Position numbers and translations under genes: made by a program | Part shown: piece after piece, positions 1-64,000 of the stretch | Numbering within the stretch: position 1 is the stretch's first letter | How the letters are laid out: each line of letters opens with the position of its first letter | Source: Streptomyces niveus | GTDB lineage: Bacteria; Actinomycetota; Actinomycetes; Streptomycetales; Streptomycetaceae | Reading direction: 5' to 3' | Assembly: GCF_002009175.1 (NCBI RefSeq) | Contig: NZ_CP018047.1 | Span: 4,464,001 to 4,528,000, forward strand | Length of the DNA stretch: 64,000 nucleotides | The notes under the pieces: generated by a model | The model's input: the letters and a program-made list of their open reading frames with translations, nothing else | What the model was told of the DNA's origin: nothing | The model's database searches: none

Positions 1-272
1 GCCATGTTGCCGTACACCTTGGTGGCGAGGACGACCTTGTCGCGACGGCCGCCGCCCTGCGCGAACCAGGTGCCGAGGATTTCCTCCGTACGGCCCTTGT
101 TCTCGCCCCAGCCGTAGACGTTGGCCGTGTCGAAGAAGTTGATGCCTGCGCCGAGCGCGTCATCCATGATGGCGTGGCTGTCGGCCTCGTTGGTGTGGGG
201 GCCGAAGTTCATGGTGCCGAGGACGAGTCGGCTGACTTTGAGTCCGGTGCGTCCGAGCTGCGTGTACTTCAT
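1..272 (-). CDS. Aldo/keto reductase, N-terminal part only
   Basis: The reading frame starts at the ATG at 272 and runs off the left edge, so only about 90 residues are visible. They begin MKYTQLGRTGLKVSRLVLGT and continue with the FFDTANVYGWGENKGRTEEILG segment split around the Asp/Tyr region that binds NADPH and catalyses carbonyl reduction in this TIM-barrel family. This N-terminus is typical of YajO/voltage-gated-potassium-channel-beta-like reductases. The substrate cannot be told. It reads in the same direction as the peptidase gene upstream, separated by a hairpin. Confidence 0.9.
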   Translation of the reverse strand, partial: MKYTQLGRTGLKVSRLVLGTMNFGPHTNEADSHAIMDDALGAGINFFDTANVYGWGENKGRTEEILGTWFAQGGGRRDKVVLATKVYGNM

Positions 273-289
273 GACTCAACAGCCAACGC

Positions 290-307
290 CTTCGAGCGCG
301 CTCGAAG
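290..307. terminator. Palindromic hairpin after pip
   Basis: CTTCGAG-CGCG-CTCGAAG is a perfect 7-bp stem with a 4-base centre, placed 8 bases after the stop of the proline iminopeptidase gene and before the reductase start. It has no T-run, as is usual for Streptomyces terminators. It could also be a regulatory palindrome of the reductase. Confidence 0.5.
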
Positions 308-314
308 CAAGGCC

Positions 315-1328
315 TCAACGGGTGTACCGGCCCCTGTCCGGCGCCGCGAACGCGTCGAGCGCGGCCAGTTGCTCGCGGCGCATCGTCGCGCTGCCCTTGT
401 GGCCGGCGTCCTCAACGACGACCAGACGGGCGTCCGGCCAGGCGGCGGCCAGGTCCCAGGCGGTGCCGAGCGGGCCGGACAGGTCGTGTCTGCCGTGGAT
501 CAGCACCCCCGGAATCCCCGCCAGCCGTCCCGCGTCGCGCAGCAGTGCGCCCTCCTCCAGCCAGGCGCCGTGGGAGAAGTAGTGCGCGCAGATCCGGACG
601 AAGGCCTGGCGGTCGGCGGGGGGCCGGCCGCTGTACGGGTCGGCGGAGCCGTGCGGTTCCTGCGAGAGCACCGCGTCCTCCCAGGCGCACCAGTCGGCGG
701 TGGCCCTGGCGCGTACGGCGGGGTCGGGGCTCTCGGTGAGGCGTGTGTACGAGGCGAGGAGGCCGGGGGTGTCCGGGTGGGCGTCCGGGTGCACGTCATC
801 GGTCGGGGCGCCGGCCCGGAAGCGTGCCCACGCCTCGGGGAAGATCTGGCCGGCGCCCCGGTAGAGCCAGTCGATCTCGGAGCGGCGGGTGGTGGTGACA
901 CTCGGGATGACGATCTCCGAGACGCGGTCCGGGTGCCGCTCGGCGTACGCGAGGATCAGCGTCGAGCCCCAGGAGCCGCCGTACAGAAGCCACTTGTCGA
1001 TCCCGAGGTGAGCGCGCAACCGCTCCATGTCGGCGAGGAGATGACCGGTGGTGTTGTGCCGCATGTCGGCGGCGGGGTCGCTCGCGTGCGGGGTGCTGCG
1101 TCCGCAGTTGCGCTGGTCGAAGAGGACGACGCGGTAGCGGTCGGGGTCGAAGTACCGCCGTGCGCGCGGGCTGCACCCGGAGCCGGGGCCGCCGTGCACG
1201 ACGAGCGCGGGCTTGCCGCCGGGGTTGCCGCAGACCTCCCAGTGGACGAGGTTGCCGTCGCCGACGTCGAGCATGCCGTGGTCGTATGGCTCGATCGGCG
1301 GATACAGCTCACCGGGCTCGCGGTCCAC
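315..1328 (-). CDS. pip: Proline iminopeptidase (prolyl aminopeptidase)
   Basis: This 337-residue alpha/beta hydrolase of peptidase family S33 should cleave N-terminal proline from peptides in the cytoplasm. The HGGPGSG oxyanion-hole motif is at about residues 45-51, and the nucleophile elbow GGSWGS has its Ser near 119. DQRNCGRS, typical of the family, lies between them. The acid and His follow near the C-terminus (HGRHD and DAGHKG). The GTG at 1328 is chosen because GGAGA lies just upstream and the protein then starts where the family does; the frame stays open further upstream but without conserved sequence. Confidence 0.93.
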   Translation of the reverse strand: MDREPGELYPPIEPYDHGMLDVGDGNLVHWEVCGNPGGKPALVVHGGPGSGCSPRARRYFDPDRYRVVLFDQRNCGRSTPHASDPAADMRHNTTGHLLADMERLRAHLGIDKWLLYGGSWGSTLILAYAERHPDRVSEIVIPSVTTTRRSEIDWLYRGAGQIFPEAWARFRAGAPTDDVHPDAHPDTPGLLASYTRLTESPDPAVRARATADWCAWEDAVLSQEPHGSADPYSGRPPADRQAFVRICAHYFSHGAWLEEGALLRDAGRLAGIPGVLIHGRHDLSGPLGTAWDLAAAWPDARLVVVEDAGHKGSATMRREQLAALDAFAAPDRGRYTR

Positions 1329-1412
1329 GAGGTGGTCTCCTTCATGTGGGTGGCGTACGGGGGGCTTACGTAGGGTTGAGGGCGACGGCGAGCGATGGGG
1401 AGGTGTGCGGCG

Positions 1413-1592
1413 ATGTCCCCCGATGGTGGTGGCGGTGACAGCGGTGACGCCCGTGACACCGGTGACGAGGTCGTGGAGGGCGGCGAACCGCCCTGCATGC
1501 TGGAGCTGGTCTGCGAGGAGTGCGGTCGTCTGAACGACGACCCCGAGTTGGTGAATTGCGGCAGGTGCGGAACGCCGCTGGGGCGCGAGTGA
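1413..1592 (+). CDS. Small zinc-ribbon protein
   Basis: A 59-residue frame. The N-terminal half is Gly/Asp-rich; the C-terminal half carries CEECG and, 11 residues on, CGRCG, two CxxC knuckles that would hold one zinc ion. GGGGAGG sits about 10 bases before the ATG. It is divergent from pip. Function is unknown; small ribbons of this kind may bind nucleic acid or protein. It could be a chance frame, but the paired knuckles and the ribosome binding site argue for a real gene. Confidence 0.6.
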   Translation: MSPDGGGGDSGDARDTGDEVVEGGEPPCMLELVCEECGRLNDDPELVNCGRCGTPLGRE

Positions 1593-1632
1593 CGCGTCGC
1601 GCGTGAGGGAGTTGCCGCCCGTGTAAGCCAAC

Positions 1633-2322
1633 TCACCGCCGTGTGAACGGATACGGTGCGCCCAGCCCCCACGCCTGGTGCATCGCGTCGGCGAACGCCC
1701 CGGCGAGCAGATGCTCACCCGAAGGGCCGGGGTGGGTTCCGTCATAGGTGTCGCGGTGGATGTCGTACGACGCGGGGCGCGAGGCCGGCAGCAGTGGGGA
1801 GGCCGCGTCGTCCAGGTCGGCGACCGCCTTGGCCAGCAGGTCGTTGAAGCGGTCGACCTCGGCGGCGAACTCCGGGTCGGTGTCCGCGCGCGTGTTGGGT
1901 ATGACCGGCAGCAGCACGATCCGCAACCGCGGATTGGCCGCCCGCGCCTCGGCGATGAACTCCCGTGCGTACAGCGCCGTTTGACCGCTGTCCGTATAGA
2001 AGCCGAGGTCTATCAGACCGAGTGAGACGAGCAGGACGTCCGCGCGGTGCGCGGCGACGGCGTCACGGATCACCGGCGCCATGTGCTGCCAGCCCTCGCC
2101 CCAGCCCGCGAGGTGCCGCCGCGCCTTCGCGGGGAAGTCGGGGGCGCCGTACGCGTGCGACACCGGGGCGTCGGCGTGGGCGTCGTACAGCCCGGTGCGC
2201 GGGCCGACGATCGCGTACGGGCCGCCGTACGCCGCGTTCAGGTGCTGCCACATCCGGTAGCGCCAGGTGAAGTCGCCGGCGCGGCCGATGGTCATCGAGT
2301 CGCCGACGAACATGAAACGCAT
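1633..2322 (-). CDS. SGNH/GDSL-family hydrolase
   Basis: 229 residues. Block I of the GDSL esterases is present at residues 6-11 (VGDSMT, catalytic Ser9) and block V near the C-terminus (DGTHPGPSGE, catalytic Asp/His). No signal peptide is seen, so it should act inside the cell on an ester or acetyl group. Block III, usually GxND, reads SLGLIDLG, so the oxyanion-hole Asn is not in its normal place. It is convergent with the ribbon gene and divergent from the secreted propeller gene. Confidence 0.85.
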   Translation of the reverse strand: MRFMFVGDSMTIGRAGDFTWRYRMWQHLNAAYGGPYAIVGPRTGLYDAHADAPVSHAYGAPDFPAKARRHLAGWGEGWQHMAPVIRDAVAAHRADVLLVSLGLIDLGFYTDSGQTALYAREFIAEARAANPRLRIVLLPVIPNTRADTDPEFAAEVDRFNDLLAKAVADLDDAASPLLPASRPASYDIHRDTYDGTHPGPSGEHLLAGAFADAMHQAWGLGAPYPFTRR

Positions 2323-2387
2323 CGGATCATCATCCCCGATGGCCGGCGGACGACCGTCCCCGGCCTGCGAGGTGGCAGTCTTGGACC

Positions 2388-3446
2388 ATGGTCAAGGTGA
2401 AGGTCATGTGTCCGTCCCCGCGTCCGGGGTCGCGTCCGGCTCGTGTCCGGTCCGCCCTCGCGGCGGCGGTGCTCGTCCTGGCGGGCGCGGCGGGCGCGCT
2501 CTCCGGCCCGGCGGCCATGGCGGCGCCCGCTGCCCCCGCCGCCCCCGCCGCCGACCCCGACCGGAGCTTCCGGATCACGGACCCGCGCATCACCGAGTCC
2601 AGCGGCCTCGCCGCCAGCCGCGCGCACCCCGGCGTCTACTGGACGCACAACGACCAGGACAAGCCCCTCATCTACGGCATCGACTCGCGGACCGGCGAGA
2701 CCGTCGCGACGATCACCATGCGCGGGGTCGGCGAGCCCCGCGACATGGAGGCGATCTCCGTCGGCGCCGACGGAGACATCTACGTCGGTGACATCGGTGA
2801 CAACCTCAACGGCAGCTGGGACCACGTCTGGATCTACCGCTTCCCCGAGCCGAAGACGCTCGCGGACGCGACGGTCGACGCCACGCAGTACGACGTGAAG
2901 TACGCGGACGGCCCGCGCGACGCCGAGGCGCTGATGGTCCATCCCACCACCGGCCGGGTCTACATCGCCTCGAAGAACGAGAACGGCGGCGGCCTCTACG
3001 AAGGCCCGGCCGAGCTGACCGCCAACGGCACGAACACCTTCACGCGTATCGACGAGGTGCCGTGGGTGACCGACGGCGCATTCTCGCCGGACGGCAAGGA
3101 GCTGCTGCTGCGCTCGTACTTCAGCGCCCGTGCCTACGTGTGGAAGAACGGCCGCCTGGGTGCGGACCACCGCGTCCGGGCCCCGATCCAGGGTCAGGCC
3201 GAGTCGGTGACGTACACGCTGGACGGTTCGGCCCTGATGTTCGGCACGGAGGGGACGCGCAGCCAGGTGGAGCGCATCGACATCGAGAAGGACGGCGGTT
3301 CGTCCGGAGGTGCGGGGAGCACGGGCGACGGCGCGGCGGGGGACGGCGCCGAGGGCGAGAGCGGGAACATCACGATCGGCGCGGTGGTGCTCGTGGGCGC
3401 CGCCGTGCTGTTCATCGGGTTCAAGCGCCGGAAGCAGAGCGGCTGA
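2388..3446 (+). CDS. Secreted, membrane-anchored beta-propeller-like protein
   Basis: 352 residues. A long Arg-rich N-region and hydrophobic core (about 20-46) form a signal peptide ending in an AMAAPAAPA-type cleavage zone. The middle holds repeated strands ending in D-G-D, T-G-R and P-D-G-K turns, like NHL or WD40-like propeller blades. A Gly/Ser-rich linker and one membrane helix (about 325-343) followed by KRRKQSG anchor the C-terminus. It is thus expected on the outer face of the membrane. An internal ATG 18 bases downstream (MCPSP) is an alternative start. Ligand unknown. Confidence 0.8.
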   Translation: MVKVKVMCPSPRPGSRPARVRSALAAAVLVLAGAAGALSGPAAMAAPAAPAAPAADPDRSFRITDPRITESSGLAASRAHPGVYWTHNDQDKPLIYGIDSRTGETVATITMRGVGEPRDMEAISVGADGDIYVGDIGDNLNGSWDHVWIYRFPEPKTLADATVDATQYDVKYADGPRDAEALMVHPTTGRVYIASKNENGGGLYEGPAELTANGTNTFTRIDEVPWVTDGAFSPDGKELLLRSYFSARAYVWKNGRLGADHRVRAPIQGQAESVTYTLDGSALMFGTEGTRSQVERIDIEKDGGSSGGAGSTGDGAAGDGAEGESGNITIGAVVLVGAAVLFIGFKRRKQSG

Positions 3447-3491
3447 GGAGGCCGAGGAAGGCCTAGAAAGTCTGAGGACGTGCGTGCTGGC

Positions 3492-4268
3492 TCAGCCGCC
3501 GCCACCGGTGCGCTGCGTGACCAGCACCTCCAGGCCGTCGAGCAGTCGCTGGAGCCCGAACTCGAAGTGGTCGAAGTCGGGGCCGAACGCGTCCGCCGAG
3601 AGCGTGGCCATCGCCGGGTAGCGCCCGCTGTTCATCACCGCCGACAGGATCGGCTCCTGCGCCTTCCAGAACTCGTCGTCGCTGATGCCGGTCGACTGCT
3701 GGACCTCTACGGCGTGCACCTGGGTGCGGGCGACCCCGGAGACGTAGCCGCTGACCATGATGAGTACGGAGATCAGCTCGGGGTCGGTCAGGCCCATGTC
3801 CTTGAGCCCGGCGAGCGTCGTCTCCATGCCGCCGATGGCGCCGGGGCCGAGGACGGGCCTGGTCTGGTTGACGGAGAGCAGCCAGGGGTGGGCCTGGTAG
3901 AGGGCGAGTTCGCCGCGGGCCGCCGTCTCGACGGTCTTCCGCCAGCCGGGGGCGGCGGCCGAGGGGTCCGGATCGGCGGCCGACCCGCCTGACTCGCCCT
4001 GTACGCGGTCCAGCATCAGGTCCACCAGCTCGGCCCGGCCGGGGACATGGCGGTAGAGCGACATCGTTCCCGCGCCCAGCTCCGTGGAGAGTCTGCGCAT
4101 CGAGACGGCCGACAGCCCCTCGGCGTCGGCGAGTTCGACGGCGGCCGTGACGATCCGGTCGAGCGTGAGCCCCGGTTTCGGTCCCCGGGTCGCGCGCTCG
4201 CCGGTGCCCCACAGGAGTTCCATGCTGCGCGACACGTCGCCGCCGCCGCTGCTTTCCGTCGTCGCCAT
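3492..4268 (-). CDS. TetR-family repressor of the adjacent ABC exporter
   Basis: 258 residues. An N-terminal helix-turn-helix at about 34-80 (LTLDRIVTAAVELADAEG followed by RRLSTELGAGTMSLYRHV) is followed by a TetR C-terminal ligand domain of the class found with drug pumps. The gene is divergent from the ABC ATPase/permease pair, and an inverted repeat lies in the shared 81-bp gap, so repression of the exporter and of itself, relieved by the exported compound, is the simplest reading. Confidence 0.9.
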   Translation of the reverse strand: MATTESSGGGDVSRSMELLWGTGERATRGPKPGLTLDRIVTAAVELADAEGLSAVSMRRLSTELGAGTMSLYRHVPGRAELVDLMLDRVQGESGGSAADPDPSAAAPGWRKTVETAARGELALYQAHPWLLSVNQTRPVLGPGAIGGMETTLAGLKDMGLTDPELISVLIMVSGYVSGVARTQVHAVEVQQSTGISDDEFWKAQEPILSAVMNSGRYPAMATLSADAFGPDFDHFEFGLQRLLDGLEVLVTQRTGGGG

Positions 4269-4296
4269 GGCCCCAGCCTAATCGGCTGGACATCAA

Positions 4297-4330
4297 TTGA
4301 GTACCGTGTACGCTCTTGAGTACACCGTAC
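4297..4330. promoter_or_regulatory. Candidate TetR operator over the exporter promoter
   Basis: GTACCGTGTAC (4301-4311) and GTACACCGTAC (4320-4330) form an 11-bp inverted repeat with one mismatch and an 8-base spacer. It overlaps a possible promoter with TTGAGT at 4297 and TACACC at 4321 (18-base spacing). The site lies between the divergent TetR and ABC genes, as expected for an operator. Confidence 0.6.
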
Positions 4331-4349
4331 CCAGTTCCCTGGAGGGGCA

Positions 4350-5384
4350 GTGAACGACCACGCCGCGAACAGCGACGACGCGACCGAGTACGCCGTACAC
4401 GCCGAAGCGGTCCGCAAGCGGTACGGGGACACGTACGCCCTCGACGGCTTCGACCTCGCCGTACGCACCGGAACCGTGCACGGACTCCTCGGCCCGAACG
4501 GCGCGGGCAAGACCACCGCCGTACGCGCGTTCGCCACCCTCCTCAAGCTCGACGGCGGGCGCGCGACGGTCGCCGGGGCCGATGTGCGCACCGACCCGCG
4601 CACCGTCCGCGCCCGGATCGGGCTCACCGGGCAGTACGCGGCGGTCGACGAGATCCTCACCGGCCGGCAGAACCTGGAGATGTTCGGCCGTCTCTTCCAC
4701 CTCGGCGGCCGGCGGGCCGCGCTGCGCGCCGGGGAACTGCTGGAGCGGTTCGACCTGGTGGACGCGGCGGGCAAGGGCGTACGCGAGTACAGCGGCGGCA
4801 TGCGTCGCCGGCTCGACCTCGCCGCGTCGATGATCCTCGCCCCCCGGGTCCTCTTCCTCGACGAGCCGACGACCGGGCTCGACCCGCGCGGGCGCGGCGA
4901 GGTCTGGGACGCCGTGCGGGCGCTGGTGGCGGGCGGTACGACCGTGCTGCTCACGACGCAGTATCTGGACGAGGCCGACAAGCTCGCCTCGCGCATCACG
5001 GTCATCGACCGGGGGCGGGCGATCGCCGACGACACCCCGGACGGGCTGAAGAACACCGTGGGCGGTGACCTGATCGAGGTCGTCGTCCGCGACGAGCGTG
5101 AACTCACCGTGGCGGCCGAGGTGGTCGCACGCGTCGCGGGATCGGTGCCCGCGACGGACACCGAGGCGCGCCGGGTGCACGCGCCGGTCACCGACCGGGT
5201 GGCCGCGCTGACGGACGTCGCGCGGGAGCTGCGGGACCGGGGGATCGCGGCGGAGGACATCGGCCTGCGCCGGCCGAGCCTGGACGACGTGTTCCTGCGG
5301 CTCACGGGCCACCGTACGGAAGAGGCGCCGGCCGGCGCGACGACGGCGACGACGACGAAGGCGAAGATCGAGGTGGCGGCATGA
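4350..5384 (+). CDS. DrrA-like ABC exporter ATPase
   Basis: 344 residues. Walker A GPNGAGKT is at about 48-55, the signature YSGGM near 149, and Walker [11 protein letters not shown] near 170. The C-terminal extension after the ATPase core is typical of the daunorubicin-resistance (DrrA) subfamily, which powers export of drugs or lipids with a DrrB-type permease. The GTG start has GGAGGGG six bases upstream. The 3' end overlaps the permease start by ATGA, so the two are translated together. Control is probably by the divergent TetR. Confidence 0.93.
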
Positions 5385-6253
5385 GCACGAGCACGGCGGG
5401 CACGACGAGCACGGACCCGAAGGCGGGCGTCGGCGGAGTGAGCCTGGCGGTGGACGACACGCACGGCCGCGCCTACTGGGCGGTGGCCGACTGCTGGAAT
5501 CTCGTACGCCGCAGCCTGACCCACTATCAGCGCCAGCCCTCCTACATCCTCTGGATGCTGGGCTTTCCGCTCGTCTCCGTGCTGCTCTACGGCTATGTCT
5601 TCGGCAGCGCGATGAAGGTGCCGGGCGGGGGTGACTACCGGGAGTTCCTGATGCCGGGCATGTTCACCATGACGATGGCCTTCGGCTTCATGAACACGGC
5701 GACCGCTTTCGTCACCGACTCCAGCAAGGGTGTGCACGACCGCTTCCGCTCGATGCCGATGGCGCCGTCGGCGGTGGTCACGGGGCGCGGCGTCGCGGAC
5801 ATGCTCACCGCCTGCGCGGAACTGGCGATCCTCGCGCTCACGGCCCTGGTGATCGGCTGGCGCGCGGACGGCGGCCTGCTCGCCTCCCTGGCGGCCTTCG
5901 GCCTGCTCATGCTGCTGCGCTTCTCGCTGATCTGGGTGGGAGTCTGGCTCGGCCTGGTGGTCCCGGGCCCCGAACAGGCGGGCAGCCTCTTCGCCGTCGC
6001 CTTCCCGGTGACGATGATCTCCAGCGTCTTCGTCGCCCCGTCCCTGATGCCCAACTGGCTGGGCGTGGTCGCCGCGTGGAACCCGGTGTCGGCGACGGTG
6101 ACGGCGACCCGCGAACTGTTCGGCAACCCGGTGGCGAGCGGCGGCAGTTGGCCGGAGGAACACGCACTGCTGCTGTCGGTGGCCTGGCCGGTGGCGATCA
6201 CGCTGCTGTTCGTCCCGCTGGCGGTCCGCAGATTCCAGCGCCTGAGCCGGTGA
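5381..6253 (+). CDS. DrrB-like ABC-2 exporter permease
   Basis: 290 residues with about six membrane helices and the ABC-2 fold: cytoplasmic N-terminus, then [20 protein letters not shown] as first helix and a conserved [10 protein letters not shown] segment. It should form the membrane channel for the ATPase encoded immediately upstream, exporting an unknown hydrophobic compound. Its start overlaps the ATPase stop. Confidence 0.92.
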
Positions 6254-6256
6254 CCG

Positions 6257-6874
6257 TCAGGTCGCCTTCCTGGGCTCCCCGGACTTGAGTACGGCCGAGA
6301 CGTCGAGCTTCACCTCGGCGCCGATCGACTCCGGGAGGACGATCTGCTCGCCCGGCGCGTGGATGCGGTGGCTGGCGTAGTCGCCGTCGACGGGGTCGGT
6401 GAGCACGTGCAGTCGATTGTGCTTGCGGTCGACGATCACATAGACGGGGATCTTGGCCTCGGCGTAAGCGGTGACCTTGTTCCGCAGGTCCTGCTGGTAG
6501 TTGCCGGAGGTGACTTCGAGGACCAGGCGGAAGACGGCCGGGTCGTAGCAGTTGTACTGCATCAGGTGTTCTTCGAAGTCGGCGTCCACGAGCGAGAGGT
6601 CGGGGACGGCGAAGTCCTCCGGACCGGCGGGAAGCCACAGGCCGATCGCTTGCAGCACCTCCGTCTCGCCTTCGTCCAAACCGGCATCCTCAAAGGGCCG
6701 GGCAAGCTTCCTCAGGGCCCGTGCATGGGCGCCGTCCGGGGGTGGGGCCACGGTGATGACGCCTCCGATGATCTCGACGCGGTAGCCGGGAAGCTGCTCC
6801 ACGATGCTGTCGGCCGTCTCAAGCTGGCTCTCCGGCGGGCCGTCATAGGGGTACTCGGCTGCTGCGGCAGACAT
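6257..6874 (-). CDS. Uma2-family (DUF820) PD-(D/E)XK nuclease-like protein
   Basis: 205 residues from the ATG at 6874, chosen because CAGGAGG precedes it; the frame extends 25 codons further without a binding site. The family pattern is clear: an early YRVEIIGGVI strand, then VPDLSLVD, then RLVLEVTS and a YAEAKIPVYVIVD segment. The Asp and Glu in these strands correspond to the PD-(D/E)XK metal site. Members are abundant in Streptomyces and cyanobacteria, and their biological role is unsettled. It stands alone, convergent with the exporter genes. Confidence 0.88.
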   Translation of the reverse strand: MSAAAAEYPYDGPPESQLETADSIVEQLPGYRVEIIGGVITVAPPPDGAHARALRKLARPFEDAGLDEGETEVLQAIGLWLPAGPEDFAVPDLSLVDADFEEHLMQYNCYDPAVFRLVLEVTSGNYQQDLRNKVTAYAEAKIPVYVIVDRKHNRLHVLTDPVDGDYASHRIHAPGEQIVLPESIGAEVKLDVSAVLKSGEPRKAT

Positions 6875-6963
6875 GAGGGCCTCCTGATGGCTGGTGTCGA
6901 GACCATCATCGTATGCCGGGACAGCCCGATTCGTCGTGAGCGTGATCATTCACGCATAAGAGT

Positions 6964-6999
6964 GACGGCCCCGCCCCCCACGTCGGGGGCGGGGCCGTC
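6964..6999 (-). terminator. Terminator of serC
   Basis: A perfect 15-bp GC-rich stem (GACGGCCCCGCCCCC with its complement) around a 6-base loop, 18 bases after the serC stop. It would stop leftward transcription before the Uma2 gene. Confidence 0.85.
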
Positions 7000-7017
7000 C
7001 AGCGGCTGTGGACCGCG

Positions 7018-11182
<4,165 letters not shown>

Positions 11183-11321
11183 CGGATGCGCTCCCGAGTG
11201 CGCCGGGTCTGCGCGGTCGGTGCCACGGGAGTTGGACGTGGATCTCCCGGGATCGCTTGCTCCGCCGTTCGGATGTGTAGCACTCTGTAGTTGATCGACT
11301 ACCTTCGGGAAGGAACGTGTC

Positions 11322-11435
11322 ATGGGGGATCACCGCAAGCCCGAGCCCGACCTTTCGCAGGGCAAGCCGCCGCCCGGCAACGGCGACAGCGAGGTGCCCA
11401 AACCTCCGCCGCCCTCCGGCAACCGCCGCAAGTAG
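11322..11435 (+). CDS. 37-residue Pro/Lys-rich peptide, candidate RiPP precursor
   Basis: This small gene has a strong ribosome site (GGGAAGGA, 7 bases before ATG) and GC-biased third positions (all but four codons). The peptide starts MGDHRKPEPDLSQG, has a middle NGDSEV segment, PPPP runs and ends in NRRK. It carries three Asp (3, 10, 22) and seven Lys/Arg. Its stop lies 5 bases before the start of a protein-aspartate methyltransferase homologue with no ribosome site of its own, so the two are coupled. This layout matches two-gene imiditide RiPP systems, in which the methyltransferase turns one Asp of a basic peptide into aspartimide. That assignment is inference; no leader/core boundary is visible. 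Confidence 0.7.
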   Translation: MGDHRKPEPDLSQGKPPPGNGDSEVPKPPPPSGNRRK

Positions 11436-11440
11436 CCGCC

Positions 11441-12574
11441 GTGTTCGAGGAGCGGCGGATCGCGCTCGCCGAGGCGATGGCGGAGCGGGACGGCTGGCCC
11501 GCGGACTCGCCATGGGTGCGGGCGGCGGTCGACGCCGTTCCCCGGCACTCCTTCGCACCGGACACGCTGTGGCGCTGGGACGGCGACAGCTACGTCGCGG
11601 TGAGCCGCGCGACGGAGCCCGAGCAGTGGGCGGCCGAGGTCTACGGCGGCCCGGGTGATCCCGCCGTCACACAGGTGGGAGACGGACGCGCCACGTCCAG
11701 CCTGTCCTGTCAGTCCGTCGTGGTGGACATGCTCGACTCCCTGATGCCGGAGCCCGGCCACCGGGTCCTGGAGCTCGGTACCGGCACCGGCTGGAACGCC
11801 GCGCTGCTCGCCCGTCGCGCCGGGCCGGGGCAGGTGACCAGCGTGGAGGCCGACCCCGGCCTCGCGGCGACGGCGCGTGCCCGGCTGGAGGCCGCGGGGG
11901 CGGGTGTCACCGTGGTCACCGGGGACGGGGGGCTCGGTCACGCGCCGGGTGGCCCGTACGACCGGGTCGAGTCGACGTACGCCGTGGAGACCGTCCCGTG
12001 GGAGTGGGTGGCCCAGACCCGGCCCGGTGGACGGATCGTCACCCCGTGGGGCCGTATGGGGCATGTCACCCTCACCGTCGCGGCCGACGGGCTCTCCGCC
12101 ACGGGCTGGGTCCAGGGGCTCGCCCTGTTCATGCCCGCCCGTGGCGCTCCGGCCCGCCTCGGCTGGCCGGAGGTTCGCGGCCACGACCCCGCCGAGGACG
12201 AGGGCACCCACACCCTCGACCTGACGCGACTGGCCGACCCGCACCTGTTGTTCGCGCTGCGGGTGCTCCTGCCGGACGTGGAGATCGTCCTCGGGGACCG
12301 GGACGGACCGGTGGCCTGGGTGCACGACGGCCGTTCCTCCTGGGCGACCCTGACCGCGTCCGCGTCCGGACCGGGCGCCGCCTTCCAGGGTGGGCCACGG
12401 CGCCTTCTCGAGGAGATCGGGACGGCCGTCGCCCGTTGGGAGCACCACGACCGGCCGGATCTCTACGACTTCGGCATGACGCGCACCCCGGACAGCCAGT
12501 ACGTGTGGAGCCACGACAGCGAGACCGGGCCCCGGTGGGCGGCGGTCGCGGGGCTTGGTCAGCCGGTCGGTTGA
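11441..12574 (+). CDS. Protein-L-isoaspartate methyltransferase homologue, candidate peptide-aspartate methyltransferase
   Basis: 377 residues. The class I SAM-binding motif is VLELGTGTGWNAALLARR at about 107-124, with VTSVEADP as the following acidic strand. The upstream VTQ...TSSLSCQS segment is a signature of the PCMT family. True repair PCMTs are about 220 residues; this one has about 150 extra C-terminal residues, as do methyltransferases acting on RiPP precursors, where the extension binds the peptide. The GTG at 11441 is chosen because it follows the peptide stop by 5 bases with no separate ribosome site. The expected reaction is methylation of a peptide Asp side chain, with possible collapse to aspartimide. 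A role as an ordinary repair enzyme cannot be excluded. Confidence 0.85.
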   Translation: MFEERRIALAEAMAERDGWPADSPWVRAAVDAVPRHSFAPDTLWRWDGDSYVAVSRATEPEQWAAEVYGGPGDPAVTQVGDGRATSSLSCQSVVVDMLDSLMPEPGHRVLELGTGTGWNAALLARRAGPGQVTSVEADPGLAATARARLEAAGAGVTVVTGDGGLGHAPGGPYDRVESTYAVETVPWEWVAQTRPGGRIVTPWGRMGHVTLTVAADGLSATGWVQGLALFMPARGAPARLGWPEVRGHDPAEDEGTHTLDLTRLADPHLLFALRVLLPDVEIVLGDRDGPVAWVHDGRSSWATLTASASGPGAAFQGGPRRLLEEIGTAVARWEHHDRPDLYDFGMTRTPDSQYVWSHDSETGPRWAAVAGLGQPVG

Positions 12575-12589
12575 GGGGTGATCCGGTGG

Positions 12590-12983
12590 GGCGGAATGCG
12601 CGCAGTCGCCGGTCGGTGAAGGCGGTCAGCCACTCGAAGATCTCGTTGACGTCGGCGCCCTCGATCTCGTAGCCGCGCAGGACCGCCATGAACGCGTCGA
12701 GCAGCAGTTGCCCAGCGGTGGCCGGCGGATCGTCCGGGCCGGACGGTTCGGCGCCGATCGTCGCGGCGTACCGGCCGGGGTGTTCCAGGACGAAGGCGCG
12801 GTATGCGCGCGGGCGCCAGAGCGGCACGCTGCCGAACGTCGCCGCGCCGAGCAGCCGCAGCATGCCGCGTCGACGGTGGAATCCCCTTCGCGCAGAGCCG
12901 GTGGATCCAGGCACAGTGGCCTTGAGGCCCGGGGGGCCGGTCATCGCATTTCGCGGTGCAGTATGTTGCATGTGATAGTTCAT
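12590..12983 (-). pseudogene. Remnant of a TetR regulator with WHG-type C-terminal domain
   Basis: The frame on this strand encodes RAYRAFVLEHPGRYAATI, the recognisable start of the WHG ligand domain of TetR regulators. The whole helix-turn-helix that should precede it is absent, replaced by an unrelated Arg/Gly-rich stretch after an ATG at 12983. The domain is also too short: after LRGYEIEGAD it jumps to a C-terminal-like EIFEWLTAFTDRRLRAF, as if about 40 residues were deleted, and the frame then runs on into the methyltransferase 3' end without a stop. I read it as a doubly deleted pseudogene. Confidence 0.6.
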
Positions 12984-13026
12984 TGAATTGACCTGATGGG
13001 TCTGGCTGAATCGGAGGAGGATCCCG

Positions 13027-14049
13027 GTGGAGGAGTCGCGTACCGCGGCCGCAGGCGCCGTCGTGGCGGTACCCGAGGCCGTGGGGGTGGCCGCCGGGCC
13101 GCCGGCGGAGAAGGGGCGGCGCACGCTCGGGCCCGTCGCGCTCGTCGTCGGGGGCATGCTCTCCGTGCAGTTCGGCGCCGCCATCGCCGTGCTGCTGATG
13201 CCGCGGGCCGGCGCGGTCGGTGTGGTGACGCTGCGGCTCCTGCTCGCCGCGATCGTGCTGCTCGTGGTCTGCCGGCCCAGGGTCCGCGGTCACTCCCGCG
13301 CAGACTGGGGCACGGTGCTCGTCTTCGGCGCCGTACTGGCCGCCATGAACCTCCTCTTCTACCAGGCCGCCGACCGCATCCCGCTGGGCGCAGCCGTGAC
13401 CTTGGAGGTCCTCGGGCCGCTGACCCTCTCCGTCATCGCCTCCCGCAGGCTCGGGAACCTCCTGTGGGCCGGCCTCGCGCTCGGCGGTGTGGTGCTGCTC
13501 AGCGGCGGCGGGTTCGACCGGCTCGACCCGGTGGGCGCGGCGTTCGCGCTGGCGGCGGGCGCGATGTGGGCGGCGTACATCGTCTTCAGTGCCCGGACCG
13601 GGCAGCGCTTCCCGCAGGCCGACGGGCTCGCGCTGGCCATGGCCTTCGGCGCCGTCCTCACCCTGCCGCTCGGCATCGTCGACGCCGGCTCGAAGCTGCT
13701 GGTGCCTTCCACGATCGGGCTCGGGCTCGCGGTGGCGCTGATGTCGTCCGTCCTGCCGTACACCCTGGAACTGCTGGCGCTGCGGCGGCTGCCCGCGTCG
13801 ACGTTCGCGATCCTGATGAGCGGCGAGCCGGCCCTCGCCGCCATGGCCGGCTTCCTCGTGCTGCATCAGGACCTCTCCCTCACCGACGCGCTGGCGATCG
13901 CGCTGGTCATCATGGCGAGCATGGGCGCCGTCCAGGCGCACGCGGGCAAACGCAGGGCGCGACGCGAGGAGTTGGCCACCGAGGAGCCCGCACCGGGGGA
14001 GCCCGCACCGGACGCCCTGCGGACGGGCGGGGAAAGGACCGGCCGGTAA
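13027..14049 (+). CDS. EamA-family (DMT) exporter, RhtA-like
   Basis: 340 residues with about ten hydrophobic helices in two EamA repeats. A PLGAAVTLEVLGPL segment and SSVLPYTLELLALRRLP are those of the RhtA branch, which exports threonine, homoserine or other amino acids and metabolites. The N-terminus is about 35 residues of Ala/Val-rich cytoplasmic tail, and the C-terminus is charged. The GTG at 13027 has AGGAGGA six bases upstream. The stop codon overlaps the palindrome that begins the next operon's promoter. Confidence 0.88.
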   Translation: MEESRTAAAGAVVAVPEAVGVAAGPPAEKGRRTLGPVALVVGGMLSVQFGAAIAVLLMPRAGAVGVVTLRLLLAAIVLLVVCRPRVRGHSRADWGTVLVFGAVLAAMNLLFYQAADRIPLGAAVTLEVLGPLTLSVIASRRLGNLLWAGLALGGVVLLSGGGFDRLDPVGAAFALAAGAMWAAYIVFSARTGQRFPQADGLALAMAFGAVLTLPLGIVDAGSKLLVPSTIGLGLAVALMSSVLPYTLELLALRRLPASTFAILMSGEPALAAMAGFLVLHQDLSLTDALAIALVIMASMGAVQAHAGKRRARREELATEEPAPGEPAPDALRTGGERTGR

Positions 14050-14089
14050 AGCAAGCACGCTTGCTTGTTTCTCCGGGCGCTGCCATGCT
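14049..14089 (+). promoter_or_regulatory. Operator palindrome and promoter of the acyl-CoA carboxylase operon
   Basis: AAGCAAGC-AC-GCTTGCTT (14049-14066) is a perfect 8-bp inverted repeat. Its right arm contains TTGCTT (14061-14066), and 17 bases later comes CATGCT (14084-14089), a plausible -35/-10 pair. A repressor bound here would block RNA polymerase. A degenerate copy with the same layout precedes the enoyl-CoA hydratase at 27851. The TetR at 28658 is the likely ligand. Confidence 0.7.
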
Positions 14090-14138
14090 CCGGGGCACGC
14101 ACCACGCCGTGTCCCGAGAGCCGATGGGAGTGCGTCCC

Positions 14139-14930
14139 GTGTCCGACCCTGCCGCGCCAGTCCTCGACGATCTGCGCAGCGAGAGTGAGGAAGTCGATCG
14201 GCTCGTGGCCGAGTTGGACGACGGGAGCTGGTCGCTCCCGACCCCGGCGGCCGGCTGGACCGTCGCCCACCAGATCGCTCATCTGGCCTGGACCGACACC
14301 GCGTCGCTGCTCGCCGTGACCGACGAGGCCGCCTTCGCCGACATGGCCGCGAAGGCGCTCGCCGCCCCCGACTCCTTCGTGGACGAGGGCGCCGAGGCCG
14401 GGGCCGCACTGCCGCCGGACCAACTCCTCGCCCACTGGCGCGAGGGCCGCGAACGGCTCCACCGCGCGCTGCGCTCCGCACCGCCCGGCGCGCGTTTCCC
14501 CTGGTACGGGCCGCCGATGAGCGCGCCGTCGATGGCGACCGCGCGCCTGATGGAGACCTGGGCGCACGGCCAGGACATCGCGGACGCGCTCGGCGTACGG
14601 CGCGAGCCGACCGCGCGGCTGCGTCATGTGGCGTGGATCGGCGTACGGGCCCGCGACTACGCCTACCTCGTCCGCGGCGAACAGCCGCCCGCCGCCCCCT
14701 TCCGCGTCGAACTCACCGGACCCGAAGGCCAGTTGTGGACCTACGGCCCCGAGGACGCCGACCAGCGCGTCACCGGGCCCGCCCTGGACTTCTGCCTGCT
14801 CGTGACACAGCGCGCCCACCGCGCCGACCTGGACGTACGGGCCGAGGGTCCGGACGCCGGCCGATGGCTGGACATCGCGCAGGCGTTCGCGGGCCCGGCC
14901 GGTCCCGGCCGCCCGCCGAAGGGGGCCTGA
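14139..14930 (+). CDS. TIGR03084-family metal-binding protein (DinB/MDMPI fold)
   Basis: 263 residues. The N-terminal half is a mycothiol-dependent-isomerase-like four-helix domain with the metal-site pattern TVAHQIAHLAW near 43-53 and ETWAHGQDIAD near 140-150; the histidines in these motifs would hold a divalent metal. The TIGR03084 family sits next to acyl-CoA and terpene catabolism genes in actinobacteria, and its reaction is not known. The GTG at 14139 is chosen because GGGAG precedes it by 8 bases; an ATG 15 bases upstream is possible. Two bases separate it from the AtuA-like gene. Confidence 0.85.
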   Translation: MSDPAAPVLDDLRSESEEVDRLVAELDDGSWSLPTPAAGWTVAHQIAHLAWTDTASLLAVTDEAAFADMAAKALAAPDSFVDEGAEAGAALPPDQLLAHWREGRERLHRALRSAPPGARFPWYGPPMSAPSMATARLMETWAHGQDIADALGVRREPTARLRHVAWIGVRARDYAYLVRGEQPPAAPFRVELTGPEGQLWTYGPEDADQRVTGPALDFCLLVTQRAHRADLDVRAEGPDAGRWLDIAQAFAGPAGPGRPPKGA

Positions 14931-14932
14931 GC

Positions 14933-16654
14933 GTGCCGGACACCTCTGCCCCCACCCGCGACGTCCTGCGCATCGGGAACGCGTCCGGCTTCTACGGCGA
15001 CCGCTTCGACGCGCTGCGCTCCATGCTCACCGGCGGCCCGCTCGACGTGATCACCGGTGACTACCTCGCCGAGCTGACCATGCTCATCCTCGGCCGCGAC
15101 CGGCTGAAGAACCCGGCGTCCGGCTATGCCAGAACATTCCTGCGGCAGTTGGAGGAAGGACTCGGGCTCGCGCAGGAGCGCGGCGTGAAGATCGTCGCCA
15201 ACGCGGGCGGGCTGAACCCGGCGGGACTGGCCGCCGCCGTACGCGAACTGGCCGAGCGCGTCGGCGTTCCCGTACGCGTCGCGCACGTCGAGGGCGACGA
15301 CCTGCTGGCGGCACGCGACTGGGGCGAGGGCGTGCTCACCGCCAACGCCTACCTCGGCGGAGCCGGCATCGCGGAGTGTCTGCGCGGCGGCGCCGATGTG
15401 GTGGTGACCGGCCGGGTCACCGACGCCGCGCTCGTCACCGGGCCCGCCGCCGCGCACTTCGGCTGGGACGCCGACGATCTCGACGCCCTCGCGGGCGCCG
15501 TCGTCGCCGGACACGTCCTGGAGTGCGGCACCCAGGCCACCGGCGGCAACTACTCCTTCTTCGGCGAGCACGACGTCCGCCGCCCCGGCTTCCCGCTCGC
15601 CGAACTCCACGCCGACGGCTCCGCAGTCATCACCAAGCACCCCGGCACCGGCGGAGTCGTCGACATCGGCACCGTCACCGCGCAGTTGCTGTACGAGACC
15701 GGGGGAGCCCGGTACGCCGGACCCGATGTGACGGCCCGGCTCGACACCGTACGGCTCACCCAGGACGGCCCCGACCGGGTCGCGATCTCCGGCGTACGCG
15801 GCGAGGCACCGCCCCCCGCGGTCAAGGTCGGGCTGAACCGGATCGGCGGCTGGCGCAACGAGGTCGTCTTCGTCCTCACCGGACTCGACATCGACGCGAA
15901 GGCGCGCCTGGTGAAGGACCAGATCGCCGACGCGCTGGCGGCGCCGGGCGTCAAGAGGCCGCCGGAGGAGGTCCGTTGGGAGCTGGCCCGCACCGACCGG
16001 GCGGACGCCGACACCGAGGAGACCGCGAGCGCGCTGCTGCGGCTCGTCGTCCGCGACAGCGACCCCGACGCGGTCGGCCGGGCGGTCAGCGGCGCCGCCG
16101 TCGAGCTGGCGCTGAGCAGTTACCCCGGATTCCATGTCACCGCGCCGCCCGGCAAGGGCGCGCCGTACGGCGTCTTCGAGGCGGCGTACGTCCCCGCCGC
16201 CGAGGTCCCGCACACGGCGGTGCTCCCCGACGGCACGCGCGTACCGGTGCCGACCGCCGCCCCCACACGCGTACTTGAACCCGTCCCCGAGCCCCCGCTC
16301 CCCGACCCGCTGCCCGCCGGACCCACCCGGCGCGCCCCGCTCGGACTGGTCGTCGGTGCCCGCAGCGGCGACAAGGGCGGGGACGCCAACGTCGGTGTGT
16401 GGGCGCGCGATCCGCAGGCCTGGCGCTGGCTCGCGCACGAGCTGACCGTCGAGCACCTGCGTCAACTCCTCCCCGAGACAGCCGGTTTGACCGTCACCCG
16501 GCATGTCCTGCCCGACCTGCGCGCGCTCAACTTCACCGTCCAGGGCCTCCTCGGCGAAGGCGTCGCCGCCCGCGCCCGCTTCGACCCGCAGGCCAAGGCG
16601 CTCGGCGAATGGCTGCGCTCCCGCCACGCCGACATCCCGGAGGTACTGCTGTGA
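14933..16654 (+). CDS. AtuA-family acyclic terpene utilisation protein
   Basis: 573 residues matching the AtuA family throughout: IGNASGFYGDR at about 13-23, ITGDYLAELTMLIL at about 42-55, ANAGGLNPAGL near 88-98, and a separate C-terminal domain with VGARSGDKGGDANVGVW near 467-483. AtuA is required for citronellol/geranol catabolism in Pseudomonas, where it works with geranyl-CoA carboxylase; its reaction is undefined. Here it precedes carboxylase genes with which it overlaps by GTGA, so they act in one pathway. The GTG start follows the previous stop by 2 bases. Confidence 0.9.
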   Translation: MPDTSAPTRDVLRIGNASGFYGDRFDALRSMLTGGPLDVITGDYLAELTMLILGRDRLKNPASGYARTFLRQLEEGLGLAQERGVKIVANAGGLNPAGLAAAVRELAERVGVPVRVAHVEGDDLLAARDWGEGVLTANAYLGGAGIAECLRGGADVVVTGRVTDAALVTGPAAAHFGWDADDLDALAGAVVAGHVLECGTQATGGNYSFFGEHDVRRPGFPLAELHADGSAVITKHPGTGGVVDIGTVTAQLLYETGGARYAGPDVTARLDTVRLTQDGPDRVAISGVRGEAPPPAVKVGLNRIGGWRNEVVFVLTGLDIDAKARLVKDQIADALAAPGVKRPPEEVRWELARTDRADADTEETASALLRLVVRDSDPDAVGRAVSGAAVELALSSYPGFHVTAPPGKGAPYGVFEAAYVPAAEVPHTAVLPDGTRVPVPTAAPTRVLEPVPEPPLPDPLPAGPTRRAPLGLVVGARSGDKGGDANVGVWARDPQAWRWLAHELTVEHLRQLLPETAGLTVTRHVLPDLRALNFTVQGLLGEGVAARARFDPQAKALGEWLRSRHADIPEVLL

Positions 16655-18255
16655 CCGTGCTCCACTCGGCGCTGGACACCACATCCCCCGACTACGCCGA
16701 GCACCGCGCCGAGATGCTCACCAAACTCGCGGACCTCGGTACCGAGCACGCCAAGGCGCTGGCCGGCGGCGGCGAGAAGTACGTGGCCCGGCACCGTAAA
16801 CGCGGAAAGCTCCTCGCCCGCGAGCGGATCGAGCTGCTGCTCGACCCCGACACCCCGTTCCTGGAACTGTCCCCGCTCGCCGCCTGGGGCAGCGACTACC
16901 CCGTCGGCGCGTCCATGGTCACCGGCATCGGCGTGGTCGAGGGCGTCGAATGCGTCGTCACCGCCAACGACCCGACCGTGCGCGGCGGCGCGTCCAACCC
17001 CTGGACGCTGAAGAAGGCCCTGCGCGCCAACCGGATCGCGTACGAGAACCGGCTGCCGCTCATCAGCCTCGTAGAGTCCGGCGGTGCCGATCTCCCCTCC
17101 CAGAAGGAGATCTTCATCCCCGGCGGCGCCCTCTTCCGTGACCTGACGCGGCTCTCCGCCGCCGGGATCCCCACGGTGGCGGTCGTCTTCGGCAACTCGA
17201 CGGCGGGCGGGGCGTATGTGCCCGGCATGTCCGACCACACCGTGATGATCAGGGAGCGGTCCAAGGTCTTCCTCGGCGGGCCGCCGCTCGTGAAGATGGC
17301 GACGGGCGAGGAGAGTGACGACGAATCGCTCGGCGGCGCGGAGATGCACGCCCGCCACTCGGGGCTCGCGGACCACTTCGCGGTGGACGAGCCGGACGCG
17401 ATCCACCGGGCGCGCCGGATCGTGGCGCGCCTCAACCACCGCAAGGCGTACGCGGATCCGGACCCGGCGTCGGTCGAGCCTCCGAAGTACGACGAGGACG
17501 AACTGCTCGGCATCGTCCCCGGCGACCTCAAGATCCCCTTCGACCCGCGCGAGGTCGTGGCCCGGATCGTCGACGGCTCGGACTTCGACGAGTTCAAGCC
17601 GCTGTACGGGCCGAGTCTGGTGACCGGCTGGGCGACGCTGTACGGCTGCCCGGTGGGTGTACTGGCCAACGCGCAGGGCGTGTTGTTCAGCGCCGAGTCG
17701 CAGAAGGCCGCGCAGTTCATCCAGCTCGCCAACCAGCGCGACATCCCACTGGTCTTCCTGCACAACACCACCGGCTACATGGTCGGCAAGGAGTACGAGC
17801 AGGGCGGCATCATCAAGCACGGCGCGATGATGATCAACGCGGTCGCCAACTCGAAGGTCCCGCACCTGTCGGTCCTGATGGGCGCGTCGTACGGCGCCGG
17901 GCACTACGGCATGTGCGGCCGGGCCTACGACCCGCGGTTCCTGTTCGCGTGGCCGAGCGCCAAGTCCGCGGTGATGGGGCCGCAGCAACTGGCCGGCGTG
18001 CTGTCGATCGTGGCGAGCGGGTCGGCGGCGGCGAAGGGGAAGCCGTACGACGAGCATGGTGACGCGGCGCTGCGCGCCATGGTGGAGGCGCAGATCGAGT
18101 CGGAGTCGCTGCCGGCGTTCCTCTCCGGGCGGCTCTACGACGACGGCGTCATCGACCCGCGTGACACCCGCACGGTGCTCGGCCTGTGTCTGTCGGCGAT
18201 CCGCACGGCGCCCGTCGAGGGCGTCCGGGGCGGCTTCGGCGTCTTCCGAATGTGA
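16651..18255 (+). CDS. Acyl-CoA carboxylase, carboxyltransferase (beta) subunit
   Basis: 534 residues with both crotonase-like halves of the carboxyltransferase. The ARERIELLLDPDTPFLEL start, GGAYVPGMSDHTVMI, and HNTTGYMVGKEYEQGGIIKHGA near residue 370-390 are diagnostic; the last matches the methylcrotonyl-CoA/geranyl-CoA carboxylase branch rather than propionyl-CoA carboxylase. It transfers the carboxyl group from biotin to a branched 2-enoyl-CoA. It overlaps both neighbours by GTGA, so translation of AtuA-like, beta and alpha subunits is linked. Confidence 0.93.
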   Translation: MTVLHSALDTTSPDYAEHRAEMLTKLADLGTEHAKALAGGGEKYVARHRKRGKLLARERIELLLDPDTPFLELSPLAAWGSDYPVGASMVTGIGVVEGVECVVTANDPTVRGGASNPWTLKKALRANRIAYENRLPLISLVESGGADLPSQKEIFIPGGALFRDLTRLSAAGIPTVAVVFGNSTAGGAYVPGMSDHTVMIRERSKVFLGGPPLVKMATGEESDDESLGGAEMHARHSGLADHFAVDEPDAIHRARRIVARLNHRKAYADPDPASVEPPKYDEDELLGIVPGDLKIPFDPREVVARIVDGSDFDEFKPLYGPSLVTGWATLYGCPVGVLANAQGVLFSAESQKAAQFIQLANQRDIPLVFLHNTTGYMVGKEYEQGGIIKHGAMMINAVANSKVPHLSVLMGASYGAGHYGMCGRAYDPRFLFAWPSAKSAVMGPQQLAGVLSIVASGSAAAKGKPYDEHGDAALRAMVEAQIESESLPAFLSGRLYDDGVIDPRDTRTVLGLCLSAIRTAPVEGVRGGFGVFRM

Positions 18256-20531
18256 GGCCTACGTTGATATCGACTCTCCTTGTCGCGAACCGTGGCGAGA
18301 TCGCCTGCCGCGTCTTCCGGACCTGCCGCGAGCGGGGCATCGGCACGGTCGCGGTCTTCTCGGACGCGGACGCCGACGCGCTGCACGTACGCGAGGCGGA
18401 CGCGGCGGTACGGCTGCCGGGTGCCGCCCCCGCCGACACGTATCTGCGCGGCGACCTGATCGTGAAGGCGGCCCTCGCGGCGGGCGCGGACGCGGTGCAC
18501 CCGGGCTACGGATTCCTCTCCGAGAACGCCGGGTTCGCGCGGGCGGTGCTCGACGCGGGACTGGTGTGGGTGGGGCCGCCGCCGGAGGCGATCGAGGCGA
18601 TGGCGTCCAAGACCCGGGCGAAGGAGCTGATGGCGGCGGCGGGCGTGCCGCTCCTGGCACCGGTGGACCCGGCCTCGGCGACCGAGGCGGATCTGCCGCT
18701 GCTGATCAAGGCGGCGGCGGGCGGCGGCGGCCGGGGAATGCGGGTGGTCCGCTCGCTCGACACGCTCGCGGAGGAGTGGGAGGCGGCCCGCGCGGAGGCC
18801 CGCTCGGCGTTCGGCGACGGCGAGGTCTTCGCGGAGCCGTACGTGGAGCGCGGCCGCCACGTCGAGGTCCAGATCCTCGCCGACGCGTACGGCACGGTGT
18901 GGGCGCTGGGCACCCGCGACTGCTCCCTGCAACGGCGGCACCAGAAGGTGATCGAGGAGTGCCCGGCGCCGGGCCTGACGGCGGAGCTGCGCGCCACCCT
19001 GACGGACGCGGCGGTCGCGGCGGCGCGGGCGGTGGAGTACCGGGGCGCGGGCACGGTCGAGTTCCTGCTCACCCCGACAGGCCGCGCGTACTTCCTGGAG
19101 ATGAACACCCGCCTCCAGGTCGAACACCCGGTGACTGAGGAGGTGTTCGGCGTGGACCTGGTGGCGCTCCAGCTCGCCCTGGCGGAGAGCGCGAAGCTCC
19201 CGCCCGAGCCACCTGCCCCGTACGGCCACGCGGTGGAGGCCCGCCTGTACGCGGAGGACCCGTCCCAGGACTGGGCCCCCCAGCCGGGCCGCGTCCACGA
19301 GTTGACGGTGCGGGGGGTGGGCGAGGGCGGCCCGTCGTACGGGCTGCGGGCGTACGGGCTGCGGGCCGCGTGGCCCGCGGGAGCGGCCGCGACGGGCCCG
19401 TTCGGCGCGGGCGGCGCGGGCGCGACGGGCCCGTTCGGCCGGGCCGAGACGGGCGTGGGGGCGGTCGATCCGGGTCGGATCGGCGCGCAGCCTCCGTGGC
19501 CTGCGGGAGCGGTCGGACCGGCTGACGCGAGTACACGGGCCGTCGATCCGGGTCGGATCGGCGTCGTGGGCGCGGTCGGGACGGGCCGCCCCGGTCCGGA
19601 CGCCTTCGGCCCGAGCGCGACGGGCCCCGCCCCCGGCACCCGCGCCCCGGACGCCCCCGAACCCGCAATCGCCGGGCACCCACGCCTCCGCGTCGACACC
19701 GGGTACGGCCCCGGCGACAGCGTCGGCGTGCACTACGACTCCATGCTCGCCAAGGTGATCGCCTGGGCGCCCACCCGTGCCGAGGCCGTGCGGCGGCTGG
19801 CCGACGCGCTGCGGCGGGCCCGGGTGCACGGGCCGGTCACCAATCGCGAACTGCTCGTACGGTCCCTGCTGCACCCGGACTTCACCGGCGGGCTGCTCGA
19901 CACCGGGTTCTACGAACGGCACCTCACCGCGCTCACCGGGCCGGTGGCCGACGGCGGCGGCCGGAGCGCCGCCGTTGCCGCCGCCCTCGCCGACGCCGTA
20001 CGCCGGGGGCACCCCGTCGGCGGGTGGCGGAACCTCGCGTCGCAGCCGCAGACCAAGACGTACGGCGAGCACGAGGTGCGCTACCACCGCACCCGCGAAG
20101 GGTTCCGCGTCGAGGACGACGCCCTACGCGTCGTCGCCGTCGCCCCCCACCGCGTAAGCCTCGAAGTCGACGGCGTGCTGCGCCACTTCGACGTCGCCGA
20201 CCACGGCGACCACGTCTACGTCGACAGCCCCGCCGGCTCCTACCGGCTCCGCGTCCACCCCCGCTTCACCGACCCCCGGACCGCCACCGCGCCCGGTTCG
20301 CTGCTCGCGCCCATGCCCGGCACCGTCGTACGGATCGCGGACGGGCTCGGCGAAGGCAGTGCCGTCACCGCAGGGCAGCCGCTCATCTGGCTGGAGGCCA
20401 TGAAGATGGAGCACCGCATCACCGCTCCCGCCTCCGGCACGCTCACCGCGCTCCACGCCGTCCCCGGCAGCCAGGTCGAGGTCGGCGCGCTCCTCGCCGT
20501 AGTCACGGACACCGCCCAGGAGGACACATGA
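18252..20531 (+). CDS. Acyl-CoA carboxylase, biotin carboxylase/biotin carrier (alpha) subunit with an internal insertion
   Basis: 759 residues. A biotin carboxylase domain starts at LLVANRGEIACRVF and has the ATP-grasp loop AAAGGGGRGM near 155-165 and EMNTRLQVEHPVTEE near 285-300; the biotin carrier ends the protein with EAMKMEH (biotinyl Lys718). It carboxylates its own biotin with ATP and bicarbonate for the beta subunit. Oddly, residues of about 356-475 are a Gly/Ala/Pro-rich, repetitive stretch inserted in the biotin carboxylase C-terminal domain (between HELTVRG and HPRLRVDTG). The GTG at 18252 overlaps the previous stop; a TTG 12 bases on is the alternative. Confidence 0.92.
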   Translation: MRPTLISTLLVANRGEIACRVFRTCRERGIGTVAVFSDADADALHVREADAAVRLPGAAPADTYLRGDLIVKAALAAGADAVHPGYGFLSENAGFARAVLDAGLVWVGPPPEAIEAMASKTRAKELMAAAGVPLLAPVDPASATEADLPLLIKAAAGGGGRGMRVVRSLDTLAEEWEAARAEARSAFGDGEVFAEPYVERGRHVEVQILADAYGTVWALGTRDCSLQRRHQKVIEECPAPGLTAELRATLTDAAVAAARAVEYRGAGTVEFLLTPTGRAYFLEMNTRLQVEHPVTEEVFGVDLVALQLALAESAKLPPEPPAPYGHAVEARLYAEDPSQDWAPQPGRVHELTVRGVGEGGPSYGLRAYGLRAAWPAGAAATGPFGAGGAGATGPFGRAETGVGAVDPGRIGAQPPWPAGAVGPADASTRAVDPGRIGVVGAVGTGRPGPDAFGPSATGPAPGTRAPDAPEPAIAGHPRLRVDTGYGPGDSVGVHYDSMLAKVIAWAPTRAEAVRRLADALRRARVHGPVTNRELLVRSLLHPDFTGGLLDTGFYERHLTALTGPVADGGGRSAAVAAALADAVRRGHPVGGWRNLASQPQTKTYGEHEVRYHRTREGFRVEDDALRVVAVAPHRVSLEVDGVLRHFDVADHGDHVYVDSPAGSYRLRVHPRFTDPRTATAPGSLLAPMPGTVVRIADGLGEGSAVTAGQPLIWLEAMKMEHRITAPASGTLTALHAVPGSQVEVGALLAVVTDTAQEDT
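19317..19676 (+). repeat. Repetitive 120-codon insertion inside the biotin carboxylase gene
   Basis: In-frame low-complexity segment. The peptide repeats YGLRA, WPAGA, ATGPFG and VDPGRIG each occur twice, and at DNA level GTCGATCCGGGTCGGATCGG occurs near 19468 and 19549. Homologues of this family join the flanking sequences directly. It is in phase with no stop, so the enzyme may tolerate it as a loop. Confidence 0.75.
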
Positions 20532-21670
20532 GCATCGTCGAAACGCAGGAACACCAGGACCTCCGTGCCGCCGTCGCCGCCCTCGGCCGCCGGCACGGCC
20601 GCGGCTTCGACCGCGACACCCTGTGGAGCGAGGCGGGCAAGCTCGGCTATCTCGGCGTCAACCTCCCCGAGGAGTACGGCGGCGGAGGCGGCGGCCTCGC
20701 CGAACTCTCCATAGTCCTCGAAGAGTTGGGGGCTGCGGGCTGCCCCCTGCTCCTCATGGTCGTGTCACCCGCCATCTGCGGCACCGTTATCGCCCGCTTC
20801 GGCACCGAGGAGCAGAAGCGCGAATGGCTCCCCGGTCTCGCCGACGGCTCCCGCACCATGGCCTTCGGCATCACCGAACCCGACGCCGGTTCCAACTCGC
20901 ACCGCATCACCACCACGGCCCGCAAGGCGGACGACAGCGACGGCGGCGGCTGGATACTCAACGGCCGCAAAGTCTTCGTCTCCGGCGTCGACATCACCGA
21001 CGCCACCCTCATCGTCGGCCGCACCGAGGACGCCAGGACAGGCTCGCTCAAGCCCTGCCTCTTCATCGTCCCGCGCGACGCGCAGGGCTTCCACCGCTCG
21101 CAGATCGACATGGAACTCCAGGCGGTGGAGAAGCAGTTCGAGCTGGTGCTGGACGACGTACGGCTGCCCGCCGACGCCCTCGTCGGCGACGAGGACGCGG
21201 GACTCCTCCAGCTCTTCGCCGGCCTCAACCCCGAACGCGTCATGACCGCCGCCTTCGCCCTCGGCATGGGACGGCACGCGCTCGACAAGGCCGTGGACTA
21301 CGCGAAGACCCGCCAGGTCTGGAAGCAGCCCATCGGCGCCCACCAGGCCATCGCCCACCCGCTCGCCCAGGCGTACATCGAGATCGAACTCGCCCGGCTG
21401 ATGATGCGCAAGGCCGCGCACCTCTACGACGCGGGCGACGACGCGGGCGCGGGCGAGGCCGCCAACATGGCCAAGTACGCGGCGGGGGAGGCCTGCGTAC
21501 GCGCCGTAGACCAGGCCGTACACACCCTCGGCGGCAACGGGCTCACCCGTGAGTACGGTCTGGCCTCCCTCATCACCGCGTCACGCGTGGCCCGTATCGC
21601 GCCCGTCAGCCGCGAAATGATCCTGAACTACGTGTCCCACCAGTCCCTGGGTCTCCCCAAGTCGTACTGA
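20528..21670 (+). CDS. Acyl-CoA dehydrogenase
   Basis: 380 residues with the three acyl-CoA dehydrogenase domains: helical start (GYLGVNLPEEYGGGGG), FAD-binding beta-domain (FGITEPDAGSNSHRITT) and the C-terminal helical bundle (HTLGGNGLTREYG). It introduces the alpha-beta double bond in an acyl-CoA with FAD and passes electrons to ETF. It starts inside the stop of the biotin subunit (ATGA), so it should make the 2-enoyl-CoA that the carboxylase uses. A strong hairpin follows, ending the transcript. Confidence 0.93.
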   Translation: MSIVETQEHQDLRAAVAALGRRHGRGFDRDTLWSEAGKLGYLGVNLPEEYGGGGGGLAELSIVLEELGAAGCPLLLMVVSPAICGTVIARFGTEEQKREWLPGLADGSRTMAFGITEPDAGSNSHRITTTARKADDSDGGGWILNGRKVFVSGVDITDATLIVGRTEDARTGSLKPCLFIVPRDAQGFHRSQIDMELQAVEKQFELVLDDVRLPADALVGDEDAGLLQLFAGLNPERVMTAAFALGMGRHALDKAVDYAKTRQVWKQPIGAHQAIAHPLAQAYIEIELARLMMRKAAHLYDAGDDAGAGEAANMAKYAAGEACVRAVDQAVHTLGGNGLTREYGLASLITASRVARIAPVSREMILNYVSHQSLGLPKSY

Positions 21671-21704
21671 CGGAGACGTACGTGACGACGCGGCGAATCG
21701 GGAC

Positions 21705-21752
21705 GGTTCACGACGATCACTGACGAGCCGTCAGGTGATCTTGCCGTGAACC
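21705..21752 (+). terminator. Hairpin at the end of the carboxylase operon
   Basis: Outer arms GGTTCACG and CGTGAACC (8 bp) enclose GATCAC/GTGATC and TGACG/CGTCA with a single bulge and a 3-base loop. It lies 34 bases after the dehydrogenase stop and marks the boundary of the island that follows. Confidence 0.65.
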
Positions 21753-21761
21753 TTATGTGTC

Positions 21762-22007
21762 TTGTATGTTCTCCACGAGTTCACTCTCGAAAGATTTTCG
21801 ATCGGGGAGGACTCATTTTTTTGGGCGTTGGGGGCGTGCGCGCGCGCGATACCGCTGCTCCTGCTGTCCCGCCTGTTTTCCGGATTCACCTTCTACTGGG
21901 ACACCGGCTGCGCAGGCGCCAGTTACCTCGCGTCGCGGAACTCCCAGTTCCTCACGTTCTACGGCAACAACAACGAATTCTCCTCCCTCAGGAAGACTGG
22001 ATGCTGA
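21762..22007 (+). CDS. Possible small ORF ahead of the lipoprotein gene
   Basis: An 81-codon frame that ends by overlapping the lipoprotein ATG (stop at 22005-22007). Only the last 60 codons or so, from about 21828, look coding: their third positions are mostly G or C while TTC, TAC and AAC keep the second positions AT-rich. They encode a hydrophobic PLLLLSRLFSGF stretch, then an aromatic, Asn/Ser-rich tail with two Cys. The ATG at 21762 has no ribosome site, and the GGGGAGG at 21804 leads to no start in this frame, so the true start is unknown. It could be a small peptide gene or a truncated remnant. Confidence 0.3.
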   Translation: MYVLHEFTLERFSIGEDSFFWALGACARAIPLLLLSRLFSGFTFYWDTGCAGASYLASRNSQFLTFYGNNNEFSSLRKTGC

Positions 22008-22975
22008 CAGTGGTCTCAGTCACCACGCGCCGTGCCGCCATCGTCGTTTCAACGATGGCGGTGCTGGGCGGGTGCTCGTCGTCGGGGGCCGGGGGAGGGG
22101 AGCCCGGATTGGGTTCCGTGCCGTCCCCCAGCAGTTTTGACGTGGCGCAGATCTCCACTCCGCTGGATGCGTATCTGCCCACGCCCGAGGAGAATTACAC
22201 GCTGAAGAAAGCTCGCGTGCTGCTGGTGAATCAGTGCATGCGGAAGCTCGGCTATGCGGACAATCCGCAACCTCTGGGGAAATTCACCGGGGAAGCGTAT
22301 CTGGGGCACACGGAGTTCCTCGTGGCGCCGATCCAGCAGGTGGAGCGGTGGGGCTACAAGAGTCCACCGGGCGCCGAGACGGGCAAGCAGGCGAGCGAGA
22401 CCAGTTTCACGAAAAATGTGACGAAAATTCAGGGGCAACTGCTCTCGGGACGTATTAGCACCTTCAACGGCAAACCGGTTCCGGAGAATGGCTGTGAGGG
22501 CCAGGCTCTGCGCACCCTTACCAAGGGGGCCGAGACCGCACAGGAAGTCAAGCTTCCTGATGGTTCGGCGGCCGGCGCGGGCAAGGACGGTTTCGGCGAA
22601 GGCTTCGCCGAGATGGTGGTGTCCACGGCGCGTGGCAAAGCCATGGCCAAAGTTCGTAACGACAGCCGTTTCCAGAAGGTGACCACCGAGTGGTCGGACT
22701 GTATGGACAAGCAGGGTTATGACTTCGACAGCCCCAGCGCCGCCAATAACGACAAGCGCTGGGCGGATGCCACTCAGCCCGGCAAGGAAGAGATCGCCGT
22801 CGCTGTCGCGGACATGCGCTGCAAGCAGAAGGTCAACTACCTCGGTGTCGGCATCGCCGTTGAGTCCGCCTACGAGAAGCAGTTGATCGAAGAGGACGCC
22901 GAGATCCTCGACGATGCCAAGGACAAGACGGCCAAGTGGATTGAGAATGCGAACAAGGCGCTCAAGGAGAACTGA
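22001..22975 (+). CDS. Lipoprotein of unknown function, linked to an ABC exporter
   Basis: 324 residues. A short signal peptide ends in a lipobox (VLGGC, lipidated Cys25), followed by Ser/Gly linker, so the protein should sit on the outer face of the membrane. Further Cys residues (QCMRKLGY near 75, ENGCEG, SDCMDKQGYDF, MRCKQ) may pair. I do not recognise the family beyond actinobacterial lipoproteins of similar make-up. GC content and third-position bias are visibly lower than in neighbours, a sign of recent arrival. Its end overlaps the adaptor gene start, so it is part of the exporter operon and may bind or sense its substrate. Confidence 0.8.
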   Translation: MLTVVSVTTRRAAIVVSTMAVLGGCSSSGAGGGEPGLGSVPSPSSFDVAQISTPLDAYLPTPEENYTLKKARVLLVNQCMRKLGYADNPQPLGKFTGEAYLGHTEFLVAPIQQVERWGYKSPPGAETGKQASETSFTKNVTKIQGQLLSGRISTFNGKPVPENGCEGQALRTLTKGAETAQEVKLPDGSAAGAGKDGFGEGFAEMVVSTARGKAMAKVRNDSRFQKVTTEWSDCMDKQGYDFDSPSAANNDKRWADATQPGKEEIAVAVADMRCKQKVNYLGVGIAVESAYEKQLIEEDAEILDDAKDKTAKWIENANKALKEN

Positions 22976-24404
22976 CCGTGGCCGTTCCGCCGGGAGCGCG
23001 GACGGGAGCACCGAGGGCGGCGCCCTCGCCCGCCGCCGCAGGGTGTTGGTCGCGGTGGTGGTCGGCGCGGTGATTCTCTCCGGGGCGGGCATCGCGGCCT
23101 CGACGGTGATCAAGTCGCCTGCCCAAGTGGCTGCCGAGGCGGGCGCCCCGGAGCGGGATGTGCTGACCGCGCAGGTCGAGTCCCGGGTACTCAAGGAATC
23201 GGTGATCCTCCGGGGCAAGGTGGTGGCCGATCGCACCGTGACGATCTCGCCCTCCGCGAGTGTCGCGGAGGGCGCCGCGTCCATCGTCACCAAGCTGTCG
23301 GCCAAGGCCGGGGACAAGGTGGAGGCGGGGCGCGTTCTCGTCGAGATCTCCGGGCGTCCCGTCTTCGCCCTGCGCGGCGCCCTCCCTGTGTACCGGGATC
23401 TCAAGCCGGGGGCCAGGGGAGACGACGTCACGCAACTCCAGCAGGCGCTCGCCGGCCTCGGATTCGGTGGAGGTGGTGACCCGAAGGGGGAGTTCGGCGC
23501 GGGTACGCAGGCCGCTCTGGCCTCCTACTACGAGTCGATCGGCTACGACCCCCGCCCCGTCTCCGAGGACGGCCCCTCGCAGGTGGGGGCCGCGACGGAG
23601 GGCGTCACCGACGCCAACAGGGCGTTGCAGGACATACGGGCCGACGGCGCGTCGGACGCGACGGCCGTCACCCGCGCCGAGGAGGATCTGGCGAACGCGC
23701 AACGGGCACTGGACCAGGCGCGGCTTCAGGCCGGCGCGATGCTGCCCGCCTCCGAGGTCGTCGTACTCGACCGCTTTCCCGCACGTGTGGAATCCGTACG
23801 CCTGCGCGTCGGGGACGTTGCCGCGAGCAGTGTCATGACGATCTCCTCGGGGGCGCTCGCCGTTCAGGGAACTCTCACGTCGAGCCGTAAGAGTCTCGTC
23901 CGCACCGGTCACGTCGTACGCATCCTTTCGGAGCTGACGGGTGACGAGTTCTCCGGAGTGGTGACCGCGATCTCCGATCCCACGACAGCCGGTTCCGGCG
24001 AGGCGGGGGAGGGTTCGGACGGAGGCTCGGACGGAAGTTCCGAGGGCGGCGCGGACATGGGCGGCGGGGCAGGTCTGATCTCCCTGGTGAACGTCAAACC
24101 GGACAAGGAGATCCCCGCGGAACTGGCGGGGCAGGAAGTCCGGTTGACGGTCGAGGCGGCCACGTCCAAGGGCAAGGTGCTCGTCGTTCCGGTCACGGCC
24201 GTCTCCGCGGCCGCGGACGGCAGTACGGTCGTCACCGTGCTCGAGGAGAGCGGGGAGCAGCGTCGCGTCAAGGTACGCACCGGCCTCTCCGGGGACGGAT
24301 ATGTGGAGATCATCCCGGCCGCGAGAAGTGATCTGGCCGCGGGCGAGAAGGTGATCGTCGGCACCGAGAACTCCGCGCTGCCCGGCGAGGGCGCCGCCCC
24401 ATGA
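22947..24404 (+). CDS. Periplasmic-adaptor-like protein (HlyD/MacA-like) with peptidoglycan-binding domain
   Basis: 485 residues from the ATG at 22947, which overlaps the lipoprotein end by 29 bases. A basic N-terminus leads to one membrane helix (33-53). A beta/lipoyl region follows, then a peptidoglycan-binding type 1 domain with the pattern GARGDDVTQLQQALAGLGF around 150, a short coiled-coil hairpin (about 230-270) and a barrel. This adaptor form is common with MacB-type transporters in Gram-positive actinobacteria and links the pump to the cell wall. A start after 22975 would lose the membrane helix, so the overlapping start is preferred. Confidence 0.87.
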   Translation: MRTRRSRRTDRGRSAGSADGSTEGGALARRRRVLVAVVVGAVILSGAGIAASTVIKSPAQVAAEAGAPERDVLTAQVESRVLKESVILRGKVVADRTVTISPSASVAEGAASIVTKLSAKAGDKVEAGRVLVEISGRPVFALRGALPVYRDLKPGARGDDVTQLQQALAGLGFGGGGDPKGEFGAGTQAALASYYESIGYDPRPVSEDGPSQVGAATEGVTDANRALQDIRADGASDATAVTRAEEDLANAQRALDQARLQAGAMLPASEVVVLDRFPARVESVRLRVGDVAASSVMTISSGALAVQGTLTSSRKSLVRTGHVVRILSELTGDEFSGVVTAISDPTTAGSGEAGEGSDGGSDGSSEGGADMGGGAGLISLVNVKPDKEIPAELAGQEVRLTVEAATSKGKVLVVPVTAVSAAADGSTVVTVLEESGEQRRVKVRTGLSGDGYVEIIPAARSDLAAGEKVIVGTENSALPGEGAAP

Positions 24405-25108
24405 CCCGGGACCCGGTCATCGACTTCCGTGACGTGGGCCTTACTTACCCCGGGCCGCCGCCCGTGTGTGCGCTTCGCCCCACGGACCTGGTGATCGGCC
24501 GGGGAGAGTACGTCACCGTTGTGGGGCCGTCGGGGTCCGGCAAATCGACGTTCCTGAACATCGCCGGCCTGATCGACGTACCCACATCCGGCCGGTATCT
24601 GATCGACGGACTCGACACCGCGAGCCTCCGGGAGGCGGAGCGGACCAGTGTGCGCGGGCGCCGCATCGGTTTCGTCTTCCAGTCCTTCCATCTGCTGCCG
24701 CACCGCAGTGCGCTGGAGAACGTGCAACTGGCCATGGTCTACAACTCGGTGCCACATGCCGAGCGCCGTGGGAGAGCCCGTGACGTTCTGGCCCGCGTGG
24801 GGCTCGGCCACCGGGGCGACTCACTGCCCACCCGCCTGTCGGGAGGGGAGCGGCAGCGGGTCGCCATCGCACGTGCGCTCGTCGCCCGTCCTTCGCTGCT
24901 GCTGTGCGACGAACCCACGGGCAACCTGGACTCGGCCACCGCCGACTCGATCCTCGCGCTTCTTGACGATCTCCATTCGGAAGGCATGACCATCGTGGTG
25001 ATCACGCATGATCCGTCGGTGGCGGGCAGGGGCGGACGCACTCTCTCGATCAAGGACGGGGTACTGGGTGAGGCCGTTCCGTCCAGCGCCGCGCAGGTGG
25101 GTCCATGA
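24401..25108 (+). CDS. MacB/LolD-type ABC exporter ATPase
   Basis: 235 residues. Walker A GPSGSGKST is at 42-50, the signature LSGGERQRV near 147-155, and Walker B LLLCDEPTGNLDS near 165-177; the TGNLDS version is that of the MacB/LolD/FtsE group. It starts inside the adaptor stop (ATGA) and ends inside the permease start (ATGA). It powers a mechanotransmission-type permease that moves peptides, lipoproteins or drugs. Confidence 0.94.
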   Translation: MTRDPVIDFRDVGLTYPGPPPVCALRPTDLVIGRGEYVTVVGPSGSGKSTFLNIAGLIDVPTSGRYLIDGLDTASLREAERTSVRGRRIGFVFQSFHLLPHRSALENVQLAMVYNSVPHAERRGRARDVLARVGLGHRGDSLPTRLSGGERQRVAIARALVARPSLLLCDEPTGNLDSATADSILALLDDLHSEGMTIVVITHDPSVAGRGGRTLSIKDGVLGEAVPSSAAQVGP

Positions 25109-26367
25109 CATCAGGAGGACGCCGCCGTCGCCCGCGACGGGCGGCTTCACGCGTCGAGCTGTCCCGCTTCGCCCCTCGTGACCTGCTCTCCGAAGCCGTG
25201 GCAGGCGTGCTCCAGCGCCCTGGGCGTTCGGCGCTCACGGCGCTGGGCACCGTCCTGGGCATCGGTACATTCGTCGCGATTCTGGGGCTGACGGCGACCA
25301 CCTCGTCGCAGATCGATTCCCGCTTCAACAAGCTCACCGCGACCGAAGTCACCGTGGAGGATGTCGGGGACCCGGAGGACCCGCTGACGGGTACGTCCTT
25401 CCCTGACGACGCGGCCTCGCGTATCGAGGCCCTGAACGGCGTTGAGCACGCCGGTGTTTACTGGCCGGTCGCACTGGCGGAAGGTGAGGGAGTCCGTTCC
25501 GCGCCCGTCGGTGCCTCGGTGACGGAGAACGAGACTCAGGTGGTCGCGGCCTCCTCCGGTGTGCTGCGGGCCGCTGCCCCCACGCTCCAGCAGGGGCGGA
25601 TCTTCGACAGTTACCACGAGCAGAGCGCGGAGCCTGTGGCCGTCATCGGTTCCGGTATGGCCGCGAGGCTCGGCATCACCACGTTGAGCACGCAACCCGC
25701 TGTCTTCATCGGCGACCGGCCGTTCACGGTTATCGGCATCGTCAGCGACGTACAGCGCAAGCCCGACCTTCTGCTGTCCGTAGTGATCCCGTCCACCGTG
25801 GCGGAGGACGGCTGGGGCGGGCCGGGCGCCGAGGCACCCGCCAAGATGCTGATCTCCACCGCTCTGGGGGCGGCGACCCAGATCGCGGACGAGGCACCGC
25901 TGGCCCTGGATCCCGCCCGACCCGGTCACTTCAAGGCCGTGCCTCCCCCGGACCCCAAGGCTCTGCGCTCGACCGTCAGCGACGACCTGAACCAGCTGTT
26001 TCTGCTGCTGGCGGCCATTTGCCTGGTCATCGGCGCGGTCGGGATCGCCAACACCACGCTGGTGGCGGTACTCGAGCGCACGGGAGAGATCGGTCTGCGC
26101 CGGGCTCTGGGCGCCCGCGGCCGCCACATCACCACTCAGTTCCTCGCCGAATCCGGGGCGCTCGGGGCGCTCGGCGGCCTGGTGGGGACATCTCTGGGCG
26201 TGATCACCGTGGTGTCCGTGGCCGCGGCACGGGAGTGGACCCCGGTCGTGCACCCGGTCGCGGTTCTCACGGCGCCCGCCATCGGCCTGGCGACCGGGCT
26301 GCTGGCCGGGCTCTACCCGTCCTGGCGCGCCAGCCTGATCGAGCCCGCCGAGGCACTCCGCCGGTGA
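25105..26367 (+). CDS. MacB/FtsX-type ABC permease
   Basis: 420 residues. A cytoplasmic basic N-terminus leads to helix 1 (LGTVLGIGTFVAILGL), a large extracellular MacB-PCD domain (about 60-300), then three helices of the FtsX domain with LVIGAVGIANTTLVAVLERTGEIGLRRALGAR, the usual linker and coupling helix. With the ATPase and adaptor upstream it forms a MacAB-like exporter. The cargo is unknown; the lipoprotein and the possible small ORF at the head of the operon are candidates for partner and substrate. Confidence 0.93.
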   Translation: MTSGGRRRRPRRAASRVELSRFAPRDLLSEAVAGVLQRPGRSALTALGTVLGIGTFVAILGLTATTSSQIDSRFNKLTATEVTVEDVGDPEDPLTGTSFPDDAASRIEALNGVEHAGVYWPVALAEGEGVRSAPVGASVTENETQVVAASSGVLRAAAPTLQQGRIFDSYHEQSAEPVAVIGSGMAARLGITTLSTQPAVFIGDRPFTVIGIVSDVQRKPDLLLSVVIPSTVAEDGWGGPGAEAPAKMLISTALGAATQIADEAPLALDPARPGHFKAVPPPDPKALRSTVSDDLNQLFLLLAAICLVIGAVGIANTTLVAVLERTGEIGLRRALGARGRHITTQFLAESGALGALGGLVGTSLGVITVVSVAAAREWTPVVHPVAVLTAPAIGLATGLLAGLYPSWRASLIEPAEALRR

Positions 26368-26646
26368 CCGTCGCGTACGGCGCGCGGCGTGCGGTCCGGC
26401 GCTCCAGCCGTGGTTCGCCGTCGTCGGGGTTCGAGGTCCGGTTGGCCGGCCGACGCGTTCGATCCGAAGGCACGGTCTCCATGACGAGGGAGTGGCCCGG
26501 CACGAGAGCGGGGGGCTTTCCTGGGGGCCGCGTCACGTTCCACACCTCCCACGAAGGGGGCATGCCTTCACGGCGGGTGGAAAACGCGTTGGCCGGGCGT
26601 AGTTGAGCTGCGAGGATGCCCCTGTTACCGGGGGAGGAATATTTCC

Positions 26647-27750
26647 GTTTTCGAGTTCGAGTGCGCCAGGTGCGGCGCCGTGCTGACCGCACCGCTGTCC
26701 CAGGTCGCCCTGCCGGTCCACGCCCACCAGATATACGGGAACGGGACGCAGCTCCCCGTGCTCATGGAGCCGGGCACCTTCGCCGTCGACCCGGAGCCCT
26801 GGGGGCCACCGTGGCGGATGTGGGAGGACATCGATCCGGACGAGGCGACGGCCCGTGGAATTCACGCGCCGGTCCACGCGCTGTCCGACGGCGCGCCCGG
26901 CACGATCGCCATCGCACCCGGAGACACCCGCGGCACTGTCCTGATCCCGGAGAACGGAAGCGGAGCCTGCTGCGGCCTCGGCGGGGGCGACGGGCCCAAC
27001 ATGGCCTGCGAGGCGTGCGGCCTGCCCGTGGCGACGCGGGTCGACGACTGCTCGCAATGGCAAGTGGTGTGGCTCGCCCCGAACGCCGTTCGCCGCCGCC
27101 TCGTCGACAACACCGGTGCCGCGCTTCGCTCCTGGGCCGAGCTGCTGGCGGCGGGCAGGAGCACGCCCCCGTTCGCGTCGATCCCCCGCTGGGGGGACCG
27201 GTCGGGCGGCCCGCACCACCACTGGGCATGGAGCCCGCAGTGGGAAGCGGCAGCCGGCCGGGCGCTCGCGCACCTCCTGGTGGCCTCGCGAGGCGGGCCG
27301 GTGACCGTCCCGTACGGCATGGTCGAGGAGGTGTTCCAACGCGCCCTCGACACCCTGCTCCCGACGGGCCCGGCGCCGCGCCGCGCCGTCCTGGCCGGCC
27401 CTGGGCTCCCCGTTCCCGACGCGCACGCCGACATGCTCATCGTGCCGACCCACCCCCAGACGGCGGAGGTCTGGGCCCCGGACGGCACGGCGACCTCCGC
27501 GTACCTGGTGCCGATGCCCTTCGGGGTGTGGCTGTGTCTGGCCTTCCCCGCGCCCCACCTGCCCATCCCCGCGTCCGGCGTCATGCCCGCCGGAGTCCTC
27601 CGCGACGACCCGCCCCTGCCGCGCGCCCATCACCGGTTCCGAGCCGACTGGAGAGTCTTCCAGCACACCCTGGTCCGGCTCCCGGCCGCCGGCGACCCGT
27701 GGCTCAGGAAAATCCTTGAGGATCGCACGCCGCACTCCTGCGTTTTTTAG
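26647..27750 (+). CDS. Zinc-ribbon protein of unknown function with a damaged start codon
   Basis: About 367 residues. The frame should begin FEFECARCGAVLTAPLSQVA, with a CxxC knuckle at residues 6-9, as in the Streptomyces proteins I recall; a Cys-rich CCGLGGGDGPNMACEACG segment follows near 110-127 and may complete metal binding. The first legal start is GTG 26680, which would cut the first knuckle. An ideal GGAGG (26633-26637) stands 9 bases before GTT at 26647, exactly where a GTG would be expected. Either GTT is used weakly or the start has mutated. No catalytic motif is recognised. It follows the exporter with a 279-base gap in which I see no gene. Confidence 0.65.
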   Translation, partial: VFEFECARCGAVLTAPLSQVALPVHAHQIYGNGTQLPVLMEPGTFAVDPEPWGPPWRMWEDIDPDEATARGIHAPVHALSDGAPGTIAIAPGDTRGTVLIPENGSGACCGLGGGDGPNMACEACGLPVATRVDDCSQWQVVWLAPNAVRRRLVDNTGAALRSWAELLAAGRSTPPFASIPRWGDRSGGPHHHWAWSPQWEAAAGRALAHLLVASRGGPVTVPYGMVEEVFQRALDTLLPTGPAPRRAVLAGPGLPVPDAHADMLIVPTHPQTAEVWAPDGTATSAYLVPMPFGVWLCLAFPAPHLPIPASGVMPAGVLRDDPPLPRAHHRFRADWRVFQHTLVRLPAAGDPWLRKILEDRTPHSCVF

Positions 27751-27850
27751 CTCGGCATCGTGAGCAACTGGTCTGCGAGATGTGGGAGTTGCTTGCTTTG
27801 GGGCTGGAGGATCGCGACTCTCCGGCTGATGTGGTGACGGTACGGGAACC

Positions 27851-27891
27851 ATGCATGCGCGCTTGATTGATTCCGTGCGCGCTGCCAGTCT
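27851..27891 (+). promoter_or_regulatory. Degenerate copy of the operon operator with promoter
   Basis: ATGCATGCGCGCTTGATTG matches 15 of 19 positions of the palindrome at 14049. TTGATT in the right arm (27863-27868) is followed after 17 bases by CAGTCT (27886-27891), the same geometry as TTGCTT-17-CATGCT there. It precedes the enoyl-CoA hydratase and TetR genes. Confidence 0.55.
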
Positions 27892-27935
27892 CTGAACCCT
27901 CGTACACCGGACCGCGGAAGAGAGACGGAGACCAC

Positions 27936-28670
27936 GTGACGCTCGTCGCGACCGCGCACGAGCGCGGCATCACCACCCTGACCCTGGACGCGCCGGCCAA
28001 GCGCAACGCCCTGTCGGCGCGGCTCGTCGGTGAGCTGGCCGACGCGTTCACCGGGTGCGCCAAGGATCCCTCCGTACGCGCCGTGGTCCTCAGCCACACC
28101 GGCACCACCTTCTGCGCCGGCGCCGATCTGAAGGAGCCGCCGAACCCGTACACCTTCGTCGCCCTCCTGCGGCAGATCGTGGAGCACCCCAAGCCCGTCG
28201 TGGCCCGCGTCACCGGCCATGTCCGGGCCGGCGGTCTCGGGCTGCTCGGGGCCTGCGACATCGTGATCGCCTCCACCGACTCGGACTTCGCCTTCACGGA
28301 GGTACGGATCGGAGTCGCGCCCGCCGTGATCTCGATGCCTCTGCTGCCCCGGATGACACCGCGCGCCGCCGCCCGCCACTACCTCACCGGCGAGACCTTC
28401 GACGCGGCCGAGGCCGTCACCGACGGGCTCGTCACCGAGGCCGCCGACGACGTCGACAGTGCGCTGACCCCGGTCCTGGACGCCCTGCGCAGGGGCTCCC
28501 CGCAGGGTCTGGCCGAATCGAAGAGGCTGCTGAGCGCGCGGGTGCTGGAGACCTTCGACCAGTACGCGGAGGACCTCGTCCAGCGCTCGGCGTCCCTCTT
28601 CGCCACGGCCGAGGCCCGCGAGGGGATGTCGGCGTTCCTCGAACGGCGGGACGCGGCATGGGTGCGGTGA
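27936..28670 (+). CDS. Enoyl-CoA hydratase/isomerase family protein
   Basis: 244 residues of the crotonase fold. The first oxyanion-hole strand is GTTFCAGADLKE near 64-75 and the second is GHVRAGGLGLLGACDI near 92-107; ITTLTLDAPAKRNALS opens the protein. It should hydrate or isomerise an enoyl-CoA. In homologous Streptomyces operons that I recall it follows the acyl-CoA dehydrogenase, sometimes after a CoA ligase. Here 6 kb of other genes intervene. The GTG start has GGAG 5 bases upstream. It overlaps the TetR gene. Confidence 0.92.
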   Translation: MTLVATAHERGITTLTLDAPAKRNALSARLVGELADAFTGCAKDPSVRAVVLSHTGTTFCAGADLKEPPNPYTFVALLRQIVEHPKPVVARVTGHVRAGGLGLLGACDIVIASTDSDFAFTEVRIGVAPAVISMPLLPRMTPRAAARHYLTGETFDAAEAVTDGLVTEAADDVDSALTPVLDALRRGSPQGLAESKRLLSARVLETFDQYAEDLVQRSASLFATAEAREGMSAFLERRDAAWVR

Positions 28671-29254
28671 CCACCTCCAAGGAGCCCAAGCAGGACCGGA
28701 GCCGCGTCACCCGGCAGCGGCTGCTGGAGGCCGCCGTCGCCTGCCTCGCCGAGCACGGCTGGGCGGGCTCCACCGTCTCCGTCGTCGCCGAACGCGCCGG
28801 GGTGTCGCGCGGCGCGGCGCAGCACCACTTCCCCACCCGCGAGGACCTGTTCACCGCCGCCGTGGAGTACGTCGCGGAGGAACGCTCCACCGCCCTGCGC
28901 GCGCTCGCGCCGAGCGGTCCGACCCACCGCCGCGAGGTGGTCGAGGCGGTCGTCACGCTCTACACCGGGCCGCTGTTCCGGGCCGCGCTGCATCTGTGGG
29001 TCGCCGCGTCCGACGAGGAGCAACTGCGGCCCCGTGTCACCGAACTCGAAGCGCGGGTCGGCCGCGAGGCGCACCGTATGACCGTGGAGTTGCTGGGCGC
29101 GGACGAGTCGGTGCCCGGCGTACGCGAAACGGTCCAGGGCCTGCTGGACATGGCGCGCGGCCTCGGCCTCGCCACCCTGCTGACGGACGACACGCAACGG
29201 CGGAACCGGGTGGTCGCGCAGTGGGCGAGGATCCTGGAAAAGGTGCTGGACTGA
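28658..29254 (+). CDS. TetR-family regulator of the catabolic genes
   Basis: 198 residues. A helix-turn-helix at about 18-62 (RQRLLEAAVACLAEHGW, then VVAERAGVSRGAAQHHFPT) is followed by a helical ligand domain. It overlaps the enoyl-CoA hydratase and would be made with it, so it is the natural candidate to bind the two palindromes at 14049 and 27851, sensing an acyl-CoA intermediate. An alternative GTG start at 28667 forms a GTGA overlap; the ATG at 28658 has a better ribosome site. Confidence 0.9.
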   Translation: MGAVTTSKEPKQDRSRVTRQRLLEAAVACLAEHGWAGSTVSVVAERAGVSRGAAQHHFPTREDLFTAAVEYVAEERSTALRALAPSGPTHRREVVEAVVTLYTGPLFRAALHLWVAASDEEQLRPRVTELEARVGREAHRMTVELLGADESVPGVRETVQGLLDMARGLGLATLLTDDTQRRNRVVAQWARILEKVLD

Positions 29255-29301
29255 CGGGGAGAGCGGGCCGGACCGGGGCGGGGCGGCGAAGGGGGCGGGC
29301 G

Positions 29302-29652
29302 GTGGAGGGCGTGTTCGTGGTGGTCGCGCTGGGCCTCGTCCTGATGGCGGTGGGGGCGATCTGGAAGGGGCAGGTGCGCGAGCCGTATCTGCGGGGCCGC
29401 GCGCGGGACGCCAAGAACCGCCGGCTGCCCCGCGATCTGCGCCGGTCCGCCGACATGGCGATCGCGGCGGCCCGCCACGCGGCGGCGGCCGACGAACCGG
29501 CGATCGTCAGGGTCGACGAGGTACTGACCCTGGCCGCCGAGCACTTCGGGCACGGCGCCGTGTCCCGCGAATCGGCGGCGGAGGCGCTGCGCGAGCGGTA
29601 CGAGTGGAACCGCTGCGACGCGGACTGTGTGACGGACGCGTACGAGAGCTGA
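29302..29652 (+). CDS. Small membrane-anchored protein of unknown function
   Basis: 116 residues. One N-terminal helix (GVFVVVALGLVLMAVGAIW) is followed by a charged cytoplasmic helical domain with Arg/Ala-rich repeats, ending in a short NRCDADCVTDAYES tail with two Cys. I do not recognise the family. The GTG is chosen because it precedes the membrane helix and has a G-rich site upstream. It reads in line with the TetR gene 47 bases away and converges on citrate synthase. Confidence 0.7.
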   Translation: MEGVFVVVALGLVLMAVGAIWKGQVREPYLRGRARDAKNRRLPRDLRRSADMAIAAARHAAAADEPAIVRVDEVLTLAAEHFGHGAVSRESAAEALRERYEWNRCDADCVTDAYES

Positions 29653-29653
29653 G

Positions 29654-29730
29654 CTTGTCCGCGCCTGACCTGTCCGCCGCCCGACCTGTCCGGGCCTGAT
29701 CCGTCCGGACCTGATCCGACCGGATCCCAC
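29654..29730. repeat. Degenerate 15-16 bp tandem repeat
   Basis: Five consecutive units resembling CTGTCCGGGCCTGAT begin at 29654, 29670, 29686, 29701 and 29716. They fill the gap between two convergent genes directly before a terminator. Confidence 0.6.
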
Positions 29731-29737
29731 CGGAACC

Positions 29738-29774
29738 GCCGGAGGACACCGCGCGCCGCGCGATGCCCTCCGGC
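29738..29774. terminator. Bidirectional terminator between convergent genes
   Basis: GCCGGAGG and CCTCCGGC form the outer stem; CGCGCG repeats form an inner stem. It lies between the small membrane protein gene and the citrate synthase stop. Confidence 0.65.
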
Positions 29775-29788
29775 CTCCACCCCGCCCG

Positions 29789-30889
29789 TCAGGACGCGAT
29801 GTCGTCGTACCCCTCGATCTCGCGCGGGTCCCGCGACCCCGGACCCACATACCGCGCCGAGGGCCGCACCAGCCGCCCCGTCCGCTTCTGTTCAAGGATG
29901 TGCGCCGACCAGCCCGCCGTACGCGCGCACGTGAACATCGACGTGAACATGTGCGCGGGCACCTCCGCGAAGTCCAGCATGATCGCCGCCCAGAACTCCA
30001 CGTTCGTCGCCAGCACCCGGTCCGGCCTGCGCGCGTGCAGCTCCTCCAGCGCGGCCTTCTCCAGCGCCTCGGCGACCTCGAACCGCGGCGCGTCCAGCTC
30101 CTTCGCCGTACGCCGCAGCACGCGGGCGCGCGGGTCCTCCGCCCGGTACACGCGGTGGCCGAAGCCCATCAGCCGCTCGCCCTTGTCGAGCGTCTGCTTC
30201 ACATACGCCGTCGCGTCGCCCAGCCGCTCGATCTCCTCGATCATGCCGAGGACCCGCGAAGGGGCGCCGCCGTGCAGCGGCCCGGACATGGCGCCGACGG
30301 CCCCCGAGAGGGCCGCGGCGACGTCCGCGCCGGTGGAGGCGATGACGCGGGCCGTGAACGTCGAGGCGTTCATGCCGTGCTCGGCCGCCGACGTCCAGTA
30401 CGCGTCGACCGCCTTGACGTGCCGCGGGTCGGGCTCGCCGCGCCAGCGGATCATGAAGCGCTCGACGACGGACTCCGCCTTGTCGATCTCGCTCTGCGGC
30501 ACCATCGGCACGCCCTGGCCGCGCGCCGACTGCGCGACGTACGACAGGGCCATGACGGCGGCCCGCGCCAGCTCGTCGCGCGCCGTCGCCTCGTCGGTGT
30601 CGAGCAGCGGTTTGAGGCCCCAGACGGGGGCGAGCATCGCGAGCGCCGCCTGCACGTCGACGCGGATGTCGCCGGAGTGGACGGGGATGGGGAAGGGCTC
30701 GGCGGCCGGCAGCCCCGGATTGAAGGCACCGTCGACCAGCAGGCCCCACACGTTCCCGTAGGACACGTGGCCGACCAGATCCTCGATGTCGACGCCCCGG
30801 TAACGGAGGGCGCCGCCCTCCTTGTCCGGTTCGGCGATCTCCGTCTCGAAAGCGACGACTCCTTCGAGTCCGGGTACGAAATCGGACAT
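29789..30889 (-). CDS. Citrate synthase 2
   Basis: 366 residues, the short type I-like actinobacterial form. Family signatures are all present: [11 protein letters not shown] near 29-39, [13 protein letters not shown] (first catalytic His) near 204-216, [14 protein letters not shown] (second His) near 243-256, and the catalytic Asp region before [11 protein letters not shown]. It condenses acetyl-CoA with oxaloacetate, or propionyl-CoA in the methylcitrate branch. The ATG has GAGGAG eight bases upstream. It is divergent from pdxH across 229 bases. Confidence 0.94.
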
Positions 30890-31118
30890 CAGGCGGCTCC
30901 TCTGGTGTGACGGGCGTGGAAGCGTGCGGCTGAACCGGGAGACGGCTTACGGCCTACGGCCCGCGATCCGGTGTCAGAAGTTGTCGGCGCCGATACGGAT
31001 CCTCGGTCGTTGTCCTACGACTCGCGGTCCGGAACGGTCATCCGTACTCACCGTCCTGCCCAACCCGGACATTGAATCAACCATGACACGGTCCCGGCAT
31101 TGCGCGAGGATGGGTCGC

Positions 31119-31823
31119 GTGCCTCACATTCCGCCCTCCGCGACCCCCGATCCCGCCGGGACCGGCCCCTCCGCGACCCCGGAACCCGCCGTGATGCGCG
31201 AGCAGTACCGCGGCACCGCGTTCCTGGAGAGCGACCTCGCACCCGGGCCGATGGAGCAGTTCGCGCGCTGGTTCAAGGACGTGGTGGCCGGCGGTCTGCA
31301 CGAGCCGAACGCCATGGTCGTCTCCACCGCGACGCCCGACGGCCGCCCGTCCTCGCGCACCGTGCTGCTCAAGGCGTACGACGAGCGGGGCTTCGTCTTC
31401 TACACCAACTACGGATCACGCAAGGGCCGGGAGATCGAGGCGAACCGTTACGTCGCCCTGCTCTTCCCCTGGCACGCGCTGGCCCTCCAGGTGGTCGTCA
31501 CCGGTACGGCGTCCCGCGTCGGCCGCGAGGAGACGGCGGCGTACTTCCGCACCCGCCCGCACGGCTCCCAGCTCGGCGCGTGGGCCAGCGACCAGTCCAC
31601 GCCGATCGGCTCGCGCGCCGAACTGCTCGAACGGTACGAGGAGCTGGGCCGCCGCTACGGGGCGGACGAGCAGGTCCCGGTCCCGCCGCACTGGGGCGGT
31701 GTCCGGGTCGTCCCGGAGACGGTCGAGTTCTGGCAGGGGCACGAGAACCGGCTGCACGACCGGCTGCGGTACGTCCGGGAGCCGGAGTCCGAGCGCTGGC
31801 GGGTGGAGCGGCTCTGCCCGTAA
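31119..31823 (+). CDS. pdxH: Pyridoxine/pyridoxamine 5'-phosphate oxidase
   Basis: 234 residues. It oxidises pyridoxine or pyridoxamine phosphate to pyridoxal phosphate with FMN. The substrate segment MREQYRG leads in, [21 protein letters not shown] binds FMN, and [18 protein letters not shown] and the C-terminal RLRYVRE...RVERLCP tail are family hallmarks. GTG 31119 is chosen; ATG at 31110 is equally possible. It is divergent from citrate synthase. Confidence 0.95.
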
Positions 31824-31848
31824 CGCCGGGAAGGCTTGCTTCTCCGGT

Positions 31849-31904
31849 GAACGCGGACGACCGGACGCGGACGACCGAACGCGAACGGCTGAACGCAGAC
31901 GACC
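31849..31904. repeat. Four 14-bp tandem repeats
   Basis: Units like GAACGCGGACGACC start at 31849, 31863, 31877 and 31891, with one to four changes each. They lie right after pdxH and run into the left arm of a long hairpin. Confidence 0.65.
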
Positions 31905-31963
31905 CGCGTGCTCTGGTTCCTCCGGGGAGGAGCCGGCCGGACTTACCGGCGAGCACGCGGGTC
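31901..31963. terminator. Compound hairpin after pdxH
   Basis: Arms GACCCGCGTGCTC (31901-31913) and its exact complement (31951-31963) enclose a second hairpin, GGTTCCTCC-GG-GGAGGAGCC, with one G-U pair. The fold would be a three-way junction. The following 275 bases to the PAS gene are AT-richer (for example 32127-32165) and probably hold its promoter, but no gene. Confidence 0.65.
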
Positions 31964-32238
31964 GGGTGACTGCTTGGATTGGGCCGGTGGTTCACCGGCA
32001 CCGCACGAGTGCGACGACGGGCGTCAGCCCGCAGTCACCTCACTTGTCCGGATTGAAATCACTTCCGAACCACCTCCCTTCTAGTGTGCTCACCAGCCTA
32101 GGAAGCCCTCCCGCGACCCACAAGTGATTATTTTGGATTTCCGCCGCACAACGATTTCCGGGAACAAGGTGTGTGCTGGGTCACGTTCGAGTTGAATGAT
32201 CGTAGGTGTGACCAAGCAGCCGGCAGGGGGTGCCAAGG

Positions 32239-33687
32239 ATGAGTGCTTCCCGGAGTGAGACCGCTCGCCCGCCCGGCTCCGACGAGCCGGAATCCGGCGC
32301 TGTCGGGGCGGCGGGTCCCGACAGCGGCCCCGGGGCCGATCTGCTCGCCGCCCTGCTCGACGGGATGGACGCGGCTCTGTGCGCGTTCGACGCCGACGGC
32401 GTCATAACGCACTGGAACCGCGAGGCCGAGCGGATACTCGGCTGGTCCGCCGACGAGGCCGTCGGCCGGCGCGGATTCGCCGGCTGGGCCGTGCGCAGCG
32501 CCGACGCCGACGAGGTGCACGGGCGGCTGATGTCGGCGATGGAGGTGCCCGGACGGCTGGTCCACGAGTTCGCGCTGCTGCGCAAGGACGGCGGCCGTGT
32601 CCTCGTACGGACGCAGTCGGCGGGAGTACGCGGCGCGGACGGCGGCCCCGCCGGGGTGTACTGCGCGTTCAGCGAGGTGCACGCGCAGATCGATCTGGAG
32701 AGGTCCATCGCGCTCAGCGAGGCGCTGTTCGACGACGCGCTGTGGGGTGTGGTCCTGGTCGACGTGGACCTGCGGCCGACCGTCGTGAACGGGCATGCCG
32801 CGCGTGCGCTCGGCTCGAACCGTACGGCGCTGCTCGGACGCCCCCTGGGCGAGACCGTCACACAGGGCGTGGAGGAGCTGGAGGGCGCGCTGCACCACGT
32901 ACTGGCGGAGGGCGCGCCGCGGGCGCTCGCCGAGCTGTGGGTGACGCTGCGCACGCCGGACGGCGGTGAGCGGCGGCGCTGCTGGCGCAGCGGCTTCCTC
33001 CGGCTGGCGTCCCCGCTCGCCGAGGAGCCGGTGCCCCTCGGTATCGGCTGGCTCTTCCAGGACGTCACGGAGGCGAAGCTCGCGGCGCAGGAGGCGGACA
33101 AGCTGCGCTTCCGCTCCAGCCAGCTGCATCGCGCCGGGCGGGCCGCGGGCGAGTGCGAGAGCCCGATGGAGGCGGCGACGGTCTGTCTGGACTTCGCGCT
33201 CGTGGGCTTCGCCGACCACGCGCTGATCGATCTGGTGCACGGCGACCCGGGCGCGGTGACCGCGCACGGTGGTACGTCGACCGGCGATGTGCCGCCGACC
33301 CGTCTCGTACGGGTGGCGGCGACGCCGGGCGGTTCGGTCGGCCCCTGTCTGCCGGTGGCGGCGGGCGGGATCCCCGTGCGGTACCGGGACGGGCATCCGG
33401 CGCTCCAGGCGGTGGCCCGTACGGGCTCGGTGCGCGCGAGCGCCCCCTCGGGGGCGTCGACGACCCCGACCTGGTCGGTCTCCCGCCAGTGGCCGCCCGA
33501 CGCCGTGCACGCGCTCTGCACGGTGCTGCGGAGCCGGGGCAGGACCCTGGGAGTGGTCACGTTCCTGCGGGGTGCCAGCCGCCCGTCGTTCGAACGCCAG
33601 GACGCGGTGTACGCGGAGGACGTGACGGCCCGTATGGCGGCGTCGCTGGACCTGCTGCGGACGGAGGAGACGCGGCCGGAGGCGTGA
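32239..33687 (+). CDS. PAS-domain sensor protein without visible output domain
   Basis: 482 residues. A first PAS domain spans about 36-150 (MDAALCAFDADGVITHWNREAERILGW), a second about 160-290 (FDDALWGVVLVDVDLRPTVVNG), and the C-terminal 180 residues resemble a GAF-like domain. No histidine kinase, PP2C, GGDEF or helix-turn-helix region follows, so it must act by contact with a partner. No membrane helix is seen, so it senses an internal cue or cofactor. The ATG has GGGGG 9 bases upstream. It stands alone before the SIS gene. Confidence 0.82.
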   Translation: MSASRSETARPPGSDEPESGAVGAAGPDSGPGADLLAALLDGMDAALCAFDADGVITHWNREAERILGWSADEAVGRRGFAGWAVRSADADEVHGRLMSAMEVPGRLVHEFALLRKDGGRVLVRTQSAGVRGADGGPAGVYCAFSEVHAQIDLERSIALSEALFDDALWGVVLVDVDLRPTVVNGHAARALGSNRTALLGRPLGETVTQGVEELEGALHHVLAEGAPRALAELWVTLRTPDGGERRRCWRSGFLRLASPLAEEPVPLGIGWLFQDVTEAKLAAQEADKLRFRSSQLHRAGRAAGECESPMEAATVCLDFALVGFADHALIDLVHGDPGAVTAHGGTSTGDVPPTRLVRVAATPGGSVGPCLPVAAGGIPVRYRDGHPALQAVARTGSVRASAPSGASTTPTWSVSRQWPPDAVHALCTVLRSRGRTLGVVTFLRGASRPSFERQDAVYAEDVTARMAASLDLLRTEETRPEA

Positions 33688-33760
33688 GCCGAGGCCGGCC
33701 GCGGCTGTACCGGTGTCGGATGTCCAGCACCCGGTGCCCGGCGCCACCAGGTGCCCGGCG

Positions 33761-34516
33761 TCAGTGGCTGTAGAAGATCCGGTCCCCGTACTCCGTCATC
33801 ACGCGCCCGTTCCACTCGTGCCCGCCGTCCACGTTCCCCGACCGCAGCATCGGCGGGTCGATGCCGCGCTCGACCAGGCCGCCCGCGGCGGTCGCCACCA
33901 TCGCCTGCATCAGCGCGCTCGTCACGACGGTCGACGCGGGTGCGAACGGTGCCTCGATGCCCTCCGCCGACAGCTCCGCGTCGCCCACCGCGATCTTGTT
34001 GTCGAGGACGATGTCGCAGTGGTCCTTGAGGTAGGTGCCCGACACATGCCGGGACCCGGTCTCCGTCGCGTACGCCACCGAGGTCACCCCGATCACCTTC
34101 AGGCCCAGCGACTTCGCCTTCAGGGCCATCTCCACCGGGAGCGCGTTGCGCCCGGACAGCGAGATGATCACCAGGACGTCGCCGGCCTTCGCGGGGCTGG
34201 AGTCGAGCACCGCGCTCGCGAGGCCGTCGACTCGCTCCAGCGCGGAGCCGAGCGTCGCGGGCATGACGTCGACGCCCGTAACGCCAGGCACGGTGAGCAG
34301 GTTCATGAGGGCGAGACCGCCGGCCCGGTAGACGACGTCCTGCGCGGCGAGCGAGGAGTGTCCGGCGCCGAAGGCGAAGACGCGGCCGCCGGAGGCGACC
34401 GCCTCGGCGATCGCCTTGCCGGCCGCGTCGATGTTCGCGGCCTCCTCGTCGCGTACGCGCTCCAGCAGACCGATCGCGGCGCCGAAGAACTGACCGGCCA
34501 GCGTGCTCTCGCTCAT
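33761..34516 (-). CDS. SIS-domain protein, UPF0309 family
   Basis: 251 residues. The sugar isomerase fold is seen in GGRVFAFGAGHSSLAAQDV near 43-61 and the second phosphosugar segment VLVIISLSGRNALPVEMA near 114-131. A C-terminal region DGGHEWNGRVMTEYGDRI is typical of the family. It likely binds or isomerises a phosphorylated amino sugar in the cytoplasm; the substrate is unknown. It is divergent from dmdR1, an arrangement I recall from S. coelicolor (SCO4393/SCO4394). Confidence 0.88.
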   Translation of the reverse strand: MSESTLAGQFFGAAIGLLERVRDEEAANIDAAGKAIAEAVASGGRVFAFGAGHSSLAAQDVVYRAGGLALMNLLTVPGVTGVDVMPATLGSALERVDGLASAVLDSSPAKAGDVLVIISLSGRNALPVEMALKAKSLGLKVIGVTSVAYATETGSRHVSGTYLKDHCDIVLDNKIAVGDAELSAEGIEAPFAPASTVVTSALMQAMVATAAGGLVERGIDPPMLRSGNVDGGHEWNGRVMTEYGDRIFYSH

Positions 34517-34728
34517 CGAGAGACCTTCCGTAGGGGGTGGGGAAGAGGGCGGAGAAGGGGGCGGAACAGACGTGGAACAGGGACGGGAATGCCTGTGCCG
34601 CGGATCACGTTGCGGTCTGGACCTTTACCGTGTCAATACGGCTTCGTCATAGGCGGCTTCCCGTACGGCACGGTTGTCGGTGCGATGCGTCAGAATTGAG
34701 CAGGGGCCAGCGCACGGTTGTTTTCATG

Positions 34729-34754
34729 TCACAGCATCGAGTCACAGCATCGAG
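34729..34754. repeat. 13-bp tandem duplication before dmdR1
   Basis: TCACAGCATCGAG occurs twice head to tail, ending 8 bases before the dmdR1 ATG, so it makes up the leader directly in front of the start. It could alter ribosome access or be a recent slip duplication. Confidence 0.8.
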
Positions 34755-34762
34755 GGGCACGT

Positions 34763-35458
34763 ATGTCCGGACTGATCGACACGACGGAGATGTATCTCCG
34801 CACCATCCTCGAACTCGAAGAGGAAGGTGTGGTCCCCATGCGCGCCCGGATCGCGGAGCGGCTGGATCAGAGCGGGCCGACGGTCAGCCAGACCGTGGCC
34901 CGCATGGAGCGCGACGGACTGGTGCAGGTCGCGGGCGACCGGCATCTGGAGCTGACCGAGGAAGGGCGCAGACTCGCGACCCGGGTGATGCGCAAGCACC
35001 GCCTCGCCGAGTGTCTGCTGGTCGACGTGATCGGCCTGGAGTGGGAGCAGGTGCACGCGGAGGCCTGCCGCTGGGAGCACGTGATGAGCGAGGCGGTGGA
35101 GCGGCGGGTGCTGGAGCTGCTGCGGCACCCGACCGAGTCGCCCTACGGGAACCCGATCCCGGGCCTGGAGGAGCTGGGCGAGACGAGCGTCGCCGACCCG
35201 TTCCTCGACGGGAGCATGGTCAGCCTGGCCGATCTCGACCCCGGCACCGAGGGCAAGACGGTCGTGGTGCGGCGGATCGGCGAGCCGATCCAGACCGACG
35301 CCCAGCTGATGTACACGCTGCGGCGGGCGGGCGTGCAGCCCGGCTCCGTGGTGAGCGTGACGGAGTCGCCGGTCGGCGGGGTGCTCGTGGGCAGCAGCGG
35401 TGAGGCCGCCGAGCTGGACTCCGAGGTCGCCTCGCACGTCTTCGTCGCCAAGCGCTGA
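34763..35458 (+). CDS. dmdR1: Iron-dependent repressor DmdR1 (DtxR family)
   Basis: 231 residues. The winged helix occupies about 1-65 (DTTEMYLRTILELEEEG, RIAERLDQSGPTVSQTVARM), the metal-binding dimer domain about 66-140 (RLAECLLVDVIGLEWEQVHAEACRWEH, HPTESPYGNPIPG) and the SH3-like domain the last 75. With Fe2+ it binds iron boxes and represses siderophore genes; in S. coelicolor it also affects antibiotics. ATG 34763 gives the known N-terminus (MSGLIDTTEMYLRTI). It ends at a strong hairpin. A 301-codon frame runs antisense to the whole gene. Confidence 0.95.
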   Translation: MSGLIDTTEMYLRTILELEEEGVVPMRARIAERLDQSGPTVSQTVARMERDGLVQVAGDRHLELTEEGRRLATRVMRKHRLAECLLVDVIGLEWEQVHAEACRWEHVMSEAVERRVLELLRHPTESPYGNPIPGLEELGETSVADPFLDGSMVSLADLDPGTEGKTVVVRRIGEPIQTDAQLMYTLRRAGVQPGSVVSVTESPVGGVLVGSSGEAAELDSEVASHVFVAKR

Positions 35459-35462
35459 GCTT

Positions 35463-35492
35463 CCGGGGACCGGGACCCGAACCGGTCCCCGG
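35463..35492 (+). terminator. Terminator of dmdR1
   Basis: CCGGGGACCGG, an 8-base loop and CCGGTCCCCGG form a perfect 11-bp stem starting 4 bases after the stop codon. Confidence 0.85.
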
Positions 35493-36047
35493 ACCTCGGT
35501 TCCGGCCCCGGGCGCCCTGCTCGCGGGGCCTCTGAGTGCTGCCCGGTGACGGCTGCGGAGAGTGTTCCCACGGCGACGGAGAATACAAATTTCCCTGCGG
35601 AATGGCAGCGGGCGGGCGATTCGCGTGCCAGGCTGGCTCGGGGGCATATGACCTGAGGGCAGCGGTCGCGGACCCCGTTCCGCGGTCGAGGAGGGAGCGG
35701 GCTGTGCGCCTGACGCTTTTCGCTGTGCCCGTCGCGCTCGCCGTGCCTGCTGCGCGCGGTGCCGTGCGCGGTGCCGTATGCGTTAAGGGCCCCGGCGCTT
35801 TGCGGCGCCGGGGCCTGTCCTCCCCTGTTCCGACCCGGAGCCCCGAGCTCCCAGGGTCGGTCCCCGCGGACCCTCATCCCCGAGTGGTCCGCCTCCCGGA
35901 GAAGATCTCCCCTCCGGCGCTTCGGACAATCCTTGACCGCCGTCACTCGAACGAGCGGTGTTGCGCGCCAGGACCCAGTTTTCGAATGGGAGTTCGATAG
36001 TCTGGGGGAGTCGCGCGACCTGACCCGACCACTCAGGACCGAAGGGG
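35493..36047 (+). other. Gap with a promoter-like stretch and a second terminator
   Basis: No supported protein gene lies here; a GTG-started frame from 35704 (MRLTLFAVPVALAVPAARGA) runs into the hairpin below and looks accidental. An AT-rich island near 35575-35600 (GAATACAAATTT) resembles a -10 region. At 35788-35815 GGCCCCGGCGC, a 6-base loop and the exact complement make an 11-bp terminator. Just before it, GCGCGGTGCCGT is repeated in tandem. The pair of signals would fit a small RNA of about 200 bases. Confidence 0.4.
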
Positions 36048-36059
36048 GTGCCAGAACAC

Positions 36060-36923
36060 ATGGTGCAGCGCATCGATGTGACCGGATTCGACGGGCTGCG
36101 GCTCGCTGCCTGGGAGTTCGCCGATCCGCCCAAGGAGCCGGCCGGGGCCGGACCCGCCCCCGGCGTGCTGCTGCTCCACGGCCTGATGGGCCGCGCCTCG
36201 CACTGGGCGGCCACCGCGCGCCGGCTGTCCGGGCGCCATCGGGCCGTCGCGCTCGACCAGCGGGGCCACGGCCGCAGCGACAAGCCGCCCGAAGCGCCGT
36301 ACACCCGCGAGGCGTACGTGTCGGACGCCGAGGCGGCGATCGAGCAGCTCGGTCTCGCGCCCGTCACCCTCGTCGGCCACGCCATGGGGGCGCTCACCGC
36401 CTGGCAGTTGGCGGCGAAGCGTCCCGACCTGGTCGGTGCGCTGATCATCTGCGACATGCGGGCTTCCGCGCTGGGGGCGGCGTCGCAGCGCGAGTGGGTC
36501 GACTGGTTCCGCACCTGGCCCGTCCCGTTCGCGACGCTCGGCGACGTACGGAAGTGGTTCGGCGAGGACGACCCGTGGCTGGAGCGGCCGAGTCCCGGCC
36601 GCGGGGAGTACTTCGCCGAGGTGATGGCCGAGCGCGCCGACGGCTGGCGGCCGGTCTTCTCCCGCCGCCAGATGCTCGTCTCCCGCGAGACCTGGGTGCA
36701 CGACGCGCACTGGGAGGAGCTGGCCCAGGTCCGCTGCCCCACGCTGGTCGTGCGGGGCCTGGACGGCGAGTTGGGCCGCGCGGAGGCGCAGGAGATGGTC
36801 CGCGTCCTGCCGCGCGGGCAGTACGCGGAGGTGACGGACGCGGGCCATCTCGCGCACTACGACCGGCCGGACGCCTGGCACGCCGCGATAGAGCCGTTCC
36901 TGGACGGCGCGTTGACCGCGTAG
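36060..36923 (+). CDS. Alpha/beta-hydrolase fold protein lacking the Ser nucleophile
   Basis: 287 residues. The fold is clear: LLLHGLMGRASHW near 37-49, DQRGHGRSDKP near 66-76, and TDAGHLAHYDRP near the C-terminus. At the nucleophile elbow the sequence is VGHAMG, with Ala108 (codon GCC, 36381-36383) where the catalytic Ser of GHSMG should be. Unless another residue substitutes, it cannot act as a normal esterase or dehalogenase; it may bind a ligand or be a lyase-like member. A GTG 12 bases upstream is an alternative start. Confidence 0.88.
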   Translation: MVQRIDVTGFDGLRLAAWEFADPPKEPAGAGPAPGVLLLHGLMGRASHWAATARRLSGRHRAVALDQRGHGRSDKPPEAPYTREAYVSDAEAAIEQLGLAPVTLVGHAMGALTAWQLAAKRPDLVGALIICDMRASALGAASQREWVDWFRTWPVPFATLGDVRKWFGEDDPWLERPSPGRGEYFAEVMAERADGWRPVFSRRQMLVSRETWVHDAHWEELAQVRCPTLVVRGLDGELGRAEAQEMVRVLPRGQYAEVTDAGHLAHYDRPDAWHAAIEPFLDGALTA

Positions 36924-36960
36924 CGGGGGACGCGCGGCTTGTGCCGCCCGGACTTCGGCG

Positions 36961-37371
36961 TCAGGCCTCCGCGTTGCCCGTGAGCCGTTCCGGGGTGATG
37001 CGGATCGTGACGCGTACGGCCTCGGGCGGCAGGTCCAGATACTCCTGTCCGGCGCCGGGACCCTCGTACTTCTCGGCGAGCGCGACGGCCGTCCGCCGGC
37101 CGATGTCCTCACCGACGCTGGCCGTGCCGCGCACCTCCACGTACCGCTGCGGGTCGGCCATGTCGAACACGCTGAGACTGACCCTCGGTTCACCGGCCAG
37201 GTTCGTCACCTTGCGACGGCCGGCCTGCGAGGAGATGACGAGTTCGTCGCCGTCCGTACCGACCCAGACCACCGAGGACTGCGGACTGCCGTCCGGGTTG
37301 ACGGTGCACAGGACGGCCGGATTGCGCCCGTCGAGGATCCTCCGGGCGGCGGCGCTGAGAGAGACGGTCAT
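36961..37371 (-). CDS. PPOX-class F420- or FMN-dependent oxidoreductase
   Basis: 136 residues of the split-barrel fold. LCTVNPDGSPQSSVVWV near 21-37 is the flavin/F420 phosphate-binding strand pair, followed by ISSQAGRRKVTNLAGEPRVSLSV. The short single-domain form with TIRITPERLTG at the end is the actinobacterial F420-dependent group. It should reduce small substrates with F420H2; the substrate is unknown. The ATG at 37371 gives the normal N-terminus; the open frame upstream crosses a terminator. Confidence 0.88.
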   Translation of the reverse strand: MTVSLSAAARRILDGRNPAVLCTVNPDGSPQSSVVWVGTDGDELVISSQAGRRKVTNLAGEPRVSLSVFDMADPQRYVEVRGTASVGEDIGRRTAVALAEKYEGPGAGQEYLDLPPEAVRVTIRITPERLTGNAEA

Positions 37372-37384
37372 ACCGGCGAGCTTA

Positions 37385-37420
37385 GGCCGCCGGGCTCCTC
37401 GGGGGAGGAGCCCGGCGGCC
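37385..37420 (-). terminator. Terminator of the ABC exporter operon
   Basis: A perfect 16-bp stem (GGCCGCCGGGCTCCTC and complement) around a GGGG loop, 25 bases beyond the permease stop and just before the PPOX gene. Confidence 0.88.
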
Positions 37421-37444
37421 ACTTCTCCCGCCCGCGAGGGGGCC

Positions 37445-39193
37445 TCAGCCCTTGCTGACCGCCGTCAGGATCTCCGGGAGCCTGGACGCCGTCTGGGGCG
37501 CCGCCAGCCTCACACCGGCCCACGCGATCAGCGCGCCGTACGCGGTGCCCACCGGGAGTACGAGCCACGTCAGGCCCTCCGTGTCCGAGACGTGCAGGCC
37601 GATCGTCAGACCGATCACCGGTGCGCACAGCAGCGCGCCGCCGAGCATGCCGCCGAGGATCGAGATCCATGCGAGTCCGCCCTGCCCCGGCGCGACGTTC
37701 TTGTACGCGCTGTCCTGCGGGATCGAGTACGGGAACCGGGCCGAGGCCACGGCGCCCGTCGCCATCATCGCGCCGAGCAGCGCGAAGGACAGTCCCAGCG
37801 CCTCGGGCAGCGCCCGCCAGTCGTCGAGCAGCGCGGCCGTCAGGATCGTCACCAGGGCCGAGTACGGCAGGGTGATCACGAGCAGGGCGAAGGCCCGTGC
37901 CCGCAGTTCGAGATACGCGTCACGGGTGGAGGAAATCGTCAGGGCCACCATCCAGAACGCGGAGGTGTCCTGCCCGAACTGGTTGTACATCTGGATGCCG
38001 AGCATGCCCGCCGCGAAGCACGCGAGATAGATCGAGCCGTTGCCCTGGAGGGCGTTGACCAGCGGCACGATCAGCCCGATCGCCAGTGAAGTGATCCACG
38101 CCGCTTTGGTCTTGGGGTCGCGCCACACGTACCAGAGGCTCCGCTGCATCACCGTCCCCGTACGCCCCTCGGGCAGCAGCCGGCCCAGCCCGGACGCCGA
38201 CTCCTTGCGGGCCGGTCCGGCGGCGGCGATCGTCGAGCCGTCCGGGGCGGTCATCAGCTTCACGAGCGACCGCTGCCACGAGTACATGAGGGCCGCCAAC
38301 GCGGCCAGCGACAGCAGCAGTTGCAGGGCGGCCCGCCCGTACGCCCCGTCGCTCACCGAGTCCACGGCGCCGATCGCCGACGCGGGCGGCAGCCAGCGCA
38401 GGACGTCCGCCACCGGGTCGAGCGCCGACAACCCGCCCGCCTCGCTGAGCCGCTGCACACCGAAGTTGACGAACTGGATACCGACGGCGATCACCAGACC
38501 GCTCAGCACGGCCAGGTCCCGGCCCTTGCGCGAGGTCAGCAGCCGGATGTTCGCCGCGGCCACGGCACGCGACAGCGCCACGCACACCAGCAGGGTCAGC
38601 GGTACGACGACGACCGACAGCGCGATCGCGGCGCCGCCGTGCGCGACGGCGATCGCGGATCCCAGCACCAGACAGAGCGTGAACAGCGGCCCGATACCGA
38701 CCAGGGACGCGGCGAGCAGCGCTCCGATCAGCGCGTGGGGCCGCAGCGGCAGCATCACGAGGCGGCTCGGGTCGAGCGTCTCGTCGCCGCTGGGGAAGAA
38801 CAGCGGCAGCATCGCCCAGCCGAGGGCCACGAGCGCGGTCAGCACGACGACGAGGGTGCCCGCGCCGTTGTTCCCGCGCAGCAGGATCAGGCCCAGGAGC
38901 TGGCCGGCGGCGATGAGCAGGGCGAAGACGACGGAGACCACATAGGCGGCGGTACGGCCGGAGGACTGCCGCAGCCCGTTGCGCAGCAGCGACAGCTTGA
39001 GCCGTACGAAGACCGGGGCGAGGGCGCGGGTGCCGAGGGTGGCGACGGGCGTCGTACCGGAACCGACGGGCCCGGCGGTGCCGGCGGTGCCGACGGTGCC
39101 GACGGTGCCGGCCGAAGAGGCGGATGAGGCGGAAGCGGCCTCACCCGGCGTCCCGGAGAGTCCCGTACCGCCGGCCGGTGCCTCCGCGCTCAT
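37445..39193 (-). CDS. Large ABC exporter permease
   Basis: 582 residues with roughly twelve hydrophobic helices and no ATPase motif. The first 55 residues are a Gly/Thr/Ala-rich cytoplasmic tail with repeated VGT/AGT units. Sequence between helices such as RSLWYVWRDPKTKAAW and MLGIQMYNQFGQDTSAFW fits the ABC-2-like integral membrane proteins of Streptomyces. It overlaps the ATPase gene by ATGA, so the two form one transporter. The substrate is unknown. Confidence 0.86.
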   Translation of the reverse strand: MSAEAPAGGTGLSGTPGEAASASSASSAGTVGTVGTAGTAGPVGSGTTPVATLGTRALAPVFVRLKLSLLRNGLRQSSGRTAAYVVSVVFALLIAAGQLLGLILLRGNNGAGTLVVVLTALVALGWAMLPLFFPSGDETLDPSRLVMLPLRPHALIGALLAASLVGIGPLFTLCLVLGSAIAVAHGGAAIALSVVVVPLTLLVCVALSRAVAAANIRLLTSRKGRDLAVLSGLVIAVGIQFVNFGVQRLSEAGGLSALDPVADVLRWLPPASAIGAVDSVSDGAYGRAALQLLLSLAALAALMYSWQRSLVKLMTAPDGSTIAAAGPARKESASGLGRLLPEGRTGTVMQRSLWYVWRDPKTKAAWITSLAIGLIVPLVNALQGNGSIYLACFAAGMLGIQMYNQFGQDTSAFWMVALTISSTRDAYLELRARAFALLVITLPYSALVTILTAALLDDWRALPEALGLSFALLGAMMATGAVASARFPYSIPQDSAYKNVAPGQGGLAWISILGGMLGGALLCAPVIGLTIGLHVSDTEGLTWLVLPVGTAYGALIAWAGVRLAAPQTASRLPEILTAVSKG

Positions 39194-40083
39194 CGGGCAC
39201 CGCCCAGCCAGTCCAGGGACTCGCCGGTGTCGCGGCCCTGCGCGCCGACCAGTTCGAGGAACGCGCTCTGGAGCGACGGCGCGTCGCCCCGTACCTCCGC
39301 GAGCGTGCCCTGCGCGCGGATACGGCCCGCGGCCATCACCGCGACCCAGTCGCACAGCGACTCGACCAGCTCCATCACATGGCTTGAGAACACGACCGTC
39401 GCGCCGGACTCCGTGTAGCGCTCCAGAACGCCGCGGATCGTCTGCGCCGACACCGGGTCGACGCCCTCGAACGGCTCGTCCAGGAAGAGGACTTCCGGGT
39501 TGTGCAGCAGCGCCGACGCCAGGCCGATCTTCTTCCGCATACCGGTCGAGTAGTCCACGACGAGCTTGTGCTGCGAGCCCGCCAGGTCCAGTACGTCCAG
39601 GAGCTGCGTGGCACGCTTGTCGACCTCGTCACCGGGCAGCCCCCGCAGCCGGCCGGTGTATCCGAGGAGTTCGCGCCCGGAGAGCCGCTCGAACAGGCGC
39701 AGCCCCTCGGGCAGTACGCCGATCCTGGCCTTGACCGCGACCGGATCGCCCCAGACATCGTGCCCGGCGACCCGGACCCGGCCCATGTCCGGCCGCAGCA
39801 GGCCGGTCACCATGGAGAGCGTGGTGGTCTTGCCCGCGCCGTTGGGGCCGACGAGCCCCACGAACTGGCCGGCGGGCAGATCGAGATCGATCCCGGCGAC
39901 GGCGACCTGTTCACCGAAGCGCTTCCACAGTCCCTCCACGCGTACGGCGGGCGGCGCCGCCGTACGCGCCCCGCCCGCCGTGTCCGGCGCCGTTTCCGGC
40001 GCCTCCCGCCCGGCGTCCGGCCGTCCGGCCGCCGTCTGTCGCCCTGTCTGCTCCGCCGCTCGGTCCGGTACGTGATCCGGCAT
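39190..40083 (-). CDS. ABC exporter ATPase
   Basis: 297 residues. After a 45-residue polar tail come Walker [11 protein letters not shown], signature YSTGMRKKIGLASAL and Walker B LFLDEPFEGVDP, followed by FSSHVMELVESLCDWVAVM. The signature is STGM rather than SGGQ, as in CcmA/YbhF-like exporters. The ATG at 40083 is chosen over an upstream frame extension because GAAGGGC lies before it. It energises the permease downstream and is the first of the two genes. Confidence 0.92.
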   Translation of the reverse strand: MPDHVPDRAAEQTGRQTAAGRPDAGREAPETAPDTAGGARTAAPPAVRVEGLWKRFGEQVAVAGIDLDLPAGQFVGLVGPNGAGKTTTLSMVTGLLRPDMGRVRVAGHDVWGDPVAVKARIGVLPEGLRLFERLSGRELLGYTGRLRGLPGDEVDKRATQLLDVLDLAGSQHKLVVDYSTGMRKKIGLASALLHNPEVLFLDEPFEGVDPVSAQTIRGVLERYTESGATVVFSSHVMELVESLCDWVAVMAAGRIRAQGTLAEVRGDAPSLQSAFLELVGAQGRDTGESLDWLGGAR

Positions 40084-40173
40084 GCCGCACTGCCCTTCGG
40101 TGTTCCTTTTCGAGATGTCGAGAGGACCCACCATAGGACGGCCCCCGAGAAGGACGGCGTCCGAGCGGGACCC

Positions 40174-40854
40174 TCAGCTCCGCCGGGCCCGTGCCGCCGC
40201 CGCGTCCCGGCCGCAGGCGTACGCCAGCGGGCTGATCAGTTCCTCGGCGTCGGGCAGCCAGCGGTTCGCCGGGGTGGGCCGCCGGACCCACTGCACCGCG
40301 CCGTAACCGCCGACACGCGTGGGCGGCGCGGCGACGTAGTGCCCCTCGCCGCGCGCCACCAGATCGATCGCCGAGGCCGACCAGCCCAGCTTCCGTACCA
40401 GGTCGTCCACCTTGAGCGAGCCGCCCGGCAGTACGAAGAAGAGCATCCGGCGCTCCGGGGTGCGGGTGACGGGGCCGAGCGTCATCTCCATCCGCTCCAT
40501 CCGCGCGAGCGCCAGGAATCCCGCCGACTCGGGCACGTCGAGTGCGTCGAACGTGCGGCCCGTCGGCAGCAGTACCGAGGAGCGCGGCTGCTTCGACCAC
40601 AGCCTGCGCGCGGCGACGCCGCTGCCCGTCGCCTGCGTCGCCCAGTCCGGCCTCGTCGGATGCGCCCCGGGGGCCGGGCAGTCGGAGCGCTCGCAGGAGC
40701 AGCGCTCCTTGCCGTCAACCGCCTCCAGCCAGGTGCCGGGGAACACGTCCCAGTGCCGCTCCTCCGCGTACCGCACGGCGCTGTCCAGCAGCGGCTCGCC
40801 CCGCTGCTCGGGGATCTGCGCTGCGTCCGTGACGCTCGTCACCGCGGCGTCCAT
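40174..40854 (-). CDS. Bifunctional DNA primase/polymerase (prim-pol) domain protein
   Basis: 226 residues. AVRYAEERHWDVFPGTWLE opens the AEP-type prim-pol domain; a CSCERSDCPAPGAHPTRPDW zinc-like segment and the ARGEGHYVAAPPTRVGGYG motif near the end are typical. It lacks a helicase part, as do the many small Streptomyces members. The role is uncertain, perhaps regulatory or in repair priming. The ATG at 40854 fits relatives; a GTG at 40908 would add 18 residues. It reads toward the exporter genes with a 90-base gap. Confidence 0.8.
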   Translation of the reverse strand: MDAAVTSVTDAAQIPEQRGEPLLDSAVRYAEERHWDVFPGTWLEAVDGKERCSCERSDCPAPGAHPTRPDWATQATGSGVAARRLWSKQPRSSVLLPTGRTFDALDVPESAGFLALARMERMEMTLGPVTRTPERRMLFFVLPGGSLKVDDLVRKLGWSASAIDLVARGEGHYVAAPPTRVGGYGAVQWVRRPTPANRWLPDAEELISPLAYACGRDAAAARARRS

Positions 40855-41170
40855 GACGCCCGTCACTCCGATGGTCTTGTCCACGATGAACACAACTACC
40901 GCCCGCACCCCGGGTTACGGGCGCCGCCGGGCGTCACGACGGCGCATCGATCCCGCACGCGGGGCGCACTGGTGCATGGGCGGGGGCGCGCGCGAGGTTG
41001 CGGCGTGTCGATGGGTAACCACAACCGGTGACCGGGGGTTGCCATCGGGGAGGCGCGAGGCATGAGGCGGATCACACATATCTCGGTGCCAAGCGGGCGG
41101 CGTTTCCCGAAAGTTACCGAAGATTGCTGATTTCGACCATCGCACGCATTTACTGCGTTTCCGCCGGGCA

Positions 41171-41190
41171 GTGATCGCTCAGTCGATCAC
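41171..41190. promoter_or_regulatory. Inverted repeat before the NsdA-like gene
   Basis: GTGATCG-CTCAGT-CGATCAC, perfect 7-bp arms with a 6-base spacer, ends 21 bases before the start codon. It may be an operator, possibly for autoregulation, or a leader hairpin. The rest of the 300-base gap upstream holds no gene that I can support. Confidence 0.5.
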
Positions 41191-41211
41191 CGCGGCCACA
41201 GGGGGTATCCA

Positions 41212-42594
41212 TTGGCAGCCAGACCTCTCGTCGCCCGTCAGCCGAACGAGCGGCTGCAAACACTCATCCAGGAAGCGGGCTGTTCCAACGCCGGCCTCGC
41301 CCGCCGGGTGAACATGGTCGGAAATGAACGCGGCCTCGACCTCCGCTACGACAAGACGTCCGTCGCCCGCTGGCTCCGTGGCCAGCAGCCGCGCGGCCGG
41401 GCTCCCGGCATCATCGCCGAGGCGCTGGGCCGCAAGCTGGGGCGCACGGTCACGATCGACGAGCTGGGGATGGCCAACGGCAAGAATCTGGCCTCGGGCA
41501 TCGGGCTCCAGTTCTCGCCGACCGTCGTCGGCGCGATCGAGCAGGTCTGCGAGTTGTGGCGCAGCGACGTGGGCAGGCGTGACTTCCTGTCCGGATCGGC
41601 CGTTGCGTCGTCGGCGCTCGTCGAGCCGAGCCGGGACTGGCTGATCACGGGGGCCGACGCGTCGGTGGCGCGCAACACCGGGGCCCGGGTGGGGGATTCG
41701 GACGTGGCGGCGGTCGCCGCCATGACGTCCGCCCTGGTCGAGCTGGACCACCGGTTCGGCAGCGGCCACGTCCGCCCGGTCGTCGTGCACTATCTGAACA
41801 GTGTGGTGTCGGGCCTGCTTTCGGGGTCGTACCGGGAAGCGGTCGGCCGCAGACTCTTCGCCACCGTCGCCCGGCTCACCGAGCTGGCGGGGTACATGGC
41901 GGTGGACACCGGCCAGCCGGGCCTCGCCCAGCGGTACTACATCCAGGCGCTGCGGCTCGCGCAGGCCGCCGGGGACCGCGGATACGGCGGCTATGTGCTC
42001 GCCGCGTCCATGAGCCATCTCGCGGCCCAGCTCGGAAACCCGCGCGAGATCGCCCAGTTGGCGCGGGCCGCTCAGGAGGGTGCGCGGGGGCATGTCACCC
42101 CGAGGGCGCAGGCGATGTTCCTGGCCGCCGAGGCGCGGGGGCACGCGCTGATGGGCGATGCGAACCAGTGCCACGCGGTCGCGGGCCGGGCGCTCACCGC
42201 GCTGGAGCACGCGGATCCGGAGGGCGGCGACGATCCGGTGTGGATCGCGCACTACGACCATGCCTATCTGGCCGACGAGTTGGCGCACTGCTACCGCGAT
42301 CTGGGGCAGCCCGAGGCGGCGGCGCGCCACGCGTCCGACTCACTGGCCGGACACCCGGAGTCCCGGTCGAGACGGCGCGCGATCGGCCTGGTGCTGCTGG
42401 CGACGGCGCAGGTCCAGCAGCGCGAGGTGGAGGAGGCGTGCCGTACGGGCACCCGCGCGGCGGAGCTGCTCGGCACGCTGCGCTCCAGCAGGGGAGCCGA
42501 GTATCTGGACGATCTCCAGCAGCGGCTGGAGCCGTACGGCACGGAGCCCGCGGTGCGGGAGTTCAGCGCCCGGCTGGAGATGCAGGCCGCGTGA
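41212..42594 (+). CDS. NsdA/NsdB-like TPR regulator
   Basis: 460 residues. The N-terminal 110 residues form a helix-turn-helix-like domain (ERLQTLIQEAGCSNAGLARRV, DKTSVARWLRGQQPRGRAP). The remainder is all helical with tetratricopeptide-type repeats (ARLTELAGYMAVDTGQPGLAQRYY, RDLGQPEAAARHA). NsdA and relatives repress differentiation and antibiotic production in Streptomyces, so a developmental role is likely. The start is a TTG with GGGGG before it; no ATG or GTG fits the conserved N-terminus. Confidence 0.82.
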   Translation: MAARPLVARQPNERLQTLIQEAGCSNAGLARRVNMVGNERGLDLRYDKTSVARWLRGQQPRGRAPGIIAEALGRKLGRTVTIDELGMANGKNLASGIGLQFSPTVVGAIEQVCELWRSDVGRRDFLSGSAVASSALVEPSRDWLITGADASVARNTGARVGDSDVAAVAAMTSALVELDHRFGSGHVRPVVVHYLNSVVSGLLSGSYREAVGRRLFATVARLTELAGYMAVDTGQPGLAQRYYIQALRLAQAAGDRGYGGYVLAASMSHLAAQLGNPREIAQLARAAQEGARGHVTPRAQAMFLAAEARGHALMGDANQCHAVAGRALTALEHADPEGGDDPVWIAHYDHAYLADELAHCYRDLGQPEAAARHASDSLAGHPESRSRRRAIGLVLLATAQVQQREVEEACRTGTRAAELLGTLRSSRGAEYLDDLQQRLEPYGTEPAVREFSARLEMQAA

Positions 42595-42947
42595 CACGGC
42601 TTTGCTACAACTTCCGCCCGTAGTGCGGCTGTGCGGCGTTCGCAGGAGCGTCGTACAGCCACCGGGCGGCCGTTGTGCCGTGTTGACCACGAGGCCCGTG
42701 AGACGCCGGTGAGGCGGTGCGCGGCCCCGGCGGCGGGTCCGTGACCGGGGCGGACGGGCCGGACGGGACGGTCACGAGCGGTCGCCGGCGGTCTCCGGCA
42801 GCCGGACGCGGTTGGTCCGATTGATCCGCATCACCGGAAGGTGTCTTGAACGCGGGTGGTTGTGACTGATTCCGGGTGCGTAGCAGGGCTCCTGATTCAC
42901 CCGGTAGCGTGAACTGACGATTCCGTAGGTCCACACTAGGAGTCCCG
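42595..42947 (+). other. Intergenic region before the Pro/Gln-rich membrane protein
   Basis: Contains a stem GGCTGT...ACAGCC near 42628-42661 that may end the upstream transcript, then GC-rich sequence and, from about 42850, an AT-richer promoter-like stretch with TAGCAG and TAGCGT elements. I see no gene in it. Confidence 0.4.
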
Positions 42948-44705
42948 GTGACGCAAAGCGGACAAAGGGACGAGCCGCAGTCGCCTGCCGCTCGGCCCGC
43001 GCACGAAGGCATCGTGCTGCCCGCCGACGGCGGTCCCCCCTTGATCCCCGGCGCCCCGGCCGCCGACCAGACCGCCCCGGCGGGCGGTCAGCCGTGGGGG
43101 CAGCCCTGGGGGCCGGGGGCGCCTCAGCCGGAGCCGCAGGGACTGCCGCAAGGACAGCCACAGGGGCCGCCGCCGGGGCATCAACTGCCGCCATCGCAGG
43201 CGCCGCAGCCGGATCACGGCGCCCACGGGTCGTACGACGCCACGGGAGCGTACGGAGGCGGGGGTTACGGCTACCCGCAGGCACCCCAGCAGCAGTACCA
43301 GCCCCCTCAGCAGCAACAGCATTACCAGTCGCAGCAGCAGCCGCTGCCGCCCGCGCAGCCGCAGGCACAGCCCCTGCCGCAGGCTCAGCCGCCGCAGCAG
43401 CACTACGGAGCTCCGCAGGGCGGCACGTACGGCGGGCAGCCCCTGCCGGCCGAGACGCCGCCTCCGGCCGTTCCCGGCGGCCCCTTCGGCAGCGCGGACG
43501 CCACGCAGTTCATACCCCCGGTGCCCGCCGCCGGGGCCGCGGACGCCACGCAGTTGATACCGCCGGTGCCGCCGCAGTACCACCAGGGCCAGAACCCCGG
43601 CGGGATGCCGCCCGAGCGCCCCGCCGAATCCACGCAGTACCTCGGCACCGTCCAGCCGCCCCCGCCCGGACAGGGCACGTCGGACGCGGACGCGACGCAG
43701 TTCATCGCGCCCGTCCCCACGCAGGGCTCGGCCGACATCCCGGCCGTGCCCCCCGGCGCGCCGTACGGCATCAGGCCCGGCGCCCCCGGCGACCGCCAGC
43801 CGCCCGCCGAGTTCGACAGCCTCTTCCGCAGCGAGGGCCCCGGTGCGGGCCAGGTGCCGGACGAGACGCAGCAGTTGCCGCAGTTCGACCCGGCCGCGGC
43901 GCCGGGCGCCGGTCCGGGCCGGCGCCGGGGCGGTCCGCAGGGCCGCGGCCGGCAGGGTCACCCGCAGCAGGGGCCGGGCCAGGGCTACGGACAGGGCGGC
44001 GCACCACCCCCGTACGGGCAGCCCCCGCGCGGCCCACAGGAGCCGTCGGGCCCGCAGGGCAGGGCCGCCGCGCGCCGCAAGTCCTCACCGGTCCCGCTGA
44101 TCGCGGCGGTCGTCGTCGGCTGCGCCGTCCTCGGACTCGGCGCGGGCTGGCTGATGAGCGGGGACGACTCCAAGAAGCAGGACAACAACCAGACGGTGTC
44201 GTCGGAGAGTTCACCCTCGGGCCCCGGCGACGAGCAGGAGCCGGCCGACCCCGCCAAGCCCCAGGCCGAGGAGCTGGACAAGCTCCTTGCCGAGAGCAAC
44301 GACAGCCGGGCGGCGGTGATCAGCGCGGTCGAGTCGATCAAGACCTGCGACAACCTGGACAAGGCCGTCAGCGATCTCCAGGGCGCGGCCGATCAGCGCC
44401 GCGACCTGGTCGCCCGGCTCAAGGAACTGACCCTCGACAAGCTGCCCCAGCACGGCCAGTTGTCGTCCTCGCTGACCGAGGCGTGGCAGGCGTCCGCCTC
44501 GGCGGACGACCACTACGCGACGTGGGCGGGCGAGGCGAAGACGAAGAAGGGCTGCAAGGGCGGCAAGGCCCGTACGACGAAGGCGGCCTCCGAGGGCCAC
44601 GTCGCGAGCGGCGAGGCGACGGCGGCGAAGCGCAAGGCGTCGGGCCTGTGGAACGGCATCGCGACCAAGTACGGCCTCACGGAACGCGCCCCGACGGAGC
44701 TGTGA
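42948..44705 (+). CDS. Pro/Gln-rich single-pass membrane protein with TQ motifs
   Basis: 585 residues. The first 380 are cytoplasmic, low-complexity Pro/Gln/Gly sequence. Within them are five threonine motifs of form (D/E)xTQxxPP or similar: DATQFI, DATQLI, ESTQYL, DATQFI and DETQQL, between about residues 184 and 310, each with Ile or Leu three places after Thr. One membrane helix (about 381-403) leads to an outside domain of 180 residues rich in Lys/Ala/Ser with two Cys (TCDN, KGCKGG). Function unknown. The GTG has AGGAG 5 bases before it. Confidence 0.82.
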   Translation: MTQSGQRDEPQSPAARPAHEGIVLPADGGPPLIPGAPAADQTAPAGGQPWGQPWGPGAPQPEPQGLPQGQPQGPPPGHQLPPSQAPQPDHGAHGSYDATGAYGGGGYGYPQAPQQQYQPPQQQQHYQSQQQPLPPAQPQAQPLPQAQPPQQHYGAPQGGTYGGQPLPAETPPPAVPGGPFGSADATQFIPPVPAAGAADATQLIPPVPPQYHQGQNPGGMPPERPAESTQYLGTVQPPPPGQGTSDADATQFIAPVPTQGSADIPAVPPGAPYGIRPGAPGDRQPPAEFDSLFRSEGPGAGQVPDETQQLPQFDPAAAPGAGPGRRRGGPQGRGRQGHPQQGPGQGYGQGGAPPPYGQPPRGPQEPSGPQGRAAARRKSSPVPLIAAVVVGCAVLGLGAGWLMSGDDSKKQDNNQTVSSESSPSGPGDEQEPADPAKPQAEELDKLLAESNDSRAAVISAVESIKTCDNLDKAVSDLQGAADQRRDLVARLKELTLDKLPQHGQLSSSLTEAWQASASADDHYATWAGEAKTKKGCKGGKARTTKAASEGHVASGEATAAKRKASGLWNGIATKYGLTERAPTEL

Positions 44706-44724
44706 CGCGCCTTCTGTCCTCAGT

Positions 44725-44757
44725 CGCCGGACGGGCTCCGGATCAGCCCGTCCGGCG
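44725..44757 (+). terminator. Terminator of the Pro/Gln-rich protein gene
   Basis: CGCCGGACGGGCT, a 7-base loop and AGCCCGTCCGGCG: a perfect 13-bp stem, 19 bases after the stop. Confidence 0.88.
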
Positions 44758-44796
44758 GGCGGAACACCCAGCCCGTCCGGATGGGCGAGGGCGTCC

Positions 44797-44884
44797 GTCC
44801 TCCGGCTCGCGAGGCACCGCACCGACGAGCCGCCAGCCTCTCCGCCCGCGAGGGCGGGCAGCCTCCCGCGACGGCACGCCGCAG
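44797..44884. repeat. 88-bp intergenic repeat, copy 1
   Basis: Matches 45012-45099 at constant offset 215. The last 71 bases differ at two positions only. It contains the hairpin CCGCCC-GCGA-GGGCGG with a GNRA loop. It does not encode a conserved protein and looks like a dispersed extragenic palindromic element. Confidence 0.85.
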
Positions 44885-45011
44885 AGCGTGTTTGCCGAGT
44901 CCCGCCTGGCTCGCGATGCCCGGCACGGCACCCCCCCCGTAGCTTCCGAGGGGGGTACGGGAGGTGTCCCCGCGTTGTCGGAGTCGGCCGGGTAAGCCCG
45001 GTACGAAGCCG

Positions 45012-45099
45012 GTCCTCCGCCCTGCGATGCACCGCACCGACGAGCCGCCAGCCTCTCCGCCCGCGAGGGTGGGCGGCCTCCCGCGACGGCACGCCGCAG
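45012..45099. repeat. 88-bp intergenic repeat, copy 2
   Basis: Second copy of the element at 44797. In its hairpin one C-G pair is changed to a wobble (GGGTGG), so the fold is kept. It ends 3 bases before the stop codon of the leftward lipoprotein gene, so it may serve as its terminator region. Confidence 0.85.
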
Positions 45100-45102
45100 G
45101 CG

Positions 45103-46410
45103 TTACGCGCTGGGGCCCGCGTCGCTGAGCGTGCCGCGGACGTCCACGAAGCCGTCCTTCAGCGAGACCAGTCGACCCTCGCGTACCACCTGGAAGGTCA
45201 CCTCGCTGTTCACGATGCGCGGGAAGCCGGGCGAGCCCAGCATGTCCTCGTACCGCCAGCGCAGCGTGGGCGTGAGGCCACCCGTCTCGACCTTCGCGCC
45301 CTTGTCCAGCGCGTGCGAGAACGTGGCCGAGGAGATCTTGTCCCTGTCGATCGACTCCACCACCGACTTGAGGGCGGTGTAGGCGATCCACGTCGTCTGC
45401 ACGCCCGGCTCCGCCGGGTCGATGCTGTCGTCGCCGAACGCGTGCTCACGGATCACGTCCCGCATCGGCCCCCACGCCGGATCCGACGCCTGCGGGTACC
45501 AGCCCGTGACGTACGCGCCCTCGAAGAGGCCCTTCGAACCGCCCGTGCGGTCCACCAGGGGCTGTCCGACGCTGCCGAGCACGGAGGAGATGCGGATGTC
45601 CGCGCCGATGTCGGGGAGCCGCCGGTAGGAGTCGAAGAACGTCTCCGTACGGTCGCCGAGCACCGCCGTGACGCAGCCGTCGGACGCGTTGTCGCGCGCC
45701 CGCTCCGCCGAGTCGGTGTAGTCGGTGGCGTCCTCGGCCGCCCGGATGTCCGTCGCCCTGTCGCCCTCGCCCTTGTCCCCGCCGCTCTTGCCGCCCTTGC
45801 TCAGACCGGAGTTGAGCAGTTCCGGCATCGCGTCGCCGGTGATCGTGTCGGGCCGCACGATGGAGACGCGGTCGCACTCCCCGCCGAGCTGCATGCCGTT
45901 GCCGGCCAGGAGCGCCGCCTGGCCGCCGTTGACCGGGTACGAGACGAAGCTGGAGAACTCCCGCTCGGCTATGCCGTAGCCGCCGAGGTACGGGATCCCG
46001 GCCGCCTCCAGCGGCGCCATGAAGGCGTCACCGTGCTGGCTGTACGAGCCGACGACGGCCGTGACGTCCTTCTTGGCCGCCAGGCGCGCGCAGTCCGCAG
46101 CGCCCGCAGAGGTGTTGCGTTCGTTGCAGGTCAGCACCCGCAGCTCGTGGCCGTCGATACCGCCCGCCGCGTTGACCCAGCGCGCGTACGCCTTGGCCAT
46201 GGCGGGCATGCCCGGCATGTTCGTCGCGGCGGTGCCCTCGGGCGCCCACGTCATGACGGTGACGGGCTCCCTGGAGCCCCCCGGGCCCCCAGGGAGTACG
46301 CCGCACCCGGTGACCACCGATACCCCGGCCGTGACCGTACACAGGACGCGAGCCACCGGATTCCGGTGGAAGGGGCGGGGCGGGGAGGAGCGCTGCTGCC
46401 TACCGGTCAT
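45103..46410 (-). CDS. Periplasmic-binding-protein-like receptor lipoprotein
   Basis: 435 residues. A basic start and hydrophobic core end in lipobox VVTGC (Cys36). The body is of the type 1 periplasmic-binding fold seen in Leu/Ile/Val receptors: WVNAAGGIDGHELRVL, VVGSYSQHGDAFMAPLEAAGIPYLGG and GAYVTGWYPQASDP. No ABC permease or ATPase adjoins it, so it may be an orphan receptor for an amino acid or amide, or a sensor. The ATG at 46410 gives the signal peptide; upstream codons do not. Confidence 0.85.
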   Translation of the reverse strand: MTGRQQRSSPPRPFHRNPVARVLCTVTAGVSVVTGCGVLPGGPGGSREPVTVMTWAPEGTAATNMPGMPAMAKAYARWVNAAGGIDGHELRVLTCNERNTSAGAADCARLAAKKDVTAVVGSYSQHGDAFMAPLEAAGIPYLGGYGIAEREFSSFVSYPVNGGQAALLAGNGMQLGGECDRVSIVRPDTITGDAMPELLNSGLSKGGKSGGDKGEGDRATDIRAAEDATDYTDSAERARDNASDGCVTAVLGDRTETFFDSYRRLPDIGADIRISSVLGSVGQPLVDRTGGSKGLFEGAYVTGWYPQASDPAWGPMRDVIREHAFGDDSIDPAEPGVQTTWIAYTALKSVVESIDRDKISSATFSHALDKGAKVETGGLTPTLRWRYEDMLGSPGFPRIVNSEVTFQVVREGRLVSLKDGFVDVRGTLSDAGPSA

Positions 46411-46497
46411 GTATCCACACACTTCCGGCCTATGGGTAACTGCCAGGTGGAGCTTGTTCAACCGCGCATGACCGCCGGGTGAATTACGGGGGGCCAC

Positions 46498-47031
46498 GTG
46501 ATCGCCTTCGGGAGGACCGTACGATCGACTCCTGTGCAGCAAGGTTCGGAGAACTCTTCCCGTCGCGGCCGTCGCTCATCCACCATGGGCGACATGCCGC
46601 TCAATGACATTCCCTGGTGGCGCTGGCGCAGCAATGTGCGCTCGGCGCTGCACATGCTTTCCGATCCCGTCTTCCACCAGGAGTTCTGGCTGGCCGGCCG
46701 AGAGGGGTACGGCGACGTCACCGACGCCGTCTACCGGCTGGTCGAGGACACCTGGCTGGACAACTGGTCCGCGGAGAAATACCTCGGGACGATCTTCCGT
46801 GACTCCGGCGAGGCCGCACTGGTCGACGTCGCCGTCCTGCGGGTGCTGCGGATCATGCACCAGGTGGGGCCGGACGCGCCGATATCGGTGTATCTGGAGC
46901 ACCACGGCTGGCCGGAGGCGGTACGCGCGGCGCGTGAGGCGCACGTACGGCTGGCCGTCAACGACGGCGAGGACCCGGACACGGTGCCGCGCTCGCTGGA
47001 CGTGCTGCGGATCCTGACGCGGTCCGCCTGA
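46498..47031 (+). CDS. SCO4402-family conserved protein
   Basis: 177 residues. The conserved core begins DIPWWRWRSNVRSALHMLSDPVFHQEFWLAGREGYGD split around residue 40-70 and ends with VPRSLDVLRILTRSA. It appears soluble and helical with many Trp. The function is unknown; it stands before purU as in S. coelicolor, from memory. The GTG at 46498 has GGGGGG six bases upstream; the ATG at 46585, nearer the conserved core, lacks one. Confidence 0.8.
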   Translation: MIAFGRTVRSTPVQQGSENSSRRGRRSSTMGDMPLNDIPWWRWRSNVRSALHMLSDPVFHQEFWLAGREGYGDVTDAVYRLVEDTWLDNWSAEKYLGTIFRDSGEAALVDVAVLRVLRIMHQVGPDAPISVYLEHHGWPEAVRAAREAHVRLAVNDGEDPDTVPRSLDVLRILTRSA

Positions 47032-47078
47032 CGGTCACGACCGGCCCGTACGGGGCCCGTGTGGGATTCTCTGGGGTC

Positions 47079-47975
47079 ATGAGTTCCCCACAGCAGCCCG
47101 CCGCCCGGACCGACCGGCCCGCCCCGTCCGACGAGTACGTCCTGACGCTGTCCTGCCCGGACAAACAGGGCATCGTGCACGCCGTGTCCAGCTTTCTCTT
47201 CATGACCGGGTGCAACATCGAGGACAGCCAGCAGTTCGGCGACCGCGACACCGGGCTCTTCTTCATGCGGGTCCACTTCTCGGCCGAGGTGCCGGTGACC
47301 GTGGAGAAGCTGCGTGCGAGCTTCGCCGCCGTGGGGGACTCCTTCCGGATGGACTGGCAGCTCCACCGTGCCGAGGACCGGATGCGGGTCGTGCTGATGG
47401 TCAGCAAGTTCGGCCACTGCCTGAACGACCTGCTCTTCCGGTGGAGGACCGGCGCGCTCCCCGTGGACATCGCCGCCGTCGTCTCCAACCACACGGACTT
47501 CGCCGAGCTGGTCGCCTCGTACGGCATCCCCTTCCACCACATCCCCGTCACCAAGGACACGAAGGCGGCGGCCGAGGCGGAGCTGCTGGAGCTGGTCCGC
47601 GCGGAGGACGTCGAACTGGTCGTGCTGGCCCGCTACATGCAGGTCATCTCCGACGATCTGTGCAAGCAGCTGAACGGCCGGATCATCAACATCCACCACT
47701 CCTTCCTGCCGAGCTTCAAGGGCGCGAAGCCGTACCACCAGGCGCACGCCAGGGGCGTGAAGCTGATCGGCGCGACCGCGCACTATGTGACGGCCGCCCT
47801 CGACGAGGGCCCGATCATCGAGCAGGAGGTCGAGCGCGTCGGCCACGAGGTCACTCCGGAGCAGCTGGTGGCGATCGGCCGCGACGTGGAGTGCCAGGCG
47901 CTGGCCCGCGCGGTCAAGTGGCATGCCGAGCACCGGATCCTGCTGAACGGCCGCCGCACGGTGATCTTCGGATAG
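47079..47975 (+). CDS. purU: Formyltetrahydrofolate deformylase
   Basis: 298 residues. It hydrolyses 10-formyl-tetrahydrofolate to formate and tetrahydrofolate, balancing one-carbon pools and feeding formate to purine synthesis. An N-terminal ACT domain (about 15-95, LTLSCPDKQGIVHAVSSFLF) precedes the formyltransferase domain, where INIHHSFLPSFKGAKPY near 205-221 holds the catalytic Asn/His and HYVTAALDEGPIIEQ the catalytic Asp. Confidence 0.96.
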   Translation: MSSPQQPAARTDRPAPSDEYVLTLSCPDKQGIVHAVSSFLFMTGCNIEDSQQFGDRDTGLFFMRVHFSAEVPVTVEKLRASFAAVGDSFRMDWQLHRAEDRMRVVLMVSKFGHCLNDLLFRWRTGALPVDIAAVVSNHTDFAELVASYGIPFHHIPVTKDTKAAAEAELLELVRAEDVELVVLARYMQVISDDLCKQLNGRIINIHHSFLPSFKGAKPYHQAHARGVKLIGATAHYVTAALDEGPIIEQEVERVGHEVTPEQLVAIGRDVECQALARAVKWHAEHRILLNGRRTVIFG

Positions 47976-48033
47976 CCGGCCGTCGGAGCGGGCCGTCGAA
48001 GCCGGCCGTCTGCCTCGTTCGGAGCCGCCTCGT

Positions 48034-49572
48034 TCAGAGCCGGCTCAGCGAAGCCGCCGCGAAGAGCACGTCCCGGATCGCCTCGCGGTCGCCGTCCTGG
48101 CCGGCCGCGGCCTCCTCCGGCGAGATGTGCCCCGCGACCAGCTGGCAGAACTCGACGCCGTCCAGCGCGACCTGGGCCACCGCGCGCTCCGCCGTGCCGA
48201 CCGCCGCCGGTGAGTCCAGCGCGATGTACCAGTTCCCGCCGCCCGCGCCCTCGACCTCCAGATGCAGCGAGCGCCCCGGCGACCCCGGCACGACCAGCTG
48301 ACGGGCGGGCGAGGCCAGGCCCGCGCGGCGGCGGGCCGCGAGGGCGGACGGGATGAGCTGCGCGGCGAGGTCGATCATCACGTGCAGATGCGGGCCGCTC
48401 GGCGCCGGGTACGGATAGTCCACCGCCTCGGCGATGTCCACGCCGTGGATCCAGCACTCGAAGGCCCGGTCGATCATCGCGTCGCGCAGCGGCAGCGCGA
48501 ACTCGCCGTAGGAGACGGAGAGTTCCGCCACACCGCGGCCCGCGAAGGACACCGTCCTGATCAGCGTGTGGCTCTGGTCGCGCCACGGTTCGCGGATCGT
48601 GCGGGTGGGCGGCGGATGCGCCGCACGCCAGAACGCCTCGGTCCGGTCGGTCGGCGACAGCGCCGACGGGTCGCCCAGCGGATCGTCGAGTCCCAGCGCC
48701 GAGGCCACCAGGCCGTCGACGGTCATCAGGTGCCCGATGACCCCGGCGACCGTCGCCCGCCGCGCGGCTTGCTCCTCCTTCTCGAACCACTTGAGCTGGA
48801 GCGGCGCGTGCCACTCCGCGTCGCCGAAGTCGCGCAGCAGCGCGTCGAGCCGGGCGGTCTCGGCGTCGTACGGGGTGGCCCACACCGGCACCGGGATACG
48901 GGCGGCCCTGCGGTCGAGGCAGTTCTCCAGCACGCGCGAGCGGAGCAGCGGAGGGAGATCGAGATTGCGGTCGGCCTGCAACAGGCCGACGGCGTCGCGC
49001 AGTTTGAGTGCCTCGTCGGCGCACGGCGCGCACTCGGTGAGGTGGTCCTCGACGTGCGTCGTCTCCTCGGGCGAGCAGGCCGCCAGGGCCCAGGCGCCGA
49101 GCAGGGACTTCAGTACGGAGTGCGAGGGCGGCGGCCCGACGGGCTCCGCCGGCGGGCGGGGCGGCGGCGGACCGTACGGGTCCCGGCCGCCGGTCATGTC
49201 CCGCTCCCCGGCGGGTTCAGGCGGATGGGCAGGCTCCGGCGGCGTACCGGGGGCCATGTCCGCGCCCCTGTCCGCGCCCGTCTCCGCGCCGGAGTCCAGG
49301 CCCGCCGCCTCGTCAGCCTCGTCCGTCTCGTCTGCCCGGTCCGTCTCGTCCGTCGTATCCGGCTCATCCGGTACTTCCCGTTCGCGGCTCTGCTCCGCCG
49401 CCCGCGCGGCGCGCGCGTTGTTCTCGACGGCCCGGCGCAGTACGTCCGTCGCGGGCGGATCGAGGTCGTCGGCGGCCGAGCGCTGGCCCGGTATGCGCGG
49501 GATGCCGCGCAAATCGTCGGGCTCTTCCGCGCCACGGCCGCCGTTCCTGCCGCCGCCGAACGGCCCGTTCAC
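48034..49572 (-). CDS. Zinc-finger anti-sigma domain fused to an MDMPI-like domain
   Basis: 512 residues. The first 150 are Arg/Pro and Asp/Glu/Thr-rich and likely disordered (a run of DET/DEA repeats near 70-90). A ZAS anti-sigma motif follows: H177-x3-C181-x2-C184 in EDHLTECAPC. From about 235 on there is a DinB/maleylpyruvate isomerase-like helical domain (VAGVIGHLMTVDGLVASALG, FECWIHGVDIAEA). The gene overlaps the ECF sigma gene by ATGA, so it should hold that sigma factor inactive, with zinc/thiol redox as a possible switch. No membrane helix is seen. The fused domain is unusual for an anti-sigma factor and may sense mycothiol or a ligand. Confidence 0.85.
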   Translation of the reverse strand: MNGPFGGGRNGGRGAEEPDDLRGIPRIPGQRSAADDLDPPATDVLRRAVENNARAARAAEQSREREVPDEPDTTDETDRADETDEADEAAGLDSGAETGADRGADMAPGTPPEPAHPPEPAGERDMTGGRDPYGPPPPRPPAEPVGPPPSHSVLKSLLGAWALAACSPEETTHVEDHLTECAPCADEALKLRDAVGLLQADRNLDLPPLLRSRVLENCLDRRAARIPVPVWATPYDAETARLDALLRDFGDAEWHAPLQLKWFEKEEQAARRATVAGVIGHLMTVDGLVASALGLDDPLGDPSALSPTDRTEAFWRAAHPPPTRTIREPWRDQSHTLIRTVSFAGRGVAELSVSYGEFALPLRDAMIDRAFECWIHGVDIAEAVDYPYPAPSGPHLHVMIDLAAQLIPSALAARRRAGLASPARQLVVPGSPGRSLHLEVEGAGGGNWYIALDSPAAVGTAERAVAQVALDGVEFCQLVAGHISPEEAAAGQDGDREAIRDVLFAAASLSRL

Positions 49573-50150
49573 AGCGACCGTCCGTTTCCGGGCGGCGACG
49601 AGCCCTCCAGGGGGCGGGTGTTCGCCGACGAGAGCAGTTGCAGACCGAGCCGCAGCCGGCGCCGCGCCTCGTCCTCGGTGACTCCGAGGTCGGCGGCGGT
49701 CTGCCGGTAGTCACGGCGCTGGAAGTACGCCAGGTCCAGCGCCGCGCGCAGGGGCGCGGGCATGGAGGTGACGATGTAGTCGGCGCGCGCGGCGGCCGAC
49801 GCCTCGCGGATCCTCTGCTCCAGCTCCTCCGTGCTGCCCTCGCCGCTGGCCCGGTGGGCGGCCGTCTCCAGCTGCCGCAGCCGGTTCACGGCCTGGACGC
49901 GGGCGAGCTTGGCGATCCAGGACCGCATCGAGCCCTGCTTCGGGTCGAAGACGTCCGGGTTCTCCCACACATAGCCGAAGACCTCCCGGGTGATCCGGTC
50001 GGCGGCCTCGTCGTCGTCCAGCACCCGGTGCGCGAGGCTGTGCACGAGCGAGGCGAAGCGGTCGTAGAGCTCACCGAGCGCGGCGGCCTCGCCCCGCGCG
50101 AGCCGCTGCTGCATCCTGCGGTCCCAGCGCAGCGGTGTGTCCTTCGCCAT
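49569..50150 (-). CDS. ECF-type RNA polymerase sigma factor
   Basis: 193 residues with sigma region 2 (LGELYDRFASLVHSLAHRVLDDDEAADRITREVFGYVW split around 24-62, then SMRSWIAKLARVQAVNRLR) and region 4 (APLRAALDLAYFQRRDYRQTAADLGV, about 130-155). It should direct RNA polymerase to a small regulon under control of the downstream anti-sigma gene, with which it overlaps. It is divergent from the STAS gene. No autoregulatory promoter could be recognised with confidence. Confidence 0.92.
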   Translation of the reverse strand: MAKDTPLRWDRRMQQRLARGEAAALGELYDRFASLVHSLAHRVLDDDEAADRITREVFGYVWENPDVFDPKQGSMRSWIAKLARVQAVNRLRQLETAAHRASGEGSTEELEQRIREASAAARADYIVTSMPAPLRAALDLAYFQRRDYRQTAADLGVTEDEARRRLRLGLQLLSSANTRPLEGSSPPGNGRSL

Positions 50151-50413
50151 GAGACCCCCAGCCCTGTGACTGCTCCGTGACCTGACCCCGCCGTTCCGAA
50201 TGTACTGGCCAGTGTCATCGAAGTGCGCCCCTTTGCGTCAAGTGCGCCCCTGGAGGCCGCTCGCGATGATAAGGAATTCGGCCGGGTCGGGTGCGTTGTG
50301 TTTCATACGAGGTCAGTCGGGCAGCCGCCAAGGAGAGGGACGACCTCCGGTGCGGAACCGGAGTCCGGAACTCCGTACAGGGTCTCCGGTTCGGTACGAG
50401 GGAAGGTCCAGGC

Positions 50414-50788
50414 GTGACGCTCAAGGTGGAAACGGACGAGCACGGTCTGTGGACGGTGCTGCGCATCACCGGAGAACTGGATCTCGTGACCTCACCCGTG
50501 GTCCGCCAGCACGTCCACGAGGCCGTCGCGGCCGGCCGCCGCGAGCTGGTGCTCGACCTGTCCGACGTCTTCTTCTGCGACTCGAGCGGTGTCGGCGTTC
50601 TGATCGCGTCCCGCAAGTTGATGCGCTCCTGCCAGGGACGGCTGCATCTGATCCTGCCCGCGCACGGCGCGGAGGAGGGCTCGCACGTGAACCGCGTTCT
50701 GGCGGCTCTCGGCGTGCGTCGCCTGTTCGAGGTCTACTCGGACGTCTCCGACGCCGTCGACGAGGAGGCGCAGCCCCTCTCCGCCTGA
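50414..50788 (+). CDS. Anti-sigma factor antagonist (STAS domain)
   Basis: 124 residues. The fold starts LRITGELDLVTSPVVRQHV and holds the phosphorylation motif CDSSGVGVL at about 55-63; Ser57 or Ser58 would be phosphorylated by an RsbW-like kinase, as in SpoIIAA. Unphosphorylated it binds the kinase and frees a sigma factor. The possible partner kinase is encoded 1.1 kb downstream. The GTG has GGAAGG 7 bases upstream. Confidence 0.92.
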   Translation: MTLKVETDEHGLWTVLRITGELDLVTSPVVRQHVHEAVAAGRRELVLDLSDVFFCDSSGVGVLIASRKLMRSCQGRLHLILPAHGAEEGSHVNRVLAALGVRRLFEVYSDVSDAVDEEAQPLSA

Positions 50789-50877
50789 GGCCCGTCCGCT
50801 CTCCGCCCGAGGTCCGTCCGCCCGGACAGACCTGAAGGCTTCACATGGCGGCCCCATGGCGTCGTACGCTCCCAGTC

Positions 50878-51390
50878 ATGGACAGCGCAGAGTACGAGGG
50901 CAAGATCGCCTCCCGATTCGCCGCCTTCGACCAGGACGGCAACGGCTACATCGACCGCGAGGACTTCAGCGGAGCGGCAGCGGCACTGCTCGCGGAGTTC
51001 GGCGTCACCGCACGATCCGACAAGGGGCAGGCCCTCTACAGCGGGGCCGAGGCCTTCTGGCAGGGCATGGCGGGCATCGCGGACGTCGACGGTGACCAGC
51101 GGGTCACCCGGCAGGAATTCATCACCGGCGCCGCGAAGAGGCTGCGCGACAGCCCCAAGCGCTTCGCCGAGATCGCCCGGCCCTTCCTGCACGCGGTGAT
51201 CGCCATCGCGGACGAGGACGGCGGCGGTGTGACACCGGCGGCGGCCGAGCGCGTGCTGCTCGTGCTGGGCACGGAGCCGGGCATGGCCGCGCAGGCCGCC
51301 GGGGGGCTGGACGGGGACGGTGACGGCCGGATCACCGAGGAGGAGATCCTGACGGCGTTCGCCTCCTACTACGTGACGCCGGAGCCGTAG
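50878..51390 (+). CDS. EF-hand calcium-binding protein
   Basis: 170 residues, calmodulin-like. Three canonical loops are DQDGNGYIDREDF (about 18-30), DVDGDQRVTRQEF (about 69-81) and DGDGDGRITEEEI (about 145-157); a fourth, DEDGGGVTPAAAE (about 111-123), lacks the final Glu of the loop and may bind weakly. It is cytosolic and may act as a calcium sensor or buffer; calcium has been tied to Streptomyces development. It lies between a STAS gene and an RsbW-like kinase gene. Confidence 0.94.
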   Translation: MDSAEYEGKIASRFAAFDQDGNGYIDREDFSGAAAALLAEFGVTARSDKGQALYSGAEAFWQGMAGIADVDGDQRVTRQEFITGAAKRLRDSPKRFAEIARPFLHAVIAIADEDGGGVTPAAAERVLLVLGTEPGMAAQAAGGLDGDGDGRITEEEILTAFASYYVTPEP

Positions 51391-51425
51391 ACCGCGAGGT
51401 GTGCGAGGTGAACCGGGGTCCGGGA

Positions 51426-51446
51426 CCGCCCGGCCGAGCCGGGCGG
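51426..51446 (+). terminator. Terminator of the EF-hand gene
   Basis: CCGCCCGGC-CGA-GCCGGGCGG, a perfect 9-bp stem with a 3-base loop, 36 bases after the stop. Confidence 0.8.
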
Positions 51447-51871
51447 AGCCCTACCGGAGAGCGTTACTGTGCGTGACGGAACGGCATTCGCACATGTCGA
51501 TACCGGGTTGTGTCCTTCGGGTGACCCGTCACGGGCCGGAGTCGGCGGCGGGCTCCGGTACGCTCGCTCGGGTGCGAGCGGTGGTGAGGCGTGACGGATC
51601 CGGTGTGGCCAGGACGGCGACGCCGGACCGGGGAATGCCCGCCGATCGCAGTGTACGAAGGCGCCGGGGGCGTCGTTGTTCGACTACCCGCAGAGTGCGT
51701 CGCACAGTATGCCTCACGCGTACTCCTTCGCGTTGGAATATGCCCGAAGCGCTTGTTGCGGTGACTGTACGTCAACCATGCTGTCCCACAAGGGAATCAC
51801 GTTCTGTGACCTTGTCGTGGACCTTGTCGAGGCGCGAGGCGATGTGCCCGCCGGTTCGGATGGTGTGAGCG
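51447..51871 (+). other. Intergenic region, no gene seen
   Basis: Short frames on both strands lack ribosome sites and codon bias. The AT-richer part around 51700-51815 probably contains the promoter of the ATP-binding protein gene. Nothing else is recognised. Confidence 0.5.
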
Positions 51872-52441
51872 GTGCAGGTTCTTCAGGTGCAGTTGGAGGT
51901 CGGAGCCGATCCGGCGGAGGTCGGCCGGGCCCGTCGATGGGCGCGGTCGCGGCTCATCGGCTCCGGATTGAACGACGACGAGCCACTGGCGGAGACGCTG
52001 ATCCTGCTGATCTCCGAGCTCGTCACCAACGCCGTGGTGCACACCGGCTGTCCGGCCGTGCTGCGGATGCTCTTCGGTTCCGGGGCCGCCGAGGCCGGGA
52101 CCGTACGGGTCGAGGTCGCCGACACCAGCGCGCGTCCGCCCTCTCCGCGCCATGCGCAGGGCGAGGACACCAACGGGCGGGGCCTGGAGCTGGTCGACGG
52201 GCTCGCCGACCGGTGGGGCTGGCAGCCGGAGGGCTCGGGCAAGCGGATCTGGTGCGAGGTGGACCGGTCCGAACAGGAACCGGCGGTGGAGTACGAGCCG
52301 CCCGCGCCCGTACGGCACGGCGGGCTCGGGCACTACGCGGTGGACCTGTCGGTGACCGGCCGGTCCGTTGAACCGGTCCGGGACCGCGACCGGCCTCCCG
52401 CCGCGGCGGACGGCTCGTCGAAGGCCGTCACACAGGCCTGA
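51872..52441 (+). CDS. RsbW-like ATP-binding protein (anti-sigma kinase fold)
   Basis: 189 residues with the GHKL ATPase fold: the N-box LISELVTNAVVHT near 46-58, G1 motif VADTSARPP near 85-93 and G2 GRGLELVDGLADRWGW near 103-118. Such proteins phosphorylate STAS antagonists and/or bind sigma factors. The last 60 residues are a Pro/Arg-rich tail, whose coding region overlaps the convergent AraC gene by 109 bases. The GTG is supported by GGATGG upstream. Confidence 0.88.
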   Translation: MQVLQVQLEVGADPAEVGRARRWARSRLIGSGLNDDEPLAETLILLISELVTNAVVHTGCPAVLRMLFGSGAAEAGTVRVEVADTSARPPSPRHAQGEDTNGRGLELVDGLADRWGWQPEGSGKRIWCEVDRSEQEPAVEYEPPAPVRHGGLGHYAVDLSVTGRSVEPVRDRDRPPAAADGSSKAVTQA

Positions 52442-53526
52442 GAGCCGCCGTTCTCGTCGGTGCCGTCGCACGTGGCCCCGGCCTCGCTCCCGCCATCGAC
52501 CGCGCGGAACGTACGCCGGTACACGGTCGGCGCGACACCGAGCGCCGCCTGGAGATGCTGGCGCATGGACTGCGCCGTACCGAATCCCGCGTCCCGCGCG
52601 ATCCGGTCGACGGACAGATCCGTCGCCTCCAGCAGATGGCGCGCCCGTTCGACCCGCTGCTGGACCAGCCACTGGCCGGGGCTGATCCCGGCCTCCTCAC
52701 GGAAGCGGCGCGTGAACGTCCGTACGGACATCGACTCCTGTTCCGCCATGTCCCGCAGCTGGATCGGCTCGTGCAGCCGGGCCAGCGCCCACGCCCTGGC
52801 CTTGGTGGTGGTCGCCAACTGCGCGTCGGGAACGGGGCGTTGGATGTACTGGGCCTGGCCGCCGTCCCGGTGCGGCGGGACGACCGTACGGCGCGCCACG
52901 TCGTTGGCGACCGCCGTGCCGTGGTCGCGGCGCACGATGTGCAGACAGAGATCGATCCCGGCGGCGACCCCGGCCGACGTCAGGACGTCGCCGTCGTCGA
53001 TGAAGAGCACGTCCGCGTCGACCCTGATCCGGGGGAAGGTGCGCTGGAAGTGGGCGGCCGACGACCAGTGGGTGGAGGCGGGCCGGCCGTCGAGGAAGCC
53101 GGCGGCGGCGAGCACGTAGCCGCCGGTGCAGATGGAGACCAGCCGGGTGCCGGGCCGCAGATGCGCGAGGGCGGCGGTCAGCTCGTCGGTGAGGACGCCC
53201 TTCTCGTAGACCGGGCCGAGTTCGTACGAGGCGGGGATCAGCACCGTGTCGGCGGTGGCGATGGCCTCGGGGCCGTTCTCCACGAGGATGTCGAAATCCG
53301 CGTCCGTACGGACCGGGCCCGGCGGGCGGACCGAGCAGGTGACCACGTCGTACAGCGGGGCGCCCTCGGGGCTCTTGGCGCGGCCGAAGATCCGCTGGGG
53401 GATGCCCAGTTCGAAGGGGAGGACCCCGTCGAGCGCGAGAACGACGACGCGGTGGCGCGACCGGCGCCCGGGCTCCGGGCCGGCCGTGCTTGCGGCGTCG
53501 ACCGCGCTGGTCGTGCTGTCCGTCAT
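52333..53526 (-). CDS. GlxA-like AraC-family regulator with DJ-1/PfpI domain
   Basis: 397 residues. A DJ-1/PfpI-like N-terminal domain (about 24-200) contains LVSICTGGYVLAAAGFLDGR with the Cys of the nucleophile elbow. Two AraC helix-turn-helix units follow (about 250-345; IQLRDMAEQESMSVRTFTRRF and LSVDRIARDAGFGTAQSMRQHL). The domain pair is that of GlxA and ArgR-type activators, which control amino acid or glyoxylate genes. The divergent MFS gene is a likely target. The C-terminal 50 residues are polar and overlap the neighbouring gene. Confidence 0.9.
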   Translation of the reverse strand: MTDSTTSAVDAASTAGPEPGRRSRHRVVVLALDGVLPFELGIPQRIFGRAKSPEGAPLYDVVTCSVRPPGPVRTDADFDILVENGPEAIATADTVLIPASYELGPVYEKGVLTDELTAALAHLRPGTRLVSICTGGYVLAAAGFLDGRPASTHWSSAAHFQRTFPRIRVDADVLFIDDGDVLTSAGVAAGIDLCLHIVRRDHGTAVANDVARRTVVPPHRDGGQAQYIQRPVPDAQLATTTKARAWALARLHEPIQLRDMAEQESMSVRTFTRRFREEAGISPGQWLVQQRVERARHLLEATDLSVDRIARDAGFGTAQSMRQHLQAALGVAPTVYRRTFRAVDGGSEAGATCDGTDENGGSQACVTAFDEPSAAAGGRSRSRTGSTDRPVTDRSTA

Positions 53527-53632
53527 ACGAGAATCCCCTGGTGGTCCAGACCAGCACTTGATATCTGTCGACTCTGTGACTGCCAAGCGTCCGAGCGACC
53601 CCGTCATTCCCGGCCCGGCCGGGAAATCCGCG

Positions 53633-54898
53633 ATGTCCGACGAAACCCCTCTCTGGAACCGTAACTTCCGCCTCTTCTTCCTCGCCAGGACCGTGGCGCG
53701 CTTCGGCGACGGCATGGTGCCCGTCGCGCTGGCGGCCGGGCTGCTCGAATCGGGACACGGCGCGTCGTCCGTCAGCTTCGCGCTCGGCGCGTGGATGGTC
53801 TGCTTCGCCGGGTTCGTGCTCTTCGGCGGAGTGCTCGCCGATCGGTTCACACCGCGCCGGATGATGGTCCTCGCCGATGTGATGCGGCTGTTCGGCACGG
53901 CGGGCCTCGCCGTGATCTTCGCCGGGGGAGCGCCGCCGCTCTGGCTCGTGTACACGCTGAGCGCCCTCAACGGGCTCGGCGCCGCGCTCTTCCAGCCCGG
54001 CGTGGCCAGCATGCTGCCCGTGCTCTCGCCCGACGTACAGCGGGGCAACGCGGTGCTGCGGGTCGCCGAGTCCCTGGCGACCATGGCGGGTCCGGCGGCG
54101 GCCGGCGCGCTGGCCGGGTTCGGCGGGCCCGGCACGATCTTCGCGGTCAACGCGGCGACGTTCGGGATCAGCGGGATCTGTCTGTTCCTGGTCCGGATGC
54201 CGACCATGAAGGCGGTCCGCGGCGACTCGATGCTCACCGAACTGGTCGGCGGCTGGCGCGAGTTCCGCGCGCGGTCCTGGCTGTGGGGCGTGATAGCGAT
54301 CTGGTCGGTGTACGGCGTCACCGTCCTCGGGCCGATGGTGCCGCTGGAGGCGGTGGTGGTCACCGAGCGGTACAGCTCGGCCATGTTCGGCCTGATGATG
54401 ACCGTGCACGGGGCGGGCAACGTGGCGGGCGGGCTGCTGGCGCTGCGACTGCGCCCGGCCAGACCGCTGTTCGCGGGGACGTTCGCGCTGTTCGCGGTCG
54501 CCGCGAACCTTCTGGTGCTGGCCTACGACGTCCCGCTGCCGCTGCTCGCCGCCGGATTCTTCGCGGGCGGTACGGGCTTCGCGTTCTGGCTGGTGATGTG
54601 GTCCACGACGGTCCAGACGATGATCCCGCCGGAGGCCCTGAACCGGCTCCACGCGTACGACGTGGCGGGCTCCCTCATCATGCTCGCGGTCGGCCGCGCA
54701 CTGGCCGGCCCGGCGGCGGAGGCGATCGGAATGCGCGAGGTGCTGGTGGGCGGTGCGGTGGTGAACGTCCTGGTCTGCGCGGCCCTCTTCACATCCCGCC
54801 CAATCCGCAACCTCCGACGCGTGCCCCATTTCCGCCCCACCCAACCGGCCCCACGCCCCGAGACCGCTTGCCCAACGGCGGAGGGGGACCGGCCGTAG
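53633..54898 (+). CDS. MFS efflux transporter
   Basis: 421 residues with twelve predicted helices, the loop 2-3 motif GGVLADRFTPRRMM and an early WNRNFRLFFLARTVARFGDGM typical of the EntS/multidrug branch. It would export a small molecule by proton antiport. It is divergent from the AraC-type regulator across 106 bases, so control by it is likely. A GTG at 53576 would extend the N-terminus by 19 residues. Confidence 0.9.
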   Translation: MSDETPLWNRNFRLFFLARTVARFGDGMVPVALAAGLLESGHGASSVSFALGAWMVCFAGFVLFGGVLADRFTPRRMMVLADVMRLFGTAGLAVIFAGGAPPLWLVYTLSALNGLGAALFQPGVASMLPVLSPDVQRGNAVLRVAESLATMAGPAAAGALAGFGGPGTIFAVNAATFGISGICLFLVRMPTMKAVRGDSMLTELVGGWREFRARSWLWGVIAIWSVYGVTVLGPMVPLEAVVVTERYSSAMFGLMMTVHGAGNVAGGLLALRLRPARPLFAGTFALFAVAANLLVLAYDVPLPLLAAGFFAGGTGFAFWLVMWSTTVQTMIPPEALNRLHAYDVAGSLIMLAVGRALAGPAAEAIGMREVLVGGAVVNVLVCAALFTSRPIRNLRRVPHFRPTQPAPRPETACPTAEGDRP

Positions 54899-55134
54899 CC
54901 GGGCCCGGCGCGTACACGCTGTGGAGCGGCCGATGCCTCGCCGGCCGCGGCTCCCGCACCGGACAGGTCCGACAGCTCGGGGCCGCCCCCGGTGGCCCGA
55001 TGGCCTGTGCGGTCTGGACAGTTCCGCCCGCCCGCTCGACCGCCCGCACGGCCCCTACAGCCATGGGCACCCCGACCGCCCGCGAGGCTTGCCGCCCAGG
55101 CCGGATCGGGACGCTGTTGGCGAATTCAGATGTT

Positions 55135-55168
55135 GAGCCCGGTGTGAGTTGAAGCTCGCACCGGGCTC
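55135..55168. terminator. Hairpin between the MFS gene and the S1-domain gene
   Basis: GAGCCCGGTGTGAG and CTCGCACCGGGCTC pair over 14 bp with one G-U, loop of 6. The rest of 54899-55206 contains no gene that I can support. The hairpin may end an incoming transcript or attenuate the gene that starts 39 bases on. Confidence 0.6.
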
Positions 55169-55206
55169 TCCAGTCCAGGCCAGTGCTGAGGTGCGAGGAT
55201 GCGTAA

Positions 55207-55575
55207 GTGGTGACGGAAGCAGAGTGGGAGCGAGTTCAAGGTGAGCTGCGCTTCGGTCAGGTCTTCACGGGCACTGTCGTCCGGGTGCCCAGGCCGGGGG
55301 CGATTGGTGTCTTCGTGGACATTGGCCTCAGTGTCGGAGGGTTCGTCGACGTCGTGCTCTTGCCTCGTCGGCGAAGCGAAGACTGGCCTGTCGAGGGAAC
55401 AGTGACCGAGTTCGAGGTCTGGTGGGTGCACAGCGGTCGCCAGCAGATACGGCTGAAGCCCTCTGACCCGCAGTACCTGTGCGAGGACTTCGCCGACTTC
55501 GTTGCCCGATACAGGCCCAATTGGCCATCCGACATCGGCAAAGCTGTAAGCGGTTGTGGGGTCATCAATCCGTGA
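55207..55575 (+). CDS. Single S1 RNA-binding-domain protein
   Basis: 122 residues. The S1 fold is visible: FGQVFTGTVVRVPRPGAIGVFVDIG at about 16-40, SVGGFVDVVLLP, then VTEFEVWWV and QQIRLKPSDPQYL. Such small cytoplasmic proteins bind RNA or the ribosome. Codon bias is weaker than in neighbours. The last residues (VSGCGVINP) differ from what I expect and directly abut the transposase remnant, so the 3' end may have been replaced by the insertion. GTG 55207 and GTG 55210 are equivalent starts. Confidence 0.75.
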   Translation: MVTEAEWERVQGELRFGQVFTGTVVRVPRPGAIGVFVDIGLSVGGFVDVVLLPRRRSEDWPVEGTVTEFEVWWVHSGRQQIRLKPSDPQYLCEDFADFVARYRPNWPSDIGKAVSGCGVINP

Positions 55576-55582
55576 GCACTGC

Positions 55583-56985
55583 TCAGCCCTCGCTCTGCTG
55601 AAGAGCCGCAAAGTGTGAGACGCGCGTGCGGGCATGGCAGGTACCAGAGAGCCAGGCGTCGATGCGGGCGAGGTTGATGGCGGCGCCCGTGAGTTGGTGC
55701 TGGAGGCTGGTCTTGGTCAAGCCGCGACAGCGGGAAACCTGCGCATACCGCAACGTTGGACGCCTTGAGCGATGGTGCCCTCGACGCCGGCACGGATCCT
55801 GTAGCGCTCTTTCCACGGGTCGGTCGGAGAACACGAGTCTGCCGGAGGGCGTCGTACTCTTCGCGTGGCCGGAGCGTGATCTGTCGTCGCTGCGTCGTTG
55901 GTGTGCTCAGGCAGTCACGCCGGTGCGGACAGGGGCGGCAGTCCAGGACTGAGAAGCCGACCCGGAGTACGGGCATCCGCCGCTGCGAGCTGTAAACGGC
56001 CCACGATCTACTGGTGCGACCGTTCGGGCAGGTCACGTGCTCGTTATCCCAGTCGATGGTGAACGCATCCTGGCCGTAAGCACCATCACCGCGCGAGGAC
56101 TGAACGCTGTTGACCGCCTGGAGAGGGCCGTGCAGCTCAACCCCGTAGTCGCGGCGGGCGGCAACCATGGCGGGACTGTTGGCGTAGCCAGTGTCGACCC
56201 AGTGCTCCTCAGGTAGAAGCTCCCGCTGGGACAGACTGGCATGGACCACCGCGGCCATGCGGTCGTCGTTGATCGCAGCGGCGGTGGTGGCCACGTTCGT
56301 GATCAGATGCAGGTCCCCAGGGCCGCACGTCTCGGTCAGATGGACCTTGTAACCGCCCCAGTCCAGGTCCCGTTTGGAGCCGGTACGGGTCTCGGAGTCA
56401 TACGGGGTGACCAGGCATTTTGCGCCCGGCCGGCGGTCTTTTGGGTCCCTGTGATGCACCTCGCCCTCGATCAGGTGAAAGTGCTGGATCCAAATCTGCC
56501 GCAGGATCTCCACCTGCGGCAAAGACCTCAGAAAGCCGGGCGCATCCGGCGCGGTCACAGCCTGGAGCAGCCGCATGCCGTCGGCGCCGATCCGTCGGCC
56601 GATTTCGTCCTGCTTGGAGCGGGCCTTGGGAAACCTCGAATCCTCGGCCCGGGTTGCGTAGTGCCGGAACCAGTCCGGGTCGGCGACCCCGGTCAGCCAC
56701 TCGGGGGCGACCAGGGCCAGCTCGTTCAACGCGGCGCGTAACGTCTCCGCCACCATCTCCAGCCAACTCAGCTCCCGGGCCGCGGACAGAACATGACTGG
56801 AGTCGGTCCGTGCCTTCCCACCACTGGCTAGCAGGCCCTTCTCCCGGGCCGCGGTCAGGATGCCGTCCAGTAGCCGACGTCCCGCATCCACCCCGGCCAG
56901 ACGGTCCCTGAACCCCCTTCGGGAAGGCAGCCCGCCCCACCCGCAGGGTCTCAGCGGGAACGTCTCCCGGCTTCGTCGGCTGCAT
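55583..56985 (-). pseudogene. Decayed IS1182-family transposase
   Basis: The sense of an IS1182-type transposase can be followed in pieces. It starts MQPTKPGDVPAETLRVGRAAFPKG at 56985 in one frame, then jumps in a second frame to GFRDRLAGVDAGRR; about 90-100 codons of the usual N-terminal domain are missing at the junction near 56915. The long middle part is intact (GGYKVHLTETC, LPEEHWVDTGYANSPAMVAARRDYG). At the 3' end the frame is lost again after LRPREEYDALRQ, with WKERYRIRAGVEGT and then SLQHQLTGAAINLARIDAWL each in other frames. At least three lesions make it inactive. Terminal inverted repeats were not found. Confidence 0.88.
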
Positions 56986-57074
56986 CCGGATCGGGTCGGG
57001 GCGAGGTCAGCCCATGGCCCGATCCTATTGGGCGCTGACCTTTGGGCCACTCGTCCTGGGTGTCCGGGGCGTCG

Positions 57075-58412
57075 ATGCTTCTTGGCGTGACGCAGACAGC
57101 CGAGACCCCAGCAGAGATACCCGCGGAGGCCCCGGGCCCCCGCCGGCCCGGGCCCCGTATTCACCGGGCCTGGTTCGTCGCCGCCGTGACCTTCGTGACC
57201 ATCATCGGCGCCGCCGCGTTCGCCTCGCTGCCCGGGCTGCTCATCGATCCGCTGCACACCGAGTTCGACTGGTCGCGCGGCGAGATCGGGTTCGCCGTCT
57301 CCGTCAATCTCGCGCTGTACGGGCTGACCGCGCCGTTCGCCGCCGCGCTCATGGACCGGTTCGGGATACGCCGCGTCGTCGCCGTCGCGCTGACCGTCAT
57401 CGCGACCGGCTCCGCGCTCACCGTCGTCATGACCGCCGCCTGGCAGATGGTCCTCTACTGGGGCGTCCTCGTCGGCCTCGGCACCGGCTCGATGGCCCTG
57501 GCCTTCGCCGCCACCGTCACCGACCGCTGGTTCGTCGCCCGCCGCGGTCTCGTCACCGGGATCCTCACCGCCGCCGGCGCCTCCGGGCAGCTCGTCTTCC
57601 TGCCGCTGCTCTCCTGGCTCGTGGCGAACCACGGCTGGCGCCCCGCCGCCGTCACCGTTTCGATGTCCGCGCTGGTCGTCGTCCCGTTCGTCTGGCTGCT
57701 GCTGCGCGACCACCCGGCGGACGTGGGGCTCCCCGCGTACGGCTCCGACGAGTTCAAGCCCAAGCCGCCCCCGGTCACCGGCGCGGCGCGGCGGGCCGTC
57801 ACCGTCCTGTTCAAGGCCGCCCGCACGGGCCCCTTCTGGCTGCTCGCCGGGACGTTCGCGATCTGCGGCGCCTCGACGAACGGCCTGGTCAAGACCCACT
57901 TCATCCCCGCCACCCACGACCACGGCATGCAGATCACGACCGCCGCCTCGCTCCTCGCGGTCATCGGTGTCTTCGACATCATCGGCACGATCGCCTCGGG
58001 GTGGTTCACCGACCGCTTCGACGCGCGCCGGCTGCTCGCCGTCTACTACGCGCTGCGCGGTGTCTCGCTGCTCTTCCTGCCGATGCTGCTCGTGCAGGGC
58101 GGCGCGGACGTCCGGCCGCCGATGCTGTTCTTCATCGTCTTCTACGGCCTGGACTGGGTCGCGACCGTCCCGCCGACGCTCGCCCTGTGCCGCGAGTACT
58201 ACGGCGCCGACAGCGCGATCGTCTTCGGCTGGGTGCTCGCCTCGCACCAGGTCGGCGCCGGGATCGTCGCCTTCGCGGGCGGCATGGTGCGGGACGTCAC
58301 CGGTTCGTACGACATGGTCTGGTACGGCTCGGGCGCCCTGTGCGCGGCGGCGGCGCTGATGGCCCTGCTGATCCGGAGCCGGGCCACGACCGCCCCGGTC
58401 AGCGCGCCTTGA
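57075..58412 (+). CDS. MFS transporter (monocarboxylate/oxalate-formate-like)
   Basis: 445 residues with twelve helices. The segment HTEFDWSRGEIGFAVSVNLALYGL followed by AALMDRFGIRRVV (motif A) and GTGSMALAFAATVTDRWFVARRGLVTGI resembles the monocarboxylate/oxalate-formate antiporter branch. The substrate is unknown. The ATG at 57075 lies just beyond the transposase remnant, so its native promoter may have been changed by that insertion; GTG 57087 is an alternative start. The 3' end overlaps the convergent monooxygenase gene by 14 bases. Confidence 0.88.
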   Translation: MLLGVTQTAETPAEIPAEAPGPRRPGPRIHRAWFVAAVTFVTIIGAAAFASLPGLLIDPLHTEFDWSRGEIGFAVSVNLALYGLTAPFAAALMDRFGIRRVVAVALTVIATGSALTVVMTAAWQMVLYWGVLVGLGTGSMALAFAATVTDRWFVARRGLVTGILTAAGASGQLVFLPLLSWLVANHGWRPAAVTVSMSALVVVPFVWLLLRDHPADVGLPAYGSDEFKPKPPPVTGAARRAVTVLFKAARTGPFWLLAGTFAICGASTNGLVKTHFIPATHDHGMQITTAASLLAVIGVFDIIGTIASGWFTDRFDARRLLAVYYALRGVSLLFLPMLLVQGGADVRPPMLFFIVFYGLDWVATVPPTLALCREYYGADSAIVFGWVLASHQVGAGIVAFAGGMVRDVTGSYDMVWYGSGALCAAAALMALLIRSRATTAPVSAP

Positions 58413-59595
58413 CGCTCTTGGCCTTGCGCGTCTTCGCCTTGAGCGCCTTCGTCCCGACCGCCTTCGCGATCCGCTCCGCGTCCATCGACAGTTCGCGCAG
58501 CATCCCGCTGATCGGATTCGTGAAGCCCGCGAAGTACAGATCCGGCGCCCGGTCGGACGTGCGCGCCCCGCGCACCACCGGGCGCCCCCGCTCGTCCAGC
58601 ACGCCGAGGTGCCCCACCAGACCCTCCAGCGCCCGGCTGTAGCCGGTCGCCGCGATCACCACCTCGGGCGAGATCCGCGAACCGTCCGCCAGCACCACCT
58701 TGCTGTCCTCGAACGACTCGACCGCCGCGACCGGTTCCACCCGCCCCTTGCGCACCGCTGCGATCAGCCCCACGTCCTGCACCGGGATCGCGCCCTCGCG
58801 CACCCGTGAGTACAGCCCGGTGTCGGGGCGCGGCAGACCCCGCTCCGCGAGATCGGGCACCGCGATCCGGCACATGATCTCGCCGGCCCGGTCCACCAGC
58901 CGCGTCGGCAGCCGCCGGACCAGGATGCCGGTGCGCTGCGCCGGCCAGCCCGCCGTGGAGCGGCGCACGATGTGCGGGACGGTACGGATCGCGAGACGCA
59001 CCCGCGCCGCGCCGCCCTCCACCAGGTCGACCGCTATCTCCGCGCCCGTGTTGCCGGCGCCGACGACCAGGACGTCCTTGCCCGCGTACGGACCGGGGTT
59101 GCGGTACGTCCCCGCGTGCAGCAGTTCACCCTCGTACGACTCCGCGCCCGGCCACGAGGGCAGCCGCGGCGTGTGGTTGAAGCCGGTGGCGACGACGACG
59201 GCGCTCCCGGTCAGCTCACGGCCGCCGGTCGCGCGCAGCAGCCAGCTCTCGCCGTCCGCCGAGCGGTCGATGCCGGTGACCTCGACGCCGGTCACGATCT
59301 CCAGGCCGTGGAACTCCGCGTACTTCTCCAGATAGCGCACCATGTGGTCCCGCGAGACCCAGCGACCGAAGGACCGCGGCATCGGGAGGCCCGGCAGCGC
59401 GGACAGCTTGCGGGTGGTGTGCAGATGGAGCCGGTCGTAGTGACCGCGCCAAGAGGCCCCGACGGCCTCGGACTTCTCCAGCACCACGGCTCGTACACCC
59501 CGCGCGCGCAGGGCGGCGGCGACGGCGAGACCGCCAGGGCCGCCGCCGATGACGTACACGGGGCGGTCGTTGGTGAGGTCGATGTCGCTGGGCAT
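58399..59595 (-). CDS. Flavin-containing monooxygenase
   Basis: 398 residues. The FAD Rossmann motif GGGPGGLAVAAAL is near 18-30, the NADPH motif VVGAGNTGAEIAVDL near 176-190, and ATGFNHTPRLP between them. The relation is to class B monooxygenases (YUCCA/CzcO-like), which oxygenate N, S or ketones. The C-terminus is a Lys/Ala tail (KALKAKTRKAKSVKAR), unusual and probably unstructured. The ATG at 59595 is chosen for the conserved start; a TTG at 59640 would add 15 residues. Confidence 0.88.
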   Translation of the reverse strand: MPSDIDLTNDRPVYVIGGGPGGLAVAAALRARGVRAVVLEKSEAVGASWRGHYDRLHLHTTRKLSALPGLPMPRSFGRWVSRDHMVRYLEKYAEFHGLEIVTGVEVTGIDRSADGESWLLRATGGRELTGSAVVVATGFNHTPRLPSWPGAESYEGELLHAGTYRNPGPYAGKDVLVVGAGNTGAEIAVDLVEGGAARVRLAIRTVPHIVRRSTAGWPAQRTGILVRRLPTRLVDRAGEIMCRIAVPDLAERGLPRPDTGLYSRVREGAIPVQDVGLIAAVRKGRVEPVAAVESFEDSKVVLADGSRISPEVVIAATGYSRALEGLVGHLGVLDERGRPVVRGARTSDRAPDLYFAGFTNPISGMLRELSMDAERIAKAVGTKALKAKTRKAKSVKAR

Positions 59596-59782
59596 GAGAG
59601 CTGAGCGTAATCGAGCGGCCACTTGTTGGGTCTCGGTCAAGATGGGAATCGATTGCGAATCGGTTACGTAGGGGTAAGTCCTGCGCGCGGAGGCTGAATT
59701 CGCCGTGAAAGTCGGCGTGAATCAGACGTTCCGCGCGCAGCGCGCCATCGGGGTCCGCCGCGGGGCCCGACCCCGTCGCCGG

Positions 59783-60190
59783 TCAGTCGATGACCGCGGT
59801 GGCCTCGATCTCGACCAGATGCTCGGGTACGTCCAGTGCCGCGACGCCGAGCAGCGTGCCCGGCGGTACGGGGGTGACCCCCAGCTTCGCCGCCGCGCGG
59901 GCGAGCCCGTCCAGGAACAGCGGCATCTTGTCGGGGGTCCAGTCGACGACGTAAACGGTCAGTTTCGCGACGTCGTCGAAGGTGGCGCCGACCCCGGCCA
60001 GGGCGGTGGCGATGTTGAGGTAGCACCGCTCGACCTGGGCGGCGAGGTCGCCTTCGCCCACGGTGACGCCGTCCGCGTCCCAGGCGACCTGCCCGGCGAT
60101 GAAGACCAGCTTCGATCCGGTCGCGACCGACACCTGCCGGTAGACGTCGATCTCCGGAAGTCCGGTCGGGTTGACGAGGGTGATGGCCAT
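59783..60190 (-). CDS. RidA-family (YjgF) protein
   Basis: 135 residues. The fold starts LVNPTGLPEIDVYRQVSVATGSKLVFIAGQVAWD, and VYVVDWTPDK and PVPPGTLLGVAAL follow; the conserved Arg of enamine deaminases near 105 is not obvious, since the usual PxRTxV reads PPGTLLGV. So it may not be a true imine deaminase. It is divergent from an HxlR regulator, which probably controls it. Confidence 0.87.
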   Translation of the reverse strand: MAITLVNPTGLPEIDVYRQVSVATGSKLVFIAGQVAWDADGVTVGEGDLAAQVERCYLNIATALAGVGATFDDVAKLTVYVVDWTPDKMPLFLDGLARAAAKLGVTPVPPGTLLGVAALDVPEHLVEIEATAVID

Positions 60191-60245
60191 GGTCCCTGCC
60201 TTGCTCTGGGTTCTCTCGCTCCGAGGCCGCACCGCGGTCTCTTGT

Positions 60246-60314
60246 GGTTACTCGGGAACCGTAGGAGAGTGAGCGCTGACATGGAAGAACGCACTTTTTG
60301 GTGACTGGGGAACC
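60246..60314. promoter_or_regulatory. Direct repeat between ridA-like and hxlR-like genes
   Basis: GGTTACTCGGGAACC (60246-60260) and GGTGACTGGGGAACC (60300-60314) agree at 13 of 15 positions, 54 bases apart in the divergent gap. They are likely binding sites of the HxlR regulator. The second lies directly before its ATG. Confidence 0.5.
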
Positions 60315-60316
60315 TG

Positions 60317-60697
60317 ATGGTGACCAAGCAGTTCAGCGGCCTGCCCGAGGACGCGGATCTCAGGCGCGCGGACTCGCTGGCGCGGGAGATCTTCTCCGAC
60401 GTCGCCAACAAGTGGGCGCTGCTGATCATCGAGGCGCTGGGGGAGCGCACCCTGCGCTTCGGGGAGATACGGGACGAGGTCGAGGGCATCAGCCACAAGA
60501 TGCTGACCCAGAACCTGCGGATGCTGGAACGCAACGGTCTGGTCGAGCGGAACGTGCATCCCACGGTGCCGCCGAAGGTCGAGTACACCCTCACCGGACC
60601 GGGCCGGGGTCTGCGCGAGACGGTCGACCTGATGTGCGACTGGACCCAGCGCCATCTGCGCCACATCGAGACCTCCCGCGACCGCTTCCGCCCTTGA
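60317..60697 (+). CDS. HxlR-family transcription regulator
   Basis: 126 residues. The winged-helix core is typical: FSDVANKWALLIIEALGERTLRFGEIRDEVEGISHKMLTQNLRMLERNGLVER across about 27-78, then YTLTGPGRGL for the wing and a dimer helix. Members respond to aldehydes, quinones or redox. It is divergent from the RidA gene and separated from it by paired repeats. Confidence 0.92.
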   Translation: MVTKQFSGLPEDADLRRADSLAREIFSDVANKWALLIIEALGERTLRFGEIRDEVEGISHKMLTQNLRMLERNGLVERNVHPTVPPKVEYTLTGPGRGLRETVDLMCDWTQRHLRHIETSRDRFRP

Positions 60698-60743
60698 TCG
60701 GAAGGCCCCGTCCCACAGGGCGCGTCCCAGGGAAGACACCTTC

Positions 60744-61442
60744 TTAGGGCCAGAGCAGCTCGCGGGACCAGTCGGCGCCGATCGTGGCCGGGCCCGTGGC
60801 CGTACGGCGGTAGCGCAGCCGGACATGGCGGCGTCGCGCGTCGCCCTGGAAGAACTCGACCTCGTCCGCGTCCAGCACATACCGCGTCCAGGTCGGGACC
60901 GGCGCCTGCGGCTCGGCCAGCGCCCGCTCCCACGCCGCCTCGGACGCACGCGCCAACTCCTCGGTGGAGCCGAGCACTTCACTCTGCCGACCGGTGAGCG
61001 CCGAGGCCAGCGCGCCGGTGGACCGGACGCCCAGATCGGCCCGGCTCTCCACCGGCCCGGCGGCGCTCACCGCGCCGCGCACCCGGATCTGCCGCCCCCG
61101 CGCCGGCCAGTAGAAGCCGAGCGCGGCCCACGGCCGGCCGGCCAGCTGACGGCCCTTCGCGCTGGTCGCGTGCGAGGCGAAGTGCCAGCCGCGCTCATCG
61201 GCGTCGTGCAGCAGCAGGGTGCGTACGTCGGGCCGCCCGTCGGCGTCGGCGGTCGCGAGCGTCATGGCGTGCGGCTCGCTCTGCCCGGCCGTCACCGCCT
61301 CGACGAACCACCGGTGGAACAGCGTCAGCGGCGCTTCGGGCGCGGTGGCCGGATCGAAGGCGGGCAGTTCCGTGTCCCAGACCCGCAACCGCGGCAGTGC
61401 CGCGCGGAACGCCTGCCGCTCATCGGCCTCGTCGTCGCTCAT
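60744..61442 (-). CDS. PdxH-like FMN-binding oxidase family protein
   Basis: 232 residues. It has the split barrel of pyridoxamine phosphate oxidases (EPHAMTLATADADGRPDVRTLLL, ERGWHFASHATSAKGRQL) but differs at the substrate residues of true PdxH, which is encoded at 31.1 kb. The C-terminal LRYRRTATGPATIGADWSRELLWP keeps the dimer tail. It probably oxidises or binds a different amine or flavin substrate. It is divergent from a TetR gene, sharing a palindrome with it. ATG 61451 is an alternative start. Confidence 0.87.
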   Translation of the reverse strand: MSDDEADERQAFRAALPRLRVWDTELPAFDPATAPEAPLTLFHRWFVEAVTAGQSEPHAMTLATADADGRPDVRTLLLHDADERGWHFASHATSAKGRQLAGRPWAALGFYWPARGRQIRVRGAVSAAGPVESRADLGVRSTGALASALTGRQSEVLGSTEELARASEAAWERALAEPQAPVPTWTRYVLDADEVEFFQGDARRRHVRLRYRRTATGPATIGADWSRELLWP

Positions 61443-61499
61443 GAGGCCCATTCAACCGCGCCGGTCCCGGCCGCACCGGGCGCCGGCCACCACCTACGA

Positions 61500-61511
61500 T
61501 GTAGTACTACA
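61500..61511. promoter_or_regulatory. Palindromic operator between the PdxH-like and TetR genes
   Basis: TGTAGTACTACA is a perfect 12-bp palindrome at the centre of the 100-bp divergent gap. Both genes could be repressed from it by the TetR protein encoded at 61551. Confidence 0.7.
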
Positions 61512-61550
61512 CATGAAGTGGTATCAACGCGAAGAGGTGTGACCGCTCCG

Positions 61551-62129
61551 ATGCGACAGAACCTGGCCCGGCGCTCCGCGCTTGTCGACGCCGCCATCGA
61601 AGTGCTCGCGAGCGACGGTGCCCGCGGTCTGACCTTCCGGGCCGTCGACGCCGAGGCGGCCGTGCCCAAGGGCACGGCGTCCAACTACTTCACCAGCCGT
61701 GACGAGCTGCTCAACCAGGTGGGCCACCGGATCTACGAGCGGCTGATCCCGGACGAGGCCACCGCAGCCGGTCTCTTCGCCGGGCCCAACACCCGCGAGC
61801 GGACGGCGGAGTTGGTACGGCTGGTGGTGGAGCGCGTCACCGCGTTCCGGACCGGCTTCCTCGCGCTGCTCGAACTGCGCCTGGAGGCCACCCGGCGCCC
61901 CGAGCTGCGCGCCGTACTGACCGCCCGCGTCGCCGAGGACGTCGAGGCGAACGTCGAGGGGCATCTGGCGTCCGGGCTGCCCGGTGACGCCGACGCCGTC
62001 AAGATGCTCTATCTGGCCACCAACTGGCTGGTGGTCGAGCGGCTCACGCTGCCCGGTGTCTTCTCGGAGGAGGAGGCCGCGCGGCTGATCGGCGAGATGG
62101 TGGAGCGTGTACTGCCGTCCGGTCCGTGA
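61551..62129 (+). CDS. TetR-family regulator
   Basis: 192 residues. The helix-turn-helix is at about 7-52 (RRSALVDAAIEVLASDG, AVDAEAAVPKGTASNYFTS), followed by a helical ligand domain. It probably controls the divergent PdxH-like oxidase and itself. GTG 61539 would add four residues (TAP) and has a closer AGAGG site; the ATG is taken as the default. Confidence 0.9.
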   Translation: MRQNLARRSALVDAAIEVLASDGARGLTFRAVDAEAAVPKGTASNYFTSRDELLNQVGHRIYERLIPDEATAAGLFAGPNTRERTAELVRLVVERVTAFRTGFLALLELRLEATRRPELRAVLTARVAEDVEANVEGHLASGLPGDADAVKMLYLATNWLVVERLTLPGVFSEEEAARLIGEMVERVLPSGP

Positions 62130-62224
62130 GACGGGAGCGCCGGCGGTGGATCAGTTGGCTGATCCGCCGCCGGCGTGACAGGACGGGGGGAAGGGCACGC
62201 CCGTACCGTGCCCCGCGGGCGCGG

Positions 62225-62872
62225 CTACTTCGCCGGCTTCTTGCCCGTGATGCCCAGGTGGACCAACAGCGCCAGATTCGGCTTCAGTTCGGCCTGCTTC
62301 ACGCCCCAGGTCTGGAAGCCCTTCTGGTGCCCCGCCACCGCGGCGAGCATGACGACCAGCGAACCGGCCATCGCGGCGGGGTTGACGTCCTTGTCGACCC
62401 GGCCTTTGGACTGGAGCTCCTTCACGGAATCCGTAAGGGAGTTGGTGACCGAACTCAGGATCTTCATACGGATCTTGTAGAACCGCTTGTCGCCCTCGGC
62501 GGCGCCGAGATCGATGACCCTGAGGATCGCGTCGTTCTTGCGCCAGAAGTCGAGGAATCCCTCTACGAGTTCTTCCGCCGTCTGGCGTCCCGCTTTACCC
62601 GCCCAGGAGCGGCCGGAGACCAGTTCGGTCAATCCGGCACCCTCCTTGGCCATTTCCTCGGCGATCTCAAGGACGGCGCCCTCGACGTCCGGGAAGTACT
62701 GATAGAAGGTCGCGGGTGAAGTGCCTGCCTTCCGGGCCACGTCGATGACTTTGACGTCCCGATACGGCGAGGTGCTGAGCATCTCGCTGAGGCAGTCGAG
62801 CAGCTTCTGCCGCGTCGCCTGGCCGCGCCGACCGGCCACGCGGCCGTCGACGGTACGCACTTGTCCTGTCAT
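62225..62872 (-). CDS. TetR-family regulator
   Basis: 215 residues. The helix-turn-helix spans about 18-62 (RQKLLDCLSEMLSTSPYRDVKVIDVARKAGTSPATFYQYF split). The C-terminal domain has many Lys and the end motif GITGKKPAK. GC content and codon use (AAG, GAG, ATC) are slightly below the neighbours. Targets are unknown; the divergent VOC gene is 317 bases away and has a palindrome in its promoter region. Confidence 0.9.
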   Translation of the reverse strand: MTGQVRTVDGRVAGRRGQATRQKLLDCLSEMLSTSPYRDVKVIDVARKAGTSPATFYQYFPDVEGAVLEIAEEMAKEGAGLTELVSGRSWAGKAGRQTAEELVEGFLDFWRKNDAILRVIDLGAAEGDKRFYKIRMKILSSVTNSLTDSVKELQSKGRVDKDVNPAAMAGSLVVMLAAVAGHQKGFQTWGVKQAELKPNLALLVHLGITGKKPAK

Positions 62873-63013
62873 GCCGTCAGCTTACCGAGGGGTGATCGGA
62901 GCGCGATTCGGCCGACTGCAAATGGGGAACCGCCCGCTGATCGCCGGGGCCGTAAGAGACCGTTTGGAGGCGGTAAGGGAGGGCGCCCCGGACGGCCGTG
63001 ACCAGGAAAAGTG

Positions 63014-63047
63014 TTATCAACAGCCTGTGGACAACTTCGGTGGACAA
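63014..63047. other. Cluster of three DnaA-box-like sites
   Basis: TTATCAACA (63014-63022), TGTGGACAA (63026-63034, complement TTGTCCACA, the preferred Streptomyces box) and GGTGGACAA (63039-63047, complement TTGTCCACC). They lie close together in the gap between the TetR and VOC genes. No replication gene is near, so this is not oriC. Confidence 0.6.
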
Positions 63048-63075
63048 CTCGGTGCGCACGGGCCCTCACCGGGAG

Positions 63076-63091
63076 ACAATTAGTCAATTGT
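63076..63091. promoter_or_regulatory. AT-rich palindrome before the VOC gene
   Basis: ACAATT-AGTC-AATTGT, 6-bp arms with a 4-base spacer, about 100 bases before the VOC start and in the most AT-rich part of the gap. It may bind the adjacent TetR protein. Confidence 0.45.
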
Positions 63092-63189
63092 TCGATTTGC
63101 CCCGCCCTGCGCCGGGCGAAATGCGCCATTAGCGTGGCCGGAAGGGGTGCCGCTCGGGCGGTGCGCACACGAAGGAAGGATCCGGGCTC

Positions 63190-63975
63190 ATGGCCGCATT
63201 CGCGGAAGGCACGCCGTGCTGGGTGGATGTGTCGCTTCCCGACGTCCAGGCGGGCAAGCGTTTCTACGGCGAGCTGTTCGGCTGGACATTCGGCGCGGAC
63301 GGCGGTGCGGCATACGGGCACTACACGAATGCATTCAGTGACGGAAAGCGAGTGGCCGCACTCGCCGCGAAGCAGGACGGGCGTATGCCGACCGCCTGGG
63401 GCGTTTATTTCGCGACATCTGACGCCGCCGCGCTCAGTGCGCGAATCAAGGAGGCCGGCGGCGGAATGGTGATGGATCCGGCACCCGTGGGGCCGTACGG
63501 CACGATGGCGCAGGGCGTCGATCCCGGGGGCGCGGTCTTCGGCCTCTGGCAGCAGGGAGCGTTCTCCGGCTTCGAAAAGCAGAGCGAGCCCGGATCTTTC
63601 TGCTGGACAGAGGTCTATACGAGGGACAAGGAGAGCGTCGACCTCTTCTACGAGTCGGTATTCGGCTTCGTCGGCAAGGACCTGCCGGGCGAACCGGCCG
63701 ATTACCGGACCTGGTCCCCCAAGGGCTCCGAGCCGGGGAGTGACACGGCGATCGGCGGGCGAAGTGTCATCACCGACGCATTTCCCAAGGAGATGCCGGG
63801 GCATTTCCTCGTTTACTTCTCCGTCGCCGACTGCGACGAGACGGTCGCCGACGCCGTACGGATGGGCGGCCGGGTCAGGGAGTCCGCCGCCGACACCCCG
63901 TACGGCCGGATCGCCGTCGTGGCGGACAACCAGGGCGCGGTCTTCGCGCTGCTGGCCGAGCCGGCGGCCGCGTAG
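63190..63975 (+). CDS. Two-domain VOC (glyoxalase-like) protein
   Basis: 261 residues made of two VOC half-barrels. The first opens PCWVDVSLPDVQAGKRFYGELFGW and the second SFCWTEVYTRDKESVDLFYESVFGF; each ends with a GAVF strand (PGGAVFGLWQ, QGAVFALL). Members of this CFP32/hydroxylase-like group bind metals or antibiotics; some give drug resistance. The metal ligands are not fully conserved, so a binding rather than catalytic role is possible. AGGAAGGA lies 9 bases before the ATG. Confidence 0.93.
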   Translation: MAAFAEGTPCWVDVSLPDVQAGKRFYGELFGWTFGADGGAAYGHYTNAFSDGKRVAALAAKQDGRMPTAWGVYFATSDAAALSARIKEAGGGMVMDPAPVGPYGTMAQGVDPGGAVFGLWQQGAFSGFEKQSEPGSFCWTEVYTRDKESVDLFYESVFGFVGKDLPGEPADYRTWSPKGSEPGSDTAIGGRSVITDAFPKEMPGHFLVYFSVADCDETVADAVRMGGRVRESAADTPYGRIAVVADNQGAVFALLAEPAAA

Positions 63976-64000
63976 CCCGTCTGGGGCCGTCCGTGGTCCG

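Follow-up and report, generated by a model that had tools for sequence, protein, structure and literature searches.

The gene pair at positions 11322 to 12574 of the window, which is the whole 64,000-nucleotide stretch analysed, is very probably an imiditide (type I pamtide) cassette whose methyltransferase would act on Asp22 of a 37-residue precursor; taken as a whole, this reading best explains the sequence comparisons and the likeness to characterized systems. The first-pass annotation had proposed an imiditide-like two-gene RiPP cassette, and the sequence-level tests support that proposal, with the WxxxGxP motif of such enzymes partly matched. The class entered the literature in 2023 under two names (PMC10787088 and a paper cited there), and the account in PMC13001092 counts 1,414 type I members and gives the biological role of imiditides as unknown. 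By its sequence, the window pair adds a member to a widespread and only lately described class of modified peptides and is not a new kind of system. The present analysis contributes an alignment of one subfamily, whose core hardly varies across Streptomycetaceae, together with its Asp-Ser variants and the fused and orphan states of the genes.

Organization of the gene pair

The precursor gene occupies positions 11322 to 11435 of the plus strand (ATG at 11322, TAG at 11433-11435) and encodes the 37-residue peptide MGDHRKPEPDLSQGKPPPGNGDSEVPKPPPPSGNRRK. A Shine-Dalgarno sequence, GGAAGG (11308-11313, plus strand), is separated from the ATG by an 8-base spacer. The methyltransferase starts at GTG 11441, 5 bases past the peptide stop codon, and no Shine-Dalgarno-like run is visible before it on inspection of the sequence. 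This confirms the layout read earlier, namely a 37-codon gene with a ribosome site followed after 5 bases by a PCMT homologue without its own, and the accompanying description of the peptide as basic, Pro-rich and devoid of Asp-Gly also holds, with a net charge of +2, ten Pro and three Asp residues (Asp3, Asp10 and Asp22). No Cys occurs among the 37 residues.

Relative to Streptomyces sp. NP-1717 (L028), the nearest relative used in the DNA comparison, the peptide gene carries nine synonymous and no non-synonymous differences, the expected synonymous share of random single changes in this gene being 24%. Because of this synonymous-only divergence and of the broad conservation manifested by a homologue at 49 of 52 enzyme loci, a chance open reading frame is ruled out.

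Nineteen bases upstream of the peptide ATG lies a near-palindrome, GTAGTTGATCGACTAC (11287-11302, not assigned to a strand), which is possibly part of a promoter or operator and falls within a 38-base run (11276-11313) that shows no difference from L028. A whole-genome scan returned one further site at one mismatch and a second copy was not found within the window, so that its interpretation as a regulatory repeat was rejected. Folding of the peptide leader RNA is no better than that of shuffled sequences (z 0.42).

Conservation of the precursor family

Among the 48 peptides whose core is intact, six residues never vary: Gly14, Pro17, Pro18, Asn20, Asp22 and Gly33 (L082, one of the 48, is missing the normal N-terminus). 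Asp22 (codon 11385-11387, plus strand), the predicted modified residue, is the sole invariant acidic residue and stands in a PPPGNxD context; Asp10 is kept as Asp in 36 of the 48 and Asp3 in five. The aligned precursors point to one target residue. The residue that follows it, n+1, is Gly in 44 peptides, Ser in three (Ser23 in the window, and the counterparts in L028 and L075) and Val in one (L065). A protein search with a 14-row peptide alignment listed 82 database peptides, the window's own included, none of which carries a functional name. PPxNxD is found in 80 of these, with n+1 Gly in 73 and Ser in seven, again counting the window. The two others are P0167, which has Thr for Asn and retains Asp-Gly, and P0203, a natural deletion product in which the start of the peptide is joined to the enzyme's C-terminus and the N-x-D motif is broken. 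The suggestion in the first-pass annotation that the missing Asp-Gly might signal a new modified residue or new chemistry is weakened by these counts: because Asp22 is invariant, mostly followed by Gly (44/48 and 73/80) and followed by Ser in several peptides, the window sequence would represent a change beside the known site and not another target.

Charged residues are conserved at both termini of the peptide alignment, a feature of imiditide precursors. Lys6 and Lys37 each occur in 45 of the 48 peptides, and residue 35 is His or Arg in all of them; over the last eight residues, three peptides have a net negative charge and two are neutral. Net charge ranges from -5 to +4 across the 48, so that the term basic, apt for the window peptide, fails for the family as a whole. 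The peptides average 38 residues, somewhat shorter than published imiditides.

Pairing of peptide and enzyme

Fifty-four enzyme loci were assembled: the window's own, 19 from 295 Streptomyces genomes (E ≤ 1e-80), five drawn from 11 further enzyme loci, whose six more distant members were kept as controls, and 29 from 45 further matches in 200 family genomes, after 16 rows without a locus had been left out, except that one of these, a second copy in the L068 genome, was inspected. Matches to the peptide profile adjoin the enzyme in 51 of the 54 loci and, once duplicate records (L029 = L013, L032 = L024) are removed, in 49 of 52; nine of the peptides went into the profile and match by construction. 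The same profile gave no match at E up to 0.1 in 327,161 bases of control loci. A check of related genomes for the gene pair and for a conserved Asp had been proposed at the outset, and both were found, the pair at these 49 loci and Asp22 in 48 of 48 peptides. The three distinct loci without a peptide are L026, L068 and L073, and the L068 genome holds a second enzyme copy that is preceded by a normal peptide.

The enzyme is present at E ≤ 1e-80 in 19 of the 295 Streptomyces genomes and at E ≤ 1e-60 in 10 of the 17 genera of the family sample. Searching 291 Streptomyces genomes for the peptide itself (22-row alignment, E ≤ 1e-6) gave matches in 18 genomes, 17 of which also hold the enzyme at E ≤ 1e-80; of the 19 enzyme genomes, G120 and G225 gave no match at this threshold, and G225 carries a fusion that is found at 2.5e-5. 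A 63-enzyme tree separates the 48 peptide-associated enzymes, together with those of L009, L026, L068 and L073, from 11 paralogues with a support of 0.999. The set of precursors shows that the two genes of the cassette move as a unit and decay jointly. Median pairwise identity with gaps left out is 0.64 for the peptides, a value inflated by their Pro-rich make-up, and 0.57 for the enzymes; peptide identity at or above that of the enzyme hints that the role is constrained rather than that of a diversifying antibiotic.

Altered states of the genes were also seen. At L009 (genome G225), one of the 49 loci, a natural deletion has left the first 20 peptide residues fused in frame to the start of the enzyme, and Asp22 is lost. 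Genome G121 carries an orphan peptide gene (L154/L165, G121:C142:676511-676621) that is open and of the Asp-Ser type; the enzyme is absent from the 1.5 kb on either side, and the same contig shows no homologue of it (E ≤ 1e-10) out to about 128 kb. Elsewhere, that genome contains enzyme homologues of 35-47% identity.

The methyltransferase

The second gene (11441-12574, plus strand, GTG start) encodes a 377-residue putative aspartyl O-methyltransferase, a PAMT/PIMT homologue with a C-terminal domain, that matches the PCMT family PF01135 at 4.4e-24. Its best NCBIfam matches, TIGR04188 (234 bits over residues 18-353) and TIGR04364 (129 bits), lie below the curated cut-offs of 380 and 320, respectively, and the protein was therefore assigned by family and context. 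The SAM motif noted in the first-pass annotation is motif I, LELGTGTG, which aligns at residues 110-117 (11768-11791, plus strand).

The AlphaFold2 model (mean pLDDT 88.3, pTM 0.86) predicts a two-domain fold. The C-terminal domain, residues 253-335 (12197-12445, plus strand), is predicted to comprise a strand, a helix, four strands and a helix. The alignment of 16 sequences places WEHHDRP (12437-12457, plus strand) as the counterpart of WxxxGxP, with Asp replacing Gly; the Gly position holds Gly in 13 sequences and Asp in three, the window among them. The catalytic domain is near repair enzymes in both sequence and fold (E. coli 3lbf and Thermotoga 1dl5). The structure 1dl5, named a PIMT, also has a C-terminal domain, and its match to the enzyme model has a high rmsd, which suggests that the two domains are placed differently or loosely aligned. 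No RiPP-associated enzyme structure is among the matches listed by the fold comparison, although one may still exist.

Genomic setting

The cassette is flanked by a FAD-linked oxidase on one side and an EamA transporter on the other. Thresholded searches in the genus found the oxidase in 115 of 121 genomes and the transporter in 51 of 61. At 29 other oxidase loci, the transporter follows on the same strand within 1.5 kb in 16, and within about 220 bases in five of these; it was not seen over that 1.5 kb in the remaining 13, which include a locus cut off at 258 bases. The methyltransferase is absent from this place at all 29. Since the flanking genes are common and often neighbours where the pair is absent, the cassette is best seen, at the level of sequence, as an accessory free-standing two-gene unit set between two common genes. 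Where both genes were seen, the oxidase-EamA gap differs in length between genomes, the shortest being about 44 bases and the longest about 1,217 (11182-13027 in the window; 4485-5220 in L088).

Among 24 wide loci, only L028 has the window's neighbours beside the cassette, and three others share an ABC ATPase of 29-39% identity. Clustering of open reading frames of at least 120 residues over 25 loci returned nothing in more than five loci except the enzyme and its antisense frames. A larger operon was rejected, as no third reading frame above this threshold recurs. Just behind the methyltransferase, on the minus strand (12651-12809), is a remnant-like stretch that matches only the TetR C-terminal domain PF13305 (3.7e-9).

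Comparison with known systems

The window pair has the same two-gene layout as the imiditides, or type I pamtides, NmaA-NmaM of Nonomuraea maritima and SpaA-SpaM of Streptomyces sparsogenes (PMC10787088, PMC13001092). According to the same accounts, the precursors are short, linear and rich in Pro, Gly, Asp and Lys, with a basic C-terminal tail and an invariant Asp amid Pro and Gly, all of which apply to the window peptide; the enzymes exceed 300 residues and carry an extra C-terminal domain and a WxxxGxP motif, and the window enzyme has the length, the domain and, with Asp for Gly, part of the motif (PMC10787088, PMC13001092). The likeness to NmaM and SpaM is drawn through published descriptions of these enzymes rather than their sequences. 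The window peptide differs from published imiditides in being shorter, in a Pro content above the published average and in its n+1 Ser (PMC10787088, PMC13001092). As in imiditide systems, a short precursor adjoins a PIMT-like enzyme without a further primary RiPP enzyme among the ten neighbouring proteins scanned. The class itself is defined by the enzymatic formation of aspartimide or isoAsp on the precursor.

Other classes fit less well. Cysimiditides, or type II pamtides (FcaA-FcaM), share the layout and the enzyme family, but are described as carrying a four-cysteine zinc ribbon with CxxCxGxG motifs (PMC10787088), and this assignment was rejected for the Cys-free window peptide. The methyltransferases of graspimiditides (fuscimiditide, SsfA) and of FxLD lanthipeptide systems are homologous to the window enzyme, for which TIGR04188 and TIGR04364 gave the best NCBIfam matches. 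However, no RiPP enzyme, and thus no ATP-grasp, lanthionine or lasso cyclase that would define such a class, is among the ten neighbouring proteins scanned between 4350 and 20531, a selection of the open reading frames there, and a graspetide, lanthipeptide or lasso cluster with an accessory PIMT was set aside on this account.

Proposed mechanism

The ribosome would make the 37-residue peptide and then the methyltransferase, probably by translational coupling over the 5-base gap. The enzyme may grip the linear peptide, probably by the basic tail of the peptide and through an acidic patch of the enzyme's C-terminal domain, and would transfer a methyl group from SAM to the side chain of Asp22, the most likely target. 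Attack of the backbone amide on the Asp22 ester, with loss of methanol, would yield an aspartimide that opens in water, mostly to isoaspartate. Ring closure at n+1 Ser is slower than at n+1 Gly, and Asp-Ser closure in the window peptide would be slower.

We infer this chemistry and recognition from the characterized relatives NmaA/NmaM and SpaA/SpaM. Enzymes of the group are reported to target a single Asp of a linear precursor for methylation, after which the ester passes through aspartimide to isoAsp and Asp (PMC10787088, PMC13001092). By analogy to SpaA, in which C-terminal residues are needed (PMC10787088), the tail GNRRK (11418-11432, plus strand), with Gly33 kept in 48 and Lys37 in 45 of 48 peptides, is a likely recognition element for the enzyme. 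Similarly, an acidic loop matters in NmaM (PMC13001092), and the aligned stretch DPAEDEG, enzyme residues 249-255 (12185-12205, plus strand), is a candidate partner of the tail. The n+1 residue is reported to change the amount of ester that accumulates (PMC10787088, PMC13001092). In NmaA, where it is His, so that a non-Gly n+1 already occurs among published imiditides, substitution by Thr raised and by Gly lowered the methylated species (PMC13001092). Naturally occurring precursors with Asp-Gly or Asp-Ser, each with a related enzyme, offer material on how n+1 chooses among ester, aspartimide and isoAsp.

Alternative explanations

It is highly improbable that the enzyme is a stand-alone isoAsp repair methyltransferase and the small reading frame a translational leader that merely sets its expression. 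The PCMT core, the coupled layout and a catalytic domain that resembles repair enzymes by both sequence and fold agree with such a role, as does the C-terminal domain of 1dl5; E. coli PIMT, which shares the catalytic domain and SAM motif, is described as lacking that domain (PMC13001092). Repair enzymes, however, have isoAsp of damaged proteins as their substrate, and here the peptide differs from its L028 counterpart solely by synonymous changes, is at least as well conserved as the enzyme (allowing for the Pro-rich inflation) and keeps the N-x-D core in every one of the 48 sequences. A housekeeping repair PIMT was rejected given the peptide at 49 of 52 loci (one a fusion) and the enzyme in just 19 of 295 genomes.

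Within the preferred reading, a cassette that modifies Asp22, the nature and role of the product leave room for variants. That n+1 Ser leaves the methyl ester of Asp22 or a persistent aspartimide as the lasting product, instead of isoAsp, is unlikely: the effects of Thr and Gly in NmaA (PMC13001092) and the Asp-Ser sequence in seven of 80 database peptides speak for it, but the family shows a strong predominance of Gly at n+1, which argues for one common product. Somewhat better placed, if still on the unlikely side, is a modified peptide with an intracellular function, in regulation or stress, and not a secreted natural product. The core is nearly constant across genera (enzyme in 10 of 17, and the peptide alignment), and the absence of a conserved neighbour of at least 120 residues suggests that no protease or exporter travels with the cassette; exporters may nevertheless sit elsewhere in the genome, and the patchy presence in Streptomyces together with the degenerate fusions suggests a dispensable trait. 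The compound proposal, in which closure is slowed and the ester or aspartimide lasts in Asp-Ser members while the core, nearly constant throughout a bacterial family, reflects a conserved physiological role of an aspartimide peptide and not an antibiotic, is quite doubtful.

A second family

A second peptide-methyltransferase pair lies outside the window in the same genome (G000:C1:3234070-3235116; L002, L057). Its enzyme is 45% identical to that of the window, and its peptide carries AESDGHKPDKPIPPP. Three further loci (L156, L157 and L158) conserve AE[SG]DGHKPD[KR]PIPP and, judged by these motifs, form a second imiditide-like family with this pair.
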